A stretch of 64,000 nt of DNA from Marinobacter sp. ATCH36 (lineage in GTDB: Bacteria; Pseudomonadota; Gammaproteobacteria; Pseudomonadales; Oleiphilaceae), in NCBI RefSeq assembly GCF_023555055.1, contig NZ_JAMJPL010000002.1, positions 558,001 to 622,000 of the forward strand, read 5' to 3'. The position numbers and the translations under genes were made by a program. The notes beneath the pieces are model-generated. The model ran no database searches and was not told the origin of the DNA. It saw only the letters and a program-made list of their open reading frames with translations. The first letter of the stretch is position 1. Every line of letters starts with the position of its first letter. Shown in pieces: positions 1-64,000 of this stretch.

Positions 1-589
1 AATCTATCTGCTGAACAATGGCGGTCATCACCCGGGACAGGTCGCTCACGGTGACCGGCTGGCCATGGCATTTGCCGGGTAGCTTTATGACATCAGAGGA
101 CGCCGCCACGGACTGTACCTTGCGGATAAAGCGCCCCAGACTCCAGCCTGTTCGCAGGATAATATGGCGAGGCAAAAGCGTCCGCACCGCCTGTTCACAT
201 TCCCACTGCCAGTTTCCCAGCTCGTTGCCCGGCTGGCCAGGATTGGAAGCGATGTAGGCGCTTTGCTTACGGCCATCGAAGACATAACAGGAAGAAAGCT
301 GCAGCAGTGCCATATTCCGGTCACGGGCGTGCTCCGCCAGCGCAACCGGCAGCGAGAAAGATACCTTGTGCGCGGCTTCAGGATCCTGCTCCGCAACTTC
401 CGGATTGGCAAGCCATAACGCGTTCACAATCAGGTCAGTATCCTTTGGAATCCAGCCCTCCAAAGCCGACAGATCGGCCGTTTCCAGTTCACTGATCAGC
501 AATGGGCTGACATGGAGCGAGGTTTTTCTCAGGCGCTCCAGCAATATCCGCCCCAACGGGCCATAGTCATGAACAACAAGAACGTGCAC
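1..589 (-). CDS. RmlD-like sugar-nucleotide reductase homologue, partial, catalytic residues eroded
   Basis: The frame starts at GTG 589, three codons after an in-frame stop and about 12 bases after GGAGG, and runs off the left edge, so only the first 196 residues are seen. It resembles RmlD/extended-SDR proteins: a Rossmann-like start (VLVVHDYGPLG), a SSCYVFDG motif at residues 99-106 and a following proline-rich loop. The first glycine of the usual TGxxGxxG motif is absent. The segment where YGxxK should lie reads LGNWQ (residues 124-128), so both catalytic Tyr and Lys are missing. It is therefore probably a non-catalytic or altered relative; the natural substrate is unknown. Fold assignment is fairly secure, function is not. 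Confidence 0.7.
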   Translation of the reverse strand, partial: MHVLVVHDYGPLGRILLERLRKTSLHVSPLLISELETADLSALEGWIPKDTDLIVNALWLANPEVAEQDPEAAHKVSFSLPVALAEHARDRNMALLQLSSCYVFDGRKQSAYIASNPGQPGNELGNWQWECEQAVRTLLPRHIILRTGWSLGRFIRKVQSVAASSDVIKLPGKCHGQPVTVSDLSRVMTAIVQQID

Positions 590-793
590 GAGCGCTCACT
601 GCCTCCGGTTTCGGTCGACTGTCTTTCTTCATACTGTAATCGTTCAGGCCGATGGTTGGAACGCATACCCGGGATATCACTGACATGACGGGCACCTGAT
701 ACCTTTCAAGCCAATGGCACCGGCGCGTCAACCCATAGAATGCATATCGGAAAACTGAGCAGATCCTACGAGCATACAACAACAGGACTCCAC

Positions 794-1153
794 ATGCTGA
801 AACAACAGAGCCATATCGTTGCACCCATACCCGATGAACTGCGTACGCGCGCGCTGTATACCGTCAACGAGCTCCGTGAACGGGGCAAGGCAGACAAGGA
901 AGCCATCGACAAACTGTTTGAACTGATTGTCGAGATGACCGATAACGGCCTGGACTTTTTCTTCCTGGAGCCTCTACGCCGGCTGAATGCAAGCAGCATG
1001 CTGATGGGCATGGCCAGGATGGGCATCAGCAGCATGCTGAAGGGCAGCAAAATGGTGGTGCACAAGGCACTGAAAAAACTGGATGACCGCAGCCTTGCCG
1101 CCATTCTCGATTTCATCGAGGAAATCATCCATGAACCGGAAGCGGCCTCCTGA
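794..1153 (+). CDS. Unknown 120-residue protein
   Basis: I do not recognise a family. ATG 794 is preferred over an upstream in-frame ATG at 740 because AGGA lies 6-7 bases before it. The protein is soluble-looking and mostly helical. A charged N-terminal half (residues 15-45) contains ELRERGKADKEAIDKLFEL, followed by a methionine-rich middle (SSMLMGMARMGISSMLKGSKM, abbreviated here to its flanks) and an acidic end. It has no signal peptide or strong membrane segment. It lies divergently from the reductase-like gene and converges on alr with only one base between the stops. Coding status rests on the ribosome-binding site, length and codon composition. Confidence 0.6.
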   Translation: MLKQQSHIVAPIPDELRTRALYTVNELRERGKADKEAIDKLFELIVEMTDNGLDFFFLEPLRRLNASSMLMGMARMGISSMLKGSKMVVHKALKKLDDRSLAAILDFIEEIIHEPEAAS

Positions 1154-1154
1154 C

Positions 1155-2252
1155 CTATGCCGTTTCGTCGCCGGAACTGTCATACAGCCTGGGTACCCGG
1201 GCTGTAATACCCGTGAGTAGCTCATAGCCAATGGTACCGGCGTGTTGCGCCACCTCGTCGACACTCACATGCCGTCCCCAAAGCTCCACGGTATCACCTG
1301 GGCCAGCGGCCGGCGCATGTGTCAGGTCTACCGCCAGCATATCCATCGAAACCCGACCGATCAGACGTATGCGGCTGCCTGCCACCCAGGCCGGCGTATC
1401 GGTTCCTGCATGGCGCGGATACCCGTCACCATAGCCGATCGCAACAATCCCCATCCGAGTTTCCTGCTCCGCTGTCCAGGAGCAGCCATAGCCCACAGAT
1501 TCCCCCGGCTGGAGCGTTCGAACCGCTGTCAACTCGGCTTCCAGTGTCATCACTGCCTCAAGACCCAGTTCCGGCCCGATTTTTCCCAGGGTTGGAGAAG
1601 CGCCATACAGCATGATGCCAGGGCGGCTCCAGTCGAATAATGGCTGGCCAGGTAGGAAGTGAGCTGCAGAATTGCCAGCACTTTTCGCAAGCGCTGGCCA
1701 GTCGACCACGGCCTCGGTAAAAGTTCGGGTCTGTTTCTCAGTGAATCCGCTGGACGGGTCATCGGCGCAAGCGTAATGCGTCACGAAACCAATAACCTGT
1801 TCCCTTGCCCCACATGCTTGCAACCGGGCCATCACCTGCCCCAGTACAGCGGGCGCAAATCCGAGGCGGTTCATTCCGGTATTCACTTTGAGCCAGAGCT
1901 TCGGCTTGTCCGGTGCCTGCTCCAGCCAGTCCAGCTGGTAATCGCTGTGCACCACCATTTCGAAACCTTTACCGGCGCTGGTGGCAACATCATCAAAGCT
2001 ATGCGGGCCCTGCAACATCACGACCGGATGATTGATACCGGCTGCCCGGATGGCAAGCGCCTCTTCGATACAGGCAACGGCAAATTTCGGAGCTTCATCC
2101 ACCAGTGCCCTGGCCACCTCACGGATACCATGGCCGTAACCATCAGCCTTGATTACCGCCATGGCCCGCGCCGGACTGGCTAACTTGCAGGCAAGACGAT
2201 AGTTATGGCGAAGCGCACCGGTATCAATACGGGCGACGGTCTTACGTGGCAT
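1155..2252 (-). CDS. alr: Alanine racemase
   Basis: PLP-dependent racemase that makes D-alanine for peptidoglycan. The 365-residue protein has the PLP lysine in AVIKADGYGHG (Lys35), and the second catalytic base, a tyrosine, in SVGYGCSW near residue 255. ATG 2252 overlaps the dnaB stop in a TGATG arrangement, so the two genes are probably translationally coupled; a TTG one codon upstream is less likely. The dnaB-alr order is common in pseudomonads and relatives. Length and motifs are complete. Whether it is the biosynthetic Alr or a catabolic DadX type cannot be told from sequence alone, but the context favours Alr. Confidence 0.95.
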   Translation of the reverse strand: MPRKTVARIDTGALRHNYRLACKLASPARAMAVIKADGYGHGIREVARALVDEAPKFAVACIEEALAIRAAGINHPVVMLQGPHSFDDVATSAGKGFEMVVHSDYQLDWLEQAPDKPKLWLKVNTGMNRLGFAPAVLGQVMARLQACGAREQVIGFVTHYACADDPSSGFTEKQTRTFTEAVVDWPALAKSAGNSAAHFLPGQPLFDWSRPGIMLYGASPTLGKIGPELGLEAVMTLEAELTAVRTLQPGESVGYGCSWTAEQETRMGIVAIGYGDGYPRHAGTDTPAWVAGSRIRLIGRVSMDMLAVDLTHAPAAGPGDTVELWGRHVSVDEVAQHAGTIGYELLTGITARVPRLYDSSGDETA

Positions 2253-3649
2253 CAATAGTCCCCGCCGTAATCACCGTGGGCCAGATCCTCAAATTTGGTG
2301 TAATGGCCAATAAAGGCAAGACGAACCGTACCAATAGGACCATTCCGCTGCTTGCCGATGATGATCTCGGCAATACCCTTGTCGGAGGTATCTTCGTTAT
2401 AGACCTCGTCACGGTAGACGAACATGATCACGTCGGCGTCCTGCTCGATGGCGCCGGATTCCCGCAGGTCCGAGTTCACCGGCCGCTTGTTGGGGCGCTG
2501 CTCAAGGCTTCGGTTGAGCTGAGAAAGTGCCATGACGGGACAGCTCAGTTCCTTGGCGATACCCTTCAGGGAGCGGGAAATCTCGGAAATCTCGGCGGTA
2601 CGGCCTTCAGTGTTACCCGGCACACGCATCAACTGCAGGTAATCCACCATTATCAAGCCAAGCTGTCCGTCATTCTCGCGGGCTATACGACGGGCCCTTG
2701 AACGCATCTCGGTGGGACTCAGAGCCGGCGTATCGTCAATATAGAGAGGTTTGTCCTTTAGCAGACTGACGGCCGAGGTAAGCCGGGGCCAGTCATCTTC
2801 TTCCAGCTTGCCGCTGCGAATGCGGCTCTGGTCAATGCGCCCCAGTGAGGACAGCATACGCATGACCAGCGCGTCTGCCGGCATCTCCATACTGAATACC
2901 AGAATCGGCGTTCCGGTGCTTATCAGCGCGTTTTCTACGATGTTCATCGCGAACGTGGTCTTACCCATGGATGGGCGCCCGGCCACAATCAACAGGTCTG
3001 CCGGCTGCATACCCGACGTCCATTCATCCAGATCCTTGAAACCGGTCGTCAGGCCTGTTGTGGTTTCGCCAGACTCAAACAGTTCCTCGATTTTACTCAG
3101 CGCATCGGTAAGGATCGGATTGATTTTCTTGGGGCCAGAGCCTTCTTTGACCCGCGATTCTGCAATCTGGAAAACGTTGCGTTCGGCTTCATCCAGGATT
3201 TCGTCGCTGTTTCGACCCTGGGGATTGAAGGCGGAATCCGAAATCTGCCCTGAAACCTGGACCAACTGGCGGAGGGTGGAGCGCTCCCGGACAATTTCAG
3301 CATAGGCGCGGATGTTGGCGGCGCCCGGGGTTTTCTCGGCGAGTTCCGCCAGGTAGGAAAGGCCGCCGGCGTCTTCGATGTCTCCGGCGCGCTCCAGGAA
3401 TTCTGTCAGTGTCACGACATCCAGCGGCTCGCTTTCACTGGCAAGTCGCTCGGCAGCGCCAAAAATCAGCCGGTGGTCCTGACGATAAAAATCTGCGGCA
3501 GAAATAATCTCCGACACTTCATCGAACCGGCGGTTATCAAGCATAAGGCCACCAAGCACCGCCTGCTCGGCCTCAATCGAATGAGGTGGAACCTTTATCC
3601 GGCTGGTTTCCGGGTCACTGTTTACCGGTTTGAAATCGGGTTTGGCCAT
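2252..3649 (-). CDS. dnaB: Replicative DNA helicase DnaB
   Basis: Hexameric 5'-3' helicase that unwinds DNA at the fork and recruits primase. 465 residues, normal for the family. The N-terminal all-helical domain spans about 20-125 (SIEAEQAVLGGLMLD), a linker helix follows, and the RecA-like ATPase domain starts near 195 with Walker A GRPSMGKT at about 224-231, Walker B LIMVDYLQLM and the arginine-rich C-terminal motifs. There is no intein. It is followed by alr with a one-base overlap. A 184-base gap separates it from rplI upstream, containing the rplI terminator. Confidence 0.98.
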   Translation of the reverse strand: MAKPDFKPVNSDPETSRIKVPPHSIEAEQAVLGGLMLDNRRFDEVSEIISAADFYRQDHRLIFGAAERLASESEPLDVVTLTEFLERAGDIEDAGGLSYLAELAEKTPGAANIRAYAEIVRERSTLRQLVQVSGQISDSAFNPQGRNSDEILDEAERNVFQIAESRVKEGSGPKKINPILTDALSKIEELFESGETTTGLTTGFKDLDEWTSGMQPADLLIVAGRPSMGKTTFAMNIVENALISTGTPILVFSMEMPADALVMRMLSSLGRIDQSRIRSGKLEEDDWPRLTSAVSLLKDKPLYIDDTPALSPTEMRSRARRIARENDGQLGLIMVDYLQLMRVPGNTEGRTAEISEISRSLKGIAKELSCPVMALSQLNRSLEQRPNKRPVNSDLRESGAIEQDADVIMFVYRDEVYNEDTSDKGIAEIIIGKQRNGPIGTVRLAFIGHYTKFEDLAHGDYGGDY

Positions 3650-3748
3650 GAAAACATCTTCATCTGGGCATCACATCCGGGACAGGTTACTGGGATTGTC
3701 GATGCGATGGGAGAACTACGATAGGGACAAATCATACACCAGAAAGCA

Positions 3749-3786
3749 ACAGGCCCGGAATCCACAAAAGCGAATTCCGGGCCTGT
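3749..3786 (-). terminator. Terminator hairpin after rplI
   Basis: A 13-bp perfect inverted repeat (3749-3761 with 3774-3786, core AGGCCCGGAAT / ATTCCGGGCCT) has a 12-base loop. On the minus strand it is followed by TGCTTTCT. It lies 48 bases past the rplI stop and before dnaB, and so separates the ribosomal-protein operon from dnaB. Confidence 0.75.
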
Positions 3787-3833
3787 ATGACTGCCGCCAG
3801 CTGGAAAGCCGGCGTCACCGCATGAGGTGCAAT

Positions 3834-4280
3834 TTACTCGGCAACAACGGCCAGGTTAATGACAACGCTCACGTCGGAGTGCAGCTGAAGCTCAATCTCG
3901 TACTCGCCAACCAAGCGCAGCGGGCCTTCCGGCAGACGAACTTCACTTTTCTCGACTTCGGTACCGGCAGCGGTAATTGCATCAGCAATGTCACGCACAC
4001 CAATTGAGCCGAACAGCTTGCCTTCTTCACCAGCCTTGGAGGTGATGGTGACAGAAGCGCCTGCCAGAGCCTCGCCACGAGCCTGAGCGGCAGACAGCTT
4101 CTCAGCCGCCACTCTTTCCAGCTCTGCACGGCGCTCTTCGAAGGCCTTCAGGTTATCGGCGGTTGCCGCAACAGCCTTGCCATAAGGCAGCAGAAAATTG
4201 CGACCGTAACCAGACTTTACCTTGACCTTGTCACCCAGTGAACCAAGGTTTGCTACTTTTTCGAGCAGAATAACTTCCAT
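3834..4280 (-). CDS. rplI: 50S ribosomal protein L9
   Basis: Large-subunit protein that binds 23S rRNA near the L1 stalk. 148 residues, the usual length. The N-terminal domain begins [19 protein letters not shown] with the conserved [13 protein letters not shown] segment at about 24-37. A long connecting helix (about 40-75, rich in E, R, A) leads to the C-terminal domain. It is the last gene of the rpsF-rpsR-membrane protein-rplI unit; a terminator hairpin follows. Confidence 0.98.
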
Positions 4281-4300
4281 CTCGTTGACCTCTTCGTACT

Positions 4301-5167
4301 TTATTCGGCCGGGCCGGAGGGTTTTATTCGTCTCCGGATATCCAGCCAGCTATCCACAAATGCCAGAACTACTAACAGAATCATCAGGCTTGGACCAAGC
4401 AGCACCAATGCCAGGTAGAACATGATCAGCCACTGGCCGCTCAGATTTTTACGACCTACAACGCCATGAACCAGGGCCAGCCCCGCCAGAAACAGCGGCA
4501 ACCCTCCGGCCCAGCCCAGCAGCATGGAATTCAGCCCCAGAACGGGCCCTGCCACTATGGTAATCACACAAATAACCGCGATTGCCGGTGACAGCCGGAG
4601 CGAGTGGAACTCGGTCCGGAATCCGCCGGGGTTATACAACCCCGCCTGCCAGGATCTCGCCAGCATGGTCATGCCCACCCCGGTAACCAGGTAAGTGCCT
4701 GCCATGCTTGCGTTCATGGTCTGCCGAATGACTGTTTCCAGCCTGTCGCCAAGACTGCTGGCTACTTCGGCGTTGTATTCTTGGTAAAACCTGACCCCGG
4801 TCTGCACCAGATCGTTTAACAGATCCGGATACAACACGGGCAGCATCATGCCTGTCACAATACCCAGGAAACTGCCTGCAAGGAGCGCTTTCTCCCAGGA
4901 CAGGGTAGTTCTCAGAATAGATGCAATCAGCATTACCTGAAGCAGTACCGCCAATGCTGTCGGGTCCTGCCCAAACCAGCTCCAGCCGAGTGCCGGAAGC
5001 AATGCCCAGAGGCCGATATTAAGCCCCTGGCTGATACCCAGCCTGAGAATGACCAGGCCAATCACCGCTGCACCAATCCAGAACAACAGGGGTATCGCAG
5101 TGGTAACTGCCGCAACCCCGCCTGCCTGCAGAGGACCGCGCATTACAAACTGTGCCAGTGCACGCAT
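4301..5167 (-). CDS. Membrane protein of the rpsF-rplI operon (DUF2232-like)
   Basis: A 288-residue polytopic protein with about eight hydrophobic segments (roughly 18-42, 48-90, 93-115, 155-175, 192-210, 212-235 and 245-272), ending in a basic tail ([13 protein letters not shown]). Proteins of this kind sit between rpsR and rplI in many gammaproteobacteria such as Pseudomonas and are usually annotated as conserved membrane proteins, DUF2232/YybS-like. No catalytic motif is visible. Short gaps on both sides (20 and 27 bases) put it in the ribosomal-protein operon. Function unknown. Confidence 0.8.
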
Positions 5168-5194
5168 GGTCCCGGGTCCTGTTAATTCTGTTAC

Positions 5195-5425
5195 TTAGTT
5201 ATCGTGGCTGTCCGAATACGGCAGCAGTGCCAGGTAGCGGGCACGCTTGATAGCGGTAGCCAGCTGACGCTGATAACGTGCTTTGGTGCCGGTAATGCGG
5301 CTGGGCACGATTTTGCCGGTTTCAGTAACATAACCTTTCAGGGTGTCCAGATCCTTGTAATCAATCTCTTTGACACCTTCTGCCGTGAAGCGGCAGAACT
5401 TACGACGTCTGAAAAAACGAGCCAT
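5195..5425 (-). CDS. rpsR: 30S ribosomal protein S18
   Basis: Small-subunit platform protein that forms a heterodimer with S6. 76 residues, full length. It begins [17 protein letters not shown], includes the [19 protein letters not shown] segment and ends with the basic [20 protein letters not shown] helix that binds 16S rRNA. It follows rpsF by 29 bases and is presumably co-transcribed with it. Confidence 0.98.
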
Positions 5426-5454
5426 AACTTAACTCCTCAACTCCGGTGATGGTT

Positions 5455-5871
5455 TTACTCTTCTTCGTCCTGGGTTTCAGCCTGCTGACGTGGCTCGTCA
5501 GATTCAGCTGAACGACGCGGACGATCATCGCCGCCACGACGGTCTTCACGGGACTCGGAAGCTTTCATCGGGGACAGGTCCGTATCGGCACCATCGCGGC
5601 GCAGAATCATGTCGCGGATGATGGCATCGTTGAAACGGAAGTTGTGAGTCAGCTCGTCCATCGCTGCCTGTGAACATTCAACGTTCATCAGTACGTAGTG
5701 AGCCTTGTGAATCTTGTTAATCGGGTAAGCCAGGTGACGACGGCCCCAATCTTCCAGGCGATGTACCTTGCCGCCATCTTCATTGATGACACCGGTATAA
5801 CGCTCGATCATTGCGGGCACCTGCTCGCTCTGATCAGGGTGTACCATAAATACGATTTCGTAGTGACGCAT
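5455..5871 (-). CDS. rpsF: 30S ribosomal protein S6 with long charged tail
   Basis: Small-subunit protein that pairs with S18. Residues 1-95 are the ferredoxin-like S6 core ([19 protein letters not shown], then [14 protein letters not shown]). Residues about 105-138 form a disordered Arg/Asp/Glu tail ending in DEEE. An acidic tail is the kind of end that RimK extends with glutamates in Escherichia coli S6; that such modification happens here is inference. First gene of its operon, preceded by a 180-base leader with a strong hairpin. Confidence 0.98.
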
Positions 5872-5971
5872 GAGTTCTCCCTACGGATTAAACAGCCTCC
5901 AGCAAACGCACAGAATCAGACCGTGCAAATGCAAGAAGCAAGGAGGTGGCAGCCAAAGCCGCCGGCTTCTT

Positions 5972-6007
5972 GATGCCAATTACCCCGATTTCGGGCAATA
6001 AGGCATC
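5972..6007 (-). promoter_or_regulatory. Long hairpin between rlmB and rpsF
   Basis: On the minus strand the outer stem GATGCC/GGCATC (6002-6007 with 5972-5977) encloses a second stem with CCCG/CGGG around an AAAT loop, giving a nearly continuous hairpin of 36 bases. No T-run follows. It may end rlmB transcripts or be part of the rpsF leader. S6-S18 is known to repress its own operon through a leader structure in many bacteria, but I cannot assign that motif with certainty here. Confidence 0.5.
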
Positions 6008-6052
6008 GCCCCCTGAGAAAGGGGGTCACGTATTCTAGGCGTGTGGGGGGTA

Positions 6053-6790
6053 CTATGCAAGCCGCTGGCGCAATGCTTCGTAAAGACAAACGCCGGTGGC
6101 CACGGAAACGTTCAGGCTGTCCACGTGGCCGAGCATCGGGATATTGATCAACAGGTCACAATGCTCCCGGGTCAGCCGCCGCATACCTTTGCCTTCGGCT
6201 CCCATCACGAGCGCGACCGGGCCGGTAAAATCAGCCTGATAGACGGTATTCTCAGCCTCGCCTGCAGTGCCGATAAGCCAGACACCGTCGTCCTGTATGG
6301 TTCGCATGAATCGTGCAAGGTTGGTTACCCGCACCAACGGTACGGTTTCAGCCGCCCCGCAGGCGACTTTGCGCACCGTGGGCGACAGCGACGCTGACTT
6401 GTCTTTCGGCACTATGACCGCTTGAACACCAACGGCATCGGCGGTGCGCAGACAGGCACCCAGGTTGTGAGGATCGGTGACGCCGTCAAGAATGAGCAGA
6501 AACGGCGGCTTGTCGGAACCGGCAAGCATGGTGAGCAAATCGTCTTCGCTCCACTCGCGGCTTTCGGACACCGCTGCGACAACCCCCTGGTGAACCCCGG
6601 AAACCCGTTGATCCAGTTCCTTGCGGTGCACCACCTGCCAGCGTACCCCAAGCTCGTTCAGGGCATCGGTTACAGTCTTGACCCGCCGATCTTCGCGACC
6701 GGTCTGGATCCACACCTGCTGCAACCGCTCCGGCTCACGCTTCAGTACCGCTTCAACGGCATGCCAGCCAAAAATAAACTCATCAGACAC
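6053..6790 (-). CDS. rlmB: 23S rRNA (guanosine-2251-2'-O)-methyltransferase
   Basis: SPOUT-family enzyme that methylates the peptidyl-transferase P-loop guanosine of 23S rRNA using SAM. 245 residues. The N-terminal L30e-like substrate-binding domain is at 5-75 ([14 protein letters not shown]). The catalytic knot contains [27 protein letters not shown] and the C-terminal [16 protein letters not shown]. It starts three bases after the rnr stop, as in the rnr-rlmB pair of enterobacteria, so the two are probably co-transcribed. Confidence 0.96.
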
Positions 6791-6793
6791 GGC

Positions 6794-9382
6794 TTATTTT
6801 CCTGACTTGCGTGGCTTCGGCTTCTTTCCCTTGCCCGCGCCTTTCCCCAACGCCAGCTTGGCGGCTTCTGCTACCAGCTTGTCACGGGCCGACAACTCAC
6901 CATTGTCCTCGTAAGTTGGCGCAACTTTCTCGGGTTTTTCGGATTTGCCGGCGGACTTTGGCGCGGATCCTTTCTTTCGACGCGGTTTGTCACCGGAATC
7001 CCCGGCTTTTTCGCGGCTGCCTTTCCCACGGTCGCCCTTCGAAGAGCGACTACCGGCAGATTTTCCGCCCTTGCCCCGACCTTTGCCTTTATCTCTGGGT
7101 TCACGCTTGGTTATTTCCAGCGCATCCCGGTCTGCCTGGCGGTGCTGAGGCTCACTCACCAACTCAAGGTCAACCTTGCGGTCTTCCATGCCAACACGCA
7201 CCACTTTTACCCGTACATCGTCGCCCAGGCGGAAGCTCATGGCCGTGCGCTCGCCAATCAGGCGATGCTTGGCGGAGTCATGATGGAAATAATCACCGCT
7301 CAGCGTGGAAACGTGCACCAGGCCTTCTATATAGACCCCGGACAGCTCCACGAAGAAACCGAACGGCACAACGGCGGCGATCACGCCATCATACTCTTCG
7401 CCAACATGATCCTTCAGGTACTCACACTTGAGCCAGGCCATGACATCGCGGGTGGCATCGTCGGCCCGGCGCTCGGTCATTGAGCAGTGTTCACCCAACT
7501 GGTACATACGAGCCAGGTCGTAGGGGTAGTCCGCCAGTTCCGGGTCCTTCTTTGGCGGCGCTACGATATCCTTGCTGCCTTCCTCGCTGTGCACGACAGA
7601 CTTGATACCACGATGCACAATCAGGTCCGGATACCGACGAATGGGCGAAGTGAAATGAGCATAGCTGGTAAAGCCAAGGCCAAAGTGCCCCCCCTCATCC
7701 GGACTGTAAACCGCCTGACTGAGAGAGCGCAGCATCACCGTCTGAATGACATTTGCATCGGAACGATCAGCAATGCTGGACAAAAGCTCCCGATAATCAG
7801 CTGAGGTTGGTTTATCGCCGCCACCCAACTGGAGGCCCAGCTCACCCAGGAACAGGCGCACCGCATTAAGACGCTCCTCTGAAGGGCCATCGTGAACACG
7901 GTACAGCGAAGGCACCTTGTGCTTCTTGAGGAAGCGTGCAGTTGCCACGTTGGCGGCCAACATGCATTCCTCGACAATCTTGTGGGCGTCGTTACGCTGG
8001 ATCGGGACAATTTCCTCGATCTTGCGGTTTGCGTCGAACACCACTTTGGTTTCGGTGGTTTCGAAATCGATGGCGCCCCGCTCGGTTCTCGCCTTGCGCA
8101 GCAACTTGTAAAGATTGTAGAGATTGTGCAGGTGCGGCAATACGTGAGCGTACTGCTCGGAAAGCCTGTAGCCCGGCTCGGAATCCGGCCGCTCCAGCAT
8201 GTCGCTGACCTTGTTGTAAGTCAGTCGCGCGTGACTGTGCATTACGGCCTGATAGAACGTATAGCCACTGATGGCGCCAGCGGCGCTGATGGTTACATCC
8301 GCCACCATGCACAACCGGTCAACACCCGGGTTCAGCGAACACAGGCCGTTCGACAGCTTTTCCGGGAGCATGGGCACCACGTGATCCGGGAAATACACCG
8401 AATTGCCGCGGTTAATCGCCTCTTCGTCCAGGGGTGATTCGGGGCGAACGTAGTGAGATACATCCGCTATCGCCACCAGCAAACGATAACCACCACGGGG
8501 ACGTGGCTCGCAATAAATCGCGTCATCAAAATCCCGCGCACTTTCATCATCGATGGTAACAAGCCGAAGATTACGGATATCGACCCGGTTCTGTTTGTCT
8601 TTTTCAGTAACTTCCTCGGGTATATCCGCAACCTGCTCTCCCACGGCTGGCGGCCAGCTGTGGGGAATATCGTAGGAGCGGATGGCAACGTCGATTTCCA
8701 TGCCCGGCGCCATATGTTCACCCAATATTTCGACCACCTTACCTGTGGGCTGGGTGCGTACCGTCGGCTGGCGCAGTATATCCACAACCACGTACTGGCC
8801 ATGACGCGCTTCATTGATATGCTCGGCAGGAATAAGCACTTCGTGGTTGATACGGGCATTCTCGGGAACCACGAAGGAAATGCCGCTTTCCTGGAAAAGC
8901 CGGCCAACTGTCTGTTGGGTGCGGTATTCCAGCACCTCGACAATCACGCCTTCGCGGCGCCCCCGGTCATCTACCCGGTCGACTCGCGCGGCAACCCGGT
9001 CACCGTGAAAAACCTGGCGCATCTGACGCGCTGTCAGGAACAGGTCTGACCCACCGTCATCCGGTATCAGGAACCCGAATCCATCCTTGTGCCCCGTTAC
9101 CCGGCCTGTCACCAGATCCGCCTCTTCAATGGGCAGGTAGGCGCCACGGCGGTTGCAGATCAGCTGTCCATCGCGACACATGGCAATCAGCCGACGGCGC
9201 AGGGCCTCGATGCCCTCCTCGGACTGCTGGCCCAGTTCTTCACACAGGGTTGGATGGGTGGCCGGCGCGCCCCTTTCCTTAAGATGCTCGAGAATAAACT
9301 CCCGGCTCTGGATGGGATTGTCGTAATTGCTGGCCTCACGCTGTGCGTGTGGGTCGTTGTCTGTCTTTTTTCTGGAAACCAT
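6794..9382 (-). CDS. rnr: Ribonuclease R with long basic tail
   Basis: Processive 3'-5' exoribonuclease that degrades structured RNA. The 862-residue protein has an N-terminal helix-turn-helix region, cold-shock domains, the RNB catalytic core (DDESARDFDDAIYCEP supplies the Mg-binding aspartates) and a C-terminal S1 domain (VGEEYDGVIAAVVPFGFFVEL). About 120 residues after S1 are rich in Lys, Arg, Gly and Ser, longer than in Escherichia coli. ATG 9382 is chosen because AAGGA precedes it by five bases; a further upstream start at 9418 has no good site. Its promoter region is shared divergently with tRNA-Leu. Confidence 0.97.
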   Translation of the reverse strand: MVSRKKTDNDPHAQREASNYDNPIQSREFILEHLKERGAPATHPTLCEELGQQSEEGIEALRRRLIAMCRDGQLICNRRGAYLPIEEADLVTGRVTGHKDGFGFLIPDDGGSDLFLTARQMRQVFHGDRVAARVDRVDDRGRREGVIVEVLEYRTQQTVGRLFQESGISFVVPENARINHEVLIPAEHINEARHGQYVVVDILRQPTVRTQPTGKVVEILGEHMAPGMEIDVAIRSYDIPHSWPPAVGEQVADIPEEVTEKDKQNRVDIRNLRLVTIDDESARDFDDAIYCEPRPRGGYRLLVAIADVSHYVRPESPLDEEAINRGNSVYFPDHVVPMLPEKLSNGLCSLNPGVDRLCMVADVTISAAGAISGYTFYQAVMHSHARLTYNKVSDMLERPDSEPGYRLSEQYAHVLPHLHNLYNLYKLLRKARTERGAIDFETTETKVVFDANRKIEEIVPIQRNDAHKIVEECMLAANVATARFLKKHKVPSLYRVHDGPSEERLNAVRLFLGELGLQLGGGDKPTSADYRELLSSIADRSDANVIQTVMLRSLSQAVYSPDEGGHFGLGFTSYAHFTSPIRRYPDLIVHRGIKSVVHSEEGSKDIVAPPKKDPELADYPYDLARMYQLGEHCSMTERRADDATRDVMAWLKCEYLKDHVGEEYDGVIAAVVPFGFFVELSGVYIEGLVHVSTLSGDYFHHDSAKHRLIGERTAMSFRLGDDVRVKVVRVGMEDRKVDLELVSEPQHRQADRDALEITKREPRDKGKGRGKGGKSAGSRSSKGDRGKGSREKAGDSGDKPRRKKGSAPKSAGKSEKPEKVAPTYEDNGELSARDKLVAEAAKLALGKGAGKGKKPKPRKSGK

Positions 9383-9522
9383 TCGTATCCTTAATTCCGA
9401 TTTCCTGGTGGAAATCAATCGTTATATTGCGTTTGCCGGAGAGTATAACGCCGCCAGCGGCCGCCTGCCTAACCACCCAGCAAAAATAGGTACAAAAACC
9501 GAGATTAGCCAGCAAAAAATGT

Positions 9523-9551
9523 TTGACAGCGTTTTTCCGAATGATTAAAGT
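9523..9551 (+). promoter_or_regulatory. Promoter of tRNA-Leu
   Basis: A consensus -35 TTGACA (9523-9528), a 17-base spacer and TAAAGT (9546-9551) precede the tRNA by about 100 bases. They are followed by a GC-rich discriminator (ACGCGCC), which is typical of stringently controlled stable-RNA promoters. Confidence 0.7.
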
Positions 9552-9654
9552 ACGCGCCATCGGTTGACAGCAGCGCCTGTCGCCGCGGCAGAAACACCGG
9601 AAATTCAATAAGCTAACGCTTTTGAGTTCCCACCGGAGAGACTGCAAATCACCT

Positions 9655-9741
9655 GCCGAGGTGGTGAAATTGGTAGACACGCTAGCTTCAGGTGCTAGTG
9701 GGGGCAACCCCGTGGAGGTTCAAGTCCTCTCCTCGGCACCA
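9655..9741 (+). tRNA. tRNA-Leu (anticodon CAG)
   Basis: An 87-base tRNA with acceptor stem GCCGAGG/CCTCGGC, encoded CCA end, a long variable arm (GTGGGGGCAACCCCGT), TTCAAGTCC T-loop and anticodon stem CTAGC/GCTAG enclosing the loop TTCAGGT. This places CAG at positions 34-36 for reading CUG. The type II variable arm and G-rich D-loop confirm leucine. A short 7-bp hairpin (9741-9759) follows directly and may help transcript ending. Confidence 0.97.
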
Positions 9742-9858
9742 CTTCCTCCCTCAGGAAGTGTTACGAATCCGAAACCTTTATAAGCACATGTCACACTCAT
9801 TATTTGACAATTTTGTGCTGCATCTAGGCTTAATTCTGAAAACTGCCTGCCCTGCTTT

Positions 9859-11712
9859 TTATTCCACCAGTCCCGACAGATATTCCGATAACCGCTGATA
9901 CGTGTAGTTCACGCGAGCATAAGCCGCCGATGGCATCCTTTCAAATTCCCGACCACAGGCTCTGCTGCCGCCATAGCGGTTCAGATAAGCGGAGCTGATC
10001 AGGTTCGGTTGATCTTCTACAAATTCATTCGAAGCTTCAAAGAGGTAGTAAAATGCCCACTCGAAACCTTCGCTATTATTGACACCCTCGGTAGAAGCCA
10101 TCATTTCGTCAAGGAAGCCAAACCTAAGGGGGCGCAACTGGCTTTTCCGATTATCATACTCCAGCGCAAGTGAGCCAAAACCAACCGGCTGCGGCCTATT
10201 TCCGGTTACGGTGTAGGATTGCCGGGCGGAAACGACCAGCAGAGCGTCCCGATCATCCGGATCAACGTCGTTCTCGCAGCTCTGGACCCCGCTGGTTAAT
10301 GTCATGTTCTCTTCCTCAATCCCGTCGACCGTGCGAGCGACACCGAAAAAAGCGTCATTACCGAACCCGTAATCAGGCTCCAGCACTTCGGTTTTATCGT
10401 CTGAGATTACGGTCAGCGACTGGACCTTTGCATCCGCCAAAGTCCACTCATAAGCGATTGCCGCGGGGCCACCCGGTTCTGATGAATCCGCCAGAGCACC
10501 ATGGCAAGTGGTCGTAGTTTCAAATGTCGCCCGGCGATTCTCCCAGTCAAACACCAGCCGCTCATCCGGACCTTCATTCTCGTAAAAACTGGCGCTTTGC
10601 TGCGACAGCAAGATACCCGGCATCCACTGCGTACCGGTATCCGCAATCTTGCCGCGGGCGTTAATCAGGCGGGCCATTTCTCTCAACGATGGCATCATGC
10701 AGCCGTGGACGGTAATGGACGTTACCCGCCCGTCTTCAGAATAATCAAACATCAGTTCTGCAGACACGCTCAAGTTGGAAATGGAAGCCGGCAACTCACT
10801 CCCCTCTCCCTGCGCCAGAATCGTCTGACGCTCCAGAACAACCGGGTCGTCCAATTCAACCGGCACTTCAGGCAGCGACAGTTCGTCAACATTGACGTTC
10901 TCGTAGTTACCCTGGGAAGCAGCTTCGTCAACCACCTTCACGACGTCGAGCGCATTACGGACGAACGATACACCCAACAGGTACACCGCCTCCTTGCTCA
11001 GGAAACGCTCTTTCCCGTTACCATTACGCAGAAGACTGCCATACTCTTCCGGGAACTGGCTGGCCATGAAGCGGGCAAAAGCACGGGCATAGGCATGGGC
11101 CCGGTGATCGCCGGATTTCACATAGTCGCTGACCAGATTGACGTTCCCGAGCGCGTCCGCCAGCTCGTTGGTGGTCGCCGTCAAGTCCTGCACACCGATC
11201 ACCCGGCGCTGGCGCACCAGTGTGCTGAGAGGCGTGACGTTCCGCACTCCTGGAGGTGCGCTGAGCATGTAGGCGTCTTCCAGCACCACCTCGCCGATAC
11301 GGGTTTGCTCCAGCGTCTGGCCCGGGATAATGACCGCAAACAGGGGAAAATCCCGGGGGTCGATGTCTGGTGATATCGATGGGTCCTGCACCAGCTCTGA
11401 GATATCGAGGGCAAACTTGCCATCTTCGCCGGTCATGGCGGTGGGCTCACCATTGAGTAAGGTGATTTCCGTGCCGGAACTGTTCTCAATGGTGATAGGC
11501 CCGGCGGTGTACTGGCTGTCGCCATCCATATCCAGCCATACCCGTGCATTACGCAGGTAGCCGTCAATAACTCTACCGATATAGGACACCGGTTCGCTAA
11601 AGCCCTCGCCGTCAAAATCGCGGCCATCAACCGGTGACTCGTCAGAATCCTCGCCACATCCGGCCAGGGCAAGTGTGAACAGGGCAATTGTAATGGGGAG
11701 CAGGCGGTTCAT
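9859..11712 (-). CDS. Large secreted lipoprotein with Ca-binding-like N-terminal region
   Basis: A 617-residue protein with a lipoprotein signal (MNRLLPITIALFTLALAGC, lipobox LAGC). An acidic linker (GEDSDESPVDGRDFDGEG) is followed by a domain of about 30-130 with GYLRNARVWLDMDGDSQYT. DMDGDSQYT is an Asp-rich loop like EF-hand or dockerin calcium sites, and the next part resembles the cleaved-adhesin-type 'GATVFLDLNGN' lipoprotein domain. The rest (200-617) I do not recognise; several cysteines suggest disulfides. ATG 11724 is an alternative start, but AAGGA sits only two bases before it. Probably outer-membrane anchored. It is a single gene, with the tRNA upstream on the other strand. Confidence 0.75.
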   Translation of the reverse strand: MNRLLPITIALFTLALAGCGEDSDESPVDGRDFDGEGFSEPVSYIGRVIDGYLRNARVWLDMDGDSQYTAGPITIENSSGTEITLLNGEPTAMTGEDGKFALDISELVQDPSISPDIDPRDFPLFAVIIPGQTLEQTRIGEVVLEDAYMLSAPPGVRNVTPLSTLVRQRRVIGVQDLTATTNELADALGNVNLVSDYVKSGDHRAHAYARAFARFMASQFPEEYGSLLRNGNGKERFLSKEAVYLLGVSFVRNALDVVKVVDEAASQGNYENVNVDELSLPEVPVELDDPVVLERQTILAQGEGSELPASISNLSVSAELMFDYSEDGRVTSITVHGCMMPSLREMARLINARGKIADTGTQWMPGILLSQQSASFYENEGPDERLVFDWENRRATFETTTTCHGALADSSEPGGPAAIAYEWTLADAKVQSLTVISDDKTEVLEPDYGFGNDAFFGVARTVDGIEEENMTLTSGVQSCENDVDPDDRDALLVVSARQSYTVTGNRPQPVGFGSLALEYDNRKSQLRPLRFGFLDEMMASTEGVNNSEGFEWAFYYLFEASNEFVEDQPNLISSAYLNRYGGSRACGREFERMPSAAYARVNYTYQRLSEYLSGLVE

Positions 11713-11813
11713 TGCGGCAACCATTATCCTTGTTAGAGGTTGTGCCGCTACTTTAGGGGATGTTGCCGGAGGGAACCTTGACAGGATTGGCAGTTTGTAA
11801 ACTTTGGTAACAA

Positions 11814-11844
11814 AACGCGCCGTCGGGGAAGCCGGCGGCGCGTT
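11814..11844 (-). terminator. Terminator after the acyl-CoA dehydrogenase gene
   Basis: On the minus strand the stem AACGCGCCG/CGGCGCGTT (11836-11844 with 11814-11822), with a 13-base loop, runs into GTTTTGTTA. It lies 19 bases past the stop of the acyl-CoA dehydrogenase gene. Confidence 0.8.
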
Positions 11845-11862
11845 GAACTATCCTATTTTTCT

Positions 11863-13008
11863 TCAGAATGAGCGTGCAACGATCTCTTTCATGATCTCGT
11901 TGGTGCCGGCATAGATGCGCTGTACCCGGGAATCGGCCCAGGCTCGGGCAATGGGGTACTCCCACATATAACCGTAGCCACCGTGAAGCTGAACGCATTC
12001 ATCCATGACTTTGCACTGCAGATCCGTGGTGTGCTGCTTCAGCATGGCTGCGGTGGGAATGTCCAGCTTCTTGTCCAGGTGCAGTTCCAGACAGCGATCA
12101 GTGAATACCCGGGCTGCGGTGATTTCCGCTTTCATTTCCGCCATTTTGAAGCGGGTATTCTGGAACGCGATGACCGGCTTACCGAACGCCTTTCGCTCCT
12201 TGACGTAATCCAGTGTCCACTGCCATGCAGCTTCTGCAGCCGCTACAGCGGTCAGAGCCACCTGCAAACGTTCGGCGGGAAGCTCCGACATCAACTGGAA
12301 GAAGCCCTGGCCTTCCATAGAGCCGAGAAGTTTGTCCGCCGGCACTTTCACATCCTGAAAGAACAGCTCGGAGGTGTCCTGGGCCTTCATCCCCACTTTG
12401 TTGAGGTTCTGCCCTTTCTCGAAACCTCCCCAGGCGCTTTCGACCAGTAGCAGGCTGGTGCCCTTGGCACCCTCCTTCGGGTCGGTCTTGGCCACCACAA
12501 TCACCAGGTCGGCCAGCTGGCCGTTGGTGATGAAGGTTTTCGAGCCGTTAAGCACGTAGTGATCGCCCGCCTCGTTCTTCACCGCCGTGGACTTTATTCC
12601 CTGAAGGTCAGAGCCAGCCCCAGGCTCGGTCATGGCAATGGCTCCGATCATTTCGCCAGAAGCCAGTTTAGGCAGGTAATACTGTTTTTGTTCTTCGGAA
12701 CCGTAATTGAGGATGTAAGGGGCGACAATGTCGGAATGTAGGGTCCAGCCAATACCGGACAGGCCCGCCCTCGACACCTCTTCCATGATCACCGCACTGT
12801 AGCGGAAATCAGCTCCTACCCCACCGTACTCTTCCGGCATCGTGGGGCAGAGAAAACCCAGCTCGCCGGCCTTGGTCCAAAGCTCCCGGCTTACCTGACC
12901 GTCTTTTTCCCATTGCTCGTGGTAGGGCGCCGCTTCCTGCTGCAGGAACTTGCGGACGGAATCCCGGAAACCTTCAAGGTCGGCATCGAAGAGCGTGCGT
13001 GGAATCAT
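11863..13008 (-). CDS. Acyl-CoA dehydrogenase
   Basis: FAD-dependent enzyme of fatty-acid or branched-chain acyl-CoA oxidation; the acyl substrate cannot be read from sequence. 381 residues, normal length. The N-terminal helical domain is followed by the FAD-contacting IAMTEPGAGSDLQGI strand at about 124-138, and the C-terminal helical domain ends with QLHGGYGYMWEYPIARAWAD and RIYAGTNEIMKEI. ATG 13008 has GAGG seven bases upstream; an earlier in-frame start at 13080 is less likely. It appears to be a single-gene unit with its own terminator. Confidence 0.93.
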   Translation of the reverse strand: MIPRTLFDADLEGFRDSVRKFLQQEAAPYHEQWEKDGQVSRELWTKAGELGFLCPTMPEEYGGVGADFRYSAVIMEEVSRAGLSGIGWTLHSDIVAPYILNYGSEEQKQYYLPKLASGEMIGAIAMTEPGAGSDLQGIKSTAVKNEAGDHYVLNGSKTFITNGQLADLVIVVAKTDPKEGAKGTSLLLVESAWGGFEKGQNLNKVGMKAQDTSELFFQDVKVPADKLLGSMEGQGFFQLMSELPAERLQVALTAVAAAEAAWQWTLDYVKERKAFGKPVIAFQNTRFKMAEMKAEITAARVFTDRCLELHLDKKLDIPTAAMLKQHTTDLQCKVMDECVQLHGGYGYMWEYPIARAWADSRVQRIYAGTNEIMKEIVARSF

Positions 13009-13126
13009 GGTGAACCTCGGTGAATGACTGTCTTGTGATTGTCGTTCACCAAGTCTCGGGGGAGCGGCGTTTTCGCTCAATGATGAAAAGCATCAATCGG
13101 GCTGGCCAAAACCATCGCCGGGCGCT

Positions 13127-13774
13127 TCAGACGGGTTGCTTCGCCTTGAGCCGCGCCTCACCCCAGCGGGGCATCAGGTCCTGGGGCAGGCCCAGGTGAT
13201 CAAGCAGGCGGGCAACAATGAAGTCCACCAGATCGTTCACCGATTGCGGTTGGTGATAGAAGCCGGGGCTGGCCGGCATGATGACCGCACCCATGCGGGT
13301 CAGGCGCAACATGTTGTCCAGGTGTACCTCGGAATAAGGCGCTTCCCGGGGCACCAGGATCAACTGCCGCCGCTCTTTCAGGGCCACATCGCCAGCCCTC
13401 TCAATCAGGTTATTGCTGGCACCGGTGGCCAGTGCAGAGAGGGTGCCGGTGCTGCAGGGGCAAATCACCAGCGGCGCCTTCTCACCGGAGCCGGAGGCCG
13501 GCGGGGAAAACCAGTCTTCCCGCCCGAACACCAATACCTGTCCTGGCCGGGCGCCAGCATAGCTGGTCAAAACTTCCTGCATGGCAGGCGTGTTGCCGGG
13601 TAATTTCAGGTCGGTTTCCGTGGCAATCACCACCTGGGCAGCCTTGCTGACCATCACATGTACCCGGCAATCCGCCGCCACCAGGCATTGCAGCAGGCGA
13701 AGGCCGTACTGGGCGCCGGAAGCGCCGGTGAAGGCAAGGTTGATGACCCGCTGGTTTTCTGGTGTTGCTGTCAT
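13127..13774 (-). CDS. ubiX: Flavin prenyltransferase UbiX
   Basis: Makes prenylated FMN, the cofactor of the UbiD decarboxylase in ubiquinone synthesis. 215 residues. It has the UbiX signature [18 protein letters not shown] at 10-27, the [28 protein letters not shown] region (quoted here by its ends) near 120-145, and the terminal [20 protein letters not shown] segment. It lies 39 bases downstream of mpl on the same strand, an arrangement shared with Pseudomonas relatives. Confidence 0.95.
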
Positions 13775-13813
13775 GCTGGAATTCCCTGATTCGTTTTAGA
13801 GGCAAACGCCCTG

Positions 13814-15208
13814 TCAGCCGGTTTTACGTTCAAGTTCCGCGATCAGCTTCTGGTGGATACCACCAAAACCGCCATTGCTCATAATGACAATATGGCAGGG
13901 GCCAGACACCTGTTCCAGAACCCGGCCAATCATCGCTTCCACGGTGGATTCCACGCTGTGGTGATGCGGCGCTTCTGCCGTGGCGTTGTGACCTTCTATC
14001 AACGCGGGTAGCCAGTCCATCTGGTTCAGGTTGGCCCAGATCACCCTGTCAGCTGCTGCTGCACTGGGCAGCAGGGTTTGCTGGTGCACCCCTTGTTGCA
14101 TGGTATTGGAGCGTGGTTCGATCAGGGCAAGGATGGTCTCGTCGCCGACTTTGTTGCGTAAACCTTCAAGGGTGGTGGTGATGGCCGTGGGGTGATGGGC
14201 GAAGTCGTCGTAAACGTGGATTCCGTCGATCTGTGCCAGCAACTCCATCCGCCGTTTGACTCCGGAGAACCGGCACAGTGCCGCCACCGCGTGATCCGGG
14301 GTCACTCCGACGTGGCGGGCCGCAGCGATTGCGGCCAGTGCGTTGCGAACGTTGTGTAGCCCGGTCTGATACCATTTGACAGCCGCTACAGGCTGTTCGT
14401 GATGAACCACCATGAAGCGACTGCCATCCTCCGCCAGTAACTCCGCCCGCCAGTCGGCCATATAAGGTACCTCACTGCCGACAGAAGTCGCCTGAACACT
14501 GGTCCAGCAGCCCAATTCCAGCGCCCTGTCGAGATGGGTATCCAGCGCCGGACGCACGATCAGCCCGCGCGAGGGCACGGTTCTGACAAGATGGTGGAAC
14601 TGGCGTTCGATGGCTTCCACGTTATCGAAGATGTCGGCGTGATCGAACTCCAGATTATTGAGAATCAGAGTATGGGGCCGGTAGTGAACGAATTTGGAGC
14701 GCTTGTCGAAAAAGGCGCTGTCGTATTCATCCGCCTCGATCACAAAAAAGTCACTGTTACCCAGCCGGGCAGATACCGGGAAATCGTTGGGCACACCGCC
14801 TACCAGGTAACCGGCCTCGAACCCCGCCTGATCAAGGATCCACAACAGCATCGCGGTTGTCGTGGTTTTGCCGTGGGTGCCGGCCACTGCCAGTACCCAG
14901 CGATGGCGTAACACTTCCCGGGCCAGCCATTCCGGACCCGACATGTAGTCAATATTCTGGTTAAGAACGGCTTCCACCTCCGGGTTGCCACGGGACATGG
15001 CGTTGCCAATCAGCACCAGGTCCGGCCGGGGCTTGAGGTTGTCAGAGTGGTAACCCTCCATCAGGCCGATACCCTGGGCTTCCAGTTGGGTGCTCATGGG
15101 CGGATACACCCCCTGGTCGGAGCCAGTCACGGTGTGCCCCAGCTCTCTTGCCAAAACAGCCAGGCTGCCCATGAAGGTGCCACAGATTCCCAGGATATGA
15201 ATATGCAT
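13814..15208 (-). CDS. mpl: UDP-MurNAc:L-Ala-gamma-D-Glu-mDAP ligase (murein tripeptide ligase)
   Basis: Recycles cell-wall tripeptide by ligating it to UDP-MurNAc in the cytoplasm. The 464-residue Mur-ligase fold includes the N-terminal Rossmann-like domain (HILGICGTFMGSLAVLAREL), the ATP loop AVAGTHGKTTTTAML at about 106-120, the central EADEYDSAFFDKRSKFVHY and a C-terminal domain with VYDDFAHHPTAI. The N-terminal GICGTFMGS rather than GIGGxGM distinguishes Mpl from MurC. Divergent from the phosphofructokinase gene. Confidence 0.95.
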   Translation of the reverse strand: MHIHILGICGTFMGSLAVLARELGHTVTGSDQGVYPPMSTQLEAQGIGLMEGYHSDNLKPRPDLVLIGNAMSRGNPEVEAVLNQNIDYMSGPEWLAREVLRHRWVLAVAGTHGKTTTTAMLLWILDQAGFEAGYLVGGVPNDFPVSARLGNSDFFVIEADEYDSAFFDKRSKFVHYRPHTLILNNLEFDHADIFDNVEAIERQFHHLVRTVPSRGLIVRPALDTHLDRALELGCWTSVQATSVGSEVPYMADWRAELLAEDGSRFMVVHHEQPVAAVKWYQTGLHNVRNALAAIAAARHVGVTPDHAVAALCRFSGVKRRMELLAQIDGIHVYDDFAHHPTAITTTLEGLRNKVGDETILALIEPRSNTMQQGVHQQTLLPSAAAADRVIWANLNQMDWLPALIEGHNATAEAPHHHSVESTVEAMIGRVLEQVSGPCHIVIMSNGGFGGIHQKLIAELERKTG

Positions 15209-15362
15209 TCGGTTGCCGACCTCTTGAATGAAACCTGCAAAGCGTCCCGTATAGAGTGCAGGCCGTCAAGCCTTCGTTACGACGTTTGATGTCATGAAAA
15301 AAACCAGCGATTGGCGTATCATCTGCCGCACTCGATGAAACTGCAGGAGGCAACAGCCGGAA

Positions 15363-16625
15363 ATGGCCACCAGAAACGCATTCTACGCCCAGTCAGGCGG
15401 TGTAACCGCCGTCATTAACGCCACCGCCTGCGGGCTGATCCAGACTGCTCGCAAACACCCGGACCAGATCGGAAAGGTCTACGCCGGGCGTAACGGTATC
15501 ATCGGCGCGCTGAAAGAAGAGCTGATCGATACCAGCCTGGAAACGGATGACGACATCCATGCGCTGATTCACACTCCCGGCGGTGCGTTCGGGTCCTGTC
15601 GCCACAAACTGAAAAACTTTTCCGAGAACAAGCGGGAATACGAGCGATTGATCGAAGTATTCCGCGCCCACGACATTGGCTATTTCTTCTACAACGGCGG
15701 CGGGGATTCCCAGGACACCGCCTACAAGGTATCGCAGCTTGCCGAGAAAATGGGCTACCCGATTACCTGCATCGGCATTCCCAAGACGGTGGACAATGAC
15801 CTGCCCTTTACCGATTGCTGCCCCGGCTTTGGCTCAGTAGCGAAATACATTGCTACCTCCACCCTGGAAGCCAGCCTGGACATCCGCTCCATGTGCGAGT
15901 CCTCCACCAAGGTGTTCATCCTGGAGGTAATGGGGCGACACGCGGGCTGGATTGCCGCATCGGGTGGCCTTGCCGGCAAAGGGGAAGGCGAGCCGCCCCA
16001 CATCATTCTGTTCCCGGAAGTACCGTTCGAGCGGGAAAGGTTCCTGGAGCGGGTGGACTTCTGCGTCAAGGAGTATGGTTACTGCGTCGTGGTTGCCTCG
16101 GAAGGCGCCCAGTATGAAGACGGCCGCTTCCTGGCCGATGCCGGTGCCAAGGATGCCTTCGGCCATACCCAGCTTGGCGGTGTCGCCCCGGCCCTGGCCA
16201 ACATGGTGCGCCAGGCCCTGGGCTACAAATACCACTGGGCCGTGGCGGATTACCTTCAACGCAGCGCCCGCCATATTGCCTCCGCTACGGATGTGGAGCA
16301 GGCTTACGCAGTAGGCAAAGTGGCCGTGGAAATGGCTCTAGCTGGAAAGCAGGCACTGATGCCCACCATTGTTCGCGAGCAGTCACGCCCGTATCGCTGG
16401 CATATTGGCGAAGCGCCTCTCTCAGAGGTTGCCAACCAGGAAAAGAAAATGCCGATCCACTTCATTACCGACGATGGTTACGGCATCACACAGGATTGCC
16501 GCGACTACCTTGAACCATTGATTTACGGTGAGAGTTTCCCGCCGTTTGACGATGGGTTGCCGCGGGTAGCGAAACTGAAAAACCAGCTGGTCGAGAAGAA
16601 GCTGAAGGCCGATTTCCAGATCTGA
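15363..16625 (+). CDS. Phosphofructokinase, PPi-type
   Basis: Phosphorylates fructose-6-phosphate (reversible with pyrophosphate). 420 residues, longer than the 320-residue ATP enzyme of Escherichia coli. Visible motifs are GGVTAVINATACG at the start, the phosphoryl-donor loop GGGDSQDTAYK (GGD followed by S rather than the G of ATP enzymes), the catalytic IPKTVDNDLPFTD and the substrate-binding MGRHAGWIAA. GGAGG lies 12 bases upstream of ATG 15363. A strong terminator follows. The PPi dependence is inferred from the donor-loop sequence and family length. Confidence 0.9.
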   Translation: MATRNAFYAQSGGVTAVINATACGLIQTARKHPDQIGKVYAGRNGIIGALKEELIDTSLETDDDIHALIHTPGGAFGSCRHKLKNFSENKREYERLIEVFRAHDIGYFFYNGGGDSQDTAYKVSQLAEKMGYPITCIGIPKTVDNDLPFTDCCPGFGSVAKYIATSTLEASLDIRSMCESSTKVFILEVMGRHAGWIAASGGLAGKGEGEPPHIILFPEVPFERERFLERVDFCVKEYGYCVVVASEGAQYEDGRFLADAGAKDAFGHTQLGGVAPALANMVRQALGYKYHWAVADYLQRSARHIASATDVEQAYAVGKVAVEMALAGKQALMPTIVREQSRPYRWHIGEAPLSEVANQEKKMPIHFITDDGYGITQDCRDYLEPLIYGESFPPFDDGLPRVAKLKNQLVEKKLKADFQI

Positions 16626-16640
16626 TCGGCCTGCAAACTA

Positions 16641-16677
16641 AAAAGGCGCCCCCTGGTTGAAGGGGAGCGCCTTTTTT
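16641..16677. terminator. Bidirectional terminator
   Basis: A near-perfect hairpin (AAAAGGCGC-CCCCT with AGGGG-GCGCCTTTT, loop GGTTGA) is followed by a T-run on the plus strand and preceded by A's on the left side. It lies between the convergent phosphofructokinase and glutaredoxin genes. Confidence 0.9.
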
Positions 16678-16690
16678 TGTGCTCGTTCAA

Positions 16691-16942
16691 TCAGTTGGCC
16701 GTGGTGCCGACCCTCTCCAGGTACTCTGAAAAATGATCGAACCCGCCAATATGCTCCTGGCCCACGAAGATCTGCGGCACGGTATGAACCGGCTTACCAA
16801 TGGTTTTCGACAGGTCTTCTTTGCTGATCCCCTCCTCGACAATGTCAACGTAGCGATAGGGAAAATCATTGATTTCGCAAAGCTGCCTTGCACGCATACA
16901 GAAACCACAGGAAGCGCGGCCAAAAATAGTGACTTGCTCCAT
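16691..16942 (-). CDS. Glutaredoxin (GrxC-like)
   Basis: A small thioredoxin-fold dithiol oxidoreductase of 83 residues, the usual glutaredoxin length. The active site is CGFC (residues 12-15, in RASCGFCMRA) in place of the more common CPYC. Glutathione-contact elements are present: HTVPQIFVGQEHIGGFDHF includes the cis-proline TVP and the GG-D motif. ATG 16942 follows GGAG by seven bases. It stands alone between a terminator and the chemoreceptor gene. Confidence 0.94.
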   Translation of the reverse strand: MEQVTIFGRASCGFCMRARQLCEINDFPYRYVDIVEEGISKEDLSKTIGKPVHTVPQIFVGQEHIGGFDHFSEYLERVGTTAN

Positions 16943-17068
16943 ACTTTCACTCCAGGTCCGGAAAATAGGCGGGCTTTCACAGCCTCGAACAACTTGCAGT
17001 ATGATCGCCCGCCTGCTGAAAATAAAATTGACGGGCTGAATGGTACCGATAGCAATCGTCGATGCAAA

Positions 17069-19195
17069 TCAGGTTTTTAGGCGACTCAGCTCGGAGTCCA
17101 GCGCCCGTACCTGATCATCCAGAGTGCGCCCACTGCCACTTACTCTCTGCGCAAGAGCTCGCAGGTCGTTAGCGGCGTCACCAATACGAGTCAGGTTCTG
17201 GTTGATTTCCTCACTGACAGAACTCTGCTCCTCTGCCGCTGTCGCCACGTGAGTCACATGCTCAACGATGGTTGCGATTCGCTCCACTACCGAAGCCAGG
17301 GAATGGTCTGCTTCACGGGTACCGTCGACTGCCCGTGTGGCGCGGTCAACACCACTCTGAATGACGGTAACGGCGCCGCTTACATCGTTTTGCAGGCCAT
17401 CGATCATCTGACTGATTTCGTCGGTGGACTCACGGGTGCGGGACGCGAGGGTTCTTACCTCATCCGCCACAACCGCAAAACCGCGGCCCTGCTCCCCTGC
17501 CCGGGCCGCTTCAATGGCGGCATTCAGGGCTAACAGGTTGGTCTGCTCCGCAATCCCCCGGATAACCTCAAGAATTCGGTTTATATCCTCACTACGGGTG
17601 GCAACATGGCTGATAGCGGTGCTTGCTTCGTCCATATCCCCGGCGAGCGCGCTGACCCCATCAAGAGCTGACGCCAGCGTATCCTTGGTAAAGCGAACGC
17701 CATCCTGTGCCATTTGAGCGTTTTCCGCCGCTTCACCGGCGAACCCGGCAACTTCGCCGGCAGCCGCAGACATTTCATTCATTGCGGTTACGACACTCTC
17801 GATATCCTGATGCTGGCGTTCCGTCTGGTCATCGGTTTCCCCGGCAATCGCGCCCACATCAGCCGCCTGCTGGCTGACCTTTCCGTTGACCTTTTTCAAG
17901 TCGTTGATCATTTCCCGTAGCCGGCCAAGGAATCTGTTGAACCCACCAGCGAGCTCAATCAACTCCGCATGGGTATCAATATCCAGCTCGCGGGTGAGAT
18001 CTCCCTCAGCACTGGCAAGGTTTTTCATGCGATCACGAATCTCATCGAGCGGCTTGGTGACCGAGCGTACCAGCACAACCAAAACCAGTATCGCGATAAT
18101 CGATACCAGCACACCAACCATGGCCTGTCGCCCGGCTGTCGTATTCACCTCACTGGACAAAAGCCCGGTAATCGCTGCGACGTCCGCCAGAGCCGTTTCA
18201 CGAGGCAGCTCGATCAGCAGCGACCACTGGGTATCCGACAGGGCAATATCGATGGGATAGGACACCGCCAGCGTTTGTCCGTCGTCGTAGGTGCCGTCGC
18301 CAAGGTGCAGAGAGGTGTATTCATCGCCCTGCTCTGGCAGCGCCTCCGACAGTGGCCGGCCCAGGTGATCACTATAGTGACTGGAAGCGGCTATCAGGCC
18401 TTTGTTGCTGAGCAGGGTAACCCGGGATTCGCCGTCATAGAGCTCACGGCTGACATTCTGAATTGTTTGCTGCAACGTAGACAGGTTGATATCAACCCCC
18501 GTCACACCGGCAAACTCGTTGTCCTTGATAATAGGCATTACCAGGCTGGTCATCAGCTCGGAATACCCCTCCTCGATTTCATACTCGTAGGGCTCCATGA
18601 TGCAGGGCTTTCTGGTATCCCTGGAGCACAGGTACCACTCCGCTTCACGAATTCCGAATTCGTTGCGGGCATCCAGGTACTTTACCGCCGGGTCTTCCGT
18701 GCGACTGAACTCCACTTCTCCTTCCGGTGTGCGATAGTAGTAAATCTCCAGAGTGCCCTGGTCACTGCTATGGTCTTCCACACCTCCGGTAAAATAACGG
18801 TCCTGGCCATCGTAAGCGTCGGGTTCGAACTGGGCGTAGATGGAGCTGAGGCTGTTCTGCTCCTGCAGAATCGCTCCGATGGTTTCCTGCATGTCAATCC
18901 GGCTTATACGCCCGGAGCTGTCGGCCTGGATATTCCGACTGATCACGTTGCGAACCACTTCCGGCGTCCGGTAGGCTGTCGCAAACATACCGCTGACCAG
19001 TTCTCCATACTTTCCGGCTGTCGCATTCAGGCGATCAACGGCCATTTTCTGGACGGTTTCACGGGTTTCGGAGGTGATCCTCTGCTCCATTTGCCCGAGG
19101 GACAGCTGCGCCGTCACGACGATGCTGATGCCCATAACCAGCAGAAGAGTAATGACAAGGGCATAAAGTTTGAAGCGAAGTGACAGCTTTCTCAT
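17069..19195 (-). CDS. Methyl-accepting chemotaxis protein with dCache-like sensor
   Basis: A membrane chemoreceptor of 708 residues. TM1 is at about 10-30 ([18 protein letters not shown]). A periplasmic region of about 310 residues has the double-PAS (dCache) layout, ligand unknown. TM2 is near 355-375 ([18 protein letters not shown]), followed by a HAMP domain. The cytoplasmic signalling coil carries the conserved tip [20 protein letters not shown] and [18 protein letters not shown] 19195 (MRKLSLRFK) is preferred to an upstream frame start because TM1 then begins at the usual distance. No C-terminal CheR pentapeptide is visible. Confidence 0.94.
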
Positions 19196-19228
19196 TGGTA
19201 CAACAACCTGTCTTGATGGGGAGTAGCA

Positions 19229-19669
19229 TTGGCCTATCTGACCCTTTTCATGACCGCCCTCGCTGCCGCAACGCTGTTGCCCGCGTACTCGGAAATTCTG
19301 CTCGGCGGCATGGTCACACAAGGCTATTCACTATGGTGGATATGGTTCTGGGCCACTGCCGGCAACACTACCGGCTCAGTGATTAATGGGGTTATCGGCA
19401 GGCAAGTGGATCGCTTTAAGCACAAACGCTGGTTTCCGATCACCGAAATTCAGTTGGAGAAAGCCCGCGTAAGGTTCAACCGCTACGGACAGTGGTCTCT
19501 GCTTATGGGGTGGCTGCCCATAGGTGGCGACGCTTTAACCCTGGTGGGAGGCATTATGCGCGTACCCTGGCTCAACTTTGTGGTGCTGGTGGGCATTGGC
19601 AAGGGTATACGCTATGCGTTGGTAATATGGCTGGTGCTTGAGGCGTCCGGTGTTCCCGGGTCACCGTAG
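19229..19669 (+). CDS. YqaA-family (SNARE/DedA-like) membrane protein
   Basis: A 146-residue polytopic protein of the YqaA/DedA-related group, role in envelope homeostasis not established. It begins at TTG 19229, which has GGGGAG six bases upstream. Visible features are four to five hydrophobic segments (1-20, 32-50, 90-110, 118-142), [17 protein letters not shown] and [18 protein letters not shown], which match the family. Its last 58 bases overlap the 3' end of the convergent UbiB-family gene. Expression from both strands over this overlap is possible. Confidence 0.85.
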
Positions 19670-21054
19670 AGATACGCCCGCAGCAGCTCTTCACCATTAA
19701 ACTCGGCATTCAGTACTGCAATGAAGGTGTAGACACCAATCAGCTTACGGTTGAGAAAGACAAACTCTTTCGGCGGAACCTTGAAATAACGACTGATGGC
19801 AGACCTTGCCGCCTGGCGGGCTACCCGTGATGGAAGGTCGCTCTGCTTCCAGCGATATTCGCCCCTGTCGTTTACCGCATAATCCGGCCAGCTGCTGCGA
19901 TCCCGTGACAAGGGCTCCAGCACCGACATGCAGACCGAGCCGAACTTTTCCAACACGTCCGCTGGCCACTCCTGGCTCATGAAGCGAAGCTTCACACCAC
20001 CATCAATAACCGCCTCCAGATCACCCTCATAGGAGGCCCGGATCATCTGGATAACAGGGTCGAGAAACGTTGCTGAATAGGACTGAACTGCACCGAAATC
20101 CAGCAATACGATATGGTCGTGCTGGTCGTCGGCTCCATTCTCTCCGGCAATACGGATGCGATAGTTGCCAAAATTGGGATCGGTCTGGATTTCACCCCAG
20201 ACGAACAGCTCCCTGAAGAACAGTTCAAGCGCTGCCCGACCGAGCTCGCTGCGGCGCTCCAGGGGCAGCTCCCTGACCGCAACCGAACTGACGGAATGGC
20301 CATGTTCGTAGGTAGAAGCGATAACGTGAGCTGTGCAATATTCTTCCAGAACCCGGGGTACGACAAAGCGGGGATCGTCCAGCAACATCTGCCGGAACTT
20401 TTCCGTAGTGCGGGCCTCAAGGCGATAGTCCACCTCCCGGTGCATCATATCCCGCACTTCTTCCAGCCAGTCGTTAAACTCCGGGCCAAACGAAACCAGC
20501 CGCGCGACCTTGAGCAACTGGGCTACCGAGTCCAGGTCACTGTCAACGGCCTGATCAACGCCAGGGTACTGAACTTTCAGCACTAGCTCGAGCCCATCAC
20601 TACGCCGCCGTGCCCGGTGGACCTGCCCAAGTGACGCAGCGCCGATCGGATCAGGATCCACCTCCAGCTCCGCCAACCGCTCGGCTCCAAGCTCATCTTT
20701 GAGTACGCGCTCAATGGCCGACCACTCCAGCCAGGTAGTCTGATCCTCCAGGGTATGTAGCGCCTCCGTCACTTCCTCCGGCAGGAAATGTTCACCATAC
20801 AGCGCCATCACTTGGCCGATTTTGACTACGCTGCCCTTAAGCTTGCCGAGCTCCTCCACCAGGAATTCGGCCTGGCTGGATAGCATTGCGCGGTGCCTGG
20901 CCTCCCGTCTGTCTTTGCTACCAAACCAGTTGGTCGCCATATGAGAAGCCATACGGGTACCAGCAAACAGGCCTGCTCTTGTGAGGGTAAGCCGGCGCTC
21001 AAAGCTTCCGGTCTTGATACGTGCAACGGATGTGCTTTTGGGTCTGGGTGCCAT
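19612..21054 (-). CDS. UbiB/AarF-family atypical kinase
   Basis: ABC1/ADCK-type protein kinase-like ATPase of 480 residues. The KxGQ motif appears as KGSVVKIGQVMAL (about 67-79), followed by the Ala-rich loop region GAASLGQVHRARR, the ATP-binding lysine in LVLKVQYPGVD and the catalytic/Mg motif IVLLDFGAVQSY. These features are seen in UbiB, which supports ubiquinone synthesis, but several bacterial paralogues exist and the ubiE-ubiJ-ubiB operon is not here, so I would not call it UbiB itself. ATG 21054 is favoured by AGG six bases upstream. Confidence 0.88.
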   Translation of the reverse strand: MAPRPKSTSVARIKTGSFERRLTLTRAGLFAGTRMASHMATNWFGSKDRREARHRAMLSSQAEFLVEELGKLKGSVVKIGQVMALYGEHFLPEEVTEALHTLEDQTTWLEWSAIERVLKDELGAERLAELEVDPDPIGAASLGQVHRARRRSDGLELVLKVQYPGVDQAVDSDLDSVAQLLKVARLVSFGPEFNDWLEEVRDMMHREVDYRLEARTTEKFRQMLLDDPRFVVPRVLEEYCTAHVIASTYEHGHSVSSVAVRELPLERRSELGRAALELFFRELFVWGEIQTDPNFGNYRIRIAGENGADDQHDHIVLLDFGAVQSYSATFLDPVIQMIRASYEGDLEAVIDGGVKLRFMSQEWPADVLEKFGSVCMSVLEPLSRDRSSWPDYAVNDRGEYRWKQSDLPSRVARQAARSAISRYFKVPPKEFVFLNRKLIGVYTFIAVLNAEFNGEELLRAYLYGDPGTPDASSTSHITNA

Positions 21055-21216
21055 CAAAAACCTGCCCGGTTCAGTAAGTGTTGGCGTTATCAGCCTGTGC
21101 AATCATTATACGGATACCTCTGGCTTCAAACCTAACCGAAGCGTCGCAAAAGCCATGACCGCGTGGCCAATGTAAACGCCACCAACAGTATTGGAGTGGC
21201 CACTACTCAGGGAATA

Positions 21217-21849
21217 CTAGGGAGTCCGGCGAATACTGCCGTGGGCCAGACTGGCTGCAAGCTCACCGGAGAGAACGGATGTAACCTTACTGATGTCGAC
21301 GCCCTGAGCAAAGTCACTGATCTGACACATGCGCATTCCGGCGTAGCCACAGGGGTTGATGCGATGAAACGGTTCCATATCCATCGCCACGTTCAGTGCC
21401 AGACCGTGAAACGAACAGCCCCGCTTCACCCGAAGGCCCAGGGAGGCTATCTTGGCATCATCAACATACACGCCCGGCGCGTCGGGCCGGGGTGAAGCGG
21501 TAATCCCGAAGACCGCAAGGGTCTGGACAATTGATCGCTCAATCACATCAACCAGTGTACGGACACCGAGCTTGTGTCGGGTCAAGTCAATCATCAGGTA
21601 AACCACCAGTTGCCCGGGGCCGTGATACGTCACCTGTCCACCCCGGTCTACCTGAATAACAGGAATGTCGCCCGGCGCAAGAATATGCTCGGCCTTTCCC
21701 GCCTGCCCCTGGGTATAGACCCGGGGATGTTCCAGCAGCCAGATCTCGTCCGGCGTTGAGGCATCCCGCCCGGCGGTAAAGGATTTCATCGCCTCCCAGG
21801 TTTCAAGGTAGGGCTGTTCCCCGAGAGTACGAACAATCAATTCGTCCAT
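21217..21849 (-). CDS. lipB: Octanoyl-ACP:protein N-octanoyltransferase
   Basis: Transfers octanoate from ACP to lipoyl domains, the first step of lipoate assembly. 210 residues. It contains the [19 protein letters not shown] motif (about 72-90), the catalytic lysine in [13 protein letters not shown] and the catalytic cysteine in INPCGYAGM. The start is ATG 21849, four bases after the ybeD stop; an upstream in-frame start would overlap ybeD. In many relatives lipA follows directly; here the next gene is a UbiB-family kinase, so lipA is elsewhere. Confidence 0.96.
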
Positions 21850-21853
21850 CTGG

Positions 21854-22123
21854 TCAAAGCACCATGTGAACCCGCCCGCTGGCCTTGAGCTCTTCAAACA
21901 GGGCTTTAAGTTGCGGCTCGCCAGTGGCGACGATCGTCAGGTTGACCGAAGAGAAGCGCCCCCCGCTACTTTCCCTGACAAACACGTCTTTTTCGGAAAG
22001 ACCTGGCGCATGCTGTTCAACCACTTCCACCACGAACTCTACAAAGTCCGGGGCGGAATCTCCGATGACCTTGATGACATAGTCACAGGGGAACTCGATT
22101 TTAGGTGCTTTTGGCTCACTCAT
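21854..22123 (-). CDS. ybeD: DUF493 (YbeD) family protein
   Basis: An 89-residue ACT-like protein of the YbeD family that sits between dacA and lipB in many gammaproteobacteria. It begins [20 protein letters not shown] and has the family's [18 protein letters not shown] and end [11 protein letters not shown] 22123 follows a GAGAG site. Its biochemical role is not known with certainty. It lies 28 bases after dacA and four bases before lipB. Confidence 0.93.
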
Positions 22124-22151
22124 CACAAATCTCTCTCGGGCGCACCCGCCC

Positions 22152-23318
22152 TTACTCGAACAGCTGCATGAAGAATAGCTTGATAGCGTCCCAGATACGC
22201 TTGAACAGGCCACCTTCCGGGACATCACTGAGGGCAAGCACCGGCTGGTCAACCAGGACTTCGTCGTCCAGCTTCACCGTTACCCGACCCAACTCATCGC
22301 CTTTGGATACCGGAGCCTTGATAACAGAATCCAGTTCCACCGTAGAGTTCAGAGAATTCCGGGAGCCTCTGGGAATAGTGACGTGAATGTCCTCCATCAG
22401 GCCGACCGACAGGTTGTCGCTCTCGCCACCCCAGACTTGGGCCTCGAGTAGCTCCTGGCCGGTCCGGAACAGGCGCTCGGTCTGATAGTAGCGGAAGCCA
22501 TAGTTGAGCATTTTCTGGATTTCCTGGGCCCGGGAGGCGGTGCTGCTTGCCCCCATAACCACCGCAATCATTCGGGTATCATTACGCTTGGCTGACGCCA
22601 CCAGGCAATATCCCGCTTCCTGGGTGTGACCGGTCTTCAAACCATCAACACTGTCATCGCGCCACAACAGGCTGTTTCGGTTGGGCTGACGTATGTTGTT
22701 GAAGGTAAAATGCTTTTGCGCATACAGCGGATAGTTTTCGGGGTAATCGTTAATGATGGCTTTTGCCAGCAGCGCAAGATCGTAGGCGGTGGAAAAATGA
22801 TCCGGTGACGGCAATCCCGTGGCGTTTGCAAAACTGGACTCATTCATGCCCAGAATCTGTGCCTGTTGGTTCATGATATCAACGAAGGCACCCTCGCTGC
22901 CGGCAATAAATTCGGCCAGGGCAACCGAAGCATCGTTACCGGACTGAATGATAACCCCCTTCAGAAGATCCTCCACAGACACCTGGGTTCCCTCCTGCAC
23001 AAAGGTGCGCGAACCTTCGGTTCGCCAGGCATTGACACTGATGGGCACCATGTCTGACATGGCGATCCGCCCCTCGTCCAGCTCCCGCTCAACGATATAG
23101 GCCGTCATCATCTTGGTCAGGCTCGCCGGAGGCAGACGCTCATGGCTGTTTTCCTCCATAATGATCCGCCCGGAGAGCGGGTCCATCAGAATATAGGAGC
23201 TCGCACCGATCTGAGGCGGTGACGGGATCAGCACAGACTGTGCCGCCGCAGGCATTGCCGTGATCAGGGCCAACAGGAGGACAGCGGTACAGGTGCGAAA
23301 TACGTTTTTTAGTGCCAT
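22152..23318 (-). CDS. dacA: D-alanyl-D-alanine carboxypeptidase (PBP5/6 type)
   Basis: Periplasmic enzyme that trims the terminal D-Ala from peptidoglycan. 388 residues. The signal peptide ends PAAAQ. The catalytic SxxK is PASLTKMM (Ser66, Lys69), the SxN is in QSGNDASVAL and the KTG triad is DGLKTGHTQEAG. The C-terminal beta domain ends in an amphipathic helix (LFKRIWDAIKLFFMQLFE) that anchors PBP5 to the membrane. Part of the rlpA-dacA-ybeD-lipB run. Confidence 0.97.
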   Translation of the reverse strand: MALKNVFRTCTAVLLLALITAMPAAAQSVLIPSPPQIGASSYILMDPLSGRIIMEENSHERLPPASLTKMMTAYIVERELDEGRIAMSDMVPISVNAWRTEGSRTFVQEGTQVSVEDLLKGVIIQSGNDASVALAEFIAGSEGAFVDIMNQQAQILGMNESSFANATGLPSPDHFSTAYDLALLAKAIINDYPENYPLYAQKHFTFNNIRQPNRNSLLWRDDSVDGLKTGHTQEAGYCLVASAKRNDTRMIAVVMGASSTASRAQEIQKMLNYGFRYYQTERLFRTGQELLEAQVWGGESDNLSVGLMEDIHVTIPRGSRNSLNSTVELDSVIKAPVSKGDELGRVTVKLDDEVLVDQPVLALSDVPEGGLFKRIWDAIKLFFMQLFE

Positions 23319-23349
23319 GGGTCCATTCAGTATCTAGTGGGTGACTGGT

Positions 23350-24222
23350 TCAGTGGGTATCGGTCAGCAATATTGACTGACCGAATCCCTGGTTTTCAAG
23401 ACGGCTTTGGGCTCTCAGGGCTTCCTCTTCGTCGCTGAACGGCCCTGCCTGCACGCGGTGGAAACGACCCGAAGCCGTTTCCACCTCCCGCACTCTCATC
23501 GGGTCCCCGATTGCCCCACGGGCGCGCTTCAACAGTACCTCAGCTGGACTACGTTGACTGAACGAGCCCAGCTGGACGAACAGTGCCTTGCCGCCACCAC
23601 CGGAACTCGCCAGGCGCTCTGCCGGAACCGGTGCCTGCCGGTCAGGAAATGGCTTGCCTGCCAGAGTCATGGAGCCATCCCGGTTGACAGTAATGGCGGC
23701 CACTTCCACTCTCGCCGTGCCCTGGCCTTGGTAACCGAGCTTTTTGGCAGCAGCATAGGAAAGGTCAATCAGGCGATCACCGTGGAACGGGCCGCGGTCA
23801 TTCACTCTCACAATCACGGAACGGCCGTTATCAAGATTTGTAACGCGGGCGTATCCCGGAATTCTGAGGCTCTTGTGAGCCGCAGTCATTTCATACATGT
23901 CGAAAACTTCACCATTGGAAGTCTTATGGCCATGAAATTTCTCGCCGTACCAGCTGGCCGTGCCCCGCTGGACGTATCCGTCGTTGCTCTCGCGGACCCA
24001 ATATTCCTTTCCCCAGACCTTGTAGGGGGACTTGTTACCTGCCCCACGGGGCTCTTCATAACGGGGCTTGGCATCCTGCAGGCCGGATGCATCAAAACTG
24101 CCCGCCGGCGCCCTGTCCTGGGTCAGGGTGTATCTGGAGGAATGATCCGGTTTCGGTGATGAGGCACATCCCGCCAGAACCAATGCTCCCGCGATAACCA
24201 GAAAGAAATTGCGTGTAATCAC
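23350..24222 (-). CDS. rlpA: Septal ring lytic transglycosylase RlpA
   Basis: Outer-membrane lipoprotein that cleaves peptide-free glycan strands at the septum. 290 residues. The lipobox is LAGC (about residue 19). The double-psi beta-barrel domain is at about 85-170 with GTASWYGEKFHGHKTSNGE and VIVRVNDRGPFHGDRLIDLS, the latter carrying the catalytic Asp/His context. The C-terminal SPOR domain (about 210-285) starts with ALFVQLGSFSQ. The start is GTG 24222, overlapping the mltB stop by four bases, so translation is probably coupled. Confidence 0.95.
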   Translation of the reverse strand: MITRNFFLVIAGALVLAGCASSPKPDHSSRYTLTQDRAPAGSFDASGLQDAKPRYEEPRGAGNKSPYKVWGKEYWVRESNDGYVQRGTASWYGEKFHGHKTSNGEVFDMYEMTAAHKSLRIPGYARVTNLDNGRSVIVRVNDRGPFHGDRLIDLSYAAAKKLGYQGQGTARVEVAAITVNRDGSMTLAGKPFPDRQAPVPAERLASSGGGGKALFVQLGSFSQRSPAEVLLKRARGAIGDPMRVREVETASGRFHRVQAGPFSDEEEALRAQSRLENQGFGQSILLTDTH

Positions 24223-25247
24223 GAGCTGTTACCCATCCCGTTTTGGTGTTCTGGCTCACTGGCCTGTTCGCTCAGTGCATTGGCCAGCTGGAATACAGCC
24301 ATGGCGTAGAGATGACTGTGATTGTAGCGGGTTATCACATAAAAGTTATGGTATGTCAGCCATAGCTCGGGCCCATCGGAACCAGCAAGACGGATTGCCC
24401 GGGCCTTATCATCCCCGGCCACCTTTGCTTCTGGCGTCAGCCCGGCCTGCCGGTAGTCATTGACCTCCAGGCTGGGCTTCAGTTCCCTGGTCAGCAACGG
24501 CGAACCCTCCTGCAGCCTGTCCGGCACCTGCTCGGCAACCGGCTCGCCCTGCTTCCAATGGTGGGCGCGGAAATAATTGGCCACACTGCCGATAGCGTCC
24601 ACCGGGTTATTGAGAATATCGACAACACCGTCGTCGTCGAAATCGATGGCGTAATGGCGGTAGCTACTGGAGATGAACTGACCATACCCCATCGCTCCGG
24701 CATAGGAGCCGGTGAGCTGCTCCGGGTCAAAGCCCTGTTCACGGGTCAGCAGCAGGTACTGTGCCAGCTCACTGCGGAAAAAACGGCTCCTCGGGGGATA
24801 ATCAAATGCCAGCGTGGCCAGTGCGTCCAGAACCCTGTGATTGCCCTTATAGGTGCCATACCAGGTTTCAACTCCAATAATCGCGGCAATGATCGGTGCC
24901 GGAACTCCGTATTCCTCTTCTGCCCGCTCAAATGCCTCCCTGTGTTCCGTGAGAAATTCGACTCCCTGCCTGATCCTGTCAGGTCGGATAAAGATCTTGC
25001 GGTACTGGTGCCACTCCAGGGTCTTTTCTGCCGGCCGGCTGATGGAGTCCAGGATCGAATCCTTGCGCTCGGCAGCGGCCAGCAAAGCTTCAACCCGGCT
25101 CGCCTCAAAACCGTAACGCTCTGCCATTTCGCGAACAAAGGCCTGACCTTCGGAGGTTTTATCGTATTGGGCAGAGACCAGAGCCGGCGCGAGCATGAGA
25201 ACGACCACAACCAATCCGTTACATGCCCTTTTTATAACTGTTTTCAT
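24219..25247 (-). CDS. mltB: Lytic murein transglycosylase B
   Basis: Glycan-strand-cleaving enzyme of 342 residues. The catalytic glutamate lies in IIGVETWYGTYKGNHRVLD, and the conserved GAMGYGQFISSSYRHYA and DFDDDGVVDILNNPVDAIGS motifs are present. Unlike the Escherichia coli MltB lipoprotein, the N-terminus (MKTVIKRACNGLVVVVLMLAP then ALVSAQ) has an ordinary type I signal peptide with no lipobox cysteine, so it is probably soluble in the periplasm. ATG 25247 is chosen because the signal peptide then begins at the first residue. Confidence 0.95.
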   Translation of the reverse strand: MKTVIKRACNGLVVVVLMLAPALVSAQYDKTSEGQAFVREMAERYGFEASRVEALLAAAERKDSILDSISRPAEKTLEWHQYRKIFIRPDRIRQGVEFLTEHREAFERAEEEYGVPAPIIAAIIGVETWYGTYKGNHRVLDALATLAFDYPPRSRFFRSELAQYLLLTREQGFDPEQLTGSYAGAMGYGQFISSSYRHYAIDFDDDGVVDILNNPVDAIGSVANYFRAHHWKQGEPVAEQVPDRLQEGSPLLTRELKPSLEVNDYRQAGLTPEAKVAGDDKARAIRLAGSDGPELWLTYHNFYVITRYNHSHLYAMAVFQLANALSEQASEPEHQNGMGNSS

Positions 25248-25336
25248 GGAACTCCCTGCAAAAATGAGGCGGGCAAGATTATCACGACCACTTGTAAAGC
25301 GACCATTACCCCCCGTCCATGCTGGCATTGATACCC

Positions 25337-26479
25337 TCAGGCACTGATCATCCGCCTGTGAGTCTGTATGGACATAAGCACTCCAAAGGCCGCCATAAGC
25401 GTAACACTGGACGTGCCGCCATAGCTGATAAGAGGCAATGGGATCCCCACCACGGGAAGCAGACCGCTGACCATCCCCACATTGACAAACACATAGATGA
25501 AAAATGTCATGGTCAGTGCACCCGCCAGTAAGCGGCTGAACGAATCCTGGGCAGTGGCAGCAATATACAGGCAGCGGAGGATAATCAACAGGTAGAGCAC
25601 CAACAGAGCCAGCATGCCAACGAACCCGAACTCCTCCGCCAGCACCGCCACAATGAAGTCGGTATGACTTTCTGGAAGAAATTCCAGATGCGACTGGGTT
25701 CCCTGAAGCCAGCCCTTGCCATCCATTCCACCGGACCCGATAGCGGTTTTCGACTGAATGATATTCCAGCCTGCGCCGAGAGGGTCGCTTTGAGGATCAA
25801 GCAGAGTCAGTACCCGCTGCTTCTGATAGTCCCGCATCACGAAAAACCACATCAGGGGCGCCGCCACGGAGACCATGGCAAAGAAGGCCCCGATCAGCCG
25901 CCAGCTGATCCCCGCAAAGAACACCACAAAGATACCCGCGACGCCAACCAGCAAGGAAGTGCCAAGGTCCGGCTGCAGGACAATCATCGCCATGGGCACA
26001 ACCGCGATCACAAGAGCCACAGCTACATGGCGCAGGCGGGGTGGCAGGTAATGACGCGACAGATACCAGGCTACCATCATCGGCACCACCAGCTTCATCA
26101 GCTCCGAGGGTTGAAAACGCGGCAGTCCCGGAATTGCCAGCCAACGCTGGGCACCCTTGGCGCCAACGCCTATCAGCAGCACAGCCGCCAGGCCGACAAG
26201 ACCCGCGGCAAATAACCAGGGCGCCCAGCGCCTGAACACCGCAGGGTCAAGCTGGGCAAAGACCAGCATCACTACCAGAGCCACGCCCATACGAATGCCC
26301 TGGGCTTTCACCACCGCCATATTCTGGTCTGCCCCGCTGAACAACACCACCAGGCCCCCAGCGATAAGTGCCAGAAGAAGCAACATCAGGATTGGGTCGA
26401 TATGCAGCGCAGACCAGATCCCTCTGGATCCGGATAGCGGATGACGTGCAGATTGATTGAACATTTCTCCGGCTGCCAT
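25337..26479 (-). CDS. rodA: Rod-shape-determining glycosyltransferase RodA
   Basis: SEDS-family peptidoglycan polymerase working with PBP2 in cell elongation. 380 residues with about ten transmembrane segments. Family motifs include RWLAIPGLPRFQPSELMKL, the large periplasmic loop with GAGWNIIQSKTAIGSGG and HTDFIVAVLAEEFGF, and the last loop GIPLPLISYGGTSSVTLM. ATG 26479 shares one base with the mrdA stop (TGATG), which indicates translational coupling. Confidence 0.97.
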   Translation of the reverse strand: MAAGEMFNQSARHPLSGSRGIWSALHIDPILMLLLLALIAGGLVVLFSGADQNMAVVKAQGIRMGVALVVMLVFAQLDPAVFRRWAPWLFAAGLVGLAAVLLIGVGAKGAQRWLAIPGLPRFQPSELMKLVVPMMVAWYLSRHYLPPRLRHVAVALVIAVVPMAMIVLQPDLGTSLLVGVAGIFVVFFAGISWRLIGAFFAMVSVAAPLMWFFVMRDYQKQRVLTLLDPQSDPLGAGWNIIQSKTAIGSGGMDGKGWLQGTQSHLEFLPESHTDFIVAVLAEEFGFVGMLALLVLYLLIILRCLYIAATAQDSFSRLLAGALTMTFFIYVFVNVGMVSGLLPVVGIPLPLISYGGTSSVTLMAAFGVLMSIQTHRRMISA

Positions 26480-28371
26480 CAGTGTGAGCCTCCCTCTGGC
26501 TCACCTACGATGAGTGCCTCACCTTCTTTCGGGAAGCCCAACAGCCAGGCATCGAACAGTGCCCGCGCAACCGGTGCAGCGGTACCACTGCCACTCCCGC
26601 CATTCTCCACGATAACAGCGACAGCTATCTCAGGGTCATCTGTCGGCGCAAAGCCGACAAACAGTGCGTGATCACGCAAACGTTCGCGCACCTCTTCTTC
26701 GTCGTATTCCTCGTCTTCGGCAAGACTGAACACCTGAGCGGTCCCGGTTTTACCGGCCATACGATACGGCGCACCCTTGGCAGCCCCGCGGGCCGTGCCC
26801 TTGGAGCTGTGCATGACCGCAGCCATGGTATCCACCACATATTCCCAGTCGTCCGGGTTATTGAGCTCTATGGACTGATGGGAACCAATCGGCAGCACTT
26901 CGTCAATCGACCGGTCACCCTTGATATCTTTCAGTAATCTCGGCTCGGCCCAGTTCCCGCGATTAGCGAGTACAGAAGTCGCCGTTGCCAACTGAAGCGG
27001 CGTTGCCAGCATATAACCCTGCCCAATCCCGAGGTTTACCGAGTCCCCCGGATACCAGGGCTCATTATGAACCGCACGCTTCCAGTCCCTCGATGGAGCT
27101 AGCCCACTCAGGGCCCCCGAGACATCCAGAGTTGCATCTTCACCAAAGCCAAAGGCGGAAAGGTACTTGTGCATCGTATCAATCCCCATTTCAACGCCGA
27201 CTTGATAAAAGTAGGTGTCAGTGGATTGAGCCATCGCATCCTTGAGATCGACCCAACCGTGACCTGAACGCTTCCAGTTGCGATAACGCCGGCCTCCTTC
27301 CTTCAACTGGAAATAGCCTGGATCCCAGATTGTTTTGTCACGGGTAGTAACGCCACTATCCAGAGCGGCAACGGCGAGCATCGGCTTGAGCGTTGAGCCG
27401 GGGGGATATTGCCCTCGCAAGGCGCGGTTGAACAGTGGCTTGTCGACACTGGTGCTGAGTTCGCGATAGTCCTCGACGCTTATGCCGGTTACAAACTGGT
27501 TGGCATCGAATCCGGGAACACTGGCCAGGGCCAGGATTCCCCCGGTGGAAGGTTCAATGGCAATGATAGCGCCACGCCGGCCATCCAGCAGTTCATGCGC
27601 CAGCCGCTGTAGCCGTAAATCCATGTGAAGCCGGATATCTTCGCCGGGCACCGGGTTCTCACGCTCGAGTACACGTAACGTCCTGCCCCGTGCATTGGTT
27701 TCCACATGCTGATAGCCGACACGTCCGTGCAGCAGCTGTTCATAGAATCGCTCGACACCTGACTTGCCGATATAGTTGGTGCCTGCATAGTTTACCGAAT
27801 CGATTCGCTGCAGCTCCTGCCGGTTGATGCGCCCCACATATCCAAGGGCATGGGCCGTCAATTCGCTATGGGGGTAGTAACGCACCAGTTCGGCCGACAC
27901 CTCAACACCCGGCAATTCGTGACGGTGAACCGCCAGGCGGGCAATCTCCTGCTCGTTTAGATCATACCGAAGGGGCAACTCCTGGAAGGGGCGGCGGGGT
28001 TCCAGAAGCCTCCGGTGGAAACGCTCCATGTCCTCTTCGGAAATGCTGAGCATTTCCTGGAGTTTGGCGAGCGTCTGCTCCATATGGCCAACGCGCTCAG
28101 GTACCAGCGTTACGCTGAAAACCGGGCGATTTTCAGCCAGCAGCACATCATTACGGTCATAGACCAGACCCCGGGGCGGAGCTACCGATTGCACCTGGAC
28201 ACGGTTCTTGTCGGAAAGCGTGGTGTAGATGTCGTGCTCAACAACCTGCAGCTGATACATTCTGGCAATCAGCAGGCTCAACAATCCGAACACCAGCAGT
28301 AACATCACCACGGTACGCCGCTGGAACAGGCGCCGTTCGGCTGCGATGTCTTTGAATTCTCCCCAGGGCAT
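26479..28371 (-). CDS. mrdA: Penicillin-binding protein 2 (elongation transpeptidase)
   Basis: Class B PBP that cross-links peptidoglycan during elongation. 630 residues. There is one N-terminal membrane anchor (about 21-42, TVVMLLLVFGLLSLLIARM), a dimerisation/pedestal region, then the transpeptidase domain with SxxK in YPPGSTLKPML, the second motif in QSTDTYFYQVG and KTG in MAGKTGTAQVFS. It follows rlmH by nine bases and overlaps rodA by one. Confidence 0.97.
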   Translation of the reverse strand: MPWGEFKDIAAERRLFQRRTVVMLLLVFGLLSLLIARMYQLQVVEHDIYTTLSDKNRVQVQSVAPPRGLVYDRNDVLLAENRPVFSVTLVPERVGHMEQTLAKLQEMLSISEEDMERFHRRLLEPRRPFQELPLRYDLNEQEIARLAVHRHELPGVEVSAELVRYYPHSELTAHALGYVGRINRQELQRIDSVNYAGTNYIGKSGVERFYEQLLHGRVGYQHVETNARGRTLRVLERENPVPGEDIRLHMDLRLQRLAHELLDGRRGAIIAIEPSTGGILALASVPGFDANQFVTGISVEDYRELSTSVDKPLFNRALRGQYPPGSTLKPMLAVAALDSGVTTRDKTIWDPGYFQLKEGGRRYRNWKRSGHGWVDLKDAMAQSTDTYFYQVGVEMGIDTMHKYLSAFGFGEDATLDVSGALSGLAPSRDWKRAVHNEPWYPGDSVNLGIGQGYMLATPLQLATATSVLANRGNWAEPRLLKDIKGDRSIDEVLPIGSHQSIELNNPDDWEYVVDTMAAVMHSSKGTARGAAKGAPYRMAGKTGTAQVFSLAEDEEYDEEEVRERLRDHALFVGFAPTDDPEIAVAVIVENGGSGSGTAAPVARALFDAWLLGFPKEGEALIVGEPEGGSH

Positions 28372-28380
28372 ACTCAGTTC

Positions 28381-28851
28381 CTAGGCCCGGTGGTATGGGT
28401 GATTGCGGGTGACGGACCAGGCCCGGTATAACTGCTCGGCCAGCAGAATACGCACCAGGGGATGTGGCAGGGTCAGCGACGATAACGACCACATCTGGTC
28501 TGCCCTGGCCCGGCAAGCGTCGGCAAGACCGTCAGGGCCGCCAACAAGAAAGCTGACGTCCCTGCCGTCCTGTTGCCAGTTTTCCAGTTGGTCGGCGAGC
28601 TTTTCAGTGGACCAGTTGCGGCCGCCCACCTCCAGCGCAATGACGTGGTCGCGGGCGCCCACAGCAGAAAGGATCGAATCTGCTTCTCTCTGCATCAACC
28701 GGGGGATATCCGGATTTTTGCCACGGTGAGCCATCGGTATTTCCACCAGCTCAATGGGCAACTCCGGCGGCATCCGGCGGGCGTACTCGTTATAGCCCAG
28801 GCTGACCCACTCGGGCATCTTCTGCCCTACACAGACCAGACGCAACCGCAT
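28381..28851 (-). CDS. rlmH: 23S rRNA (pseudouridine-1915-N3)-methyltransferase
   Basis: SPOUT-knot enzyme that acts on helix 69 of the assembled 70S ribosome. 156 residues, normal length. Visible are [45 protein letters not shown] and the end [20 protein letters not shown]. Located between rsfS and mrdA with gaps of 2 and 9 bases, a conserved pairing. Confidence 0.97.
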
Positions 28852-28853
28852 GA

Positions 28854-29204
28854 TTATTCGCTTCCTGCAACACCCAGATCAGGGGCATCGCGCCAAAGGC
28901 GCTCAAGATCATAGAATTCACGGGTTGCCGGCATCATGACGTGAACTACCACATCACCAAGGTCGACCAGAATCCAGTCGCTGGCGCTGGCACCTTCCAC
29001 GTTGCTGGCCCTGACCCCCTGATCCTTTGCTTCCGACAACACTGAATCCGCCAGGGATTTCACGTGCCGATTGGAGGTTCCGGAAGCCAGCACCATATAA
29101 TCCGTTACACTGGTTCTTCCCCTGACATCAATAACACTCACGTCCTGCGCCTTGACGCCCTCAAGCGCACCCACGACCAGTTCTTTCAGTTGCTCTGCCT
29201 GCAT
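28854..29204 (-). CDS. rsfS: Ribosome silencing factor RsfS
   Basis: Binds L14 and blocks subunit joining in stationary phase or starvation. 116 residues. The conserved sequences are [36 protein letters not shown] and [18 protein letters not shown] 29204 is preferred to a GTG two codons upstream because AGGG lies five bases before it. Upstream lies nadD, a common neighbour. Confidence 0.96.
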
Positions 29205-29291
29205 AATCACCCTGTTGGCGGGCAGCAGCGAAGGCGGCCACCCGAAAAGTCATATTCAGAGAGGATTGTAGCACTAAAAGTTCCCGTCAGG

Positions 29292-29924
29292 TCATGCACC
29301 GTAGAGTCGCTGACGACGAATTTCATGCAATACGCTGTCAGGCAGCAGATACCGGGGTGAGCGACCAGAAAGAATCCGGTCGCGAATGCCTGTTGCCGAG
29401 ATATCGAGCAATGGCGGATCCAGCTCCAGAATATGACCGCAGGGTGCGCCATAGAGAGGCTCCACGCTGTCCACACAGCGCTCCTGGAGCAGGCGGGCCG
29501 GCGCGCTGCCCGGCACCAGCCCGGGCCCCGGCCGTCGTACCACAACAATGTGCGCCAGTTCGGGAATACGTTGCCATTCCTGCCAGCGGTCGAAACCGGC
29601 AAAGGAATCAGTACCCAAAACCATGGTCAGCGACTGATCCGGCCCCAGTTCCGCACGGACCTGGCGCAGGGTTTCCGCTGTATACGAGGCTCCATCGCGG
29701 CCCAATTCCCGGGTATCCAGTGTCAGCCCGGGCTCGTCCGCAATGGCGAGCTCCAGCAATGCAACCCGTTGCTCGCTGGTTGCGCCAGGAACATCCCTGT
29801 GAGGAGGCACGTGACAGGGCATCAGCGAAACCTCGGGCACGCCCAGCCGCTCCCGGAGCTCCACAGCCAGCCGCAGGTGGCCATGATGGATCGGATCAAA
29901 AGTACCGCCGTAGATAACGTGCAT
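29292..29924 (-). CDS. nadD: Nicotinate-nucleotide adenylyltransferase
   Basis: Makes deamido-NAD from nicotinate mononucleotide and ATP. 210 residues. The nucleotidyl-transferase signature GGTFDPIHHGHLRLA is at 6-20 and the C-terminal ISATGIRDRILSGRSPRYLLP is present. It follows proA by six bases, giving the proA-nadD-rsfS-rlmH order seen in Pseudomonas relatives. Confidence 0.97.
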   Translation of the reverse strand: MHVIYGGTFDPIHHGHLRLAVELRERLGVPEVSLMPCHVPPHRDVPGATSEQRVALLELAIADEPGLTLDTRELGRDGASYTAETLRQVRAELGPDQSLTMVLGTDSFAGFDRWQEWQRIPELAHIVVVRRPGPGLVPGSAPARLLQERCVDSVEPLYGAPCGHILELDPPLLDISATGIRDRILSGRSPRYLLPDSVLHEIRRQRLYGA

Positions 29925-29930
29925 ACAGAA

Positions 29931-31187
29931 TCAGGTCCGGATGTGGCCATCGCCGAACACCACGTATTTCTGCGATGTCAGACCTTCAAGACCGACAGGG
30001 CCCCGGGCGTGGATTTTGTCCGTGGAAATACCGATTTCGGCACCCAGACCGTATTCGAATCCGTCGGCAAAACGGGTAGAGGCATTGACCATGACAGAAG
30101 CCGAATCAACTTCGGTAACGAACCGTCGAGCACGAGTGTAATTCTCAGTGATAATACTGTCGGTGTGTTGAGAGCTGAAGCGGTTGATATGTGCGATGGC
30201 ACCATCGAGCCCGTCCACAACTTTAATCGCAAGAATCGGGGCCAGATATTCGGTTGTCCAGTCCTCCTCGGTGGCAGCGGTCACATCCTGCAGGATTTGC
30301 AGGGTCTGTTCGCAGCCCCTGAGCTCCACTCCCTTTTCGCGGAATGCATCCGCCAGCAATGGCAGCATGTCACTGGCAACTTCCTGGTCCACAAGCAGCG
30401 TCTCCATGGTGTTGCAGGTGCCATAGCGCTGGGTCTTCGAATTGATCGCCACTGCCAGCGCCTTCTCGGGGTCGGCATGGCTATCGATATACACATGGCA
30501 GATGCCGTCAAGATGCTTGATTACCGGAACCCGGGCATCACGGCTGATTCGTTCGATCAGGCCCTTGCCGCCGCGGGGAACAATCACGTCGACAAACCGG
30601 GGCATGGTGATCAATTCGCCTACGGCAGCCCGGTCGGTGGTTTTGATAACCTGGACAGCGTTCTCAGGCAGCCTTGCCTCGGACAATCCACGGGCGAGGC
30701 ACGCCGCAATGGCCTGATTGGAGTGAATAGCCTCGGAGCCTCCCCGGAGAATGGTGGCGTTTCCGGATTTAAGGCACAGGCTGGCTGCCTCTACGGTGAC
30801 GTTGGGCCGCGACTCGTAAATAATACCGATAACTCCGAGAGGCACTCGCATGCGGCCCACCTGTATACCGGACGGACGGTAAGTCATATCGGTGATTTCG
30901 CCGATCGGATCCGGCAGGGACGCCACCTGGCGAAGCCCCTCAATCATTGCGTCAATGCGCGCCGGTGTCAGTTCCAACCGGTCCAGCATGGCGTCATCCA
31001 GGCCGCTACTGCGGCCATTCTCCAGATCCTTTGCGTTTGCCGTGGCCAGCTCACTCCTCGATGCATCCAGAACTTCCGCCGTCGCCATCAGCGCCTGATT
31101 GCGAACCGCAGTTGTGGATCGGGCGACCGCGGTGGCGGCTTGCCGTGCCTGCTGTCCCACCTCAGCCATGTATGCTGCAATATCCAT
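29931..31187 (-). CDS. proA: Gamma-glutamyl phosphate reductase
   Basis: NADPH-dependent second enzyme of proline synthesis. 418 residues. Motifs include the substrate-loop [20 protein letters not shown], the nicotinamide-site region [15 protein letters not shown] and the catalytic cysteine region [17 protein letters not shown] 31187 has AAGG eight bases upstream. proB is not adjacent. It is divergent from the operon of GGDEF-like genes. Confidence 0.97.
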
Positions 31188-31365
31188 CCGATTACCTTTT
31201 CGTTTTAAACCGATTGTGCGAATCAGAGCCTAACTGTACCTTTCCCGTTTCAAGTACGCATCCCAAGCGATTACTATACCGCCCTGACGCACGTTATTAC
31301 GCGGGTGATTGAGCGGTACCTGCTGTATGCTCTGAAACACGGACGCCCGGGAGAGGACGGATACC

Positions 31366-32385
31366 ATGGCCCAGATGGCCGAAAAATTCCTGCTAAGCCG
31401 ACTGTCGAGAACAGGATTCGTGATCCTGCTCGCCATCGCTGTATTCGCGGTTATTCAGCGGGAGCTACTGACCGCTGTTACGGCGATTGTCGGCGCTGGC
31501 CTGGTTTTCACCAGCAATGCTTTTCACCCCGGACGTTTCCGGCGCCCCTGGCCGGCCATTCATCGCCTGTTGTTCGTGGCCTTGCTATTCCTGTTGGTCA
31601 CCAGCCTTTGGACCGGCCCCTTGAACCTGACTCACTGGCTCTATATGGCGCCACTGATCGGATTCGCTTTGCTGCCGGTTTTCTGGGGAACCTGCATCAC
31701 CGTTCTGATCGCCTTTATGGCGATGTTCGCCGCCCACTGGTCCGGCGGTATCCCGGAACGTCACCAGATGATCAGCGCGCTGTTATTGACCGTAATGCTG
31801 TCCGGTTTACTGGTATTTCTCCGTGAATACAAGACCCGGCAACTGGCCCCCCTGCGACGCACTGACGAACTGACTCAGGCCGCCAGCAGGGAATACCTGT
31901 CTGCCGATCTTCACAAGGAGATCCAGCGCAGCGAACGGGAAGGCATCGACATGTCGGTGATCATGATTGGTCTGGACACCCACTTGAGTGACAATAACGC
32001 TGACGCCGATATCCGCTCCATATTGCCACGAATCGGCCGCTATCTGCACTCGCAACTGCGGGATTTCGACACCTATTACCGCGTGGCTGATTTACAGTTT
32101 CTGATTATCCTGCCCGGCATTGCGACCACAGACGCGGCCACCCTGGCGGAGACCATCCGCCGGGGTCTGAGTGCCCTGCTGGCTTCCCACCAGCTTGATC
32201 TGACTGTCAGTGCCGGAATTGCAGGGCTGAATATCGGCGATGATGCTGACAGCCTGCAACAATCCGCCGCCAATGCCCTCCGTCGGGCCCAACAACAGGG
32301 TGGTAACAGGGCCCAGTCGTACAGTACCTGGTCTCACACCGCACAAACGGCACGTACGGACGATACCGGAGGCCCGGCGTCATGA
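31366..32385 (+). CDS. Membrane protein with degenerate GGDEF domain (first of pair)
   Basis: A 339-residue protein with about six hydrophobic segments in residues 18-150, then a C-terminal GGDEF-fold domain (about 163-315). The usual DxLTGLxNR entry reads DELTQAASREYL and the GGDEF signature reads ADLQF (241-245, in YYRVADLQFLIILP), so catalytic and GTP-binding residues are lost and diguanylate cyclase activity is not expected. The domain could bind GTP or another protein; that is inference. It overlaps the next gene by four bases (ATGA) and is the first gene of a three-gene operon. Confidence 0.8.
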   Translation: MAQMAEKFLLSRLSRTGFVILLAIAVFAVIQRELLTAVTAIVGAGLVFTSNAFHPGRFRRPWPAIHRLLFVALLFLLVTSLWTGPLNLTHWLYMAPLIGFALLPVFWGTCITVLIAFMAMFAAHWSGGIPERHQMISALLLTVMLSGLLVFLREYKTRQLAPLRRTDELTQAASREYLSADLHKEIQRSEREGIDMSVIMIGLDTHLSDNNADADIRSILPRIGRYLHSQLRDFDTYYRVADLQFLIILPGIATTDAATLAETIRRGLSALLASHQLDLTVSAGIAGLNIGDDADSLQQSAANALRRAQQQGGNRAQSYSTWSHTAQTARTDDTGGPAS

Positions 32386-33380
32386 CCGAAACACGCCTTC
32401 GAAGCTTCACCCACCTGGCCGGCTACCTGCTTGCAAGCCTGTTCATTGCCAGCCTGGCCTTCCAGAATCTGCGTTATGGCTTCTATGAACTGTTCTTCCT
32501 CGCGTCCGGCATGGCGCTTCTGACCATTGCCGGGGCCGGATACACATTTATATGTCGCCGTCATCAGCTATCAGCACCCGGGCACCTGATCATTCTTACG
32601 GCCCTCAACAGTGGCCTGGTCGCAGCAATGTACATACTGGCACCGCCCGGAATCAGTCACTGGGTTATGCCCCTGGTGCTTCTTAATTTACTGATCCTGC
32701 CCCTGCGCCAGGGCATGATCCTCTCGCTTTTATTGCTGGCCGCACTGCTGATTTTCCTGTTGCTGACACAGACTGTTTCCCATGCCGTTACCATTGGCTC
32801 CGGGGTATTCGCGCTGATAGCCGTTGCGGCACTCTACATCTGGCACTATGACCACATGGCGCAGTCCGCGGAAGACCTGGCCATCACGGACCCGGTCACC
32901 GGCGCCCATAACGCGCGCTTCCTGGATGAAACCCTGCAGAAAGAAATCAGCCGCGCGATCGAGATGTCCCACTCTCTGTCCGTCGTATCCCTAACGATAG
33001 ACTATGCAGATGAAGCCGAGGACCTCCATGGCAAAGCAGGCATGCAGAGACTGCTGCGCGATCTCACACAGCACCTGTTCGGTGTGATTCGTGCCGGCGA
33101 CACGCTCTACACCCTTGAGAACGGTGAATTCTTCCTGATTCTGCCTTTCACACCGGAGGAAGGTGTGAGGGTTATCGCTGAACGCATTCGACGGACAATT
33201 GCGGAGCAAACCTGGCCGCTGACTGGCAAGGTTACCGTCAGCCTTGGCTGCACCACCCGAGCCAGTTCGGATACCCGCACGGCCGACCTGCGAAAACGGG
33301 TGCAACAGGCGCTGAAGGAAGCCAGGAAACGGGGGACCGACTCTGTCTGGTACAGCCAGGGAGAAATTCGTCAGTCATGA
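32382..33380 (+). CDS. Membrane protein with degenerate GGDEF domain (second of pair)
   Basis: 332 residues. Hydrophobic segments fill about 10-155, after which the cytoplasmic domain begins ITDPVTGAHNARFLDETL, close to the diguanylate-cyclase entry motif. The signature itself is ENGEF (246-250, in YTLENGEFFLILP) instead of GGDEF; the Glu and Phe are kept but both glycines and the metal Asp are changed. Activity is doubtful. It overlaps its neighbours on both sides by four bases, so all three proteins are probably made together. The first protein has a similar membrane-plus-GGDEF layout, which suggests a duplicated and diverged pair. Confidence 0.8.
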   Translation: MTETRLRSFTHLAGYLLASLFIASLAFQNLRYGFYELFFLASGMALLTIAGAGYTFICRRHQLSAPGHLIILTALNSGLVAAMYILAPPGISHWVMPLVLLNLLILPLRQGMILSLLLLAALLIFLLLTQTVSHAVTIGSGVFALIAVAALYIWHYDHMAQSAEDLAITDPVTGAHNARFLDETLQKEISRAIEMSHSLSVVSLTIDYADEAEDLHGKAGMQRLLRDLTQHLFGVIRAGDTLYTLENGEFFLILPFTPEEGVRVIAERIRRTIAEQTWPLTGKVTVSLGCTTRASSDTRTADLRKRVQQALKEARKRGTDSVWYSQGEIRQS

Positions 33381-34831
33381 GTTCGGAGTGGCTGCAGGCA
33401 TTGACTGCATGGCTCGGGGCCAATCCGGGCTGGCTCTCGGTCGCCCTATTCACGACCGCATTTCTGGAATCACTGGCGCTGGCCGGTATCCTGATCCCGG
33501 GTGTGGCCATTATTTTTGCGGTTGCTGCACTTGCGGGCCAGGTCTCTGTACCGATTCTGGAGGTGCTGCTCTGGGCGGGGGCCGGCGCTGTTGCTGGCGA
33601 CAGTATCAGCTTCGCCCTCGGCAGACTGTTTCAGGGCCGGCTGGATAAGCTCTGGCCACTGAATCGTTTTCCGGGTTTTATTGCCAAGGGTGAGGTCTTC
33701 TTCAACCTTCACGGCGGAAAAAGCGTTATCATTGGGCGGTTTGTTGGCCCGATACGCCCAATCATTCCCCTGATTGCCGGCGCCTTTCTGATGCCCTGGC
33801 GGCGATTTCTGGCATTTAATCTCTCCTCTGCCATAGCCTGGGCCCCCACCTATGTTTTACCCGGCTACCTGGTCGGCAGCGCGCTGGCCAGCGATTTTGA
33901 ACCACCGGCCCATTTTTACCCGGTCATCGGCATCAGCGCCGGAGTTCTGCTGGTGATCTACCTGCTACTGATCCGCTTCCAGCTGGGACTCGGTCATAGC
34001 AGCCAGCTTTACCATTGGGTTGCCGGCCTGATGGCCCGCTACCACTCCACTCACCGCTTCTGGCGGCTTTACACCAGCCAGAGGCCTGCACAGGCTGGAG
34101 AGTTCCCACTGCCCTCACTGTCGCTGGCACTGGGCGGTGGAGCACTGTTTCTGATCCTGGGGCAACTGGTAAATGCAACGCAGCTGTTCGAGCCGTTCAA
34201 TACCCTGACGCTCGAATGGCTGGAACAACTCAGGAATCCGTTACTGGACCCGGTGATGATTCTGGTAACGCTGCTGGGAGATCCCCCGATACTGTTGGCT
34301 GCAGCCATACTGGCCTCACTGGCACTGGGCATGCGTGGTTTTTACGCGGCAGCCCTGCATATTGTCGGTGCCGCCTTGCTGACAACACTGCTGGTGTGGG
34401 TGTTCAAATACCTCTCTGCGGTCCCACGACCAGACATCGTGCTTGGCCCGCCTGCCTCAGGCGCCTTTCCGAGCGGGCATACCACCGGCATTACCGTTTT
34501 TTCCTCACTGGCTGCCAGTTTCATTGCCCGGGAAAGCCGGCATCGTTGGCGTTCGCGCTATTATCTGCTGTTCAGTCTCCCCATCATTATGGTGGCGCTG
34601 AGTCGTCTTTACCTCGGGGTTCACTGGTTTACAGATATCGTCGCGGGGATTCTTCTGGGGCTGTCCATTTCCGGGCTGACAAGGGCCAGCTACAGCCGCT
34701 ACGACAATATTCCGCTGACCACGGACGGTTCATTACTGGCGGCGGGTATTGTATGGATGCTCTATATTGCCTGGTATATCACTGATAAATGGGCGGAAAC
34801 GGTATTTCTCTACGGTCCGGTGACGAGCTAG
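33377..34831 (+). CDS. DedA-PAP2 fusion membrane protein
   Basis: 484 residues. Residues 1-215 are a DedA domain, with the typical GRFVGPIRPIIPLIAGAFLM and FNLSSAIAWAP. Residues about 265-450 are a PAP2 phosphatase domain with KYLSAVPRPD (KxxxxxxRP), AFPSGHTTG and SRLYLGVHWFTD, so all three phosphatase motifs are intact. Such fusions are known and are thought to act on lipid pyrophosphates or phospholipids at the inner membrane. Expression with the two GGDEF-like proteins suggests a link to envelope lipid turnover, which is inference. Confidence 0.9.
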   Translation: MSSEWLQALTAWLGANPGWLSVALFTTAFLESLALAGILIPGVAIIFAVAALAGQVSVPILEVLLWAGAGAVAGDSISFALGRLFQGRLDKLWPLNRFPGFIAKGEVFFNLHGGKSVIIGRFVGPIRPIIPLIAGAFLMPWRRFLAFNLSSAIAWAPTYVLPGYLVGSALASDFEPPAHFYPVIGISAGVLLVIYLLLIRFQLGLGHSSQLYHWVAGLMARYHSTHRFWRLYTSQRPAQAGEFPLPSLSLALGGGALFLILGQLVNATQLFEPFNTLTLEWLEQLRNPLLDPVMILVTLLGDPPILLAAAILASLALGMRGFYAAALHIVGAALLTTLLVWVFKYLSAVPRPDIVLGPPASGAFPSGHTTGITVFSSLAASFIARESRHRWRSRYYLLFSLPIIMVALSRLYLGVHWFTDIVAGILLGLSISGLTRASYSRYDNIPLTTDGSLLAAGIVWMLYIAWYITDKWAETVFLYGPVTS

Positions 34832-34839
34832 GCGCGGGA

Positions 34840-35436
34840 TCAGTTCTGCTCCAGCGCTTCCAGCAACCCCAGTAGACGCTCCAGACGTTCCAGCGGGTCC
34901 TGGAGTTCTACCAGGCGTTGTTTTTCCTGCTTGTCCAGAGGAAGCAGTTCCGTCAGCCGCCAACCGACATCCCGGGCATCGTCATAGTCTATATCCATAC
35001 CCAGCTCACGAATGACCGGGTGTCGAAACAGCGCCTTCAATACCGAAGGCAGCTCGGTGAAGCGTTCCGGAACCGTCAGCTCCTCCTCCGCCAGCAGGCA
35101 TTCCACGTCGCCCACGTTGAGTCCATCCGGCTGCTGCCAGGTGCGAACCACAGTGACCTTGCCCTGGCCTTCAACCGTAATGCCCAGCAGGCCGTTGTCC
35201 AGCTGCTGGAAATCAATAATTCGCACATAAGTGCCAATGTCATAAAACGCCGCTGATGTGCCGGTTTCCAGTCCCTCCCTGAGCAGGACAACAACGAAAC
35301 CCCGATCTTCCTTGAGGCAACGCGTCAGCATATCGATGTATCTTGGCTCGAACAGCTGGAGGGGAATTCTTCCCCGGGGCAGCACAACAGAGTTCAACGG
35401 AAAAATAGGTACGTTCATTGTTGGAATTGTCACCAA
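34840..35436 (-). CDS. LON peptidase substrate-binding domain protein
   Basis: A 198-residue stand-alone LON N-domain protein, without the AAA+ or protease parts. The family start PIFPLNSVVLPRGRIPLQLF and FEPRYIDMLTRCLKEDRGF are clear. It may act as an adaptor or chaperone-like protein; function is unproven. Start choice is open: TTG 35436 has GGAG eight bases upstream, GTG 35433 is next, and ATG 35418 has no good site. It converges on the DedA-PAP2 gene with an eight-base gap. Confidence 0.85.
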   Translation of the reverse strand: MVTIPTMNVPIFPLNSVVLPRGRIPLQLFEPRYIDMLTRCLKEDRGFVVVLLREGLETGTSAAFYDIGTYVRIIDFQQLDNGLLGITVEGQGKVTVVRTWQQPDGLNVGDVECLLAEEELTVPERFTELPSVLKALFRHPVIRELGMDIDYDDARDVGWRLTELLPLDKQEKQRLVELQDPLERLERLLGLLEALEQN

Positions 35437-35474
35437 AAAAGGAGCTCCGAAAGACTGACCGCCCTGTCATATGC

Positions 35475-36731
35475 TCAGTGTATTGAAAGCAGGCGATGGA
35501 CCTCGTCCACCCTTGCACGGGCTTGCGTCAGAAGTTGCAGGCTGCGGGAAGCATTCAGCTCAAGCTCGCCCAGCCTTCGGTAAGCAGGCACCTCGTCAAA
35601 AGGCGGGAGGTTGCCATTCTGGCTGGAACCAATCATGGCATGCAACTGGGCGACAATCACAATATCCACCAGCTGGGGAGCCGTTTCCCGGCACTCATGG
35701 CCCCAGTCTTCGGCATGGCGGGTGGCCTCAATAAAGCTCGCCGGGAATGACCAGCTTTCAAGAATCGCCGTACCCACATCTGCCCGCAGTTCACTAATGG
35801 CGTGCTCCAGATTTGCCTGATCGGCAAATAGATTAACGTGGTGTTCGGCCTGAACCAGCACCGGCACCACCCCGATATCGTGCAACAATCCGGCAAGCAG
35901 AGCCTCTTCCGGATTGATGGATGTGGCGCTGTCGGCCAGTACCCAGCACAGCGCGGCAACCTCGCGAGAGTGGCGCCAGAGCTTGTCCATCTCTTTCTGC
36001 AGCGATGCCTGCCTGGTCTTGAACACTTCCCGCATGGAGAACACCGTTATCAGCTGGCGAGTTGTGCGCATTCCCAGCCTGACGACGGCTTCACGAACGT
36101 TGCGCACATCGCTGAACCCCCGGTACAACGGGCTGTTGCAGGCGCGGACCAGCTTGGCTGCCATTGCCGGGTCTGCGGAAATAGCGCTCGCAACCTGGTC
36201 GGCAGTGGAATCCTCGCGATCGACCGTTCTGCGAACCTTCCATGCCACATCCGGAACGCTGGGCAGGCTGAACTGGTTGGACCGCAGTTCGGCATAAAAC
36301 TCCATAAGCAGATGATGCTCTTCACTGCCATCGTCTCCCAAGCCATCACCCGAATCCATCTCCACCTGAGGCACCGGCGCCGAGCGCAACAGCTGGTTCA
36401 GGACATCCTGCGGGATCACCAGAAACTCACTGGCCTTGATCGCGGTCACGTCGTACATTCGAGGCTGTAACCTGGCGACAGGATTGACCGCTTTTTCACT
36501 CTCCGCGTCTACGATGGACTTGCGGCCGTCAACCGACTCCAGCTCCACACTGCCTGATACCAGGAAGAAATCCAGCCCATCACGTAGGCCCCGCTCCATT
36601 ACACGCTGGCCCGGGCCATGGGCTCTTCGTTCTGCCCGGCTTGCCAGCAACACCAACTGGTCGTCAGTTAACCGGTTCAACGGTTGAAACTGTTTGAGAC
36701 GACGCAGCGGCAGGCTTTCCTGCCCAGCCAT
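35475..36731 (-). CDS. Cyclic-nucleotide-binding-like and HDOD domain regulator
   Basis: 418 residues. Residues about 10-125 look like a cNMP-binding beta-barrel fold (LNRLTDDQLVLLASRAERR, DFFLVSGSVELES), though key phosphate-binding glycine/arginine residues are not obvious. Residues about 150-350 are an HDOD domain (SNQFSLPSVPDVAWKVRR, LLHDIGVVPVL). HDOD proteins act in signal transduction and two-component networks without metal-dependent hydrolase activity. The start at ATG 36731 has AAGGAG seven bases upstream. Divergent from ilvD. Confidence 0.85.
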   Translation of the reverse strand: MAGQESLPLRRLKQFQPLNRLTDDQLVLLASRAERRAHGPGQRVMERGLRDGLDFFLVSGSVELESVDGRKSIVDAESEKAVNPVARLQPRMYDVTAIKASEFLVIPQDVLNQLLRSAPVPQVEMDSGDGLGDDGSEEHHLLMEFYAELRSNQFSLPSVPDVAWKVRRTVDREDSTADQVASAISADPAMAAKLVRACNSPLYRGFSDVRNVREAVVRLGMRTTRQLITVFSMREVFKTRQASLQKEMDKLWRHSREVAALCWVLADSATSINPEEALLAGLLHDIGVVPVLVQAEHHVNLFADQANLEHAISELRADVGTAILESWSFPASFIEATRHAEDWGHECRETAPQLVDIVIVAQLHAMIGSSQNGNLPPFDEVPAYRRLGELELNASRSLQLLTQARARVDEVHRLLSIH

Positions 36732-36876
36732 AGGACTACTCCTTGGTCAGTTGTTCATTAACTCTGTTACACATTGTAAGCACGGATGATCAAAACAACC
36801 ATGCGATCAAGGGGTAATCTGGTATCCTTTTGCCTTTCATTTTTTGACCCAGTTGCAGAAGAGAGACCAGAAACCC

Positions 36877-38712
36877 ATGCCCCAGTATCGTTCGCGGACA
36901 TCCACCGCAGGCCGCAACATGGCGGGCGCCCGCGCTCTTTGGCGCGCCACCGGCATGAAGAATGAAGATTTTGGCAAACCCATTATTGCTGTTGCCAACT
37001 CCTTTACCCAGTTTGTGCCCGGCCATGTTCACCTCAAGGACCTGGGCCAGTTGGTGTGCCGCGAAATCGAGCAAGCCGGCGGTGTTGCCAAGGAATTCAA
37101 CACCATCGCCGTGGACGATGGTATCGCCATGGGCCACGACGGCATGCTGTATTCCCTGCCATCCCGGGAAATCATCGCCGATTCTGTGGAATACATGGTT
37201 AATGCTCACTGTGCCGACGCACTGGTGTGCATTTCCAACTGCGACAAGATCACGCCGGGCATGTTGATGGCCGCAATGCGCCTGAACATACCCGCCATCT
37301 TTGTCTCCGGTGGCCCCATGGAAGCCGGAAAAACCAAGCTTTCAGAGCACAAGCTCGACCTGGTCGATGCGATGGTCATTGCCGCCGACCCCAATGCCGA
37401 TGATGAAACGGTTGCCGAGTACGAGCGCAGTGCCTGCCCCACCTGCGGATCCTGTTCTGGAATGTTTACGGCCAACTCCATGAACTGTCTGACTGAAGCT
37501 ATCGGTCTTGCACTCCCGGGCAACGGCTCACTGCTGGCTACCCACGCGGACCGCGAACAGCTGTTTCTGCAAGCAGGAAGACAGATTGTAGAGAATGCCC
37601 GGCGCTATTACGAAGAAGACGACGCCAGCGTGCTGCCGTTGAGCATTGCCTCCATTGAAGCCTTTGAGAACGCCATGGTTATGGACATCGCCATGGGCGG
37701 GTCTACCAACACTATTCTGCATTTGCTGGCAGCAGCCCAGGAAGGCGGCGTACCGTTCACCCTCAACGAGATTGACCAGCTTTCCCGCAGGGTCCCGCAG
37801 TTGTGCAAGGTTGCACCCAACTCCCCGAAATACCACATGGAGGACGTGCACCGGGCCGGCGGCATCATGGGTATACTCGGCGAACTGGAACGGGGCGGAC
37901 TGATCAACGCGGACCTGCCCACGGTACACAGCAAAACCATGCGCGAAGCCCTGAAAACCTGGGACATCATGCAGGAGCCGACGCCCGAAGTGGTGGAGTT
38001 CTACAAGGCAGGCCCTGCCGGCATTCCAACCCAGACCGCCTTCAGCCAGAGTACCCGCTGGCCGTCACTTGACGGCGACCGGGAAACCGGCTGTATCCGC
38101 TCGGTCGAGCATGCCTACTCCTCTGAGGGCGGCCTCGCGGTACTCTTCGGTAACATTGCCCTGGACGGCTGCGTGGTCAAAACTGCCGGAGTGGACGAAA
38201 GCATCTTTGTGTTTGAGGGTAAGGCAAGGGTTTACGAGAGCCAGGATACGGCTGTAACAGGCATCCTCAATGACGAAGTGAAATCCGGCGAAGTGGTCAT
38301 TATCCGCTACGAAGGCCCCCGCGGCGGGCCCGGCATGCAGGAAATGCTCTACCCCACCAGCTATCTGAAGTCCAGGGGGTTGGGTAAAGACTGCGCGCTT
38401 CTCACCGACGGCCGTTTTTCTGGTGGCACCTCAGGATTGTCCATTGGCCACGCCTCTCCCGAAGCGGCCGCGGGCGGCGCTATTGGCCTGATCGAAGATG
38501 GCGACCTGATCCGCATCGACATCCCCAACCGCTCCATCAACGTGGAGATAGACCAGAACGAGCTGAATCGCCGCCGCGAAAAAAGGAACCAAAAGGGCTG
38601 GAAACCGGAACTCGCAAGGCCTCGCAAGGTGTCAGCGGCACTGAGAGCCTATGCTCTGCTGGCAACCAGTGCCGACAAGGGCGCGGTCAGAGACCTGGAA
38701 AAGCTGGACTGA
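36877..38712 (+). CDS. ilvD: Dihydroxy-acid dehydratase
   Basis: Fe-S enzyme of valine, leucine and isoleucine synthesis. 611 residues starting [18 protein letters not shown], matching Escherichia coli IlvD closely, so ATG 36877 is used rather than an upstream in-frame start at 36844. Cluster ligands are visible in [12 protein letters not shown] and [12 protein letters not shown], with the C-terminal [19 protein letters not shown]. Monocistronic by layout; a GC-rich hairpin follows. Confidence 0.97.
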
Positions 38713-38718
38713 ACGCAA

Positions 38719-38752
38719 CGGGCCCGGAGTACACAGAGTACCACCGGGCCCG
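38719..38752. terminator. GC-rich hairpin after ilvD
   Basis: Stem CGGGCCCGG with CCGGGCCCG (38719-38727 and 38744-38752), loop 16 bases. It lies between the convergent ilvD and peptidoglycan-binding-protein genes. No T-run follows, so terminator function is likely but not certain. Confidence 0.6.
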
Positions 38753-38785
38753 AAAGCTTGCAGAAATCCGACTCAGGATATAGCT

Positions 38786-39196
38786 CTAGAAGAACCAGCC
38801 ACCGTCATCATCTTCCTCAATATCATCCTCTTTGGCCTGTGCTTCCGGAGTCTCTTCAGGCTCGGATGCGGTGCTGGAGGATGCTGCTGCGTTCTGCGAT
38901 GAGCCGGCAGAGCCAGACGACGCGACCTGCACTGACACCATACCCAACGCTTCTTTGGTGGCATCATTGAGTTCGCCCGAAGCATTCAGCCCCAGATCCC
39001 GTTGGAATGCTGTGAGCGCAGAGCGTGTTTGCTCGTCCATTCGCGCGCTGACATTATTGATCTCATAGCCCGCACCGTAGAGCGCATTCTTGAGCGCCAC
39101 AGTATCGTTTGCCAGTGCATGGGGGGCTGCGAGCGTCACCGCTCCGAGCATTACTGCCGCCGCCAGCTGGCTTCGTATTACTGACCTGCTGATCAT
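38786..39196 (-). CDS. Secreted peptidoglycan-binding-domain protein
   Basis: 136 residues. The signal peptide (about 1-29) ends in HALAN. One PG_binding_1-like domain follows (about 30-90: LKNALYGAGYEINNVSARMD, RSALTAFQRDLGLNASGEL). The tail is Ser/Ala-rich, then strongly acidic (KEDDIEEDDDGGWFF). No catalytic domain is present, so it probably binds murein without cutting it. The unusual C-terminal GGWFF after an acidic run is of unknown meaning. Confidence 0.8.
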   Translation of the reverse strand: MISRSVIRSQLAAAVMLGAVTLAAPHALANDTVALKNALYGAGYEINNVSARMDEQTRSALTAFQRDLGLNASGELNDATKEALGMVSVQVASSGSAGSSQNAAASSSTASEPEETPEAQAKEDDIEEDDDGGWFF

Positions 39197-39276
39197 GATC
39201 TACTCCGGTTACCTGTTGTTTTTTATTGTGATGCCAGCCTCTACAGGTTGGACACTAATACCAAAGACTAACATAG

Positions 39277-40395
39277 TTAATCTTGCCGGGGCTTTTCAGA
39301 TTGTTGCATTTCTGTAGCTGTGCCAGGCATGTTGTGCACTGCAGTTCCCGGCACTTCCCCGAACTCGCGAATAAAAATTCCCCAGAAAGCCATAAACAGG
39401 GCAGCGACCAACGGCCCCATCACAAAACCGTTGACGCCAAACATCACAATCCCGCCCAGGGTTGAAAGCAGAACAATATAGTCCGGCAGTTTGGTATCCC
39501 GACCAACGAGAATCGGACGTAGCAAGTTGTCGGAAAGTCCGATGACAATCGACCCGAAAGCCGTAAGGATAACCGCCGAAATAATCTCGCCGGTCGCTGC
39601 CAGATACAGGGCCGCCGGCACCCACACAAGGGCCGCGCCCACCGCCGGAATAAGCGAGACTATCGCCATTACCACGCCCCACAACAGCGCAGCCTGGATA
39701 TTCAGCAACCAGAAAATCAGACCACCAAGAGCACCCTGGATGATGGCAATCAGCAGGTTGCCCTTGACCGTTGCCCGGGTGACCTCCGCAAACTTGGCAA
39801 ACAGCAGGCGCTCCCGCGCGTCACCCAGTGGCAGCGCCTGAATCAGCAGATCCACCAGCTTGTTGCCGTCACGGATCAGGAAGAACGCCAGATAGACCAT
39901 CAACGACAGCCCCAGAAAAAACTGAAAGGTGTTCTGCCCGATCCCCAGGGCCTGTTTCGCGAGAAACTGGCTACCACCCACAAATGCACTGACCACCCTG
40001 TCCCTCACTTCGGCGAAATCCATTCCGAACTGGGCAAAGAAGGCCTCAATGGCAGGAAAAGACTGGTTCACCCTGTCGATATACTCGCCCGGACGGAGCT
40101 CCCCATCCTGTATTTGCTGGTAGACGGAAAGCCCCTCGGCAACCAGGGATGTCACCAGCGCCAACACCGGAATAACCACAATGACCATGCAGATCATAAG
40201 TGTCAGTAATGCAATCACATTGGGACGGTTGCCGAGTCGCTTTGCCAGACGTTCACGTACCGGGTGAAAAATCAGCGCAATGGCCACAGCCCAGAATATC
40301 GGGCCAAAAAACGGCTTCATCAGCAGCACAAAAGCCAGGGAGACGCCGACGAGCATGGCCAGAAAAGTCCGTGTCTCCAGTTTTCCGTACATCAT
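39277..40395 (-). CDS. AI-2E family (TqsA-like) transporter
   Basis: A 372-residue polytopic inner-membrane protein of the AI-2 exporter/UPF0118 family, with seven to eight hydrophobic segments, the family's PFFGPIFWAVAIALIFHPV near the start and GLSDNLLRPILVGRDTKLPD near 280. The transported substrate of this member is unknown; family members export AI-2 or Na+/H+. ATG 40395 has AGGA about nine bases upstream, and the adjacent ATG 40392 is equally possible. Confidence 0.85.
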   Translation of the reverse strand: MMYGKLETRTFLAMLVGVSLAFVLLMKPFFGPIFWAVAIALIFHPVRERLAKRLGNRPNVIALLTLMICMVIVVIPVLALVTSLVAEGLSVYQQIQDGELRPGEYIDRVNQSFPAIEAFFAQFGMDFAEVRDRVVSAFVGGSQFLAKQALGIGQNTFQFFLGLSLMVYLAFFLIRDGNKLVDLLIQALPLGDARERLLFAKFAEVTRATVKGNLLIAIIQGALGGLIFWLLNIQAALLWGVVMAIVSLIPAVGAALVWVPAALYLAATGEIISAVILTAFGSIVIGLSDNLLRPILVGRDTKLPDYIVLLSTLGGIVMFGVNGFVMGPLVAALFMAFWGIFIREFGEVPGTAVHNMPGTATEMQQSEKPRQD

Positions 40396-40516
40396 AATTC
40401 TTGATCCTGATTCAGATTGCCAACCGGGACACCAGACTACCACGGCGTCATGGCCAGTCTAGCGGCTTTCAGGTTATAGTTGACGGTTATTGGTCACTCT
40501 TTAAGCGGGTCAGGCA

Positions 40517-40861
40517 TTGGGTAACGAAGAGTTTGATGTCGAATCAGCACAGAATGCGGCGGCTGCCCTCCATCGGGTGCTGGCCGCCAGAACCCATCGT
40601 CGCAAGGTGATGGGGCAGGAAGTGCTTGTGCCCGGGCAATTGGGAGAAGCCCTACACCTTCCCCGCATCATCAGGCAGCTCCAGGGCAAGCAGCTACGGC
40701 AGCGGGAACGAGGGCTCGAGGAATTCCATGAACTTTGGCCAACCCTGTCTGCCGCAACCCGTGAAAAAGTCCTCGATCAGATTGGTTGGTACGACCCGAA
40801 ATCACTGAACTGGGAGGACAAGCGCTCTAACCGTCGCCCCGCTGCTGACTCCGATCAATAA
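40517..40861 (+). CDS. Unknown 114-residue basic protein
   Basis: I do not recognise a family. The frame opens after a stop at 40502 and the first usable codon is TTG 40517; a weak CAGG lies just before it. The protein is soluble, rich in Arg, Gln, Glu and Leu, mostly helical (QLGEALHLPRIIRQLQGKQL, REKVLDQIGWYDPKSLNW) and ends in a charged tail. It is divergent from the AI-2E transporter gene. A start further in cannot be excluded. Confidence 0.55.
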   Translation: MGNEEFDVESAQNAAAALHRVLAARTHRRKVMGQEVLVPGQLGEALHLPRIIRQLQGKQLRQRERGLEEFHELWPTLSAATREKVLDQIGWYDPKSLNWEDKRSNRRPAADSDQ

Positions 40862-41053
40862 CCGCCGACCTCGGAGAATAAGCTCTGGCAGGACTTGGGG
40901 GCAGCGCAGACCTGATCAGCAAGGCCTGCTGATTCAAACAGCCAACGCACTGTTACGTAAACCAAACACACAAAATTTCCATCTGCTTTATCCTGATTGT
41001 TGAAGGCTGAGATTAACCAGCCACGCAACCACTCAGTCAGGACAGTCGATGGC

Positions 41054-41953
41054 ATGCGTATTCTGAGAACCGATGAAGCCCGCTTCGCAGGCCTTCCGGA
41101 TTATCCTTTTTCACCTCACTACCTGGACGTCGAGCCAGGCCTGAGAATGCACTACGTAGACGAGGGACCAAACGATTCAGCACCGGTGCTGATGTTACAT
41201 GGAGAACCATCCTGGTCTTACCTTTACCGACACATGATTCCACTTGTGGCAGAAGCCGGGCACCGAGTCCTGGCCCCTGACCTGGTGGGTTTCGGGAAAT
41301 CCGACAAACCCTCCGAGGTAGCCGACTACAGTTACGACCGGCATATAAACTGGCTTTCCCAGTGGCTGAAAGCACTGGACCTGAAGAACATTACCCTGGT
41401 TTGCCAGAACTGGGGCTCCCTGCTGGGACTGCGCCTGGCGGCGGAGCACCCACAGCTTTTCCGCCGGATTATCGTAGGTAACGGCATGCTACCAACGGGC
41501 GATACGCCGGTGCCCGCCGTGTTTTCCCTCTGGAAAGCCTTTGCCACGCACAGCCCGTGGTTTCCGGTGGGCAGAATTGTCCAGCTGGGCACGGAGAGAG
41601 CCATGAGCAAGGCCGAAATCGCCGCCTACGAGGCCCCTTTTCCAAGCGCCGAATTCAAAGCCGGCGCAAGAGCTTTTCCGAAACTGGTTCCGGTATCGGC
41701 TGATGATCCGTCAAGCGAGGCCAACAAATCCGCCTGGCGTGTTCTGGAAAAATGGAAGAAGCCATTTATAACCTGCTTCAGCAGTGGCGACCCGATCACC
41801 CGGGGCGGTGACCGCTATATGCAGCGACGCATTCCCGGTGCCCACGGGCAACCCCACATAACCCTGCGGGGTGGTCATTTCCTGCAGGAAGACTCTCCGG
41901 ACGATTTCGCGCGCATTATTATCGATGCACTGAAATCAGAGTTGGCCGCCTGA
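41054..41953 (+). CDS. Haloalkane dehalogenase homologue with Asn at the nucleophile position
   Basis: Alpha/beta-hydrolase of the haloalkane dehalogenase subfamily I, 299 residues. The start MRILRTDEARFAGLPDYPF matches the family and fits ATG 41054 with AGGA 11 bases upstream. Visible are HGEPSWSYLYRHM (oxyanion and halide region), CQNWGSLLGL (nucleophile elbow), the acid in SSGDPIT and the base histidine in GGHFLQED. The nucleophile is Asp in characterised enzymes; here the codon at 41408-41410 is AAC, giving Asn119, and the next glycine is Ser. Dehalogenation is therefore doubtful unless Asn is deamidated. Confidence 0.9.
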   Translation: MRILRTDEARFAGLPDYPFSPHYLDVEPGLRMHYVDEGPNDSAPVLMLHGEPSWSYLYRHMIPLVAEAGHRVLAPDLVGFGKSDKPSEVADYSYDRHINWLSQWLKALDLKNITLVCQNWGSLLGLRLAAEHPQLFRRIIVGNGMLPTGDTPVPAVFSLWKAFATHSPWFPVGRIVQLGTERAMSKAEIAAYEAPFPSAEFKAGARAFPKLVPVSADDPSSEANKSAWRVLEKWKKPFITCFSSGDPITRGGDRYMQRRIPGAHGQPHITLRGGHFLQEDSPDDFARIIIDALKSELAA

Positions 41954-41992
41954 AGAACTCGATATCGGTGTGCAACACCCGATTACCCCGAA

Positions 41993-42586
41993 TCAGGTCC
42001 GATTCTTGGGCTGATAATCGCCCGCATCGACTCTGGGCCGATCAGCATCTGCGTCCTCCAGTGGCTGGCACTCTTCCAGGCTCGCGAAGCAGCGGAGTGT
42101 CAGCCTCTGATACTCTTCGGTCCCTTTCGCCTTCCAGGCCACCTCTTTGTCACTCAATACCCGCAACACCTTGGCCGGGGTACCGACGATCAAAGATGCA
42201 GGATCGCACTGAAATCCGGCTGTTACCAAGGCACCGGCGCCAACAATAGAGCGTGGCGCTATAACAGCGTCGTCCATGATTACTGCGTTCATTCCAACCA
42301 TTGCGCCTTCACTGATAATGCATCCGTGAAGAATGGCACCATGCCCCACGTGCCCGTCTTTCTCGACCACCACATCCTTGCCCGGGAAAGCGTGTGCAAC
42401 GCAGGTATCCTGAATATTGGCACCTTCCTTCAACACGATGCGTCCGAAATCGCCACGCAAAGAGGCGGCCGGGCCAACATAGCAGCCAGGGCCAATCCAC
42501 ACATCCCCGATCAGAATGGCGGATGGATGAACATAGGCAGACGGATGTACAACAGGCTGAACACCTTCAATACTGTAAGCAGGCAT
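41993..42586 (-). CDS. paaY: PaaY hexapeptide-repeat protein (phenylacetate locus thioesterase)
   Basis: Left-handed beta-helix protein of the gamma-carbonic-anhydrase-like superfamily, 197 residues. In Escherichia coli PaaY hydrolyses stalled cyclic CoA esters of the phenylacetate pathway. Hexapeptide repeats run from about 14 to 150 (PSAYVHPSAILIGDVWIGPG). The metal-binding histidines are in CVAHAFPG and DGHVGHGAILHG. The C-terminal tail of about 30 residues is charged. ATG 42586 has a strong AAGGAG site. Divergent from the paaG operon across a 399-base control region. Confidence 0.93.
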   Translation of the reverse strand: MPAYSIEGVQPVVHPSAYVHPSAILIGDVWIGPGCYVGPAASLRGDFGRIVLKEGANIQDTCVAHAFPGKDVVVEKDGHVGHGAILHGCIISEGAMVGMNAVIMDDAVIAPRSIVGAGALVTAGFQCDPASLIVGTPAKVLRVLSDKEVAWKAKGTEEYQRLTLRCFASLEECQPLEDADADRPRVDAGDYQPKNRT

Positions 42587-42823
42587 GCTTATCTCCTTAA
42601 GTAACAAGTCGAGAATGCGACGATACTTTCTGATTCATTTTCCCCACAACTTTACCGCTAATTGGGGATATTTTTACAGATCAAAGGGACACAAAACCCT
42701 CCCCACGAGGAAAATAGGCTCCTAAAAATCGAACAATAGTATGGAAAATCCTTTTTATTCAATGACTAAATGAATTTTAGGTCAAACAGGCAAATGTGAT
42801 ACAAAATGTGTAGATCCGAAACC

Positions 42824-42851
42824 TTGACGAGTATCAATTAATAGATATACT
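42824..42851 (+). promoter_or_regulatory. paaG promoter with overlapping operator-like element
   Basis: The -35 TTGACG (42824-42829), 16-base spacer and -10 TATACT (42846-42851) make a good sigma-70 promoter. The -35 lies inside TTGACGAGTATCAA (42824-42837), a partial dyad (TTGA...TCAA). A near-identical sequence occurs between livK and paaX. Confidence 0.65.
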
Positions 42852-42864
42852 GATTCCAAATCAG
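42850..42864. promoter_or_regulatory. Palindrome just downstream of the paaG -10
   Basis: CTGATT-CCA-AATCAG is a perfect 6-bp dyad that starts at the end of the -10, where a repressor would block initiation. A TGATT half-site is also found in PaaX operators described for Escherichia coli; that this is the PaaX site here is inference. Confidence 0.5.
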
Positions 42865-42985
42865 CCCACTTACAACGGAAACACCGCCTGACGGCAAGTC
42901 TGACTCCGGGCGGCTGAGATATTCTTCAGATAAAAACAAAGCCACATCGGAAAGCCATCCATCATTCTATTTACAGGATAACGCC

Positions 42986-43777
42986 ATGACTCAGCCGAGC
43001 ATTCTTCTCGAAATCGATCAGGGAGTGGCTCTGCTTACCCTGAACCGCCCGGACAGCCTGAACAGTTTCAACGTCGAAATGCACGAACGCATGCGCGATG
43101 CCATTAAATCCGTGCGCAAGGATGAGTCTGTTCGCGTGCTGGTCATTACCGGCTCTGGCCGAGGCTTTTGCGCCGGGCAGGATCTTTCTGATCGCAGCGT
43201 TTCCCCGGACCAGGAAGTGCCGGACCTGGGCGCGTCCCTCGAGAACTACTACAACCCGATGCTGCGCAGCCTGCGTGATTTACCGATGCCAGTGCTCTGC
43301 GCCGTTAACGGTGTTGCGGCGGGCGCAGGCGCCAACATTTCCCTTGCCTGCGACATCACACTGGCGGCCCGCTCCGCCAATTTTGTTCAGGCATTCTGCA
43401 AGCTTGGCCTGGTTCCCGACTCTGGCGGCACCTGGATCCTGCCCCGCGTAGCCGGTATGGCGCGGGCCAAAGGTATGGCCTTGTTAGGAGATAAGATCAG
43501 CGCCGAACAGGCCGAGAACTGGGGCATGATCTGGCGCTGTGTCGACAACGACCAGCTCATGGAAGAAACCATGAAGCTGGCCCGCCATTTCGCAACTCAA
43601 CCTACCAAAGGTCTGGCCCTGATCAAGCGCGCACTGCACGCCAGTGCCAGCAACACCTTTGAAGAGCAGATCAATCTGGAGCGCGACCTTCAGCGCACAG
43701 CCGGGCAGACCGAGGACTACCGCGAAGGCGTTGCCGCCTTCATGGAAAAACGCACACCGAACTTCAAGGGGAAATAA
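42986..43777 (+). CDS. paaG: 2-(1,2-epoxy-1,2-dihydrophenyl)acetyl-CoA isomerase
   Basis: Crotonase-fold enzyme that converts ring-1,2-epoxyphenylacetyl-CoA to oxepin-CoA and also acts later in beta-oxidation. 263 residues. It begins LLEIDQGVALLTLNRPDSLN and contains GSGRGFCAGQDLSDR and AVNGVAAGAGANISLACDI, the oxyanion region. The match to PaaG is stronger than to PaaF (RNLNRP-type start, DLGASLENYYNP, PDSGGTWILPRVAG). AGGA lies upstream; paaH follows after three bases. Confidence 0.94.
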   Translation: MTQPSILLEIDQGVALLTLNRPDSLNSFNVEMHERMRDAIKSVRKDESVRVLVITGSGRGFCAGQDLSDRSVSPDQEVPDLGASLENYYNPMLRSLRDLPMPVLCAVNGVAAGAGANISLACDITLAARSANFVQAFCKLGLVPDSGGTWILPRVAGMARAKGMALLGDKISAEQAENWGMIWRCVDNDQLMEETMKLARHFATQPTKGLALIKRALHASASNTFEEQINLERDLQRTAGQTEDYREGVAAFMEKRTPNFKGK

Positions 43778-43780
43778 GCC

Positions 43781-45301
43781 ATGCCGGCATTGGACACCCG
43801 AATAAACGTTGCCGTCATCGGCGCCGGGGCCATGGGCTCCGGCATTGCCCAGGTCGCGGCCCAGGCAGGCCATCAGGTTTACCTGCACGACCAGAGGGAA
43901 GGTGCCGCAGAAGCTGGCCGTGATGGCATCGCCAAACAGCTTCAACGCCGTGTTGACAAAGGCAAGATGCAGCAGCAGGACCTGGACGCCGTCATTGGCC
44001 GGATCCAGCCAGTCGCGAGCCTGGAGGAAGTCGCAGATGCCGGGCTGGTGATCGAAGCGATTATCGAAGATCTGCAGATCAAACGTCAGCTACTCGCAAA
44101 CCTGGAAGATCTGTGTGCAGGGGACGCGATCCTCGCCACCAACACCTCCTCCATCTCGGTGACGGCCCTTGGCGCCGAAATGCAGAAGCCCGAGCGCCTG
44201 GTGGGTATGCACTTCTTCAATCCCGCGCCGCTGATGGCACTGGTTGAAGTGGTGAAGGGCCTGGCCACCAGCAAAGCCGTTGCCGACACTGTTCACGCCA
44301 CGGCAACCGCTTGGGGCAAGAAGCCTGTGTATGCCACATCCACGCCCGGCTTTATCGTCAACCGGGTTGCCCGGCCGTTTTACGCTGAAAGCCTGCGCCT
44401 GCTTCAGGAACAGGCCACCGATGCGGCAACGCTGGATGCCATTATCCGTGAGGCCGGCCAGTTCCGCATGGGCGCATTTGAACTGACCGATCTGATCGGT
44501 CACGACGTCAACTACGCGGTGACCAACTCGGTGTTCAATTCCTACTATCAGGATCCGCGCTTCCTGCCCTCGCTGATCCAGAAAGAACTGGTTGAGGCCG
44601 GCCGCCTCGGGCGCAAGAGCGACCAGGGTTTTTACTCGTATGGCGAGAACGCCGAGAAGCCCCAGCCTCAAACCGAGCAGGTCCACCAATCTGATGAGAC
44701 CTTCGTCATCGCTGAAGGCAATCCCGGTGCAGCTGCCCCGCTGCTGGAGCGACTGAAAGCCGCCGGCCTCACCATTATCGAGCGCGATGGCCCGGGACAG
44801 ATTCGTTTCGGCGATGCCGTATTGGCCCTCACCGATGGGCGAATGGCCACCGAGCGCGCTGCCAGCGAGGGCACCTCGAATCTTGTGTTATTCGACCTGG
44901 CTTTCGATTACCACAAAGCGTCCAGGCTCGCCCTGGCGCCAGCCGACCAGGCTTCCGATGCGGCGGTTTCCTGTGCCTGTGCTTTACTACAAAAAGCGGG
45001 TATTGCCGTTAGCCTGATTGCTGATCGCCCCGGGCTGGTCATCATGCGCACCGTTGCCATGCTGGCCAACGAAGCCGCCGACGCGGCCCTGCACGGGGTA
45101 GCAACGGTTGCGGATATCGATCTGGCCATGAAAGCCGGCCTGAATTATCCGGACGGCCCCCTGAGCTGGAGTGACCGACTCGGGGCGGGCCATGTATTTA
45201 ACGTGCTCACCAACATCCAGAACAGCTACGCAGAAGACCGCTATCGCCCTGCCCTGCTGCTCCGGAAGAACGCATTTGCACAAAAGGGGTTTTATTCATG
45301 A
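43781..45301 (+). CDS. paaH: 3-hydroxyadipyl-CoA dehydrogenase
   Basis: NAD-dependent dehydrogenase of the lower phenylacetate pathway. 506 residues, carrying the NAD-binding site VAVIGAGAMGSGIAQVAAQA at about 9-28. A first C-terminal 3-hydroxyacyl domain (GFIVNRVARPFYAESLRL) and a second repeat (GLVIMRTVAMLANEAADA) account for the doubled length typical of PaaH. It overlaps paaI by four bases (ATGA). Confidence 0.95.
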   Translation: MPALDTRINVAVIGAGAMGSGIAQVAAQAGHQVYLHDQREGAAEAGRDGIAKQLQRRVDKGKMQQQDLDAVIGRIQPVASLEEVADAGLVIEAIIEDLQIKRQLLANLEDLCAGDAILATNTSSISVTALGAEMQKPERLVGMHFFNPAPLMALVEVVKGLATSKAVADTVHATATAWGKKPVYATSTPGFIVNRVARPFYAESLRLLQEQATDAATLDAIIREAGQFRMGAFELTDLIGHDVNYAVTNSVFNSYYQDPRFLPSLIQKELVEAGRLGRKSDQGFYSYGENAEKPQPQTEQVHQSDETFVIAEGNPGAAAPLLERLKAAGLTIIERDGPGQIRFGDAVLALTDGRMATERAASEGTSNLVLFDLAFDYHKASRLALAPADQASDAAVSCACALLQKAGIAVSLIADRPGLVIMRTVAMLANEAADAALHGVATVADIDLAMKAGLNYPDGPLSWSDRLGAGHVFNVLTNIQNSYAEDRYRPALLLRKNAFAQKGFYS

Positions 45302-45744
45302 GCGAGATGGACCCGCAGACACTCGCCGAAGAATGCGCAAAAGCCATGTTCGCCCGGGACCAGGCCAGCCAGAAGCTGGGCATGAACATTGAGTCGGTTG
45401 CCCCCGGTAAGGCAGTGCTTACCATGACCGTCACCGGCGACATGATCCAGGGCCATGGTTCCTGCCACGGCGGCTACCTGTTCACACTGGCCGATTCAGC
45501 GTTTGCCTTTGCCTGTAACAGCTATGACCGGGCCACCGTCGCCTCCGGCTGCAGCATTGACTATATGTACGGCGCCAAAGAGGGCGACCGGCTGACCGCC
45601 ACCGCCGAAGAGCAGGCCCGTGGTGGCCGCACCGGTATCTATGACATCACACTAACCAACCAGGACGGCCGCAAGGTTGCCCTGTTCCGGGGCCGCTCCT
45701 ACGAGGTTCGTGGCACCGTACGCAATTCGGAGGAAACTGCATGA
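45298..45744 (+). CDS. paaI: Hydroxyphenylacetyl-CoA thioesterase PaaI
   Basis: Hot-dog thioesterase of 148 residues that removes dead-end CoA esters. The family core CHGGYLFTLADSAFAFACNS (about 58-77) contains the catalytic aspartate of the HGG...D motif, and GCSIDYMYGAKEGDRL follows. It overlaps both neighbours by four bases, consistent with strict co-translation in the paaGHIJK operon. Confidence 0.94.
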   Translation: MSEMDPQTLAEECAKAMFARDQASQKLGMNIESVAPGKAVLTMTVTGDMIQGHGSCHGGYLFTLADSAFAFACNSYDRATVASGCSIDYMYGAKEGDRLTATAEEQARGGRTGIYDITLTNQDGRKVALFRGRSYEVRGTVRNSEETA

Positions 45745-46988
45745 GCACCGACAATTCCCTTAAAGACGCCTACATCGTCGATGCCATCCGCACCCCTATT
45801 GGCCGCTATGGCGGCGCTCTCTCTGCCGTGCGTGCGGACGATCTCGGCGCCATCCCCATCAAGGCCCTGACCGAGCGACACCCGGATCTGGACTGGTCGA
45901 AAATTGACGATGTGCTTTATGGATGTGCCAACCAGGCCGGCGAAGATAACCGCGATGTCGCCCGCATGTCGTTGCTTCTGGCAGGCCTGCCGGTTGGCAT
46001 ACCTGGAAGCACAATCAACCGCCTCTGTGGTTCCGGTATGGATGCTGTCGGCAGCGCTGCAAGAGCCATCCGCACCGGCGAGACCAACCTGATGATCGCT
46101 GGTGGCGTGGAATCCATGTCCCGGGCCCCCTTCGTGATGGGCAAGGCCGACTCGGCATTCAGCCGCAAGGCGGAGATCTTCGATACCACCATCGGCTGGC
46201 GCTTCGTCAATCCGTTACTGAAGAAACAGTACGGCATTGATTCCATGCCGGAGACGGCAGAAAACGTGGCAGCGGATTTCGGCATCTCCCGTGAAGACCA
46301 GGATGCCTTTGCCCTCCGCAGCCAGCAGCGGACCGCCGCCGCCCAGAAAGCCGGACGCTTCGCCGACGAAATTACCCCGGTAACCATTCCACGCCGCAAG
46401 CAGGATCCACTGGTTGTGGACACCGACGAACATCCGCGGGAAACCACCATTGAGCAGTTGGCCAAGTTGCCAACGCCATTCCGCGAAAACGGAACCGTAA
46501 CCGCAGGGAACGCCTCAGGCGTTAACGACGGTGCCTGCGCCCTTCTGCTGGCTGGTGCCGATGCTCTGAAACAGTACAACCTCAAGCCCCGAGCGCGGGT
46601 CGTTGCCATGGCCACCGTTGGTGTTGAGCCGAGAATCATGGGCTTCGGCCCGGCCCCGGCAACTCGCAAAGTTCTGGCGACAGCTGGCCTTGAACTGGCG
46701 GATATGGACGTGATCGAACTCAATGAGGCATTTGCTGCACAGGCTCTCGCAGTGACCCGGGATCTCGGCCTGCCGGACGATGCGGACCACGTGAACCCGA
46801 ATGGTGGCGGTATTGCCCTCGGGCATCCGCTTGGCATGAGCGGTGCCAGGCTGGTGACTACAGCCCTGAATGAACTTGAACGCCGTCACGCGGCGGGCCA
46901 GAAAGCCCGGTACGCCCTATGCACCATGTGCATCGGCGTTGGCCAGGGCATTGCCCTGATCATCGAACGGACAGATACGGTGGCCTGA
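45741..46988 (+). CDS. paaJ: 3-oxoadipyl-CoA thiolase
   Basis: Cleaves 3-oxoadipyl-CoA to succinyl-CoA and acetyl-CoA and also the 3-oxo-5,6-dehydrosuberyl-CoA intermediate. 415 residues. Catalytic residues are visible in NRLCGSGMDAVGSAA (active Cys), GGGIALGHPLGMSGARL (His) and the second Cys in LCTMCIGVGQGIAL. PcaF of the protocatechuate pathway is nearly the same family, but the operon context favours PaaJ. Confidence 0.95.
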   Translation: MSTDNSLKDAYIVDAIRTPIGRYGGALSAVRADDLGAIPIKALTERHPDLDWSKIDDVLYGCANQAGEDNRDVARMSLLLAGLPVGIPGSTINRLCGSGMDAVGSAARAIRTGETNLMIAGGVESMSRAPFVMGKADSAFSRKAEIFDTTIGWRFVNPLLKKQYGIDSMPETAENVAADFGISREDQDAFALRSQQRTAAAQKAGRFADEITPVTIPRRKQDPLVVDTDEHPRETTIEQLAKLPTPFRENGTVTAGNASGVNDGACALLLAGADALKQYNLKPRARVVAMATVGVEPRIMGFGPAPATRKVLATAGLELADMDVIELNEAFAAQALAVTRDLGLPDDADHVNPNGGGIALGHPLGMSGARLVTTALNELERRHAAGQKARYALCTMCIGVGQGIALIIERTDTVA

Positions 46989-47048
46989 GGGCACCGGTCA
47001 AAAGAGAACCAAGACCTTTAGCCAACAAGAACAACGCAGGACAGAATC

Positions 47049-48359
47049 ATGACCTTACCATTACAAAAACTGGGCAAACTTGACCGTATGGAAACGGCCA
47101 GCATTGACGAGCTTCGCCACGAGCAGCTTCAGCGCCTGCGCTGGAGTTTGGTCCATGCCTATACCAACGTGCCCTTCTACCGCAAAGCGTTTGACGAGAT
47201 CGGCCTGAAGCCGATGGATATCAATTCCCTGGATGATCTGGCCAAAGTGCCGTTTACCACCAAGGCGGATCTTCGCGACAACTATCCGTTCGGCATGTTT
47301 GCCACCCCCATGTCCGACGTGGTCCGGGTTCATGCTTCCAGCGGCACAACCGGCAAACCGACCGTGGTCGGCTACACCCAGAGTGACATCAATACATGGG
47401 CGGACATCGTGGCACGCTCCATTCGCGCCGGAGGTGGCTCCCGTGGCGACAAGGTCCACGTGGCCTACGGATACGGCCTGTTCACCGGTGGCCTTGGCGC
47501 CCACTACGGTGCCGAGCGGCTTGGATGTACCGTGATTCCCATGTCCGGCGGCCAGACCGAGAAACAGGTCCAGCTGATAAAGGATTTCGAGCCTGACATC
47601 ATCATGGTCACGCCCTCCTACATGCTGAACATCGCCGACGAGCTGGACCGTCAGGGTATTGATCCGCATAAGCTCCCGCTGCGCCTCGGCATTTTTGGTG
47701 CCGAACCCTGGACCAACGCCATGCGAGCAGAAATCGAGGAACGACTCGGCATCGAGGCCCTCGACATCTATGGCCTGTCAGAAGTCATGGGCCCTGGCGT
47801 GGGCATGGAATGCATTGAAACCAAGGATGGCCCTACCATCTGGGAAGACCATTTCTATCCGGAAATCATCAATCCTGACACCGGCGAAGTACTGCCAGAC
47901 GGTGAATACGGTGAGCTGGTGTTCACCTCGCTGACCAAGGTGGCGCTGCCGATTCTGCGTTACCGCACCCGGGATCTCACCCGCCTGCTGCCGGGCACCG
48001 CACGTCCCATGCGCCGTATCGACAAGATTACCGGCCGCAGCGACGACATGCTGATTATCCGTGGTGTGAACGTATTCCCAAGCCAGATTGAAGAGCAGGT
48101 TCTGAAATGCGAGGCGCTGGCCCCACACTACGAGATTGAGGTTTATAAGGAAGGCAACCTGGACTGCGTCGATATCCGGGCCGAGCTGAAACCCGGTGAG
48201 ACTGACAACTCGGAGAGCCGTGCCGCAGCATCCAAAGAGCTGGCTCACCATATCAAGTCCTACATCGGTATCAGCACCCGTGTGGAAGTAGTGGAAAGCA
48301 ACCGTCTGGCCCGTTCGGAAGGCAAGGCCAAACGCGTGTTTGACCGCCGAAACAAGTAA
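47049..48359 (+). CDS. paaK: Phenylacetate-CoA ligase
   Basis: Activates phenylacetate with ATP and CoA, the first committed step. 436 residues, normal length. The AMP-binding P-loop is VHASSGTTGKPTVVGYT (about 94-110), with DIYGLSEVMGPGVGMEC and the hinge GRSDDMLIIRGVNVFPSQIE. It begins about 60 bases after paaJ; a hairpin with T-run follows the stop. Confidence 0.96.
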   Translation: MTLPLQKLGKLDRMETASIDELRHEQLQRLRWSLVHAYTNVPFYRKAFDEIGLKPMDINSLDDLAKVPFTTKADLRDNYPFGMFATPMSDVVRVHASSGTTGKPTVVGYTQSDINTWADIVARSIRAGGGSRGDKVHVAYGYGLFTGGLGAHYGAERLGCTVIPMSGGQTEKQVQLIKDFEPDIIMVTPSYMLNIADELDRQGIDPHKLPLRLGIFGAEPWTNAMRAEIEERLGIEALDIYGLSEVMGPGVGMECIETKDGPTIWEDHFYPEIINPDTGEVLPDGEYGELVFTSLTKVALPILRYRTRDLTRLLPGTARPMRRIDKITGRSDDMLIIRGVNVFPSQIEEQVLKCEALAPHYEIEVYKEGNLDCVDIRAELKPGETDNSESRAAASKELAHHIKSYIGISTRVEVVESNRLARSEGKAKRVFDRRNK

Positions 48360-48372
48360 GCCTGCATGGCCA

Positions 48373-48416
48373 CCAGAGAGTCAGCCTGCAACCATTGCGC
48401 CTGGCTCTCTCACTTT
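48373..48416 (+). terminator. paaK terminator
   Basis: An imperfect nested hairpin (AGAGAG with CTCTCT, GCC with GGC, GCAA with TTGC) is followed by CACTTTTTGC. It lies 14 bases past the paaK stop. Confidence 0.6.
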
Positions 48417-48572
48417 TTGCCCTCCACCGCCAAAATCACCAATTTAAATTTGCTTTCCTTTTGCCGATCTCAATAGCATTTAATCACGTATCGTTTCTTT
48501 TATTATGAAAATCAGTGCTATAAGCTCTTTTTATGAATCTATTAGATATAACATGACACACAAAGAAAGATC

Positions 48573-48598
48573 TTGATATTTATTCAGTATCATATAAT
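48573..48598 (+). promoter_or_regulatory. paaA promoter and dyad
   Basis: TGATA (48574-48578) and TATCA (48588-48592) form a dyad spaced by nine bases, directly before TATAAT (48593-48598). No good -35 sits 17 bases upstream, so an activator may be needed. GTATCA at 48587-48592 is shared with the paaG and livK/paaX control regions. Confidence 0.5.
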
Positions 48599-48687
48599 AT
48601 GAATTTAATGGCCTTCAGTTGTACTGAGGGCACCGCTGTTCCTGGAATACCAGAACAACAGCCCGATCAGTCAGGAGGTATTTTTTT

Positions 48688-49683
48688 ATGTACGCTCAGC
48701 TCGTTGAAACCGGCGCCAAGCGCCTGAAGACCCTGGAAGAAATGTCACCTGAAGAGCGCGAGTTTCAGGAAAAGGTCGATGCAGAAACCAAAATCGAACC
48801 GAAGAACTGGATGCCCGAAGGCTACCGGAAGACCCTGGTTCGTCAGATTTCCCAGCACGCTCACTCTGAAGTGGTCGGCATGCTGCCCGAAGGCAACTGG
48901 GTAACCCGTGCACCTACGCTGAAGCGCAAGCTTCAACTGATGGCCAAGATACAGGACGAGGCAGGCCACGGCCTGTATCTGTACAGCGCCATGGAAACCC
49001 TGGGTGCTGACCGTGATGAAGAAATCGAGAAGCTGCACCAGGGCAAAGCCAAGTACTCGAGCATCTTTAATTATCCCACTCTGAACTGGGCGGATATGGG
49101 TGCCGTGGGCTGGCTGGTAGATGGCGCGGCAATCGTTAACCAGGTGGTGCTTCAACGTACTTCCTACGGCCCCTATTCACGCGCCATGGTGCGCATCTGC
49201 AAGGAAGAGAGCTTCCACCAACGTCAGGGTTACCAGATCCTGCTGGATATGATGCGCGAAGGTACCGAAGAGCAGAAAGCCATGGTACAGGACGCGATCA
49301 ACCGCCTGTGGTGGCCGGCACTGATGATGTTCGGCCCGCACGATGACGAGTCCCCGAACTCTCAGCAGTCCCTGGCCTGGAAGATCAAGCGCAAGAGTAA
49401 CGACGAACTGCGCCAGATGTTCATCGACCAGACAATTCCGCAACTCGAATTCCTGGGATGCACCGCGCCGGATCCGGATCTGAAATGGAACGAAGAAACC
49501 GGCCACTACGATTTCGGTGAAATCAACTGGCAGGAATTCTACGACGTTCTCAACGGCAACGGCCCTTGTAACCGCGAGCGCATCAACACGCGCAAGAAAG
49601 CAATTGACGAGGGTGCGTGGGTCCGCGAAGCGGCCGTCGCCTATGCCAAAAAACAAAAACAGCGCGCGCAAGAAGCCGCTTGA
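48688..49683 (+). CDS. paaA: Phenylacetyl-CoA 1,2-epoxidase subunit A (catalytic)
   Basis: Catalytic subunit of the diiron multicomponent oxygenase that epoxidises the aromatic ring of phenylacetyl-CoA. 331 residues. Diiron ligands are visible in [13 protein letters not shown] (ExxH) and [13 protein letters not shown] (ExxH), with the family start [21 protein letters not shown] strong AGGAGG site precedes the ATG. First gene of paaABCDEZ. Confidence 0.97.
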
Positions 49684-49700
49684 TACCGGAGGAATACAAC

Positions 49701-49982
49701 ATGTCTGAATGGCGCCTTTACGAAGTTTTTGTACGGTCGAAGCATGGCTTGAACCACAAGCACGTGGGCAGCGTGCACGCCTCTGACGCAGAGATGGCTA
49801 TGGAAAACGCCCGTGATCTGTATACACGCCGTAGCGAAGGCGTAAGCATCTGGGTGGTGCCCTCTGACACCATCACAGCCTCCACATCCGACGAGAAGGA
49901 AGTCCTGTTCGACCCGTCGGAGGACAAGATTTACCGGCACGCTTCTTTTTACGAGCTGCCCGATGAAGTCGGACACATGTAA
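49701..49982 (+). CDS. paaB: Phenylacetyl-CoA 1,2-epoxidase subunit B
   Basis: 93-residue subunit required for activity of the epoxidase complex. MSEWRLYEVFVRSKHGLNHK and DLYTRRSEGVSIWVVPSD match the family. It begins at ATG 49701 with GGAGG nearby, 17 bases after paaA, and ends 12 bases before paaC. Confidence 0.96.
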   Translation: MSEWRLYEVFVRSKHGLNHKHVGSVHASDAEMAMENARDLYTRRSEGVSIWVVPSDTITASTSDEKEVLFDPSEDKIYRHASFYELPDEVGHM

Positions 49983-49994
49983 GGAGCGTTAACA

Positions 49995-50759
49995 ATGACA
50001 GAAGCAGAAGCATTAAAAGAATACCTGCTGCGCCTGGCAGATTCCGACATGATCCTGGGCCAGCGCCTGTGCGAGCTATGCGGCAAGGCCCCGGCACTCG
50101 AGGAAGAAATGGCGCTGATGAACGTTGCCCTCGACCTCGTTGGTCAGGCACGCAACTGGTATGAGTACGCTGCCGAGCTGATTGATGATGGCCGTGATGC
50201 GGACAAGCTGGCGTTCCGCCGCGATGCCCACAATTACCGCAACCTGCTGCTTACCGAGCAGCCCAATGAAGGTTATGCGGTTACGATGGGCCGGCAGTTT
50301 TTCTTTGACGTGTGGCACTACTTCACACTCAAGAGCCTGGCCGGATCCAGCGACGAGCGGATTGCCGGTATTGCCGCCAAAGCTCTTAAAGAAGCCACCT
50401 ATCACCTGCGTCGGTCATCCGAGTGGGTCAAACGTCTGGGCGATGGCACTGATGAGAGCCATCAACACATGCAGGATGCCGTGGATATCCTCTGGCGCTT
50501 CACCGGCGAACTGATCACCCCGGACGACACCGACCGTGTCATGGCCGAGGCGGGCATTGGTCCGGACCCCGACCAGCTTGCCAAAGACTGGCGCGGCATG
50601 GTCAACGAGGTGCTCACTCAGGCCACGCTGACACCGGGCGCCGAAGACGCCTGGATGTACATGGGCGGCAAGCACGGTGAGCACACCGAGCACCTTGGTT
50701 TCATTCTGGCAGAAATGCAGTTCCTGCAGAGGGCCTACCCCGATGCCACAACATGGTGA
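49995..50759 (+). CDS. paaC: Phenylacetyl-CoA 1,2-epoxidase subunit C
   Basis: 254-residue structural partner of PaaA, diiron-protein fold without a functional metal site in the characterised complex. Family sequences include LGQRLCELCGKAPALEEEMA, ALDLVGQARNWYEYAAEL and AYPDATTW at the end. Its last 17 bases overlap the start of paaD. Confidence 0.95.
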   Translation: MTEAEALKEYLLRLADSDMILGQRLCELCGKAPALEEEMALMNVALDLVGQARNWYEYAAELIDDGRDADKLAFRRDAHNYRNLLLTEQPNEGYAVTMGRQFFFDVWHYFTLKSLAGSSDERIAGIAAKALKEATYHLRRSSEWVKRLGDGTDESHQHMQDAVDILWRFTGELITPDDTDRVMAEAGIGPDPDQLAKDWRGMVNEVLTQATLTPGAEDAWMYMGGKHGEHTEHLGFILAEMQFLQRAYPDATTW

Positions 50760-51312
50760 TACAGACAGCCGGTCAGCCGTCGATATTCTGATTGCCAGTG
50801 ATCGGGTGCCGGCAAATGCCCGCCCCGATCTGCTGACAGAGGACGACATCTGGGCACTTCTGGAAGAGGTCAAAGACCCGGAAGTGCCGGCGGTAAGTGT
50901 TGTGGAGCTCGGTATTATCCGTGCAGTGCGTTGGGACGGCAAAGAACTGTGCATTGATGTAACCCCGACATACTCCGGCTGCCCGGCTACCGAATTGATT
51001 GAAGAGCTGATTACCGAAGCCATGCGCGCTGCGGGCTTCCGGGATCCGAAAATCAATCAGGTGCTGACCCCCGCCTGGACCACCGACTGGATTACAGACG
51101 AAGGCAAAGAGAAGCTTCGGGCATTCGGAATCGCACCACCCGAGGGCAGCTCCAGCAAGATGAGCCTGCTTGGAGAACCGGAAGTCATTGCCTGCCCCCA
51201 CTGCGGCAGCAAGGATACCGAGCGGGTCAGCGAATTCGGTTCCACTGCGTGCAAAGCACTTTATCGTTGCAGGGAATGCCTCGAACCCTTCGACTATTTC
51301 AAATGCATCTAG
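50743..51312 (+). CDS. paaD: Fe-S maturation protein PaaD
   Basis: 189 residues of the DUF59/MIP18 type, needed for the epoxidase to work, probably through cluster assembly on PaaE. It contains DPEVPAVSVVELGII, DVTPTYSGCPATELIEELI and a C-terminal zinc-ribbon with four cysteines (CPHCGS and CRECLEPFDYFKC). ATG 50743 has GAGGG nine bases upstream and lies inside the paaC end. Confidence 0.95.
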   Translation: MPQHGDTDSRSAVDILIASDRVPANARPDLLTEDDIWALLEEVKDPEVPAVSVVELGIIRAVRWDGKELCIDVTPTYSGCPATELIEELITEAMRAAGFRDPKINQVLTPAWTTDWITDEGKEKLRAFGIAPPEGSSSKMSLLGEPEVIACPHCGSKDTERVSEFGSTACKALYRCRECLEPFDYFKCI

Positions 51313-51325
51313 AGCCGATACGATC

Positions 51326-52405
51326 ATGAATAAATTCTACTCACTGACCCTCAAAGAGGTCAGACCTGAAACAAGAAACGCCGTATCACTTGCTTTCGAC
51401 GTGCCAGAAGAGCTGGCAGACAAGTTCCATTACAAACAAGGCCAACACCTGATTGTCCGGACCGAGCTGGATGGCGAAGAAGTCCGCCGCTCCTACTCGA
51501 TCTGCCGAAGCGTCAATGATCAGGAACTGCGCATTGCCGTCAAACAACTTCCCGGTGGCCGCTTCTCAACCTACGCCAACGAGCAGCTCAAGCCCGGTGC
51601 GACTTTGGAAGTCATGCCGCCCCAGGGCCATTTCTCCATCGATCTGGACCCAGAACGCGAAGGCAACTATCTGGCCGTCGCCGCTGGCAGCGGGATTACC
51701 CCGATCCTGTCGATCGTGAAGACCACGCTGGAGACAGAGCCGAAGAGCGAAGTCACCCTGTTCTATGGCAACAAGGCCACCAGCAGCACCATGTTCCGGG
51801 ACGAGCTTCAGGATCTGAAGAACGAGTACATGGCGCGCTTGAACCTGGTTTACATCTTCACCCGCGAAGAGCAGGACATCGACCTGTACAACGGACGCCT
51901 GGATCACGACAAGTGTGATGCCCTGTTCGACCACTGGATCAACGCAAAGGAGCTTACCGCCGCTTTCATCTGCGGCCCCCAGTTGATGACAGAAGACGTG
52001 AGGGATTCCCTGCTTCGTCACGGTATGGAGAAAAGCCGGATACATTACGAACTGTTTACACCGGTCGGCGGTGCGCCCCAGGCCCGCAAGGACCGGGACC
52101 CCGCCCACGTGGATCCCAGGTCCGTCAGCGAAGTGACCGTCATTGCCGATGGTCGTTCGTTGACATTCCCTCTGGTGCGCGATACCAGGAGCATCCTCGA
52201 TGCCGGCAATGAAGAAGGCGCTGACCTACCTTACTCCTGCAAGGCCGGCGTCTGCTCCACCTGCCGCGCCAAGGTGGTGGAGGGCGAAGTGGAGATGGAC
52301 CAGAACTTTGCCCTGGAGGATTACGAGGTAGAAGCGGGCTATGTGCTGTCATGCCAATCCTATCCGGTCAGCGACAAGGTGGTACTGGACTACGACGAGA
52401 TGTAG
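51326..52405 (+). CDS. paaE: Phenylacetyl-CoA epoxidase reductase subunit E
   Basis: Ferredoxin-NADPH reductase-type electron donor to PaaA. 359 residues. The FAD site is RRSYSICRSV, the NADP loop GSGITPILSIVK, and the C-terminal 2Fe-2S domain has PYSCKAGVCSTCRAKVVEG and a fourth cysteine in YVLSCQSYPV. ATG 51326 is 13 bases after paaD. A strong hairpin lies between it and paaZ. Confidence 0.96.
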   Translation: MNKFYSLTLKEVRPETRNAVSLAFDVPEELADKFHYKQGQHLIVRTELDGEEVRRSYSICRSVNDQELRIAVKQLPGGRFSTYANEQLKPGATLEVMPPQGHFSIDLDPEREGNYLAVAAGSGITPILSIVKTTLETEPKSEVTLFYGNKATSSTMFRDELQDLKNEYMARLNLVYIFTREEQDIDLYNGRLDHDKCDALFDHWINAKELTAAFICGPQLMTEDVRDSLLRHGMEKSRIHYELFTPVGGAPQARKDRDPAHVDPRSVSEVTVIADGRSLTFPLVRDTRSILDAGNEEGADLPYSCKAGVCSTCRAKVVEGEVEMDQNFALEDYEVEAGYVLSCQSYPVSDKVVLDYDEM

Positions 52406-52434
52406 TCCCAGTTCAGCCAAAGCAAGACACGAAC

Positions 52435-52466
52435 AAGGCAAGTTCCGCAACAACGGGACTTGCCTT
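52435..52466 (+). terminator. Hairpin between paaE and paaZ
   Basis: AAGGCAAGT with ACTTGCCTT plus CCG with CGG around a six-base loop (CAACAA) gives a 12-13 bp stem. There is no strong T-run. It may attenuate paaZ relative to paaABCDE, stabilise the upstream mRNA or act as a processing site. Confidence 0.55.
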
Positions 52467-52494
52467 GGCGTTTCAGAAACGAATGGAGTTTCCC

Positions 52495-54540
52495 ATGTCA
52501 GTCCTGAAAAGTTTAATTGCCGGCCAGTGGGTCGGTGAAAAGCCCGCCAAGGCGCTGCCCAGCGCCATAAATGGCGAAATTGTGGCACACACCCACGACG
52601 ACACCCTCGATTTCAAAAATGCCGTTGAGTATGGCCGCAAAGTTGGCGGCAAGAATCTGATGGCGATGGATTTCCAGGAGCGCGCCCTGGCCCTGAAGGC
52701 CATGGCCATGTACCTCCAGGAATACAAGAAAGAGCTGTACGCGCTGTCGATGCATACCGGTTCCAGCAAAGGCGACAACGGAATCGATATTGATGGCGGT
52801 TTCGGCACCCTGTTTTCTTACGCCAGTATGGGCCGCCGCGAGCTGCCTTCCGGCAACGTTGTTCACGAAGGCCCGGTGACGCCACTGGGCAAGAACAACC
52901 ACTTCGCCGGCACCCATATCCTGGTTCCCCGGGGCGGTGTAGCTGTTCATATTGATGCGTACAACTTCCCGGTATGGGGCATGCTGGAAAAATTCGCACC
53001 TACTTTCCTGGCGGGCATGCCCTCCATTGTGAAGCCGGCAACCTCAACCTGCTACGTGACCGAACTCGCCGTTCGCCTGATGCAGGAGTCCGGTGCTCTG
53101 CCCGATGGCAGTCTGCAGCTGATCATCGGCAGCACCGGCGATCTGTTCGAGCATCTTGAAGAACAGGACGTGGTTACCTTCACCGGCTCGGCTGCAACCG
53201 CTCGCAAACTCAAGAATCACCCGAACATCATCAACCGTTCGATTCCGTTCAATGCCGAGGCCGACTCACTGAACAGTGCAATTCTGGCACCAGACGTGAC
53301 CCCCGAGCACGAAGAGTTCGATATTTTCGTGAGAGAAGTAGGCCGCGAGATGACCGCAAAAGCCGGCCAGAAGTGTACCGCTATCCGCCGTATCCTGGTG
53401 CCGAAAGATCAGGTGGACGCGGTCTGCGACAAGCTGAAAGAGCGGTTGTCGAAAGTCACCGTGGGAGATCCTTCGGTTGAAGGGGTACGCATGGGTGCAC
53501 TGGCCTCCATCGATCAGCTTGAAGACGTCAAAGCCAACATCCAGGAACTGCTGAAAACCAGTGAACTGGTCATCGGGGGCGACGGCAGCTTCAGGCCGAC
53601 AGGCGAAGGCACCGAGAAAGGCGCGTTCATTGAACCCCATGTTCTTCTGTGCCGAAACCCGGAAAATGGCTGCGGCGCACACGACATCGAGGCCTTTGGC
53701 CCGGTGGCAACCGTGATTCCCTACGACACTGTCGAAGATGCAGTGGCTCTGTGCGCGCAAGGCCGGGGCTCACTGGTTACTACTCTGACCACTCGTGACC
53801 CTGCCATTGCCGGCAGGATCGCCCCGCTGCTTGCGGCCTTCCACGGGCGCCTTCACCTGCTGGATGCTGAAGCTGCCAAGGAATCTACCGGCCATGGTTC
53901 CCCCCTGCCCATGCTCAAGCATGGTGGCCCGGGCCGCGCCGGTGGTGGTGAAGAGCTGGGCGGCATCCGCGCGGTACATCATTATTTGCAAAGAACCGCT
54001 ATCCAGGGCTCTCCGAGCATGCTGGCAGCGGTCACCCGAGAGTACGTGCGCGGTGCCGATCTGATCGAAACCGATGTGCACCCTTTCCGTCGCCACTTCG
54101 AAGACCTGCAGATCAACGAATCCCTGCTGACTCACCGGCGCACCGTCACCGAAGCCGACATCGTCAACTTCGGCTGTCTGTCCGGTGATCACTTCTATAT
54201 GCACTTTGATGAAATTGCGGCGCGGGACTCCCAGTTCGGCAAGCGCATTGCCCATGGCTACTTCGTGCTTTCCGCTGCCGCCGGCCTGTTTGTTTACCCG
54301 GGTGAAGGTCCGGTGCTGGCGAACTACGGTCTGGACACCCTGCGCTTTATCGAGCCAGTTGCCCCGGGCGACACCATTCGGGCACGCCTCACCTGCAAGC
54401 GCAAGATTGATCAGGGTCGGACATCTCCAGATGGACACCCGCAAGGTGTCGTGGTCTGGGATGTTCAGGTTCACAACCAGAACGACGAAATGGTTGCGAG
54501 CTACGACATCCTGACACTGGTTGCCAAAAAGCCCGAGTAA
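52495..54540 (+). CDS. paaZ: Bifunctional oxepin-CoA hydrolase / 3-oxo-5,6-dehydrosuberyl-CoA semialdehyde dehydrogenase
   Basis: Ring-opening enzyme of 681 residues. The N-terminal aldehyde dehydrogenase (about 1-530) has the catalytic Cys in [11 protein letters not shown] and Glu in [10 protein letters not shown]. The C-terminal MaoC-like hydratase (about 540-681) contains [15 protein letters not shown], the hydratase Asp/His motif. ATG 52495 has GGAG six bases upstream. It converges on livF, separated by a 20-bp perfect hairpin. Confidence 0.96.
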
Positions 54541-54596
54541 CAGCGGGCTTGCCAGACTTTCTTCCTGTCCTGGACCCCAGGGAGAAAGTCACAGGC

Positions 54597-54640
54597 AAAT
54601 AAAAGGGGGACAGGTCGCAAGACCTGTCCCCCTTTTATTT
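54597..54640. terminator. Bidirectional terminator between paaZ and livF
   Basis: A perfect 20-bp inverted repeat (54597-54616 and 54621-54640) has a GCAA loop, A/T-flanked on both sides, so it can end transcripts from either strand. Confidence 0.95.
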
Positions 54641-54662
54641 GTGCTTTATAAGCTTCGGGCGA

Positions 54663-56027
54663 TCACATACCCAGGTAGGCCTCACGTACTTTCTCATTAC
54701 TGAGCAGTTCCCGGCCGGTGCCTTCAATCACCACTCTTCCGGTTTCAAGAACATAACCACGGTCTGCCAGCGCAAGCGCCTGGGAGGCGTTCTGTTCGAC
54801 CAGGAAGATGGTGATGCCCTCCTCCTTCAGCTCCTTAACGATGTTAAAGATTTCTTCGATGATCAACGGCGCAAGGCCCATACTGGGCTCGTCCATAAGC
54901 AGCAGCCTTGGTTTGGCCATCAGCGCACGGCCCATGGCCAGCATCTGCTGCTGGCCACCGGAAAGCTCACCGGCCAGGTTATGGCGCTTCTGTCGAAGAA
55001 TGGGGAACCTGGTGTACATACGCTCCAGATCCTCCATCACTTCTGGAGTCTTGCCACGGGTATAGGCACCAAGCAGCAGATTGTCGTGGACACTGAGATC
55101 CTTGAACACCTGACGGCCCTCGGGCACCTGCACGATACCATCGGCCACCCGCTGGTCCGACGAGATCTTCGCCAGATCCTTGCCCTCGAACATAATCGTG
55201 CCACGGTCAGTGGGTTGTAATCCGGAGATGGTCATCAGCAGGGTTGATTTGCCAGCACCATTGGCACCCACCAGCGATACGATCTCACCGCTGTTGATTC
55301 GAATATCAATATCGTGGAGCGCTTCAATCTGGCCGTAAGATGTTGCCAGCCCATTGATGGACAGCATTTCCTGCTGGGCGTGCGGCGCGGTCACCCGATC
55401 CACGTGCTTGAGACCCAGCCCGCCAAACCTTTCAGGGGTGTAGCTGACAATCTGGTGACGCAGCTCCCGGAACTCTTCGCGGACCCTCTCACCAAACAAC
55501 GGGTCGTTTTCCACATCCCGCGCTTCGATAATCTGCTGCCAGTCTTCCTCAGTGAGCAGTTTTCTCGCCCGCGGAATAACCACACCTTCTTCCTTGCGGA
55601 TATGCTTACGGAGGGCCTCTGTAAAACGAGCCAGGGCATGACTGAATTCTTCACGCCCTTCCGGCCAGTTCTCTTCGCATTGCGTCAGTAATTGGCGCAA
55701 CTCCACCAGTTTTTCATGGCCTATCACGTAGCCCCTGGCCAGCTTCTCCAGCAGAGGTGCTGTCTCGGGAGACTTCTCACTGAGCCGTTTGTACAGCTCA
55801 ATGTCCGTGGGCGTGCTATGCACCCGCTGGGAGAAATGCTGAATATAATCAAAAATCGTCTTGAACAGCCGCTCATCCGGCCGCTGATCATTGAGGTTCA
55901 TATCGCTCAGAAGCTGATCCAGCAGATCAAGGATCCGCCAAAGCGCCTGATGTTCACGGACGATAATTCGTACGGCCTGCTCACTGCGTGACTGGGCAGG
56001 CGCCATTTCAGTGTGTTGCTCGCTCAT
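54663..56027 (-). CDS. livF: HHE (hemerythrin-like) domain fused to LivF-type ABC ATPase
   Basis: 454 residues against about 235 for LivF. Residues 15-190 are a hemerythrin-like bundle: REHQALWRILDLL (His26), QRVHSTPTD (His70), IGHEKLVEL (His104) and LRKHIRKEEGVVIPRA (His142, Glu146). One Glu expected after His70 is Thr74. A 30-residue linker leads to the ATPase, with Walker A GANGAGKST at 254-262 and signature LSGGQQQML. The start at 56027 has AGGAG nine bases upstream. Methionine 221 could start a free LivF. The remaining sequence is normal LivF. Function of the added domain is unknown; iron, oxygen or NO sensing is inference. Confidence 0.92.
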   Translation of the reverse strand: MSEQHTEMAPAQSRSEQAVRIIVREHQALWRILDLLDQLLSDMNLNDQRPDERLFKTIFDYIQHFSQRVHSTPTDIELYKRLSEKSPETAPLLEKLARGYVIGHEKLVELRQLLTQCEENWPEGREEFSHALARFTEALRKHIRKEEGVVIPRARKLLTEEDWQQIIEARDVENDPLFGERVREEFRELRHQIVSYTPERFGGLGLKHVDRVTAPHAQQEMLSINGLATSYGQIEALHDIDIRINSGEIVSLVGANGAGKSTLLMTISGLQPTDRGTIMFEGKDLAKISSDQRVADGIVQVPEGRQVFKDLSVHDNLLLGAYTRGKTPEVMEDLERMYTRFPILRQKRHNLAGELSGGQQQMLAMGRALMAKPRLLLMDEPSMGLAPLIIEEIFNIVKELKEEGITIFLVEQNASQALALADRGYVLETGRVVIEGTGRELLSNEKVREAYLGM

Positions 56028-56044
56028 GTGAAATGTCTCCTTGC

Positions 56045-56803
56045 TCAGCCACCCAGATAGGCGGCGATAACGTCCGGGTTCTGACGGATTTCCTCGGGCG
56101 TACCCTCGGCCAGAACGCGACCATAGTTAAGCACCAGCAACCGGTCAGAAATACCCATCACCAGTTTCATGTCGTGCTCAACCAGCATCACGGTTATGCC
56201 CTGCTGCGCGATTTTCCGGATTAACTCTTCCAGTGCCGCCGTTTCGACGGCATTCAGACCCGCAGCCGGCTCATCCAGCAGGATCACCTTGGGCTCCGCT
56301 GCCAGAGCCCGGGCAATCTCGAGCCGCTTGAGGGCACCGTAGGACATGGCAGATGCCTCTGCGCCCAGATAGTCACCACAGCCAACATACTCCATCAGCT
56401 CAGCTGCGCGCTTACGGGCAGCTTCCTCGTTATGACGGAGAGACGGCAAGCGGAACAGCGTGGTGAACAGGTTACTCTTCAGCTGCAGATGACGGCCGAG
56501 CATGACGTTCTCAATGGCGGTCATATTCATGCAGATCTGCATCTGCTGAAAAGTCCGGCACATGCCGCGCTCTGCGAGCTGGTTCGGCTCCAGCTTTGCA
56601 GTGCTCTCACCATTGAGCCGGATTTCACCCTTTGTCGGTGTATAAAGACCGGTGATCAGGTTGAACAACGTCGTCTTGCCAGCACCGTTGGGGCCGATAA
56701 CAGAGTAGACCTGCCCCGCCTCTACGGAAAAACTGACCCCCTCAACCGCATGGACACCACCGAAAGCCTTATCCAGACCTTTGACCTCAACCAGTGCTGT
56801 CAT
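56045..56803 (-). CDS. livG: LivG-type ABC transporter ATPase
   Basis: 252-residue ATPase of the branched-chain-amino-acid-type importer family. It has Walker A SVIGPNGAGKTTL at about 34-46, the signature region MSYGALKRLEIARALA, and Walker B PKVILLDEPAAGLN. It overlaps livM by four bases. Context next to paa genes suggests an aromatic acid substrate. Confidence 0.94.
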   Translation of the reverse strand: MTALVEVKGLDKAFGGVHAVEGVSFSVEAGQVYSVIGPNGAGKTTLFNLITGLYTPTKGEIRLNGESTAKLEPNQLAERGMCRTFQQMQICMNMTAIENVMLGRHLQLKSNLFTTLFRLPSLRHNEEAARKRAAELMEYVGCGDYLGAEASAMSYGALKRLEIARALAAEPKVILLDEPAAGLNAVETAALEELIRKIAQQGITVMLVEHDMKLVMGISDRLLVLNYGRVLAEGTPEEIRQNPDVIAAYLGG

Positions 56804-57807
56804 GCCTCACCTCCCGTCTTTTTGCGGATTCTTTTGGAAACGGCAGCGGTAAGCGTTGGCAGCAGACCCTTGGGCATGAAAATCATGGTGAGCATGAGGA
56901 TCAAGCCGAACATGACGTGCTCCAAATCCTGAAAATCCGCCAGAACCTGGGGCAACAGTTTCAGAACCACGGCGCCGAGAATCACACCGAAAGTGGACCC
57001 CATACCACCCAACACCACCATGGTGATAAAGAGAATGGAGAACTCGAAGCTCGCAATTGCCGGCGTGATAAAGCCCTGGAAATGCGCATAAAGACCGCCC
57101 ATCAAGCTTGCATAGATGGCCGATATCACGAACACGAGGCTTTTGTACTTCGCTGTGTCGACTCCCACTACGCTTGCGGCTACTTCCGAGCCCTTTACAG
57201 ATCGCAATGCGCGACCAATTGGAGATTGAATGAGGTTCAGGGCGAACCAGACCGCCAGCAGAAGTATCACGCTGGAAAACATATACCAGGCCTGAACACC
57301 AGAAATCTCCAGCCCGAACAGCGAATAGGTACCAAAGGGGCTGAGCTCCCAGCCGAATACCTCGAAAGCCGGGACCGGCATACCGTCGGGGCCACCAGTA
57401 ATGGCCCGTTCGTTATTCAGGATAATGGCAATAATGAAGCCGACGGCCAGGGTTGCCATTGACAGGTAATGCCCTTTCAGACGCAGTATCGGTCGGCCCA
57501 CTATCCAGGCAATTATGCCGACAATGATGGCACCGGCCACCAGTGCGGGCACAGATGGCCAGCCATAAGTTCCGGTTGCGATACCCGAGAAGTAAGCACC
57601 CAGGCCAAAGAACCCAGCATGGCCGAGACTGATCTGGCCGGCAAAGCCCACCAGCAGGTTCAGTCCAACCACGGTGGCGGCAAGAATGGCTATTTGGGTA
57701 GCCAGCTCATAATGGAAAGGGTTGCTCAGAAAGGCCGGCAGAATAATGAGGATGAGTGTGAGAACCACCAACCCCTGGAGACGCGACTGCATAAACCGAT
57801 TCAACAT
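56800..57807 (-). CDS. livM: LivM-type ABC transporter permease
   Basis: 335-residue inner-membrane permease. Eight or more hydrophobic segments, the family's LGHAGFFGLGAYFSGI near 60-75 and SPIGRALRSVKGSEVAASVV in the EAA-like loop. It shares a base with the livH stop (TGATG) and overlaps livG by four bases. Confidence 0.93.
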   Translation of the reverse strand: MLNRFMQSRLQGLVVLTLILIILPAFLSNPFHYELATQIAILAATVVGLNLLVGFAGQISLGHAGFFGLGAYFSGIATGTYGWPSVPALVAGAIIVGIIAWIVGRPILRLKGHYLSMATLAVGFIIAIILNNERAITGGPDGMPVPAFEVFGWELSPFGTYSLFGLEISGVQAWYMFSSVILLLAVWFALNLIQSPIGRALRSVKGSEVAASVVGVDTAKYKSLVFVISAIYASLMGGLYAHFQGFITPAIASFEFSILFITMVVLGGMGSTFGVILGAVVLKLLPQVLADFQDLEHVMFGLILMLTMIFMPKGLLPTLTAAVSKRIRKKTGGEA

Positions 57808-58682
57808 CAGACACGCTCCACTACTTTGGCACCGAAGAGCCCTCGGGGCATGAAGAATAGCACCAGCAGTATCATGGAGAACGCAACTGCATCCTTGTAG
57901 TCGGAAGAGATGTAACCGGCTGCCATAGCTTCAACGATACCGAGGGCAAGGCCACCGACAACAGCGCCCACGCCGCTGCCAAGTCCACCAATTGCTGCAG
58001 CGACAAAGCCTTTCAGGCCAAGAATGATACCGATGTCATAGGAGGTGAAGGTGATCGGCGCAACGACAATGCCGGCTACCGAACCTAGCAGCGCAGATAC
58101 CATAAAGGCCAACATCAGCACCATCTGAGTGCGTATACCCACCAGACGTGCCGCTTCCTTGTTCATGGAGGTGGCCAGAATCGCCTTTCCGATCAGTGTC
58201 TTGGTGAAGAACAGCACGAGAGCCACTACCACAACGGCACCAATACCGAGAACCCAGAGGCTCTGACTATTCAGAACGGCACCAAAAACCCGGATAGGCT
58301 CATCGCTACTGAAATTCTGCATCACATGGTATTCCTTGCCCCAGACTAGCTGGGCAATACCACGAATAAAAATGGACGCACCGATCGTAATTATGATCAG
58401 GGTAACCACGTCAGCCTGCTTGGCCGGTGCAATGGCGAAGCGCTGAAGAGCAATCCCAAGCACGCCAGCGAGGGTGATCGCCAGCACGATCGCAATCACC
58501 ATGGGTACGCCCATGGCAGTCAGTGAAACGGTCGCCATACCTCCAATCATCAGGAATTCGCCCTGGGCGAAGTTGATGACATGACTGGCGTTGTAAATCA
58601 GGGTAAAGCCGAGAGCGATCAGAGCGTAGGTCGCACCGATCGTAACCCCGGTGAACAGGTACTGTAAGAATTCTGCGAGCAT
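57807..58682 (-). CDS. livH: LivH-type ABC transporter permease
   Basis: 291-residue inner-membrane permease partner of LivM. The start MLAEFLQYLFTGVTIGATYA and LGFTLIYNASHVINFAQGEF, and the loop SMNKEAARLVGIRTQMVLML, are typical of the family. It lies 79 bases after livK. Confidence 0.93.
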   Translation of the reverse strand: MLAEFLQYLFTGVTIGATYALIALGFTLIYNASHVINFAQGEFLMIGGMATVSLTAMGVPMVIAIVLAITLAGVLGIALQRFAIAPAKQADVVTLIIITIGASIFIRGIAQLVWGKEYHVMQNFSSDEPIRVFGAVLNSQSLWVLGIGAVVVVALVLFFTKTLIGKAILATSMNKEAARLVGIRTQMVLMLAFMVSALLGSVAGIVVAPITFTSYDIGIILGLKGFVAAAIGGLGSGVGAVVGGLALGIVEAMAAGYISSDYKDAVAFSMILLVLFFMPRGLFGAKVVERV

Positions 58683-58761
58683 AGCGGTGGTTCCGGTCGA
58701 ACATCGGCTGGCGACTAATCCGAAAGGGCAGCCGCCAGCCGCGAGACAGGTGAAAGGGAGA

Positions 58762-59919
58762 TCAGTTAATCAGTTTCCATTCGCCGTTCTGTACTTCCAG
58801 AATGCGGAAGGAATCTGCATCGAGACCGTTGTGGTCTTCCGGCGACATGTTGAATTCACCGGTAACGCCGACGTAGCCCTTGATATTCTCCAGTGCGTTA
58901 CGCACCGCTTCAGGGTCCGTGGAGCCAGCTTCTTCAATAGCGCGCACCGCCAGCATCAGGCCGTCGTAGGCGTAGGCACCAAAGGTAGATACCTTGGAGT
59001 CCCAGCGAGACTCATACTCTGCCTTGTAGTTCTGAACGACTTCTTTCTGGGGATCGTCATCCGGCAGAGAATCCGGCACAAGCAGCGGAGATGCAGGCAA
59101 ACGCAGACCTTCGGCAGAGGAACCAGCCAACTCCAGGAAGCTATCGGATGCCACACCGTGGGATTGGTAGAATGGCAGCTCCATTCCCAGCTGGGCATAG
59201 TTCCTGGTCACAATGGCCGGACCCTGACCAAAACCGAAGTTCAGAACCGCTTCAACACCCTTTGTGTTACGGATATTGGTCAATTGAGCGGTCATGTCTG
59301 TATCAGATCCGCTATAGGTAACATCAGCAAGTATTTCCATACCCATCTGCTCTGCCACTTCCAGAGTCTGGGTGCGGCCGGAACTACCGAAACCACCGGT
59401 GCCGGAGATCAGGCCAATCCTGGTGATACCGCGGTCTTTCATGTCGGTAAGGATGCGCTCGGCGGCCATACGGTCAGACTGCGGAGTCTTGAACACCCAT
59501 TTCTTCACCGGGGTGGTAATAACCACAGCACCCGCCAGAGAAATGAAGGGAACCTGCGCCTGCTCAATCAGGGGTACCGCGGCCATGGTCGCACCGGTGG
59601 TGCTGCCACCGACGATGATATCAACACGATCGGACCGGATCAGTCGGCTGGCGAAGTTTCGGGCAGACGAGGCGTTGCCAACGTCGTCGTAGTGGATCAA
59701 CTCCAGCTGACGACCAAGGACACCACCTTCTTCATTAATTTTTTCAACATACATCTCGAGCGTTTTCAGCTCGGGATCACCAAGGAAGGATGCTGGACCT
59801 GTGACAGACAGGAAAGAACCGATCTTGATGGGTTCAGCTGCCTGGGCACTCATCATCATGAGGCCGGCAGCGGCTATAACTGCGCATTTTCCTGCGCGAC
59901 GTATCATTGTTTTGAGCAT
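58762..59919 (-). CDS. livK: LivK-type periplasmic substrate-binding protein
   Basis: 385-residue periplasmic binding protein with a signal peptide ending SAQAAEP. Mature sequence begins IKIGSFLSVTGPASFLGDPE and includes VDIIVGGSTTGATMAAVPLI, as in branched-chain amino acid and aromatic-acid binding proteins. First gene of the ABC operon. Proximity to the paa genes and paaX suggests that phenylacetate or a related aromatic acid is the ligand, by inference only. Confidence 0.92.
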   Translation of the reverse strand: MLKTMIRRAGKCAVIAAAGLMMMSAQAAEPIKIGSFLSVTGPASFLGDPELKTLEMYVEKINEEGGVLGRQLELIHYDDVGNASSARNFASRLIRSDRVDIIVGGSTTGATMAAVPLIEQAQVPFISLAGAVVITTPVKKWVFKTPQSDRMAAERILTDMKDRGITRIGLISGTGGFGSSGRTQTLEVAEQMGMEILADVTYSGSDTDMTAQLTNIRNTKGVEAVLNFGFGQGPAIVTRNYAQLGMELPFYQSHGVASDSFLELAGSSAEGLRLPASPLLVPDSLPDDDPQKEVVQNYKAEYESRWDSKVSTFGAYAYDGLMLAVRAIEEAGSTDPEAVRNALENIKGYVGVTGEFNMSPEDHNGLDADSFRILEVQNGEWKLIN

Positions 59920-60024
59920 TGTTTTTGTTCTCCCGGGTTGTGCAGGGGCTTGAGTATATTTTTTATTCCTTTATCCCTAATTACTGCATTCCTTGTTCTT
60001 CGCTCTCGGTAAAATTCGATACCG

Positions 60025-60038
60025 TTGACGAATATCAA
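60025..60038. promoter_or_regulatory. TTGACGARTATCAA element near livK/paaX
   Basis: TTGACGAATATCAA differs by one base from the element at the paaG promoter (42824-42837). The outer four bases form a dyad. On the plus strand the first six bases could serve as a -35 for paaX. Confidence 0.6.
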
Positions 60039-60041
60039 ACG

Positions 60042-60061
60042 AAGTTATTGTATCATAACTT
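60042..60061. promoter_or_regulatory. Perfect 7-bp palindrome over the livK promoter
   Basis: AAGTTAT-TGTATC-ATAACTT is fully symmetric in its arms and lies over the spacer and -10 of the candidate livK promoter. It contains GTATCA at 60050-60055. This is a classic operator position. Confidence 0.6.
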
Positions 60062-60228
60062 CCATGTCAACTGATTTCAGGGCCGCTGGTCACGGCTTTT
60101 TCAAGTAAAGCTGACGCTGACACAACGCGCCAGTCCGGCAATCAAACAGACAAGGCTTTACCTGACACGCAAGACCCGCATAATACGTGCGACGTGTTTC
60201 ATTGATTCTTATTTGCGAACCTGGGGCC

Positions 60229-61197
60229 ATGACTGCAAAAAGCCAGCTCGAACTGCTCGTCAACAACTTCCAGAAGAAACGGCCACTCCGCGCCGGCTCT
60301 CTCATCATCACCATCTATGGCGACGCCATCGTCCCCCGTGGCGGCAACGTCTGGCTTGGCAGCCTGATGAAACTCGTTGAACCCATGGGTATCAGCCAGC
60401 GACTGGTGCGTACCTCGGTGTATCGCCTGGTTCAGGAATCCTGGCTACAAACTGAAAAGGTCGGGCGCTGCAGTTATTACAGCCTGACCGGCCCTGGTTT
60501 GCGTCGGTTCGAACAGGCATTTCAACACGTTTACAATCTCGATACGGCGGAGTGGAGCGGCAGCTGGTGCCTTGTCTACCTGAATCAGCTGGCACCGGAA
60601 CTTCGCCAGAAAGTCCGGGAAGAGCTGAAGTGGCTCAGCTTTGGCAGCATGGCGCCGGGACTGATGGAGCACCCGAGATTTACCCGCAGCGAACTGATTC
60701 CCATGCTGCAGGAATGGGGCGCTCTGGAGGACACCATCGTGATGCAGACCATACCCATGGAACAAAAGAGCCCCAGAGCACTTCGCCTCCAGGTTCGCGA
60801 AAGCTGGAACCTGGATGAACTCGGGGGTCGCTACAGGCGTTTTCTGAAGCAGTTCCGCCCTCTGTGGCGAGAACTTCAGTCTGAAGACACTCTCAGCCCG
60901 GAGGAATGCCTGCTTCTGCGCATCCTGCTGATCCACGAGTATCGCAAGATACTGCTTCGTGACCCTTTACTACCCGATGAACTGTTACCGGGTGACTGGG
61001 AAGGTCGCAGCGCCAAGCAACTTTGCCGCAACCTTTACCGTCAAATCTATGTGCGAGCTGAGCAGTGGCTGGACGAGACTCTGGAGAATGCTTCGGGCCC
61101 CCTCCCCGGCCCTGGCGAGAAATTCTACAAGCGTTTTGGTGGTTTGAGGGACACCAACATCCAGACTGATCCGACGATGGAACCGGAAACTCTCTAG
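60229..61197 (+). CDS. paaX: Phenylacetate degradation repressor PaaX
   Basis: GntR-like transcriptional repressor that responds to phenylacetyl-CoA in Escherichia coli. 322 residues. The N-terminal part contains RAGSLIITIYGDAIVPRGGN, VWLGSLMKL and the wing-like SVYRLVQESWLQTEKVGR. The central ELSGRYRRFL-type segment reads LGGRYRRFLKQF. ATG 60229 has GGGG two bases upstream, so translation may be weak. Divergent from the liv operon and therefore probably controls both it and the paa genes. Confidence 0.92.
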   Translation: MTAKSQLELLVNNFQKKRPLRAGSLIITIYGDAIVPRGGNVWLGSLMKLVEPMGISQRLVRTSVYRLVQESWLQTEKVGRCSYYSLTGPGLRRFEQAFQHVYNLDTAEWSGSWCLVYLNQLAPELRQKVREELKWLSFGSMAPGLMEHPRFTRSELIPMLQEWGALEDTIVMQTIPMEQKSPRALRLQVRESWNLDELGGRYRRFLKQFRPLWRELQSEDTLSPEECLLLRILLIHEYRKILLRDPLLPDELLPGDWEGRSAKQLCRNLYRQIYVRAEQWLDETLENASGPLPGPGEKFYKRFGGLRDTNIQTDPTMEPETL

Positions 61198-61205
61198 AAT
61201 AGTGC

Positions 61206-62384
61206 TCAGGCGGGGCTTTGTGCATTTTGCTGCTGAACCCGCCTTGCCAGATGCAGGATCACGACACCAAGCGCCATAACCACCAACGTCAGCCAGAGGC
61301 CGTTGGTATAGTTACCCTCTACATCAGCCAGATAACCCACCACGGCGGGCGCCAACATCTGGGCTATGCCGTAGCTGAAGGTCAAACGGCTCATCGGCCG
61401 TGAGGGGTTTTCAGGGAAAACGCGCCCCACCATCGCCAGCATCATACTGACAATACCGATAAAGCTGGCGCCATAAATCACGGAACTGAGCATCACACTG
61501 GCCAGGCTGGTATTCACGATCAGCATGAGGATGCTCACGGAGTTAAGGGCGTAGGCCAGGTAGAGTGCCAGCCACTGCCCCCAACGCCGGGAGAACACAT
61601 CCCACAGCCAGCAGGCAGGAGTTGCAGCAAGGCCAGCAATCAGCCACACCAGCCAGCCCTGACCACGGAGCTCGGGCATGGATTCTGCGATCGCCACCAG
61701 GAAGGTGGCCGTGACAACATAACCGACGCCCGCGCAGAAATACGCCAGTTGCAATATACGTATGAATTGGCTCCGCTCGGCGCCGCCTCTGTCCGCCCCC
61801 GTTCTGGGCAATGCACAGGCCCGGTAATCCGGCATCCAGTGCCACGCAGGAACCAGCAGCACCAGGGCCACCAGCCCGTAGATCACCCATTGCTGATCCC
61901 AGGTGAACGAACCCTTGATTAGCTCGGCCACCACAGCAGTGAGAACTATCCCGAGCCCGATACCGGAAAAGAACACACCAAGCTCGGACTTCTGGTTGTT
62001 CCTGATCAGCCAGCTCATCAGCAGACCGGCACCCAGCAACATACCTGCTGAGGTACTCAGCCCGGAGATAAAGCGCAGAATGAACCACAACCACACGTTG
62101 GTGGTGTACCCCATAAGAACTGTTGAAACCACGGCGACGACCAGCCCAAGCTGGTAAAGTCTTACTTTCAGACCGATATCGTTGATTCGGGTAATGAGGA
62201 CTGCACCAGCCAGGTAGCCCGCGTAGTTCACGGTTGCCAGCATACCGACAACGGATTTGCTCAGGCCCAGTGCCGCAACCATCTCCGGGATCATCGGCGT
62301 GTAGGAAAACCGGGCAATCCCCACCATGACCACAACCGCGATCACGCTGGCCACCAGCACTTTCATCGTTTGTATTGACTTCAC
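61206..62384 (-). CDS. MFS transporter (YbfB/YjiJ family)
   Basis: 392-residue major-facilitator permease of about 12 membrane segments. The start VIAVVVMVGIARFSYTPMIP and LATVNYAGYLAGAVLITRI match the YbfB/YjiJ family. GTG 62384 has AGGA seven bases upstream. Substrate unknown. It converges on paaX with an eight-base gap. Whether it takes part in aromatic acid export or uptake cannot be told. Confidence 0.88.
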   Translation of the reverse strand: MKSIQTMKVLVASVIAVVVMVGIARFSYTPMIPEMVAALGLSKSVVGMLATVNYAGYLAGAVLITRINDIGLKVRLYQLGLVVAVVSTVLMGYTTNVWLWFILRFISGLSTSAGMLLGAGLLMSWLIRNNQKSELGVFFSGIGLGIVLTAVVAELIKGSFTWDQQWVIYGLVALVLLVPAWHWMPDYRACALPRTGADRGGAERSQFIRILQLAYFCAGVGYVVTATFLVAIAESMPELRGQGWLVWLIAGLAATPACWLWDVFSRRWGQWLALYLAYALNSVSILMLIVNTSLASVMLSSVIYGASFIGIVSMMLAMVGRVFPENPSRPMSRLTFSYGIAQMLAPAVVGYLADVEGNYTNGLWLTLVVMALGVVILHLARRVQQQNAQSPA

Positions 62385-62471
62385 AGGGATTCCTCACTTC
62401 AAAGACATGATTGGTCGTTGGAATTGCCTTTGCCCCAGATAGCGGGAAATGGAGCCCGATTTCTCATTTTT

Positions 62472-63260
62472 CTATCCGAAAACCGTTACCGTTTGCCGGC
62501 TCAGCGCTACCAGTTCCCCGCGTGAGGTCCAGATTCCGGCCTGGGTGTGGCCGTATCCTGTGCCGGCTTTATCAATCTTCGCCTTGTACAGCAGCCAGTC
62601 TCCTGGCTCCAAAAATGGCCTGGGATGCACGATATCAAGCGCCCAACTCAGGGAACTGGTTTTCACCCGTTGCTTCACATAGGGCAAAACAGCGGGCGGC
62701 CACGCATCAACGAGAGCAATAATGTGGGCGTCTGAAAAGGTTTCCGGAGTCTTCCTGAATTGCATCCAGCCGCCCAGCTCCCGGCCACCTTTGCCACTGA
62801 ACGGCAGATTACCAAAAGCCCAGCGCATTTCGATCTGTTGAATGAACTCCGGCGTAACTCCCTCGACGTAATCCAATCCTTTGCATTGGCTCACAGGTTT
62901 AGCCTCCGGAGCCGGCAAAGCATCCACCTCCACCTCGGAATCCCTGTCACCGCCAAAACTGGCCAATGCGACCAGTTTTGGCTCACCATTCTGGACGATG
63001 CGGCCCATCACCTGGCTGACAGCCTTGCCTTCCCTCAGGATTTCAGCTTCGACCGTGGCAGGCTCATCCGGTGTTACCGGACCCACGAACGACACCTGCA
63101 TGGACCGCATAGGCCGCCCCGGAGTAACTACATGAGCCATCCGGTCAAACACCAGCGCGGCAACCACTCCTCCAAAGGAGGCGCGCCCCTGGGCCCAGTT
63201 GGACGGGATGGTAACTTCCCCGTTTTTGACCACCTCGTTTATCATTTCATCAAAATTCAT
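62472..63260 (-). CDS. Thioesterase-family (double hot-dog) protein
   Basis: 262-residue protein with acyl-CoA thioesterase TesB-like double hot-dog sequence: WAQGRASFGGVVAALVFDRM and MRSMQVSFVGPVTPDEPATV in the first half, and LSWALDIVHPRPF and GYGHTQAGIWTSRGELVALS in the second. ATG 63260 has GAGG seven bases upstream. Substrate not predictable. It is 87 bases upstream of the MFS gene on the same strand. Confidence 0.85.
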   Translation of the reverse strand: MNFDEMINEVVKNGEVTIPSNWAQGRASFGGVVAALVFDRMAHVVTPGRPMRSMQVSFVGPVTPDEPATVEAEILREGKAVSQVMGRIVQNGEPKLVALASFGGDRDSEVEVDALPAPEAKPVSQCKGLDYVEGVTPEFIQQIEMRWAFGNLPFSGKGGRELGGWMQFRKTPETFSDAHIIALVDAWPPAVLPYVKQRVKTSSLSWALDIVHPRPFLEPGDWLLYKAKIDKAGTGYGHTQAGIWTSRGELVALSRQTVTVFG

Positions 63261-63394
63261 CAACCCGCCTCATTAGCATCCTACCTAGAATAATCAGGAG
63301 CTTGCCCAATATGCGCCCCTAACGCAACAATTGGCTCCGGCAACTACCTACAGCCCCCTCTTTATTTGACGTGTTAAAGATTCAAGAAACCAGT

Positions 63395-63426
63395 TATAAT
63401 CCCCGCCACAACATGCATTGCAATGC
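63395..63426 (+). promoter_or_regulatory. Candidate deaD promoter box and palindrome
   Basis: TATAAT (63395-63400) is followed by a perfect 12-bp palindrome GCATTGCAATGC (63415-63426), extended by a direct CAATG repeat. No matching -35 at the right distance was found. Confidence 0.4.
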
Positions 63427-63458
63427 AATGCTTTACCCTTCGAATTCCGAGTAATTTA

Positions 63459-64000
63459 ATGTCTGAATTGTCTTTTGCCGAACTCGGCCTGGATCCCGCT
63501 GTACTTGAGGCGGTGACCGCCGTCGGCTACGAAACACCAACCCCCATCCAGGCCCAGACCATCCCGGCCTTGCTGGCCGGTAAACACCTGCTGGGTGTTG
63601 CCCAGACCGGTACGGGGAAAACCGCCGCCTTCGCGCTGCCGCTGCTGAGCCGGATTGATGCCTCATCCACAGAACCACAGATTCTGGTGCTGGCACCCAC
63701 GCGGGAACTGGCGATTCAGGTGGCAGAGGCTTTCACCACCTATGCCAGCAAGTTTCGCAACTTCCACGTTCTTCCGATTTACGGTGGCCAGGACTTTCAC
63801 CCGCAGATCAAGGGGCTGAAGCGAGGCGCACAAGTCATTGTCGGCACACCGGGGCGTATGCTTGACCACCTCCGCAAAGGTACTCTCAAGCTTAACAATC
63901 TGAAGGCACTGGTGCTGGACGAAGCTGACGAAATGCTCCGTATGGGCTTCATCGACGACGTCGAAGCCATTCTGGCGAAAACACCGGCAGACTGTCAGCG
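63459..64000 (+). CDS. DEAD-box RNA helicase, partial (right edge)
   Basis: The first 180 residues of a DEAD-box helicase. The Q motif is GYETPTPIQAQTIPALLAG, motif I AQTGTGKTAAF, motif Ia PTRELAIQ, motif II LDEADEML. The opening MSELSFAELGLDPAVLEAV is like DeaD/CsdA of Pseudomonas relatives; DeaD or RhlB/RhlE class cannot be settled without the C-terminus. Confidence 0.93.
   Translation, partial: MSELSFAELGLDPAVLEAVTAVGYETPTPIQAQTIPALLAGKHLLGVAQTGTGKTAAFALPLLSRIDASSTEPQILVLAPTRELAIQVAEAFTTYASKFRNFHVLPIYGGQDFHPQIKGLKRGAQVIVGTPGRMLDHLRKGTLKLNNLKALVLDEADEMLRMGFIDDVEAILAKTPADCQ

Follow-up and report, generated by a model that had tools for sequence, protein, structure and literature searches.

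A conserved Marinobacter homologue of haloalkane dehalogenases encodes asparagine in place of the nucleophilic aspartate

Main

Haloalkane dehalogenases (HLDs) form an alkyl-enzyme ester through an Asp, an intermediate that Asn as encoded cannot form. What is a protein of this family for when its gene specifies Asn at that position? The question was raised by a sequence-only reading of the window, the whole 64,000-nucleotide stretch of Marinobacter sp. ATCH36 DNA analysed here, which put forward three possible answers: that the enzyme is dead, that it runs a new reaction, or that it activates itself. In HLD catalysis the Asp is the SN2 nucleophile (PMC10503415, PMC6920932), and it belongs to a pentad of Asp-His-Asp plus Trp-Trp (PMC6920932). 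We compared the Marinobacter protein with solved HLD-I proteins and with relatives in its own and a sister genus, and weighed what the retention of Asn may mean.

Results

An HLD-I homologue with Asn at the nucleophile elbow

The gene and its active-site residues lie in the window as follows.

41054..41953, + strand: HLD-I-like alpha/beta-hydrolase of 299 aa, NCBIfam subfamily 'haloalkane dehalogenase' (PRK00870)
41198..41215, + strand: oxyanion loop H49-G50-E51-P52-S53-W54 (HGEHGW in the NR sub-branch)
41408..41410, + strand: Asn119, codon AAC, at the nucleophile-elbow position
41411..41413, + strand: Trp120, first halide-stabilising Trp by alignment to PDB HLD-I proteins (Arg in the NR sub-branch)
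41531..41533, + strand: Trp160, cap-domain halide-stabilising Trp by alignment (missing in three Asn-type sequences)
41789..41791, + strand: Asp246, the catalytic acid, kept without exception in both types
41876..41878, + strand: His275, the catalytic base, likewise kept without exception in both the Asn and the Asp type

We placed the start at ATG 41054 because Asn-type orthologues begin there with MRILRT. Read from this ATG, codon 41408-41410 is AAC and gives Asn119 within LVCQNWGSLL, at the elbow position that holds Asp in HLDs. In phmmer alignments N119 falls opposite an Asp in all five of the best-matching solved HLD-I proteins (6f9o, 5esr, 4mj3, 2xt0 and 7avr). E51, W120 and W160 match their counterparts in solved HLD-I proteins, and D246 and H275 match theirs in the closest three. 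The sequence-only reading had called Asn in place of the nucleophile, with the other catalytic His and Asp and the oxyanion region present, and each of these calls is borne out. Its contrast between CQNWGS and QDWGG holds for the Asn but not for the Ser, which is not unusual: CQDWGS is the prevailing form among the gammaproteobacterial relatives with Asp.

The protein scores 462.7 bits against NCBIfam NF002043 (PRK00870), for which the cut-off is 265, and a member of the NR branch described below scores 358. Since both lie above the cut-off, automatic pipelines would name both haloalkane dehalogenase. An AlphaFold model (mean pLDDT 94.5) aligns to DpcA (6f9o) with a TM of 0.96, and the top Foldseek and PDB matches are all HLD-I. 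By family model, PDB and Foldseek, the protein is thus an HLD-I homologue in sequence and fold, carrying the catalytic His and acid Asp (H275, D246) and both halide-stabilising Trp (W120, W160); the nucleophilic Asp is absent from it and from 114/114 Marinobacter orthologues.

Asn is fixed across Marinobacter

A strong match to the protein was present in 116 of the 124 species-level Marinobacter genomes examined. We gathered 194 distinct full-length sequences, 114 with Asn and 80 with Asp; the 114 are distinct sequences, not species, as the genome sets overlap. All Asn sequences in this set come from Marinobacter, and residue 119 is Asn in every one of the 114 distinct Marinobacter orthologues at the syntenic locus. 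Independent assemblies agree, and the Asn is not a sequencing error. Asp occupies the position in all five of the solved HLD-I enzymes nearest to this protein and in about 80 related genes. A 68% paralogue elsewhere in the same Marinobacter genome has Asp, and an Asp paralogue is present in many Asn-carrying genomes. In three Marinobacter genomes (G010, G035 and G101), the Asp-type HLD paralogue is disrupted by stops or frameshifts.

The Asn codon is AAC in 101 of the 114 sequences and AAT in 13. Its third base underwent 11 silent changes on the tree, and the first-base A-to-G change that would yield Asp occurred in none of the 114; transitions at comparable silent sites average about 21-22. 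Because codon 119 shows silent changes but no A-to-G, Asn itself is selected within Marinobacter. Median pairwise dN/dS is 0.095 for Asn proteins that retain Trp120 (W-type), 0.115 for the W120R branch and 0.074 for the Asp paralogues. With dN/dS near 0.1 and His275 and Asp246 invariant, the gene is functional by these sequence measures and its protein is under purifying selection.

Scanning 369 genomes of the class and 392 of the order with YTNNTNTGYCARAAYTGGGG returned no real match to an Asn elbow outside Marinobacter and its sister genus, the remaining matches being short unrelated frames; the scan detects only L-x-C-Q-N-W-G and would miss divergent Asn types. Within open-access coverage, no paper found in our literature search describes an HLD that naturally has Asn as its nucleophile residue.

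Asn and Asp alternate in the sister genus

The sister genus of the same family, which holds Marinobacter mangrovi (G868), has the orthologue in 5/6 species, all five syntenic. Two encode Asn (G652, G865) and three encode Asp (G866, G868, G869). Closely related species carry one type or the other, their pentads otherwise unaltered, suggesting that here Asn and Asp may be functionally equivalent, as deamidation would allow. The sequence-only reading had allowed that orthologues might all carry Asp and this one be a sequencing error; they do not, but these three do have Asp.

A single origin of Asn did not survive this sampling. The first trees gave one Asn clade (98/87 with column 119 masked), with the syntenic Asp orthologue of M. 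mangrovi outside it; with the sister genus included and the column masked, three Asp/Asn changes are needed. Direction models with and without reversal are indistinguishable, differing by about 1 in log-likelihood. The safest statement from these sequences is that at least three Asp/Asn changes have occurred at this one locus, with Asn fixed in Marinobacter. Such changes were seen at no other locus among those examined.

The His-Asp pair is kept while the halide site varies

H49, G50, W54, D246 and H275 are invariant across 116 Asn and 82 Asp sequences, and in W-type Asn sequences the remaining pentad residues are intact. W120R occurs in five sequences of one branch (NR), together with a change from HGEPSW to HGEHGW. 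This branch retains Asn, His and Asp, and one member is predicted to adopt the HLD-I fold (AlphaFold pLDDT 90.1; TM 0.93 to 6f9o). W160 is replaced in three Asn sequences, by L, L and C. Halide Trp loss is seen only in Asn proteins and in none of the 82 Asp proteins, despite the longer tree of the latter (19.7, against 11.4 for Asn). The contrast comprises 3-4 events, with p about 0.02-0.05 by tree length on our own estimate, and is suggestive, not strong.

A conserved leader precedes the gene

41034..41053, + strand: conserved 5' leader CAGTCAGGACAGTCGATGGC, immediately upstream of the ATG

This leader is nearly invariant in Marinobacter, also at wobble positions of the upstream frame; over 109 loci, most of its bases are more than 90% conserved. 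Its architecture is CAGTC-AGGA-CAGTC-GATGGC, in which direct repeats flank a Shine-Dalgarno-like AGGA. Searches of four genomes allowing up to 3 mismatches found it only once in each, and it was not seen in the sister genus. It is possibly a translational control element.

A shared locus with a linked thioesterase

40517..40861, + strand: conserved small ORF upstream (ORF114), a marker of the syntenic locus, with no Pfam or NCBIfam match
62472..63263, - strand: TesB-like acyl-CoA thioesterase, tail-to-tail with the HLD-like gene in most relatives

The locus runs HDOD, ilvD, (peptidoglycan-binding), AI-2E, ORF114, HLD-like gene, convergent TesB-like thioesterase and DEAD-box helicase; its conservation across many assemblies rules out contamination or misassembly. 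In many relatives a small Cys-rich ORF (about 80-95 aa, CGHC...CC) follows ORF114 and precedes the HLD-like gene or the helicase, in one case (L251) about 100 bases past ORF114. The thioesterase is present in 90/124 Marinobacter genomes and in 0/8 of those without the HLD-like gene, where ORF114 is followed by the helicase. Fisher's test of this co-occurrence gives about 1e-5 on approximate counts of 88/112 vs 0/8, uncorrected for shared ancestry.

In the window and a minority of relatives, a phenylacetate (paa) cluster from 41993 to about 62384 (paaY, G, H, I, J, K, A onwards, transporter, paaX, MFS) separates the HLD-like gene from the next shared genes. Its position between genes that adjoin in most relatives suggests insertion or local gain. 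paaA occurs in 68/124 genomes, vs 116/124 for the HLD-like match, and five genomes without the HLD-like gene have paaA. Co-occurrence and synteny rule out membership of the phenylacetate pathway, and the neighbouring paa genes, adjoining in a minority only, are there by chance. Within the cluster's transporter, ORF 54663-56027 fuses a hemerythrin-type domain to a LivF-like ABC ATPase.

Discussion

We place about even confidence in the reading that this is an HLD-I-fold protein whose nucleophilic Asp became Asn and which selection keeps for a role outside SN2 dehalogenation. We favour Asn as a working residue, in a putative reaction or in ligand binding, a view backed by its strict conservation in Marinobacter and by the Trp120-less branch. 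Asn119 would be unable to form the alkyl-ester intermediate; it may act instead through hydrogen bonding, holding a ligand or intermediate in position beneath the cap, and the His275-Asp246 dyad could activate water or serve as general acid/base. A candidate substrate would be a lipophilic ester, lactone or acyl compound, our guess from the hydrophobic HLD pocket and the linked acyl-CoA thioesterase. Because the attacking Asp is encoded as Asn, the database name haloalkane dehalogenase is probably wrong for the Marinobacter protein. Three points count against the reading: the Trp-loss contrast comprises only 3-4 events, invariance of His and Asp is no proof of catalysis, and the sister-genus alternation, with the pentad otherwise kept, suggests that the two residues may be interchangeable there.

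A pure pseudoenzyme, binding a ligand or partner or acting as a sensor without any chemistry, would explain the missing nucleophile, the exchange of Asn and Asp tolerated in the sister genus and the erosion of the halide site in some lineages. The invariance of His275 and Asp246 in 116 Asn sequences, however, is more than a scaffold seems to need, and we judge this reading unlikely, if a serious contender.

We are more sceptical of a self-activating dehalogenase, in which the active-site His and water would hydrolyse Asn119 to Asp after folding to give a normal HLD-I, the Asn codon specifying a slow-maturing proenzyme. Pries and colleagues (1995, cited in PMC3005927) reportedly found engineered DhlA Asp124Asn to be activated by hydrolytic deamidation. 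That precedent, set in the same Q-N-W context, favours the idea, as do the otherwise intact pentad of W-type sequences and the presence in the sister genus of both residues at a single syntenic locus. Yet none of the 114 Marinobacter sequences has changed to Asp, though one transition would be enough; the W120R branch, hardly able to dehalogenate, still keeps Asn; and many of these genomes also hold the Asp paralogue. More doubtful still is a natural family whose Asn-encoded nucleophile is autocatalytically deamidated to Asp, related species alternating between ready-made Asp and self-maturing Asn.

A decaying or misread gene, its Asn either an artefact of sequencing or a sign of pseudogenisation, is scarcely credible: one frameshifted copy (G101) and the gene's absence from eight Marinobacter genomes point that way, but assemblies agree, dN/dS is 0.095 and ORFs are intact. 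Among the outcomes that the sequence-only reading had left side by side, decay therefore falls to genus-wide conservation and low dN/dS, self-activation fits the sister genus, and a new, non-dehalogenase role is favoured by the kept Asn, the invariant His-Asp pair and the Trp losses.

Family models would give the name haloalkane dehalogenase to roughly a hundred Marinobacter proteins, or more, whose encoded nucleophile is missing. Nearly every species of the genus carries this conserved Asn-type protein. The natural occurrence of both residues at a single syntenic locus provides a set of proteins with which to ask whether deamidation can bring an active-site Asn to maturity in nature. The same set may show how an SN2 hydrolase turns to another function with its His-Asp pair kept.

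Among known systems, the HLD-I enzymes DpcA (6f9o), DmrA (4mj3), DccA (5esr), DppA (2xt0) and DhlA are homologous to the protein over its full length, DpcA with 56% structural-alignment identity at TM 0.96. W-type members share with them the catalytic His, the catalytic Asp, two Trp and the oxyanion-loop Glu; they differ at the elbow, where the solved enzymes read CQDWGG with Asp as nucleophile and the Marinobacter protein reads CQNWGS with Asn. OleB, a beta-lactone decarboxylase, exemplifies an HLD-like protein recruited to a different reaction (PMC10503415); it is described as HLD-III-like. Marinobacter DmxA (5mxp) and DatA are also HLDs in which one pentad residue is naturally unusual (PMC6920932), but in both the change affects a halide-stabilising residue rather than the nucleophile, both are active, and DmxA is an HLD-II. 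The closest parallel in the substitution itself is DhlA Asp124Asn, with the same change at the homologous elbow residue and the same following Trp; whereas that variant is a laboratory mutant, the Marinobacter Asn arose in nature, is found throughout the genus and has been maintained in evolution.
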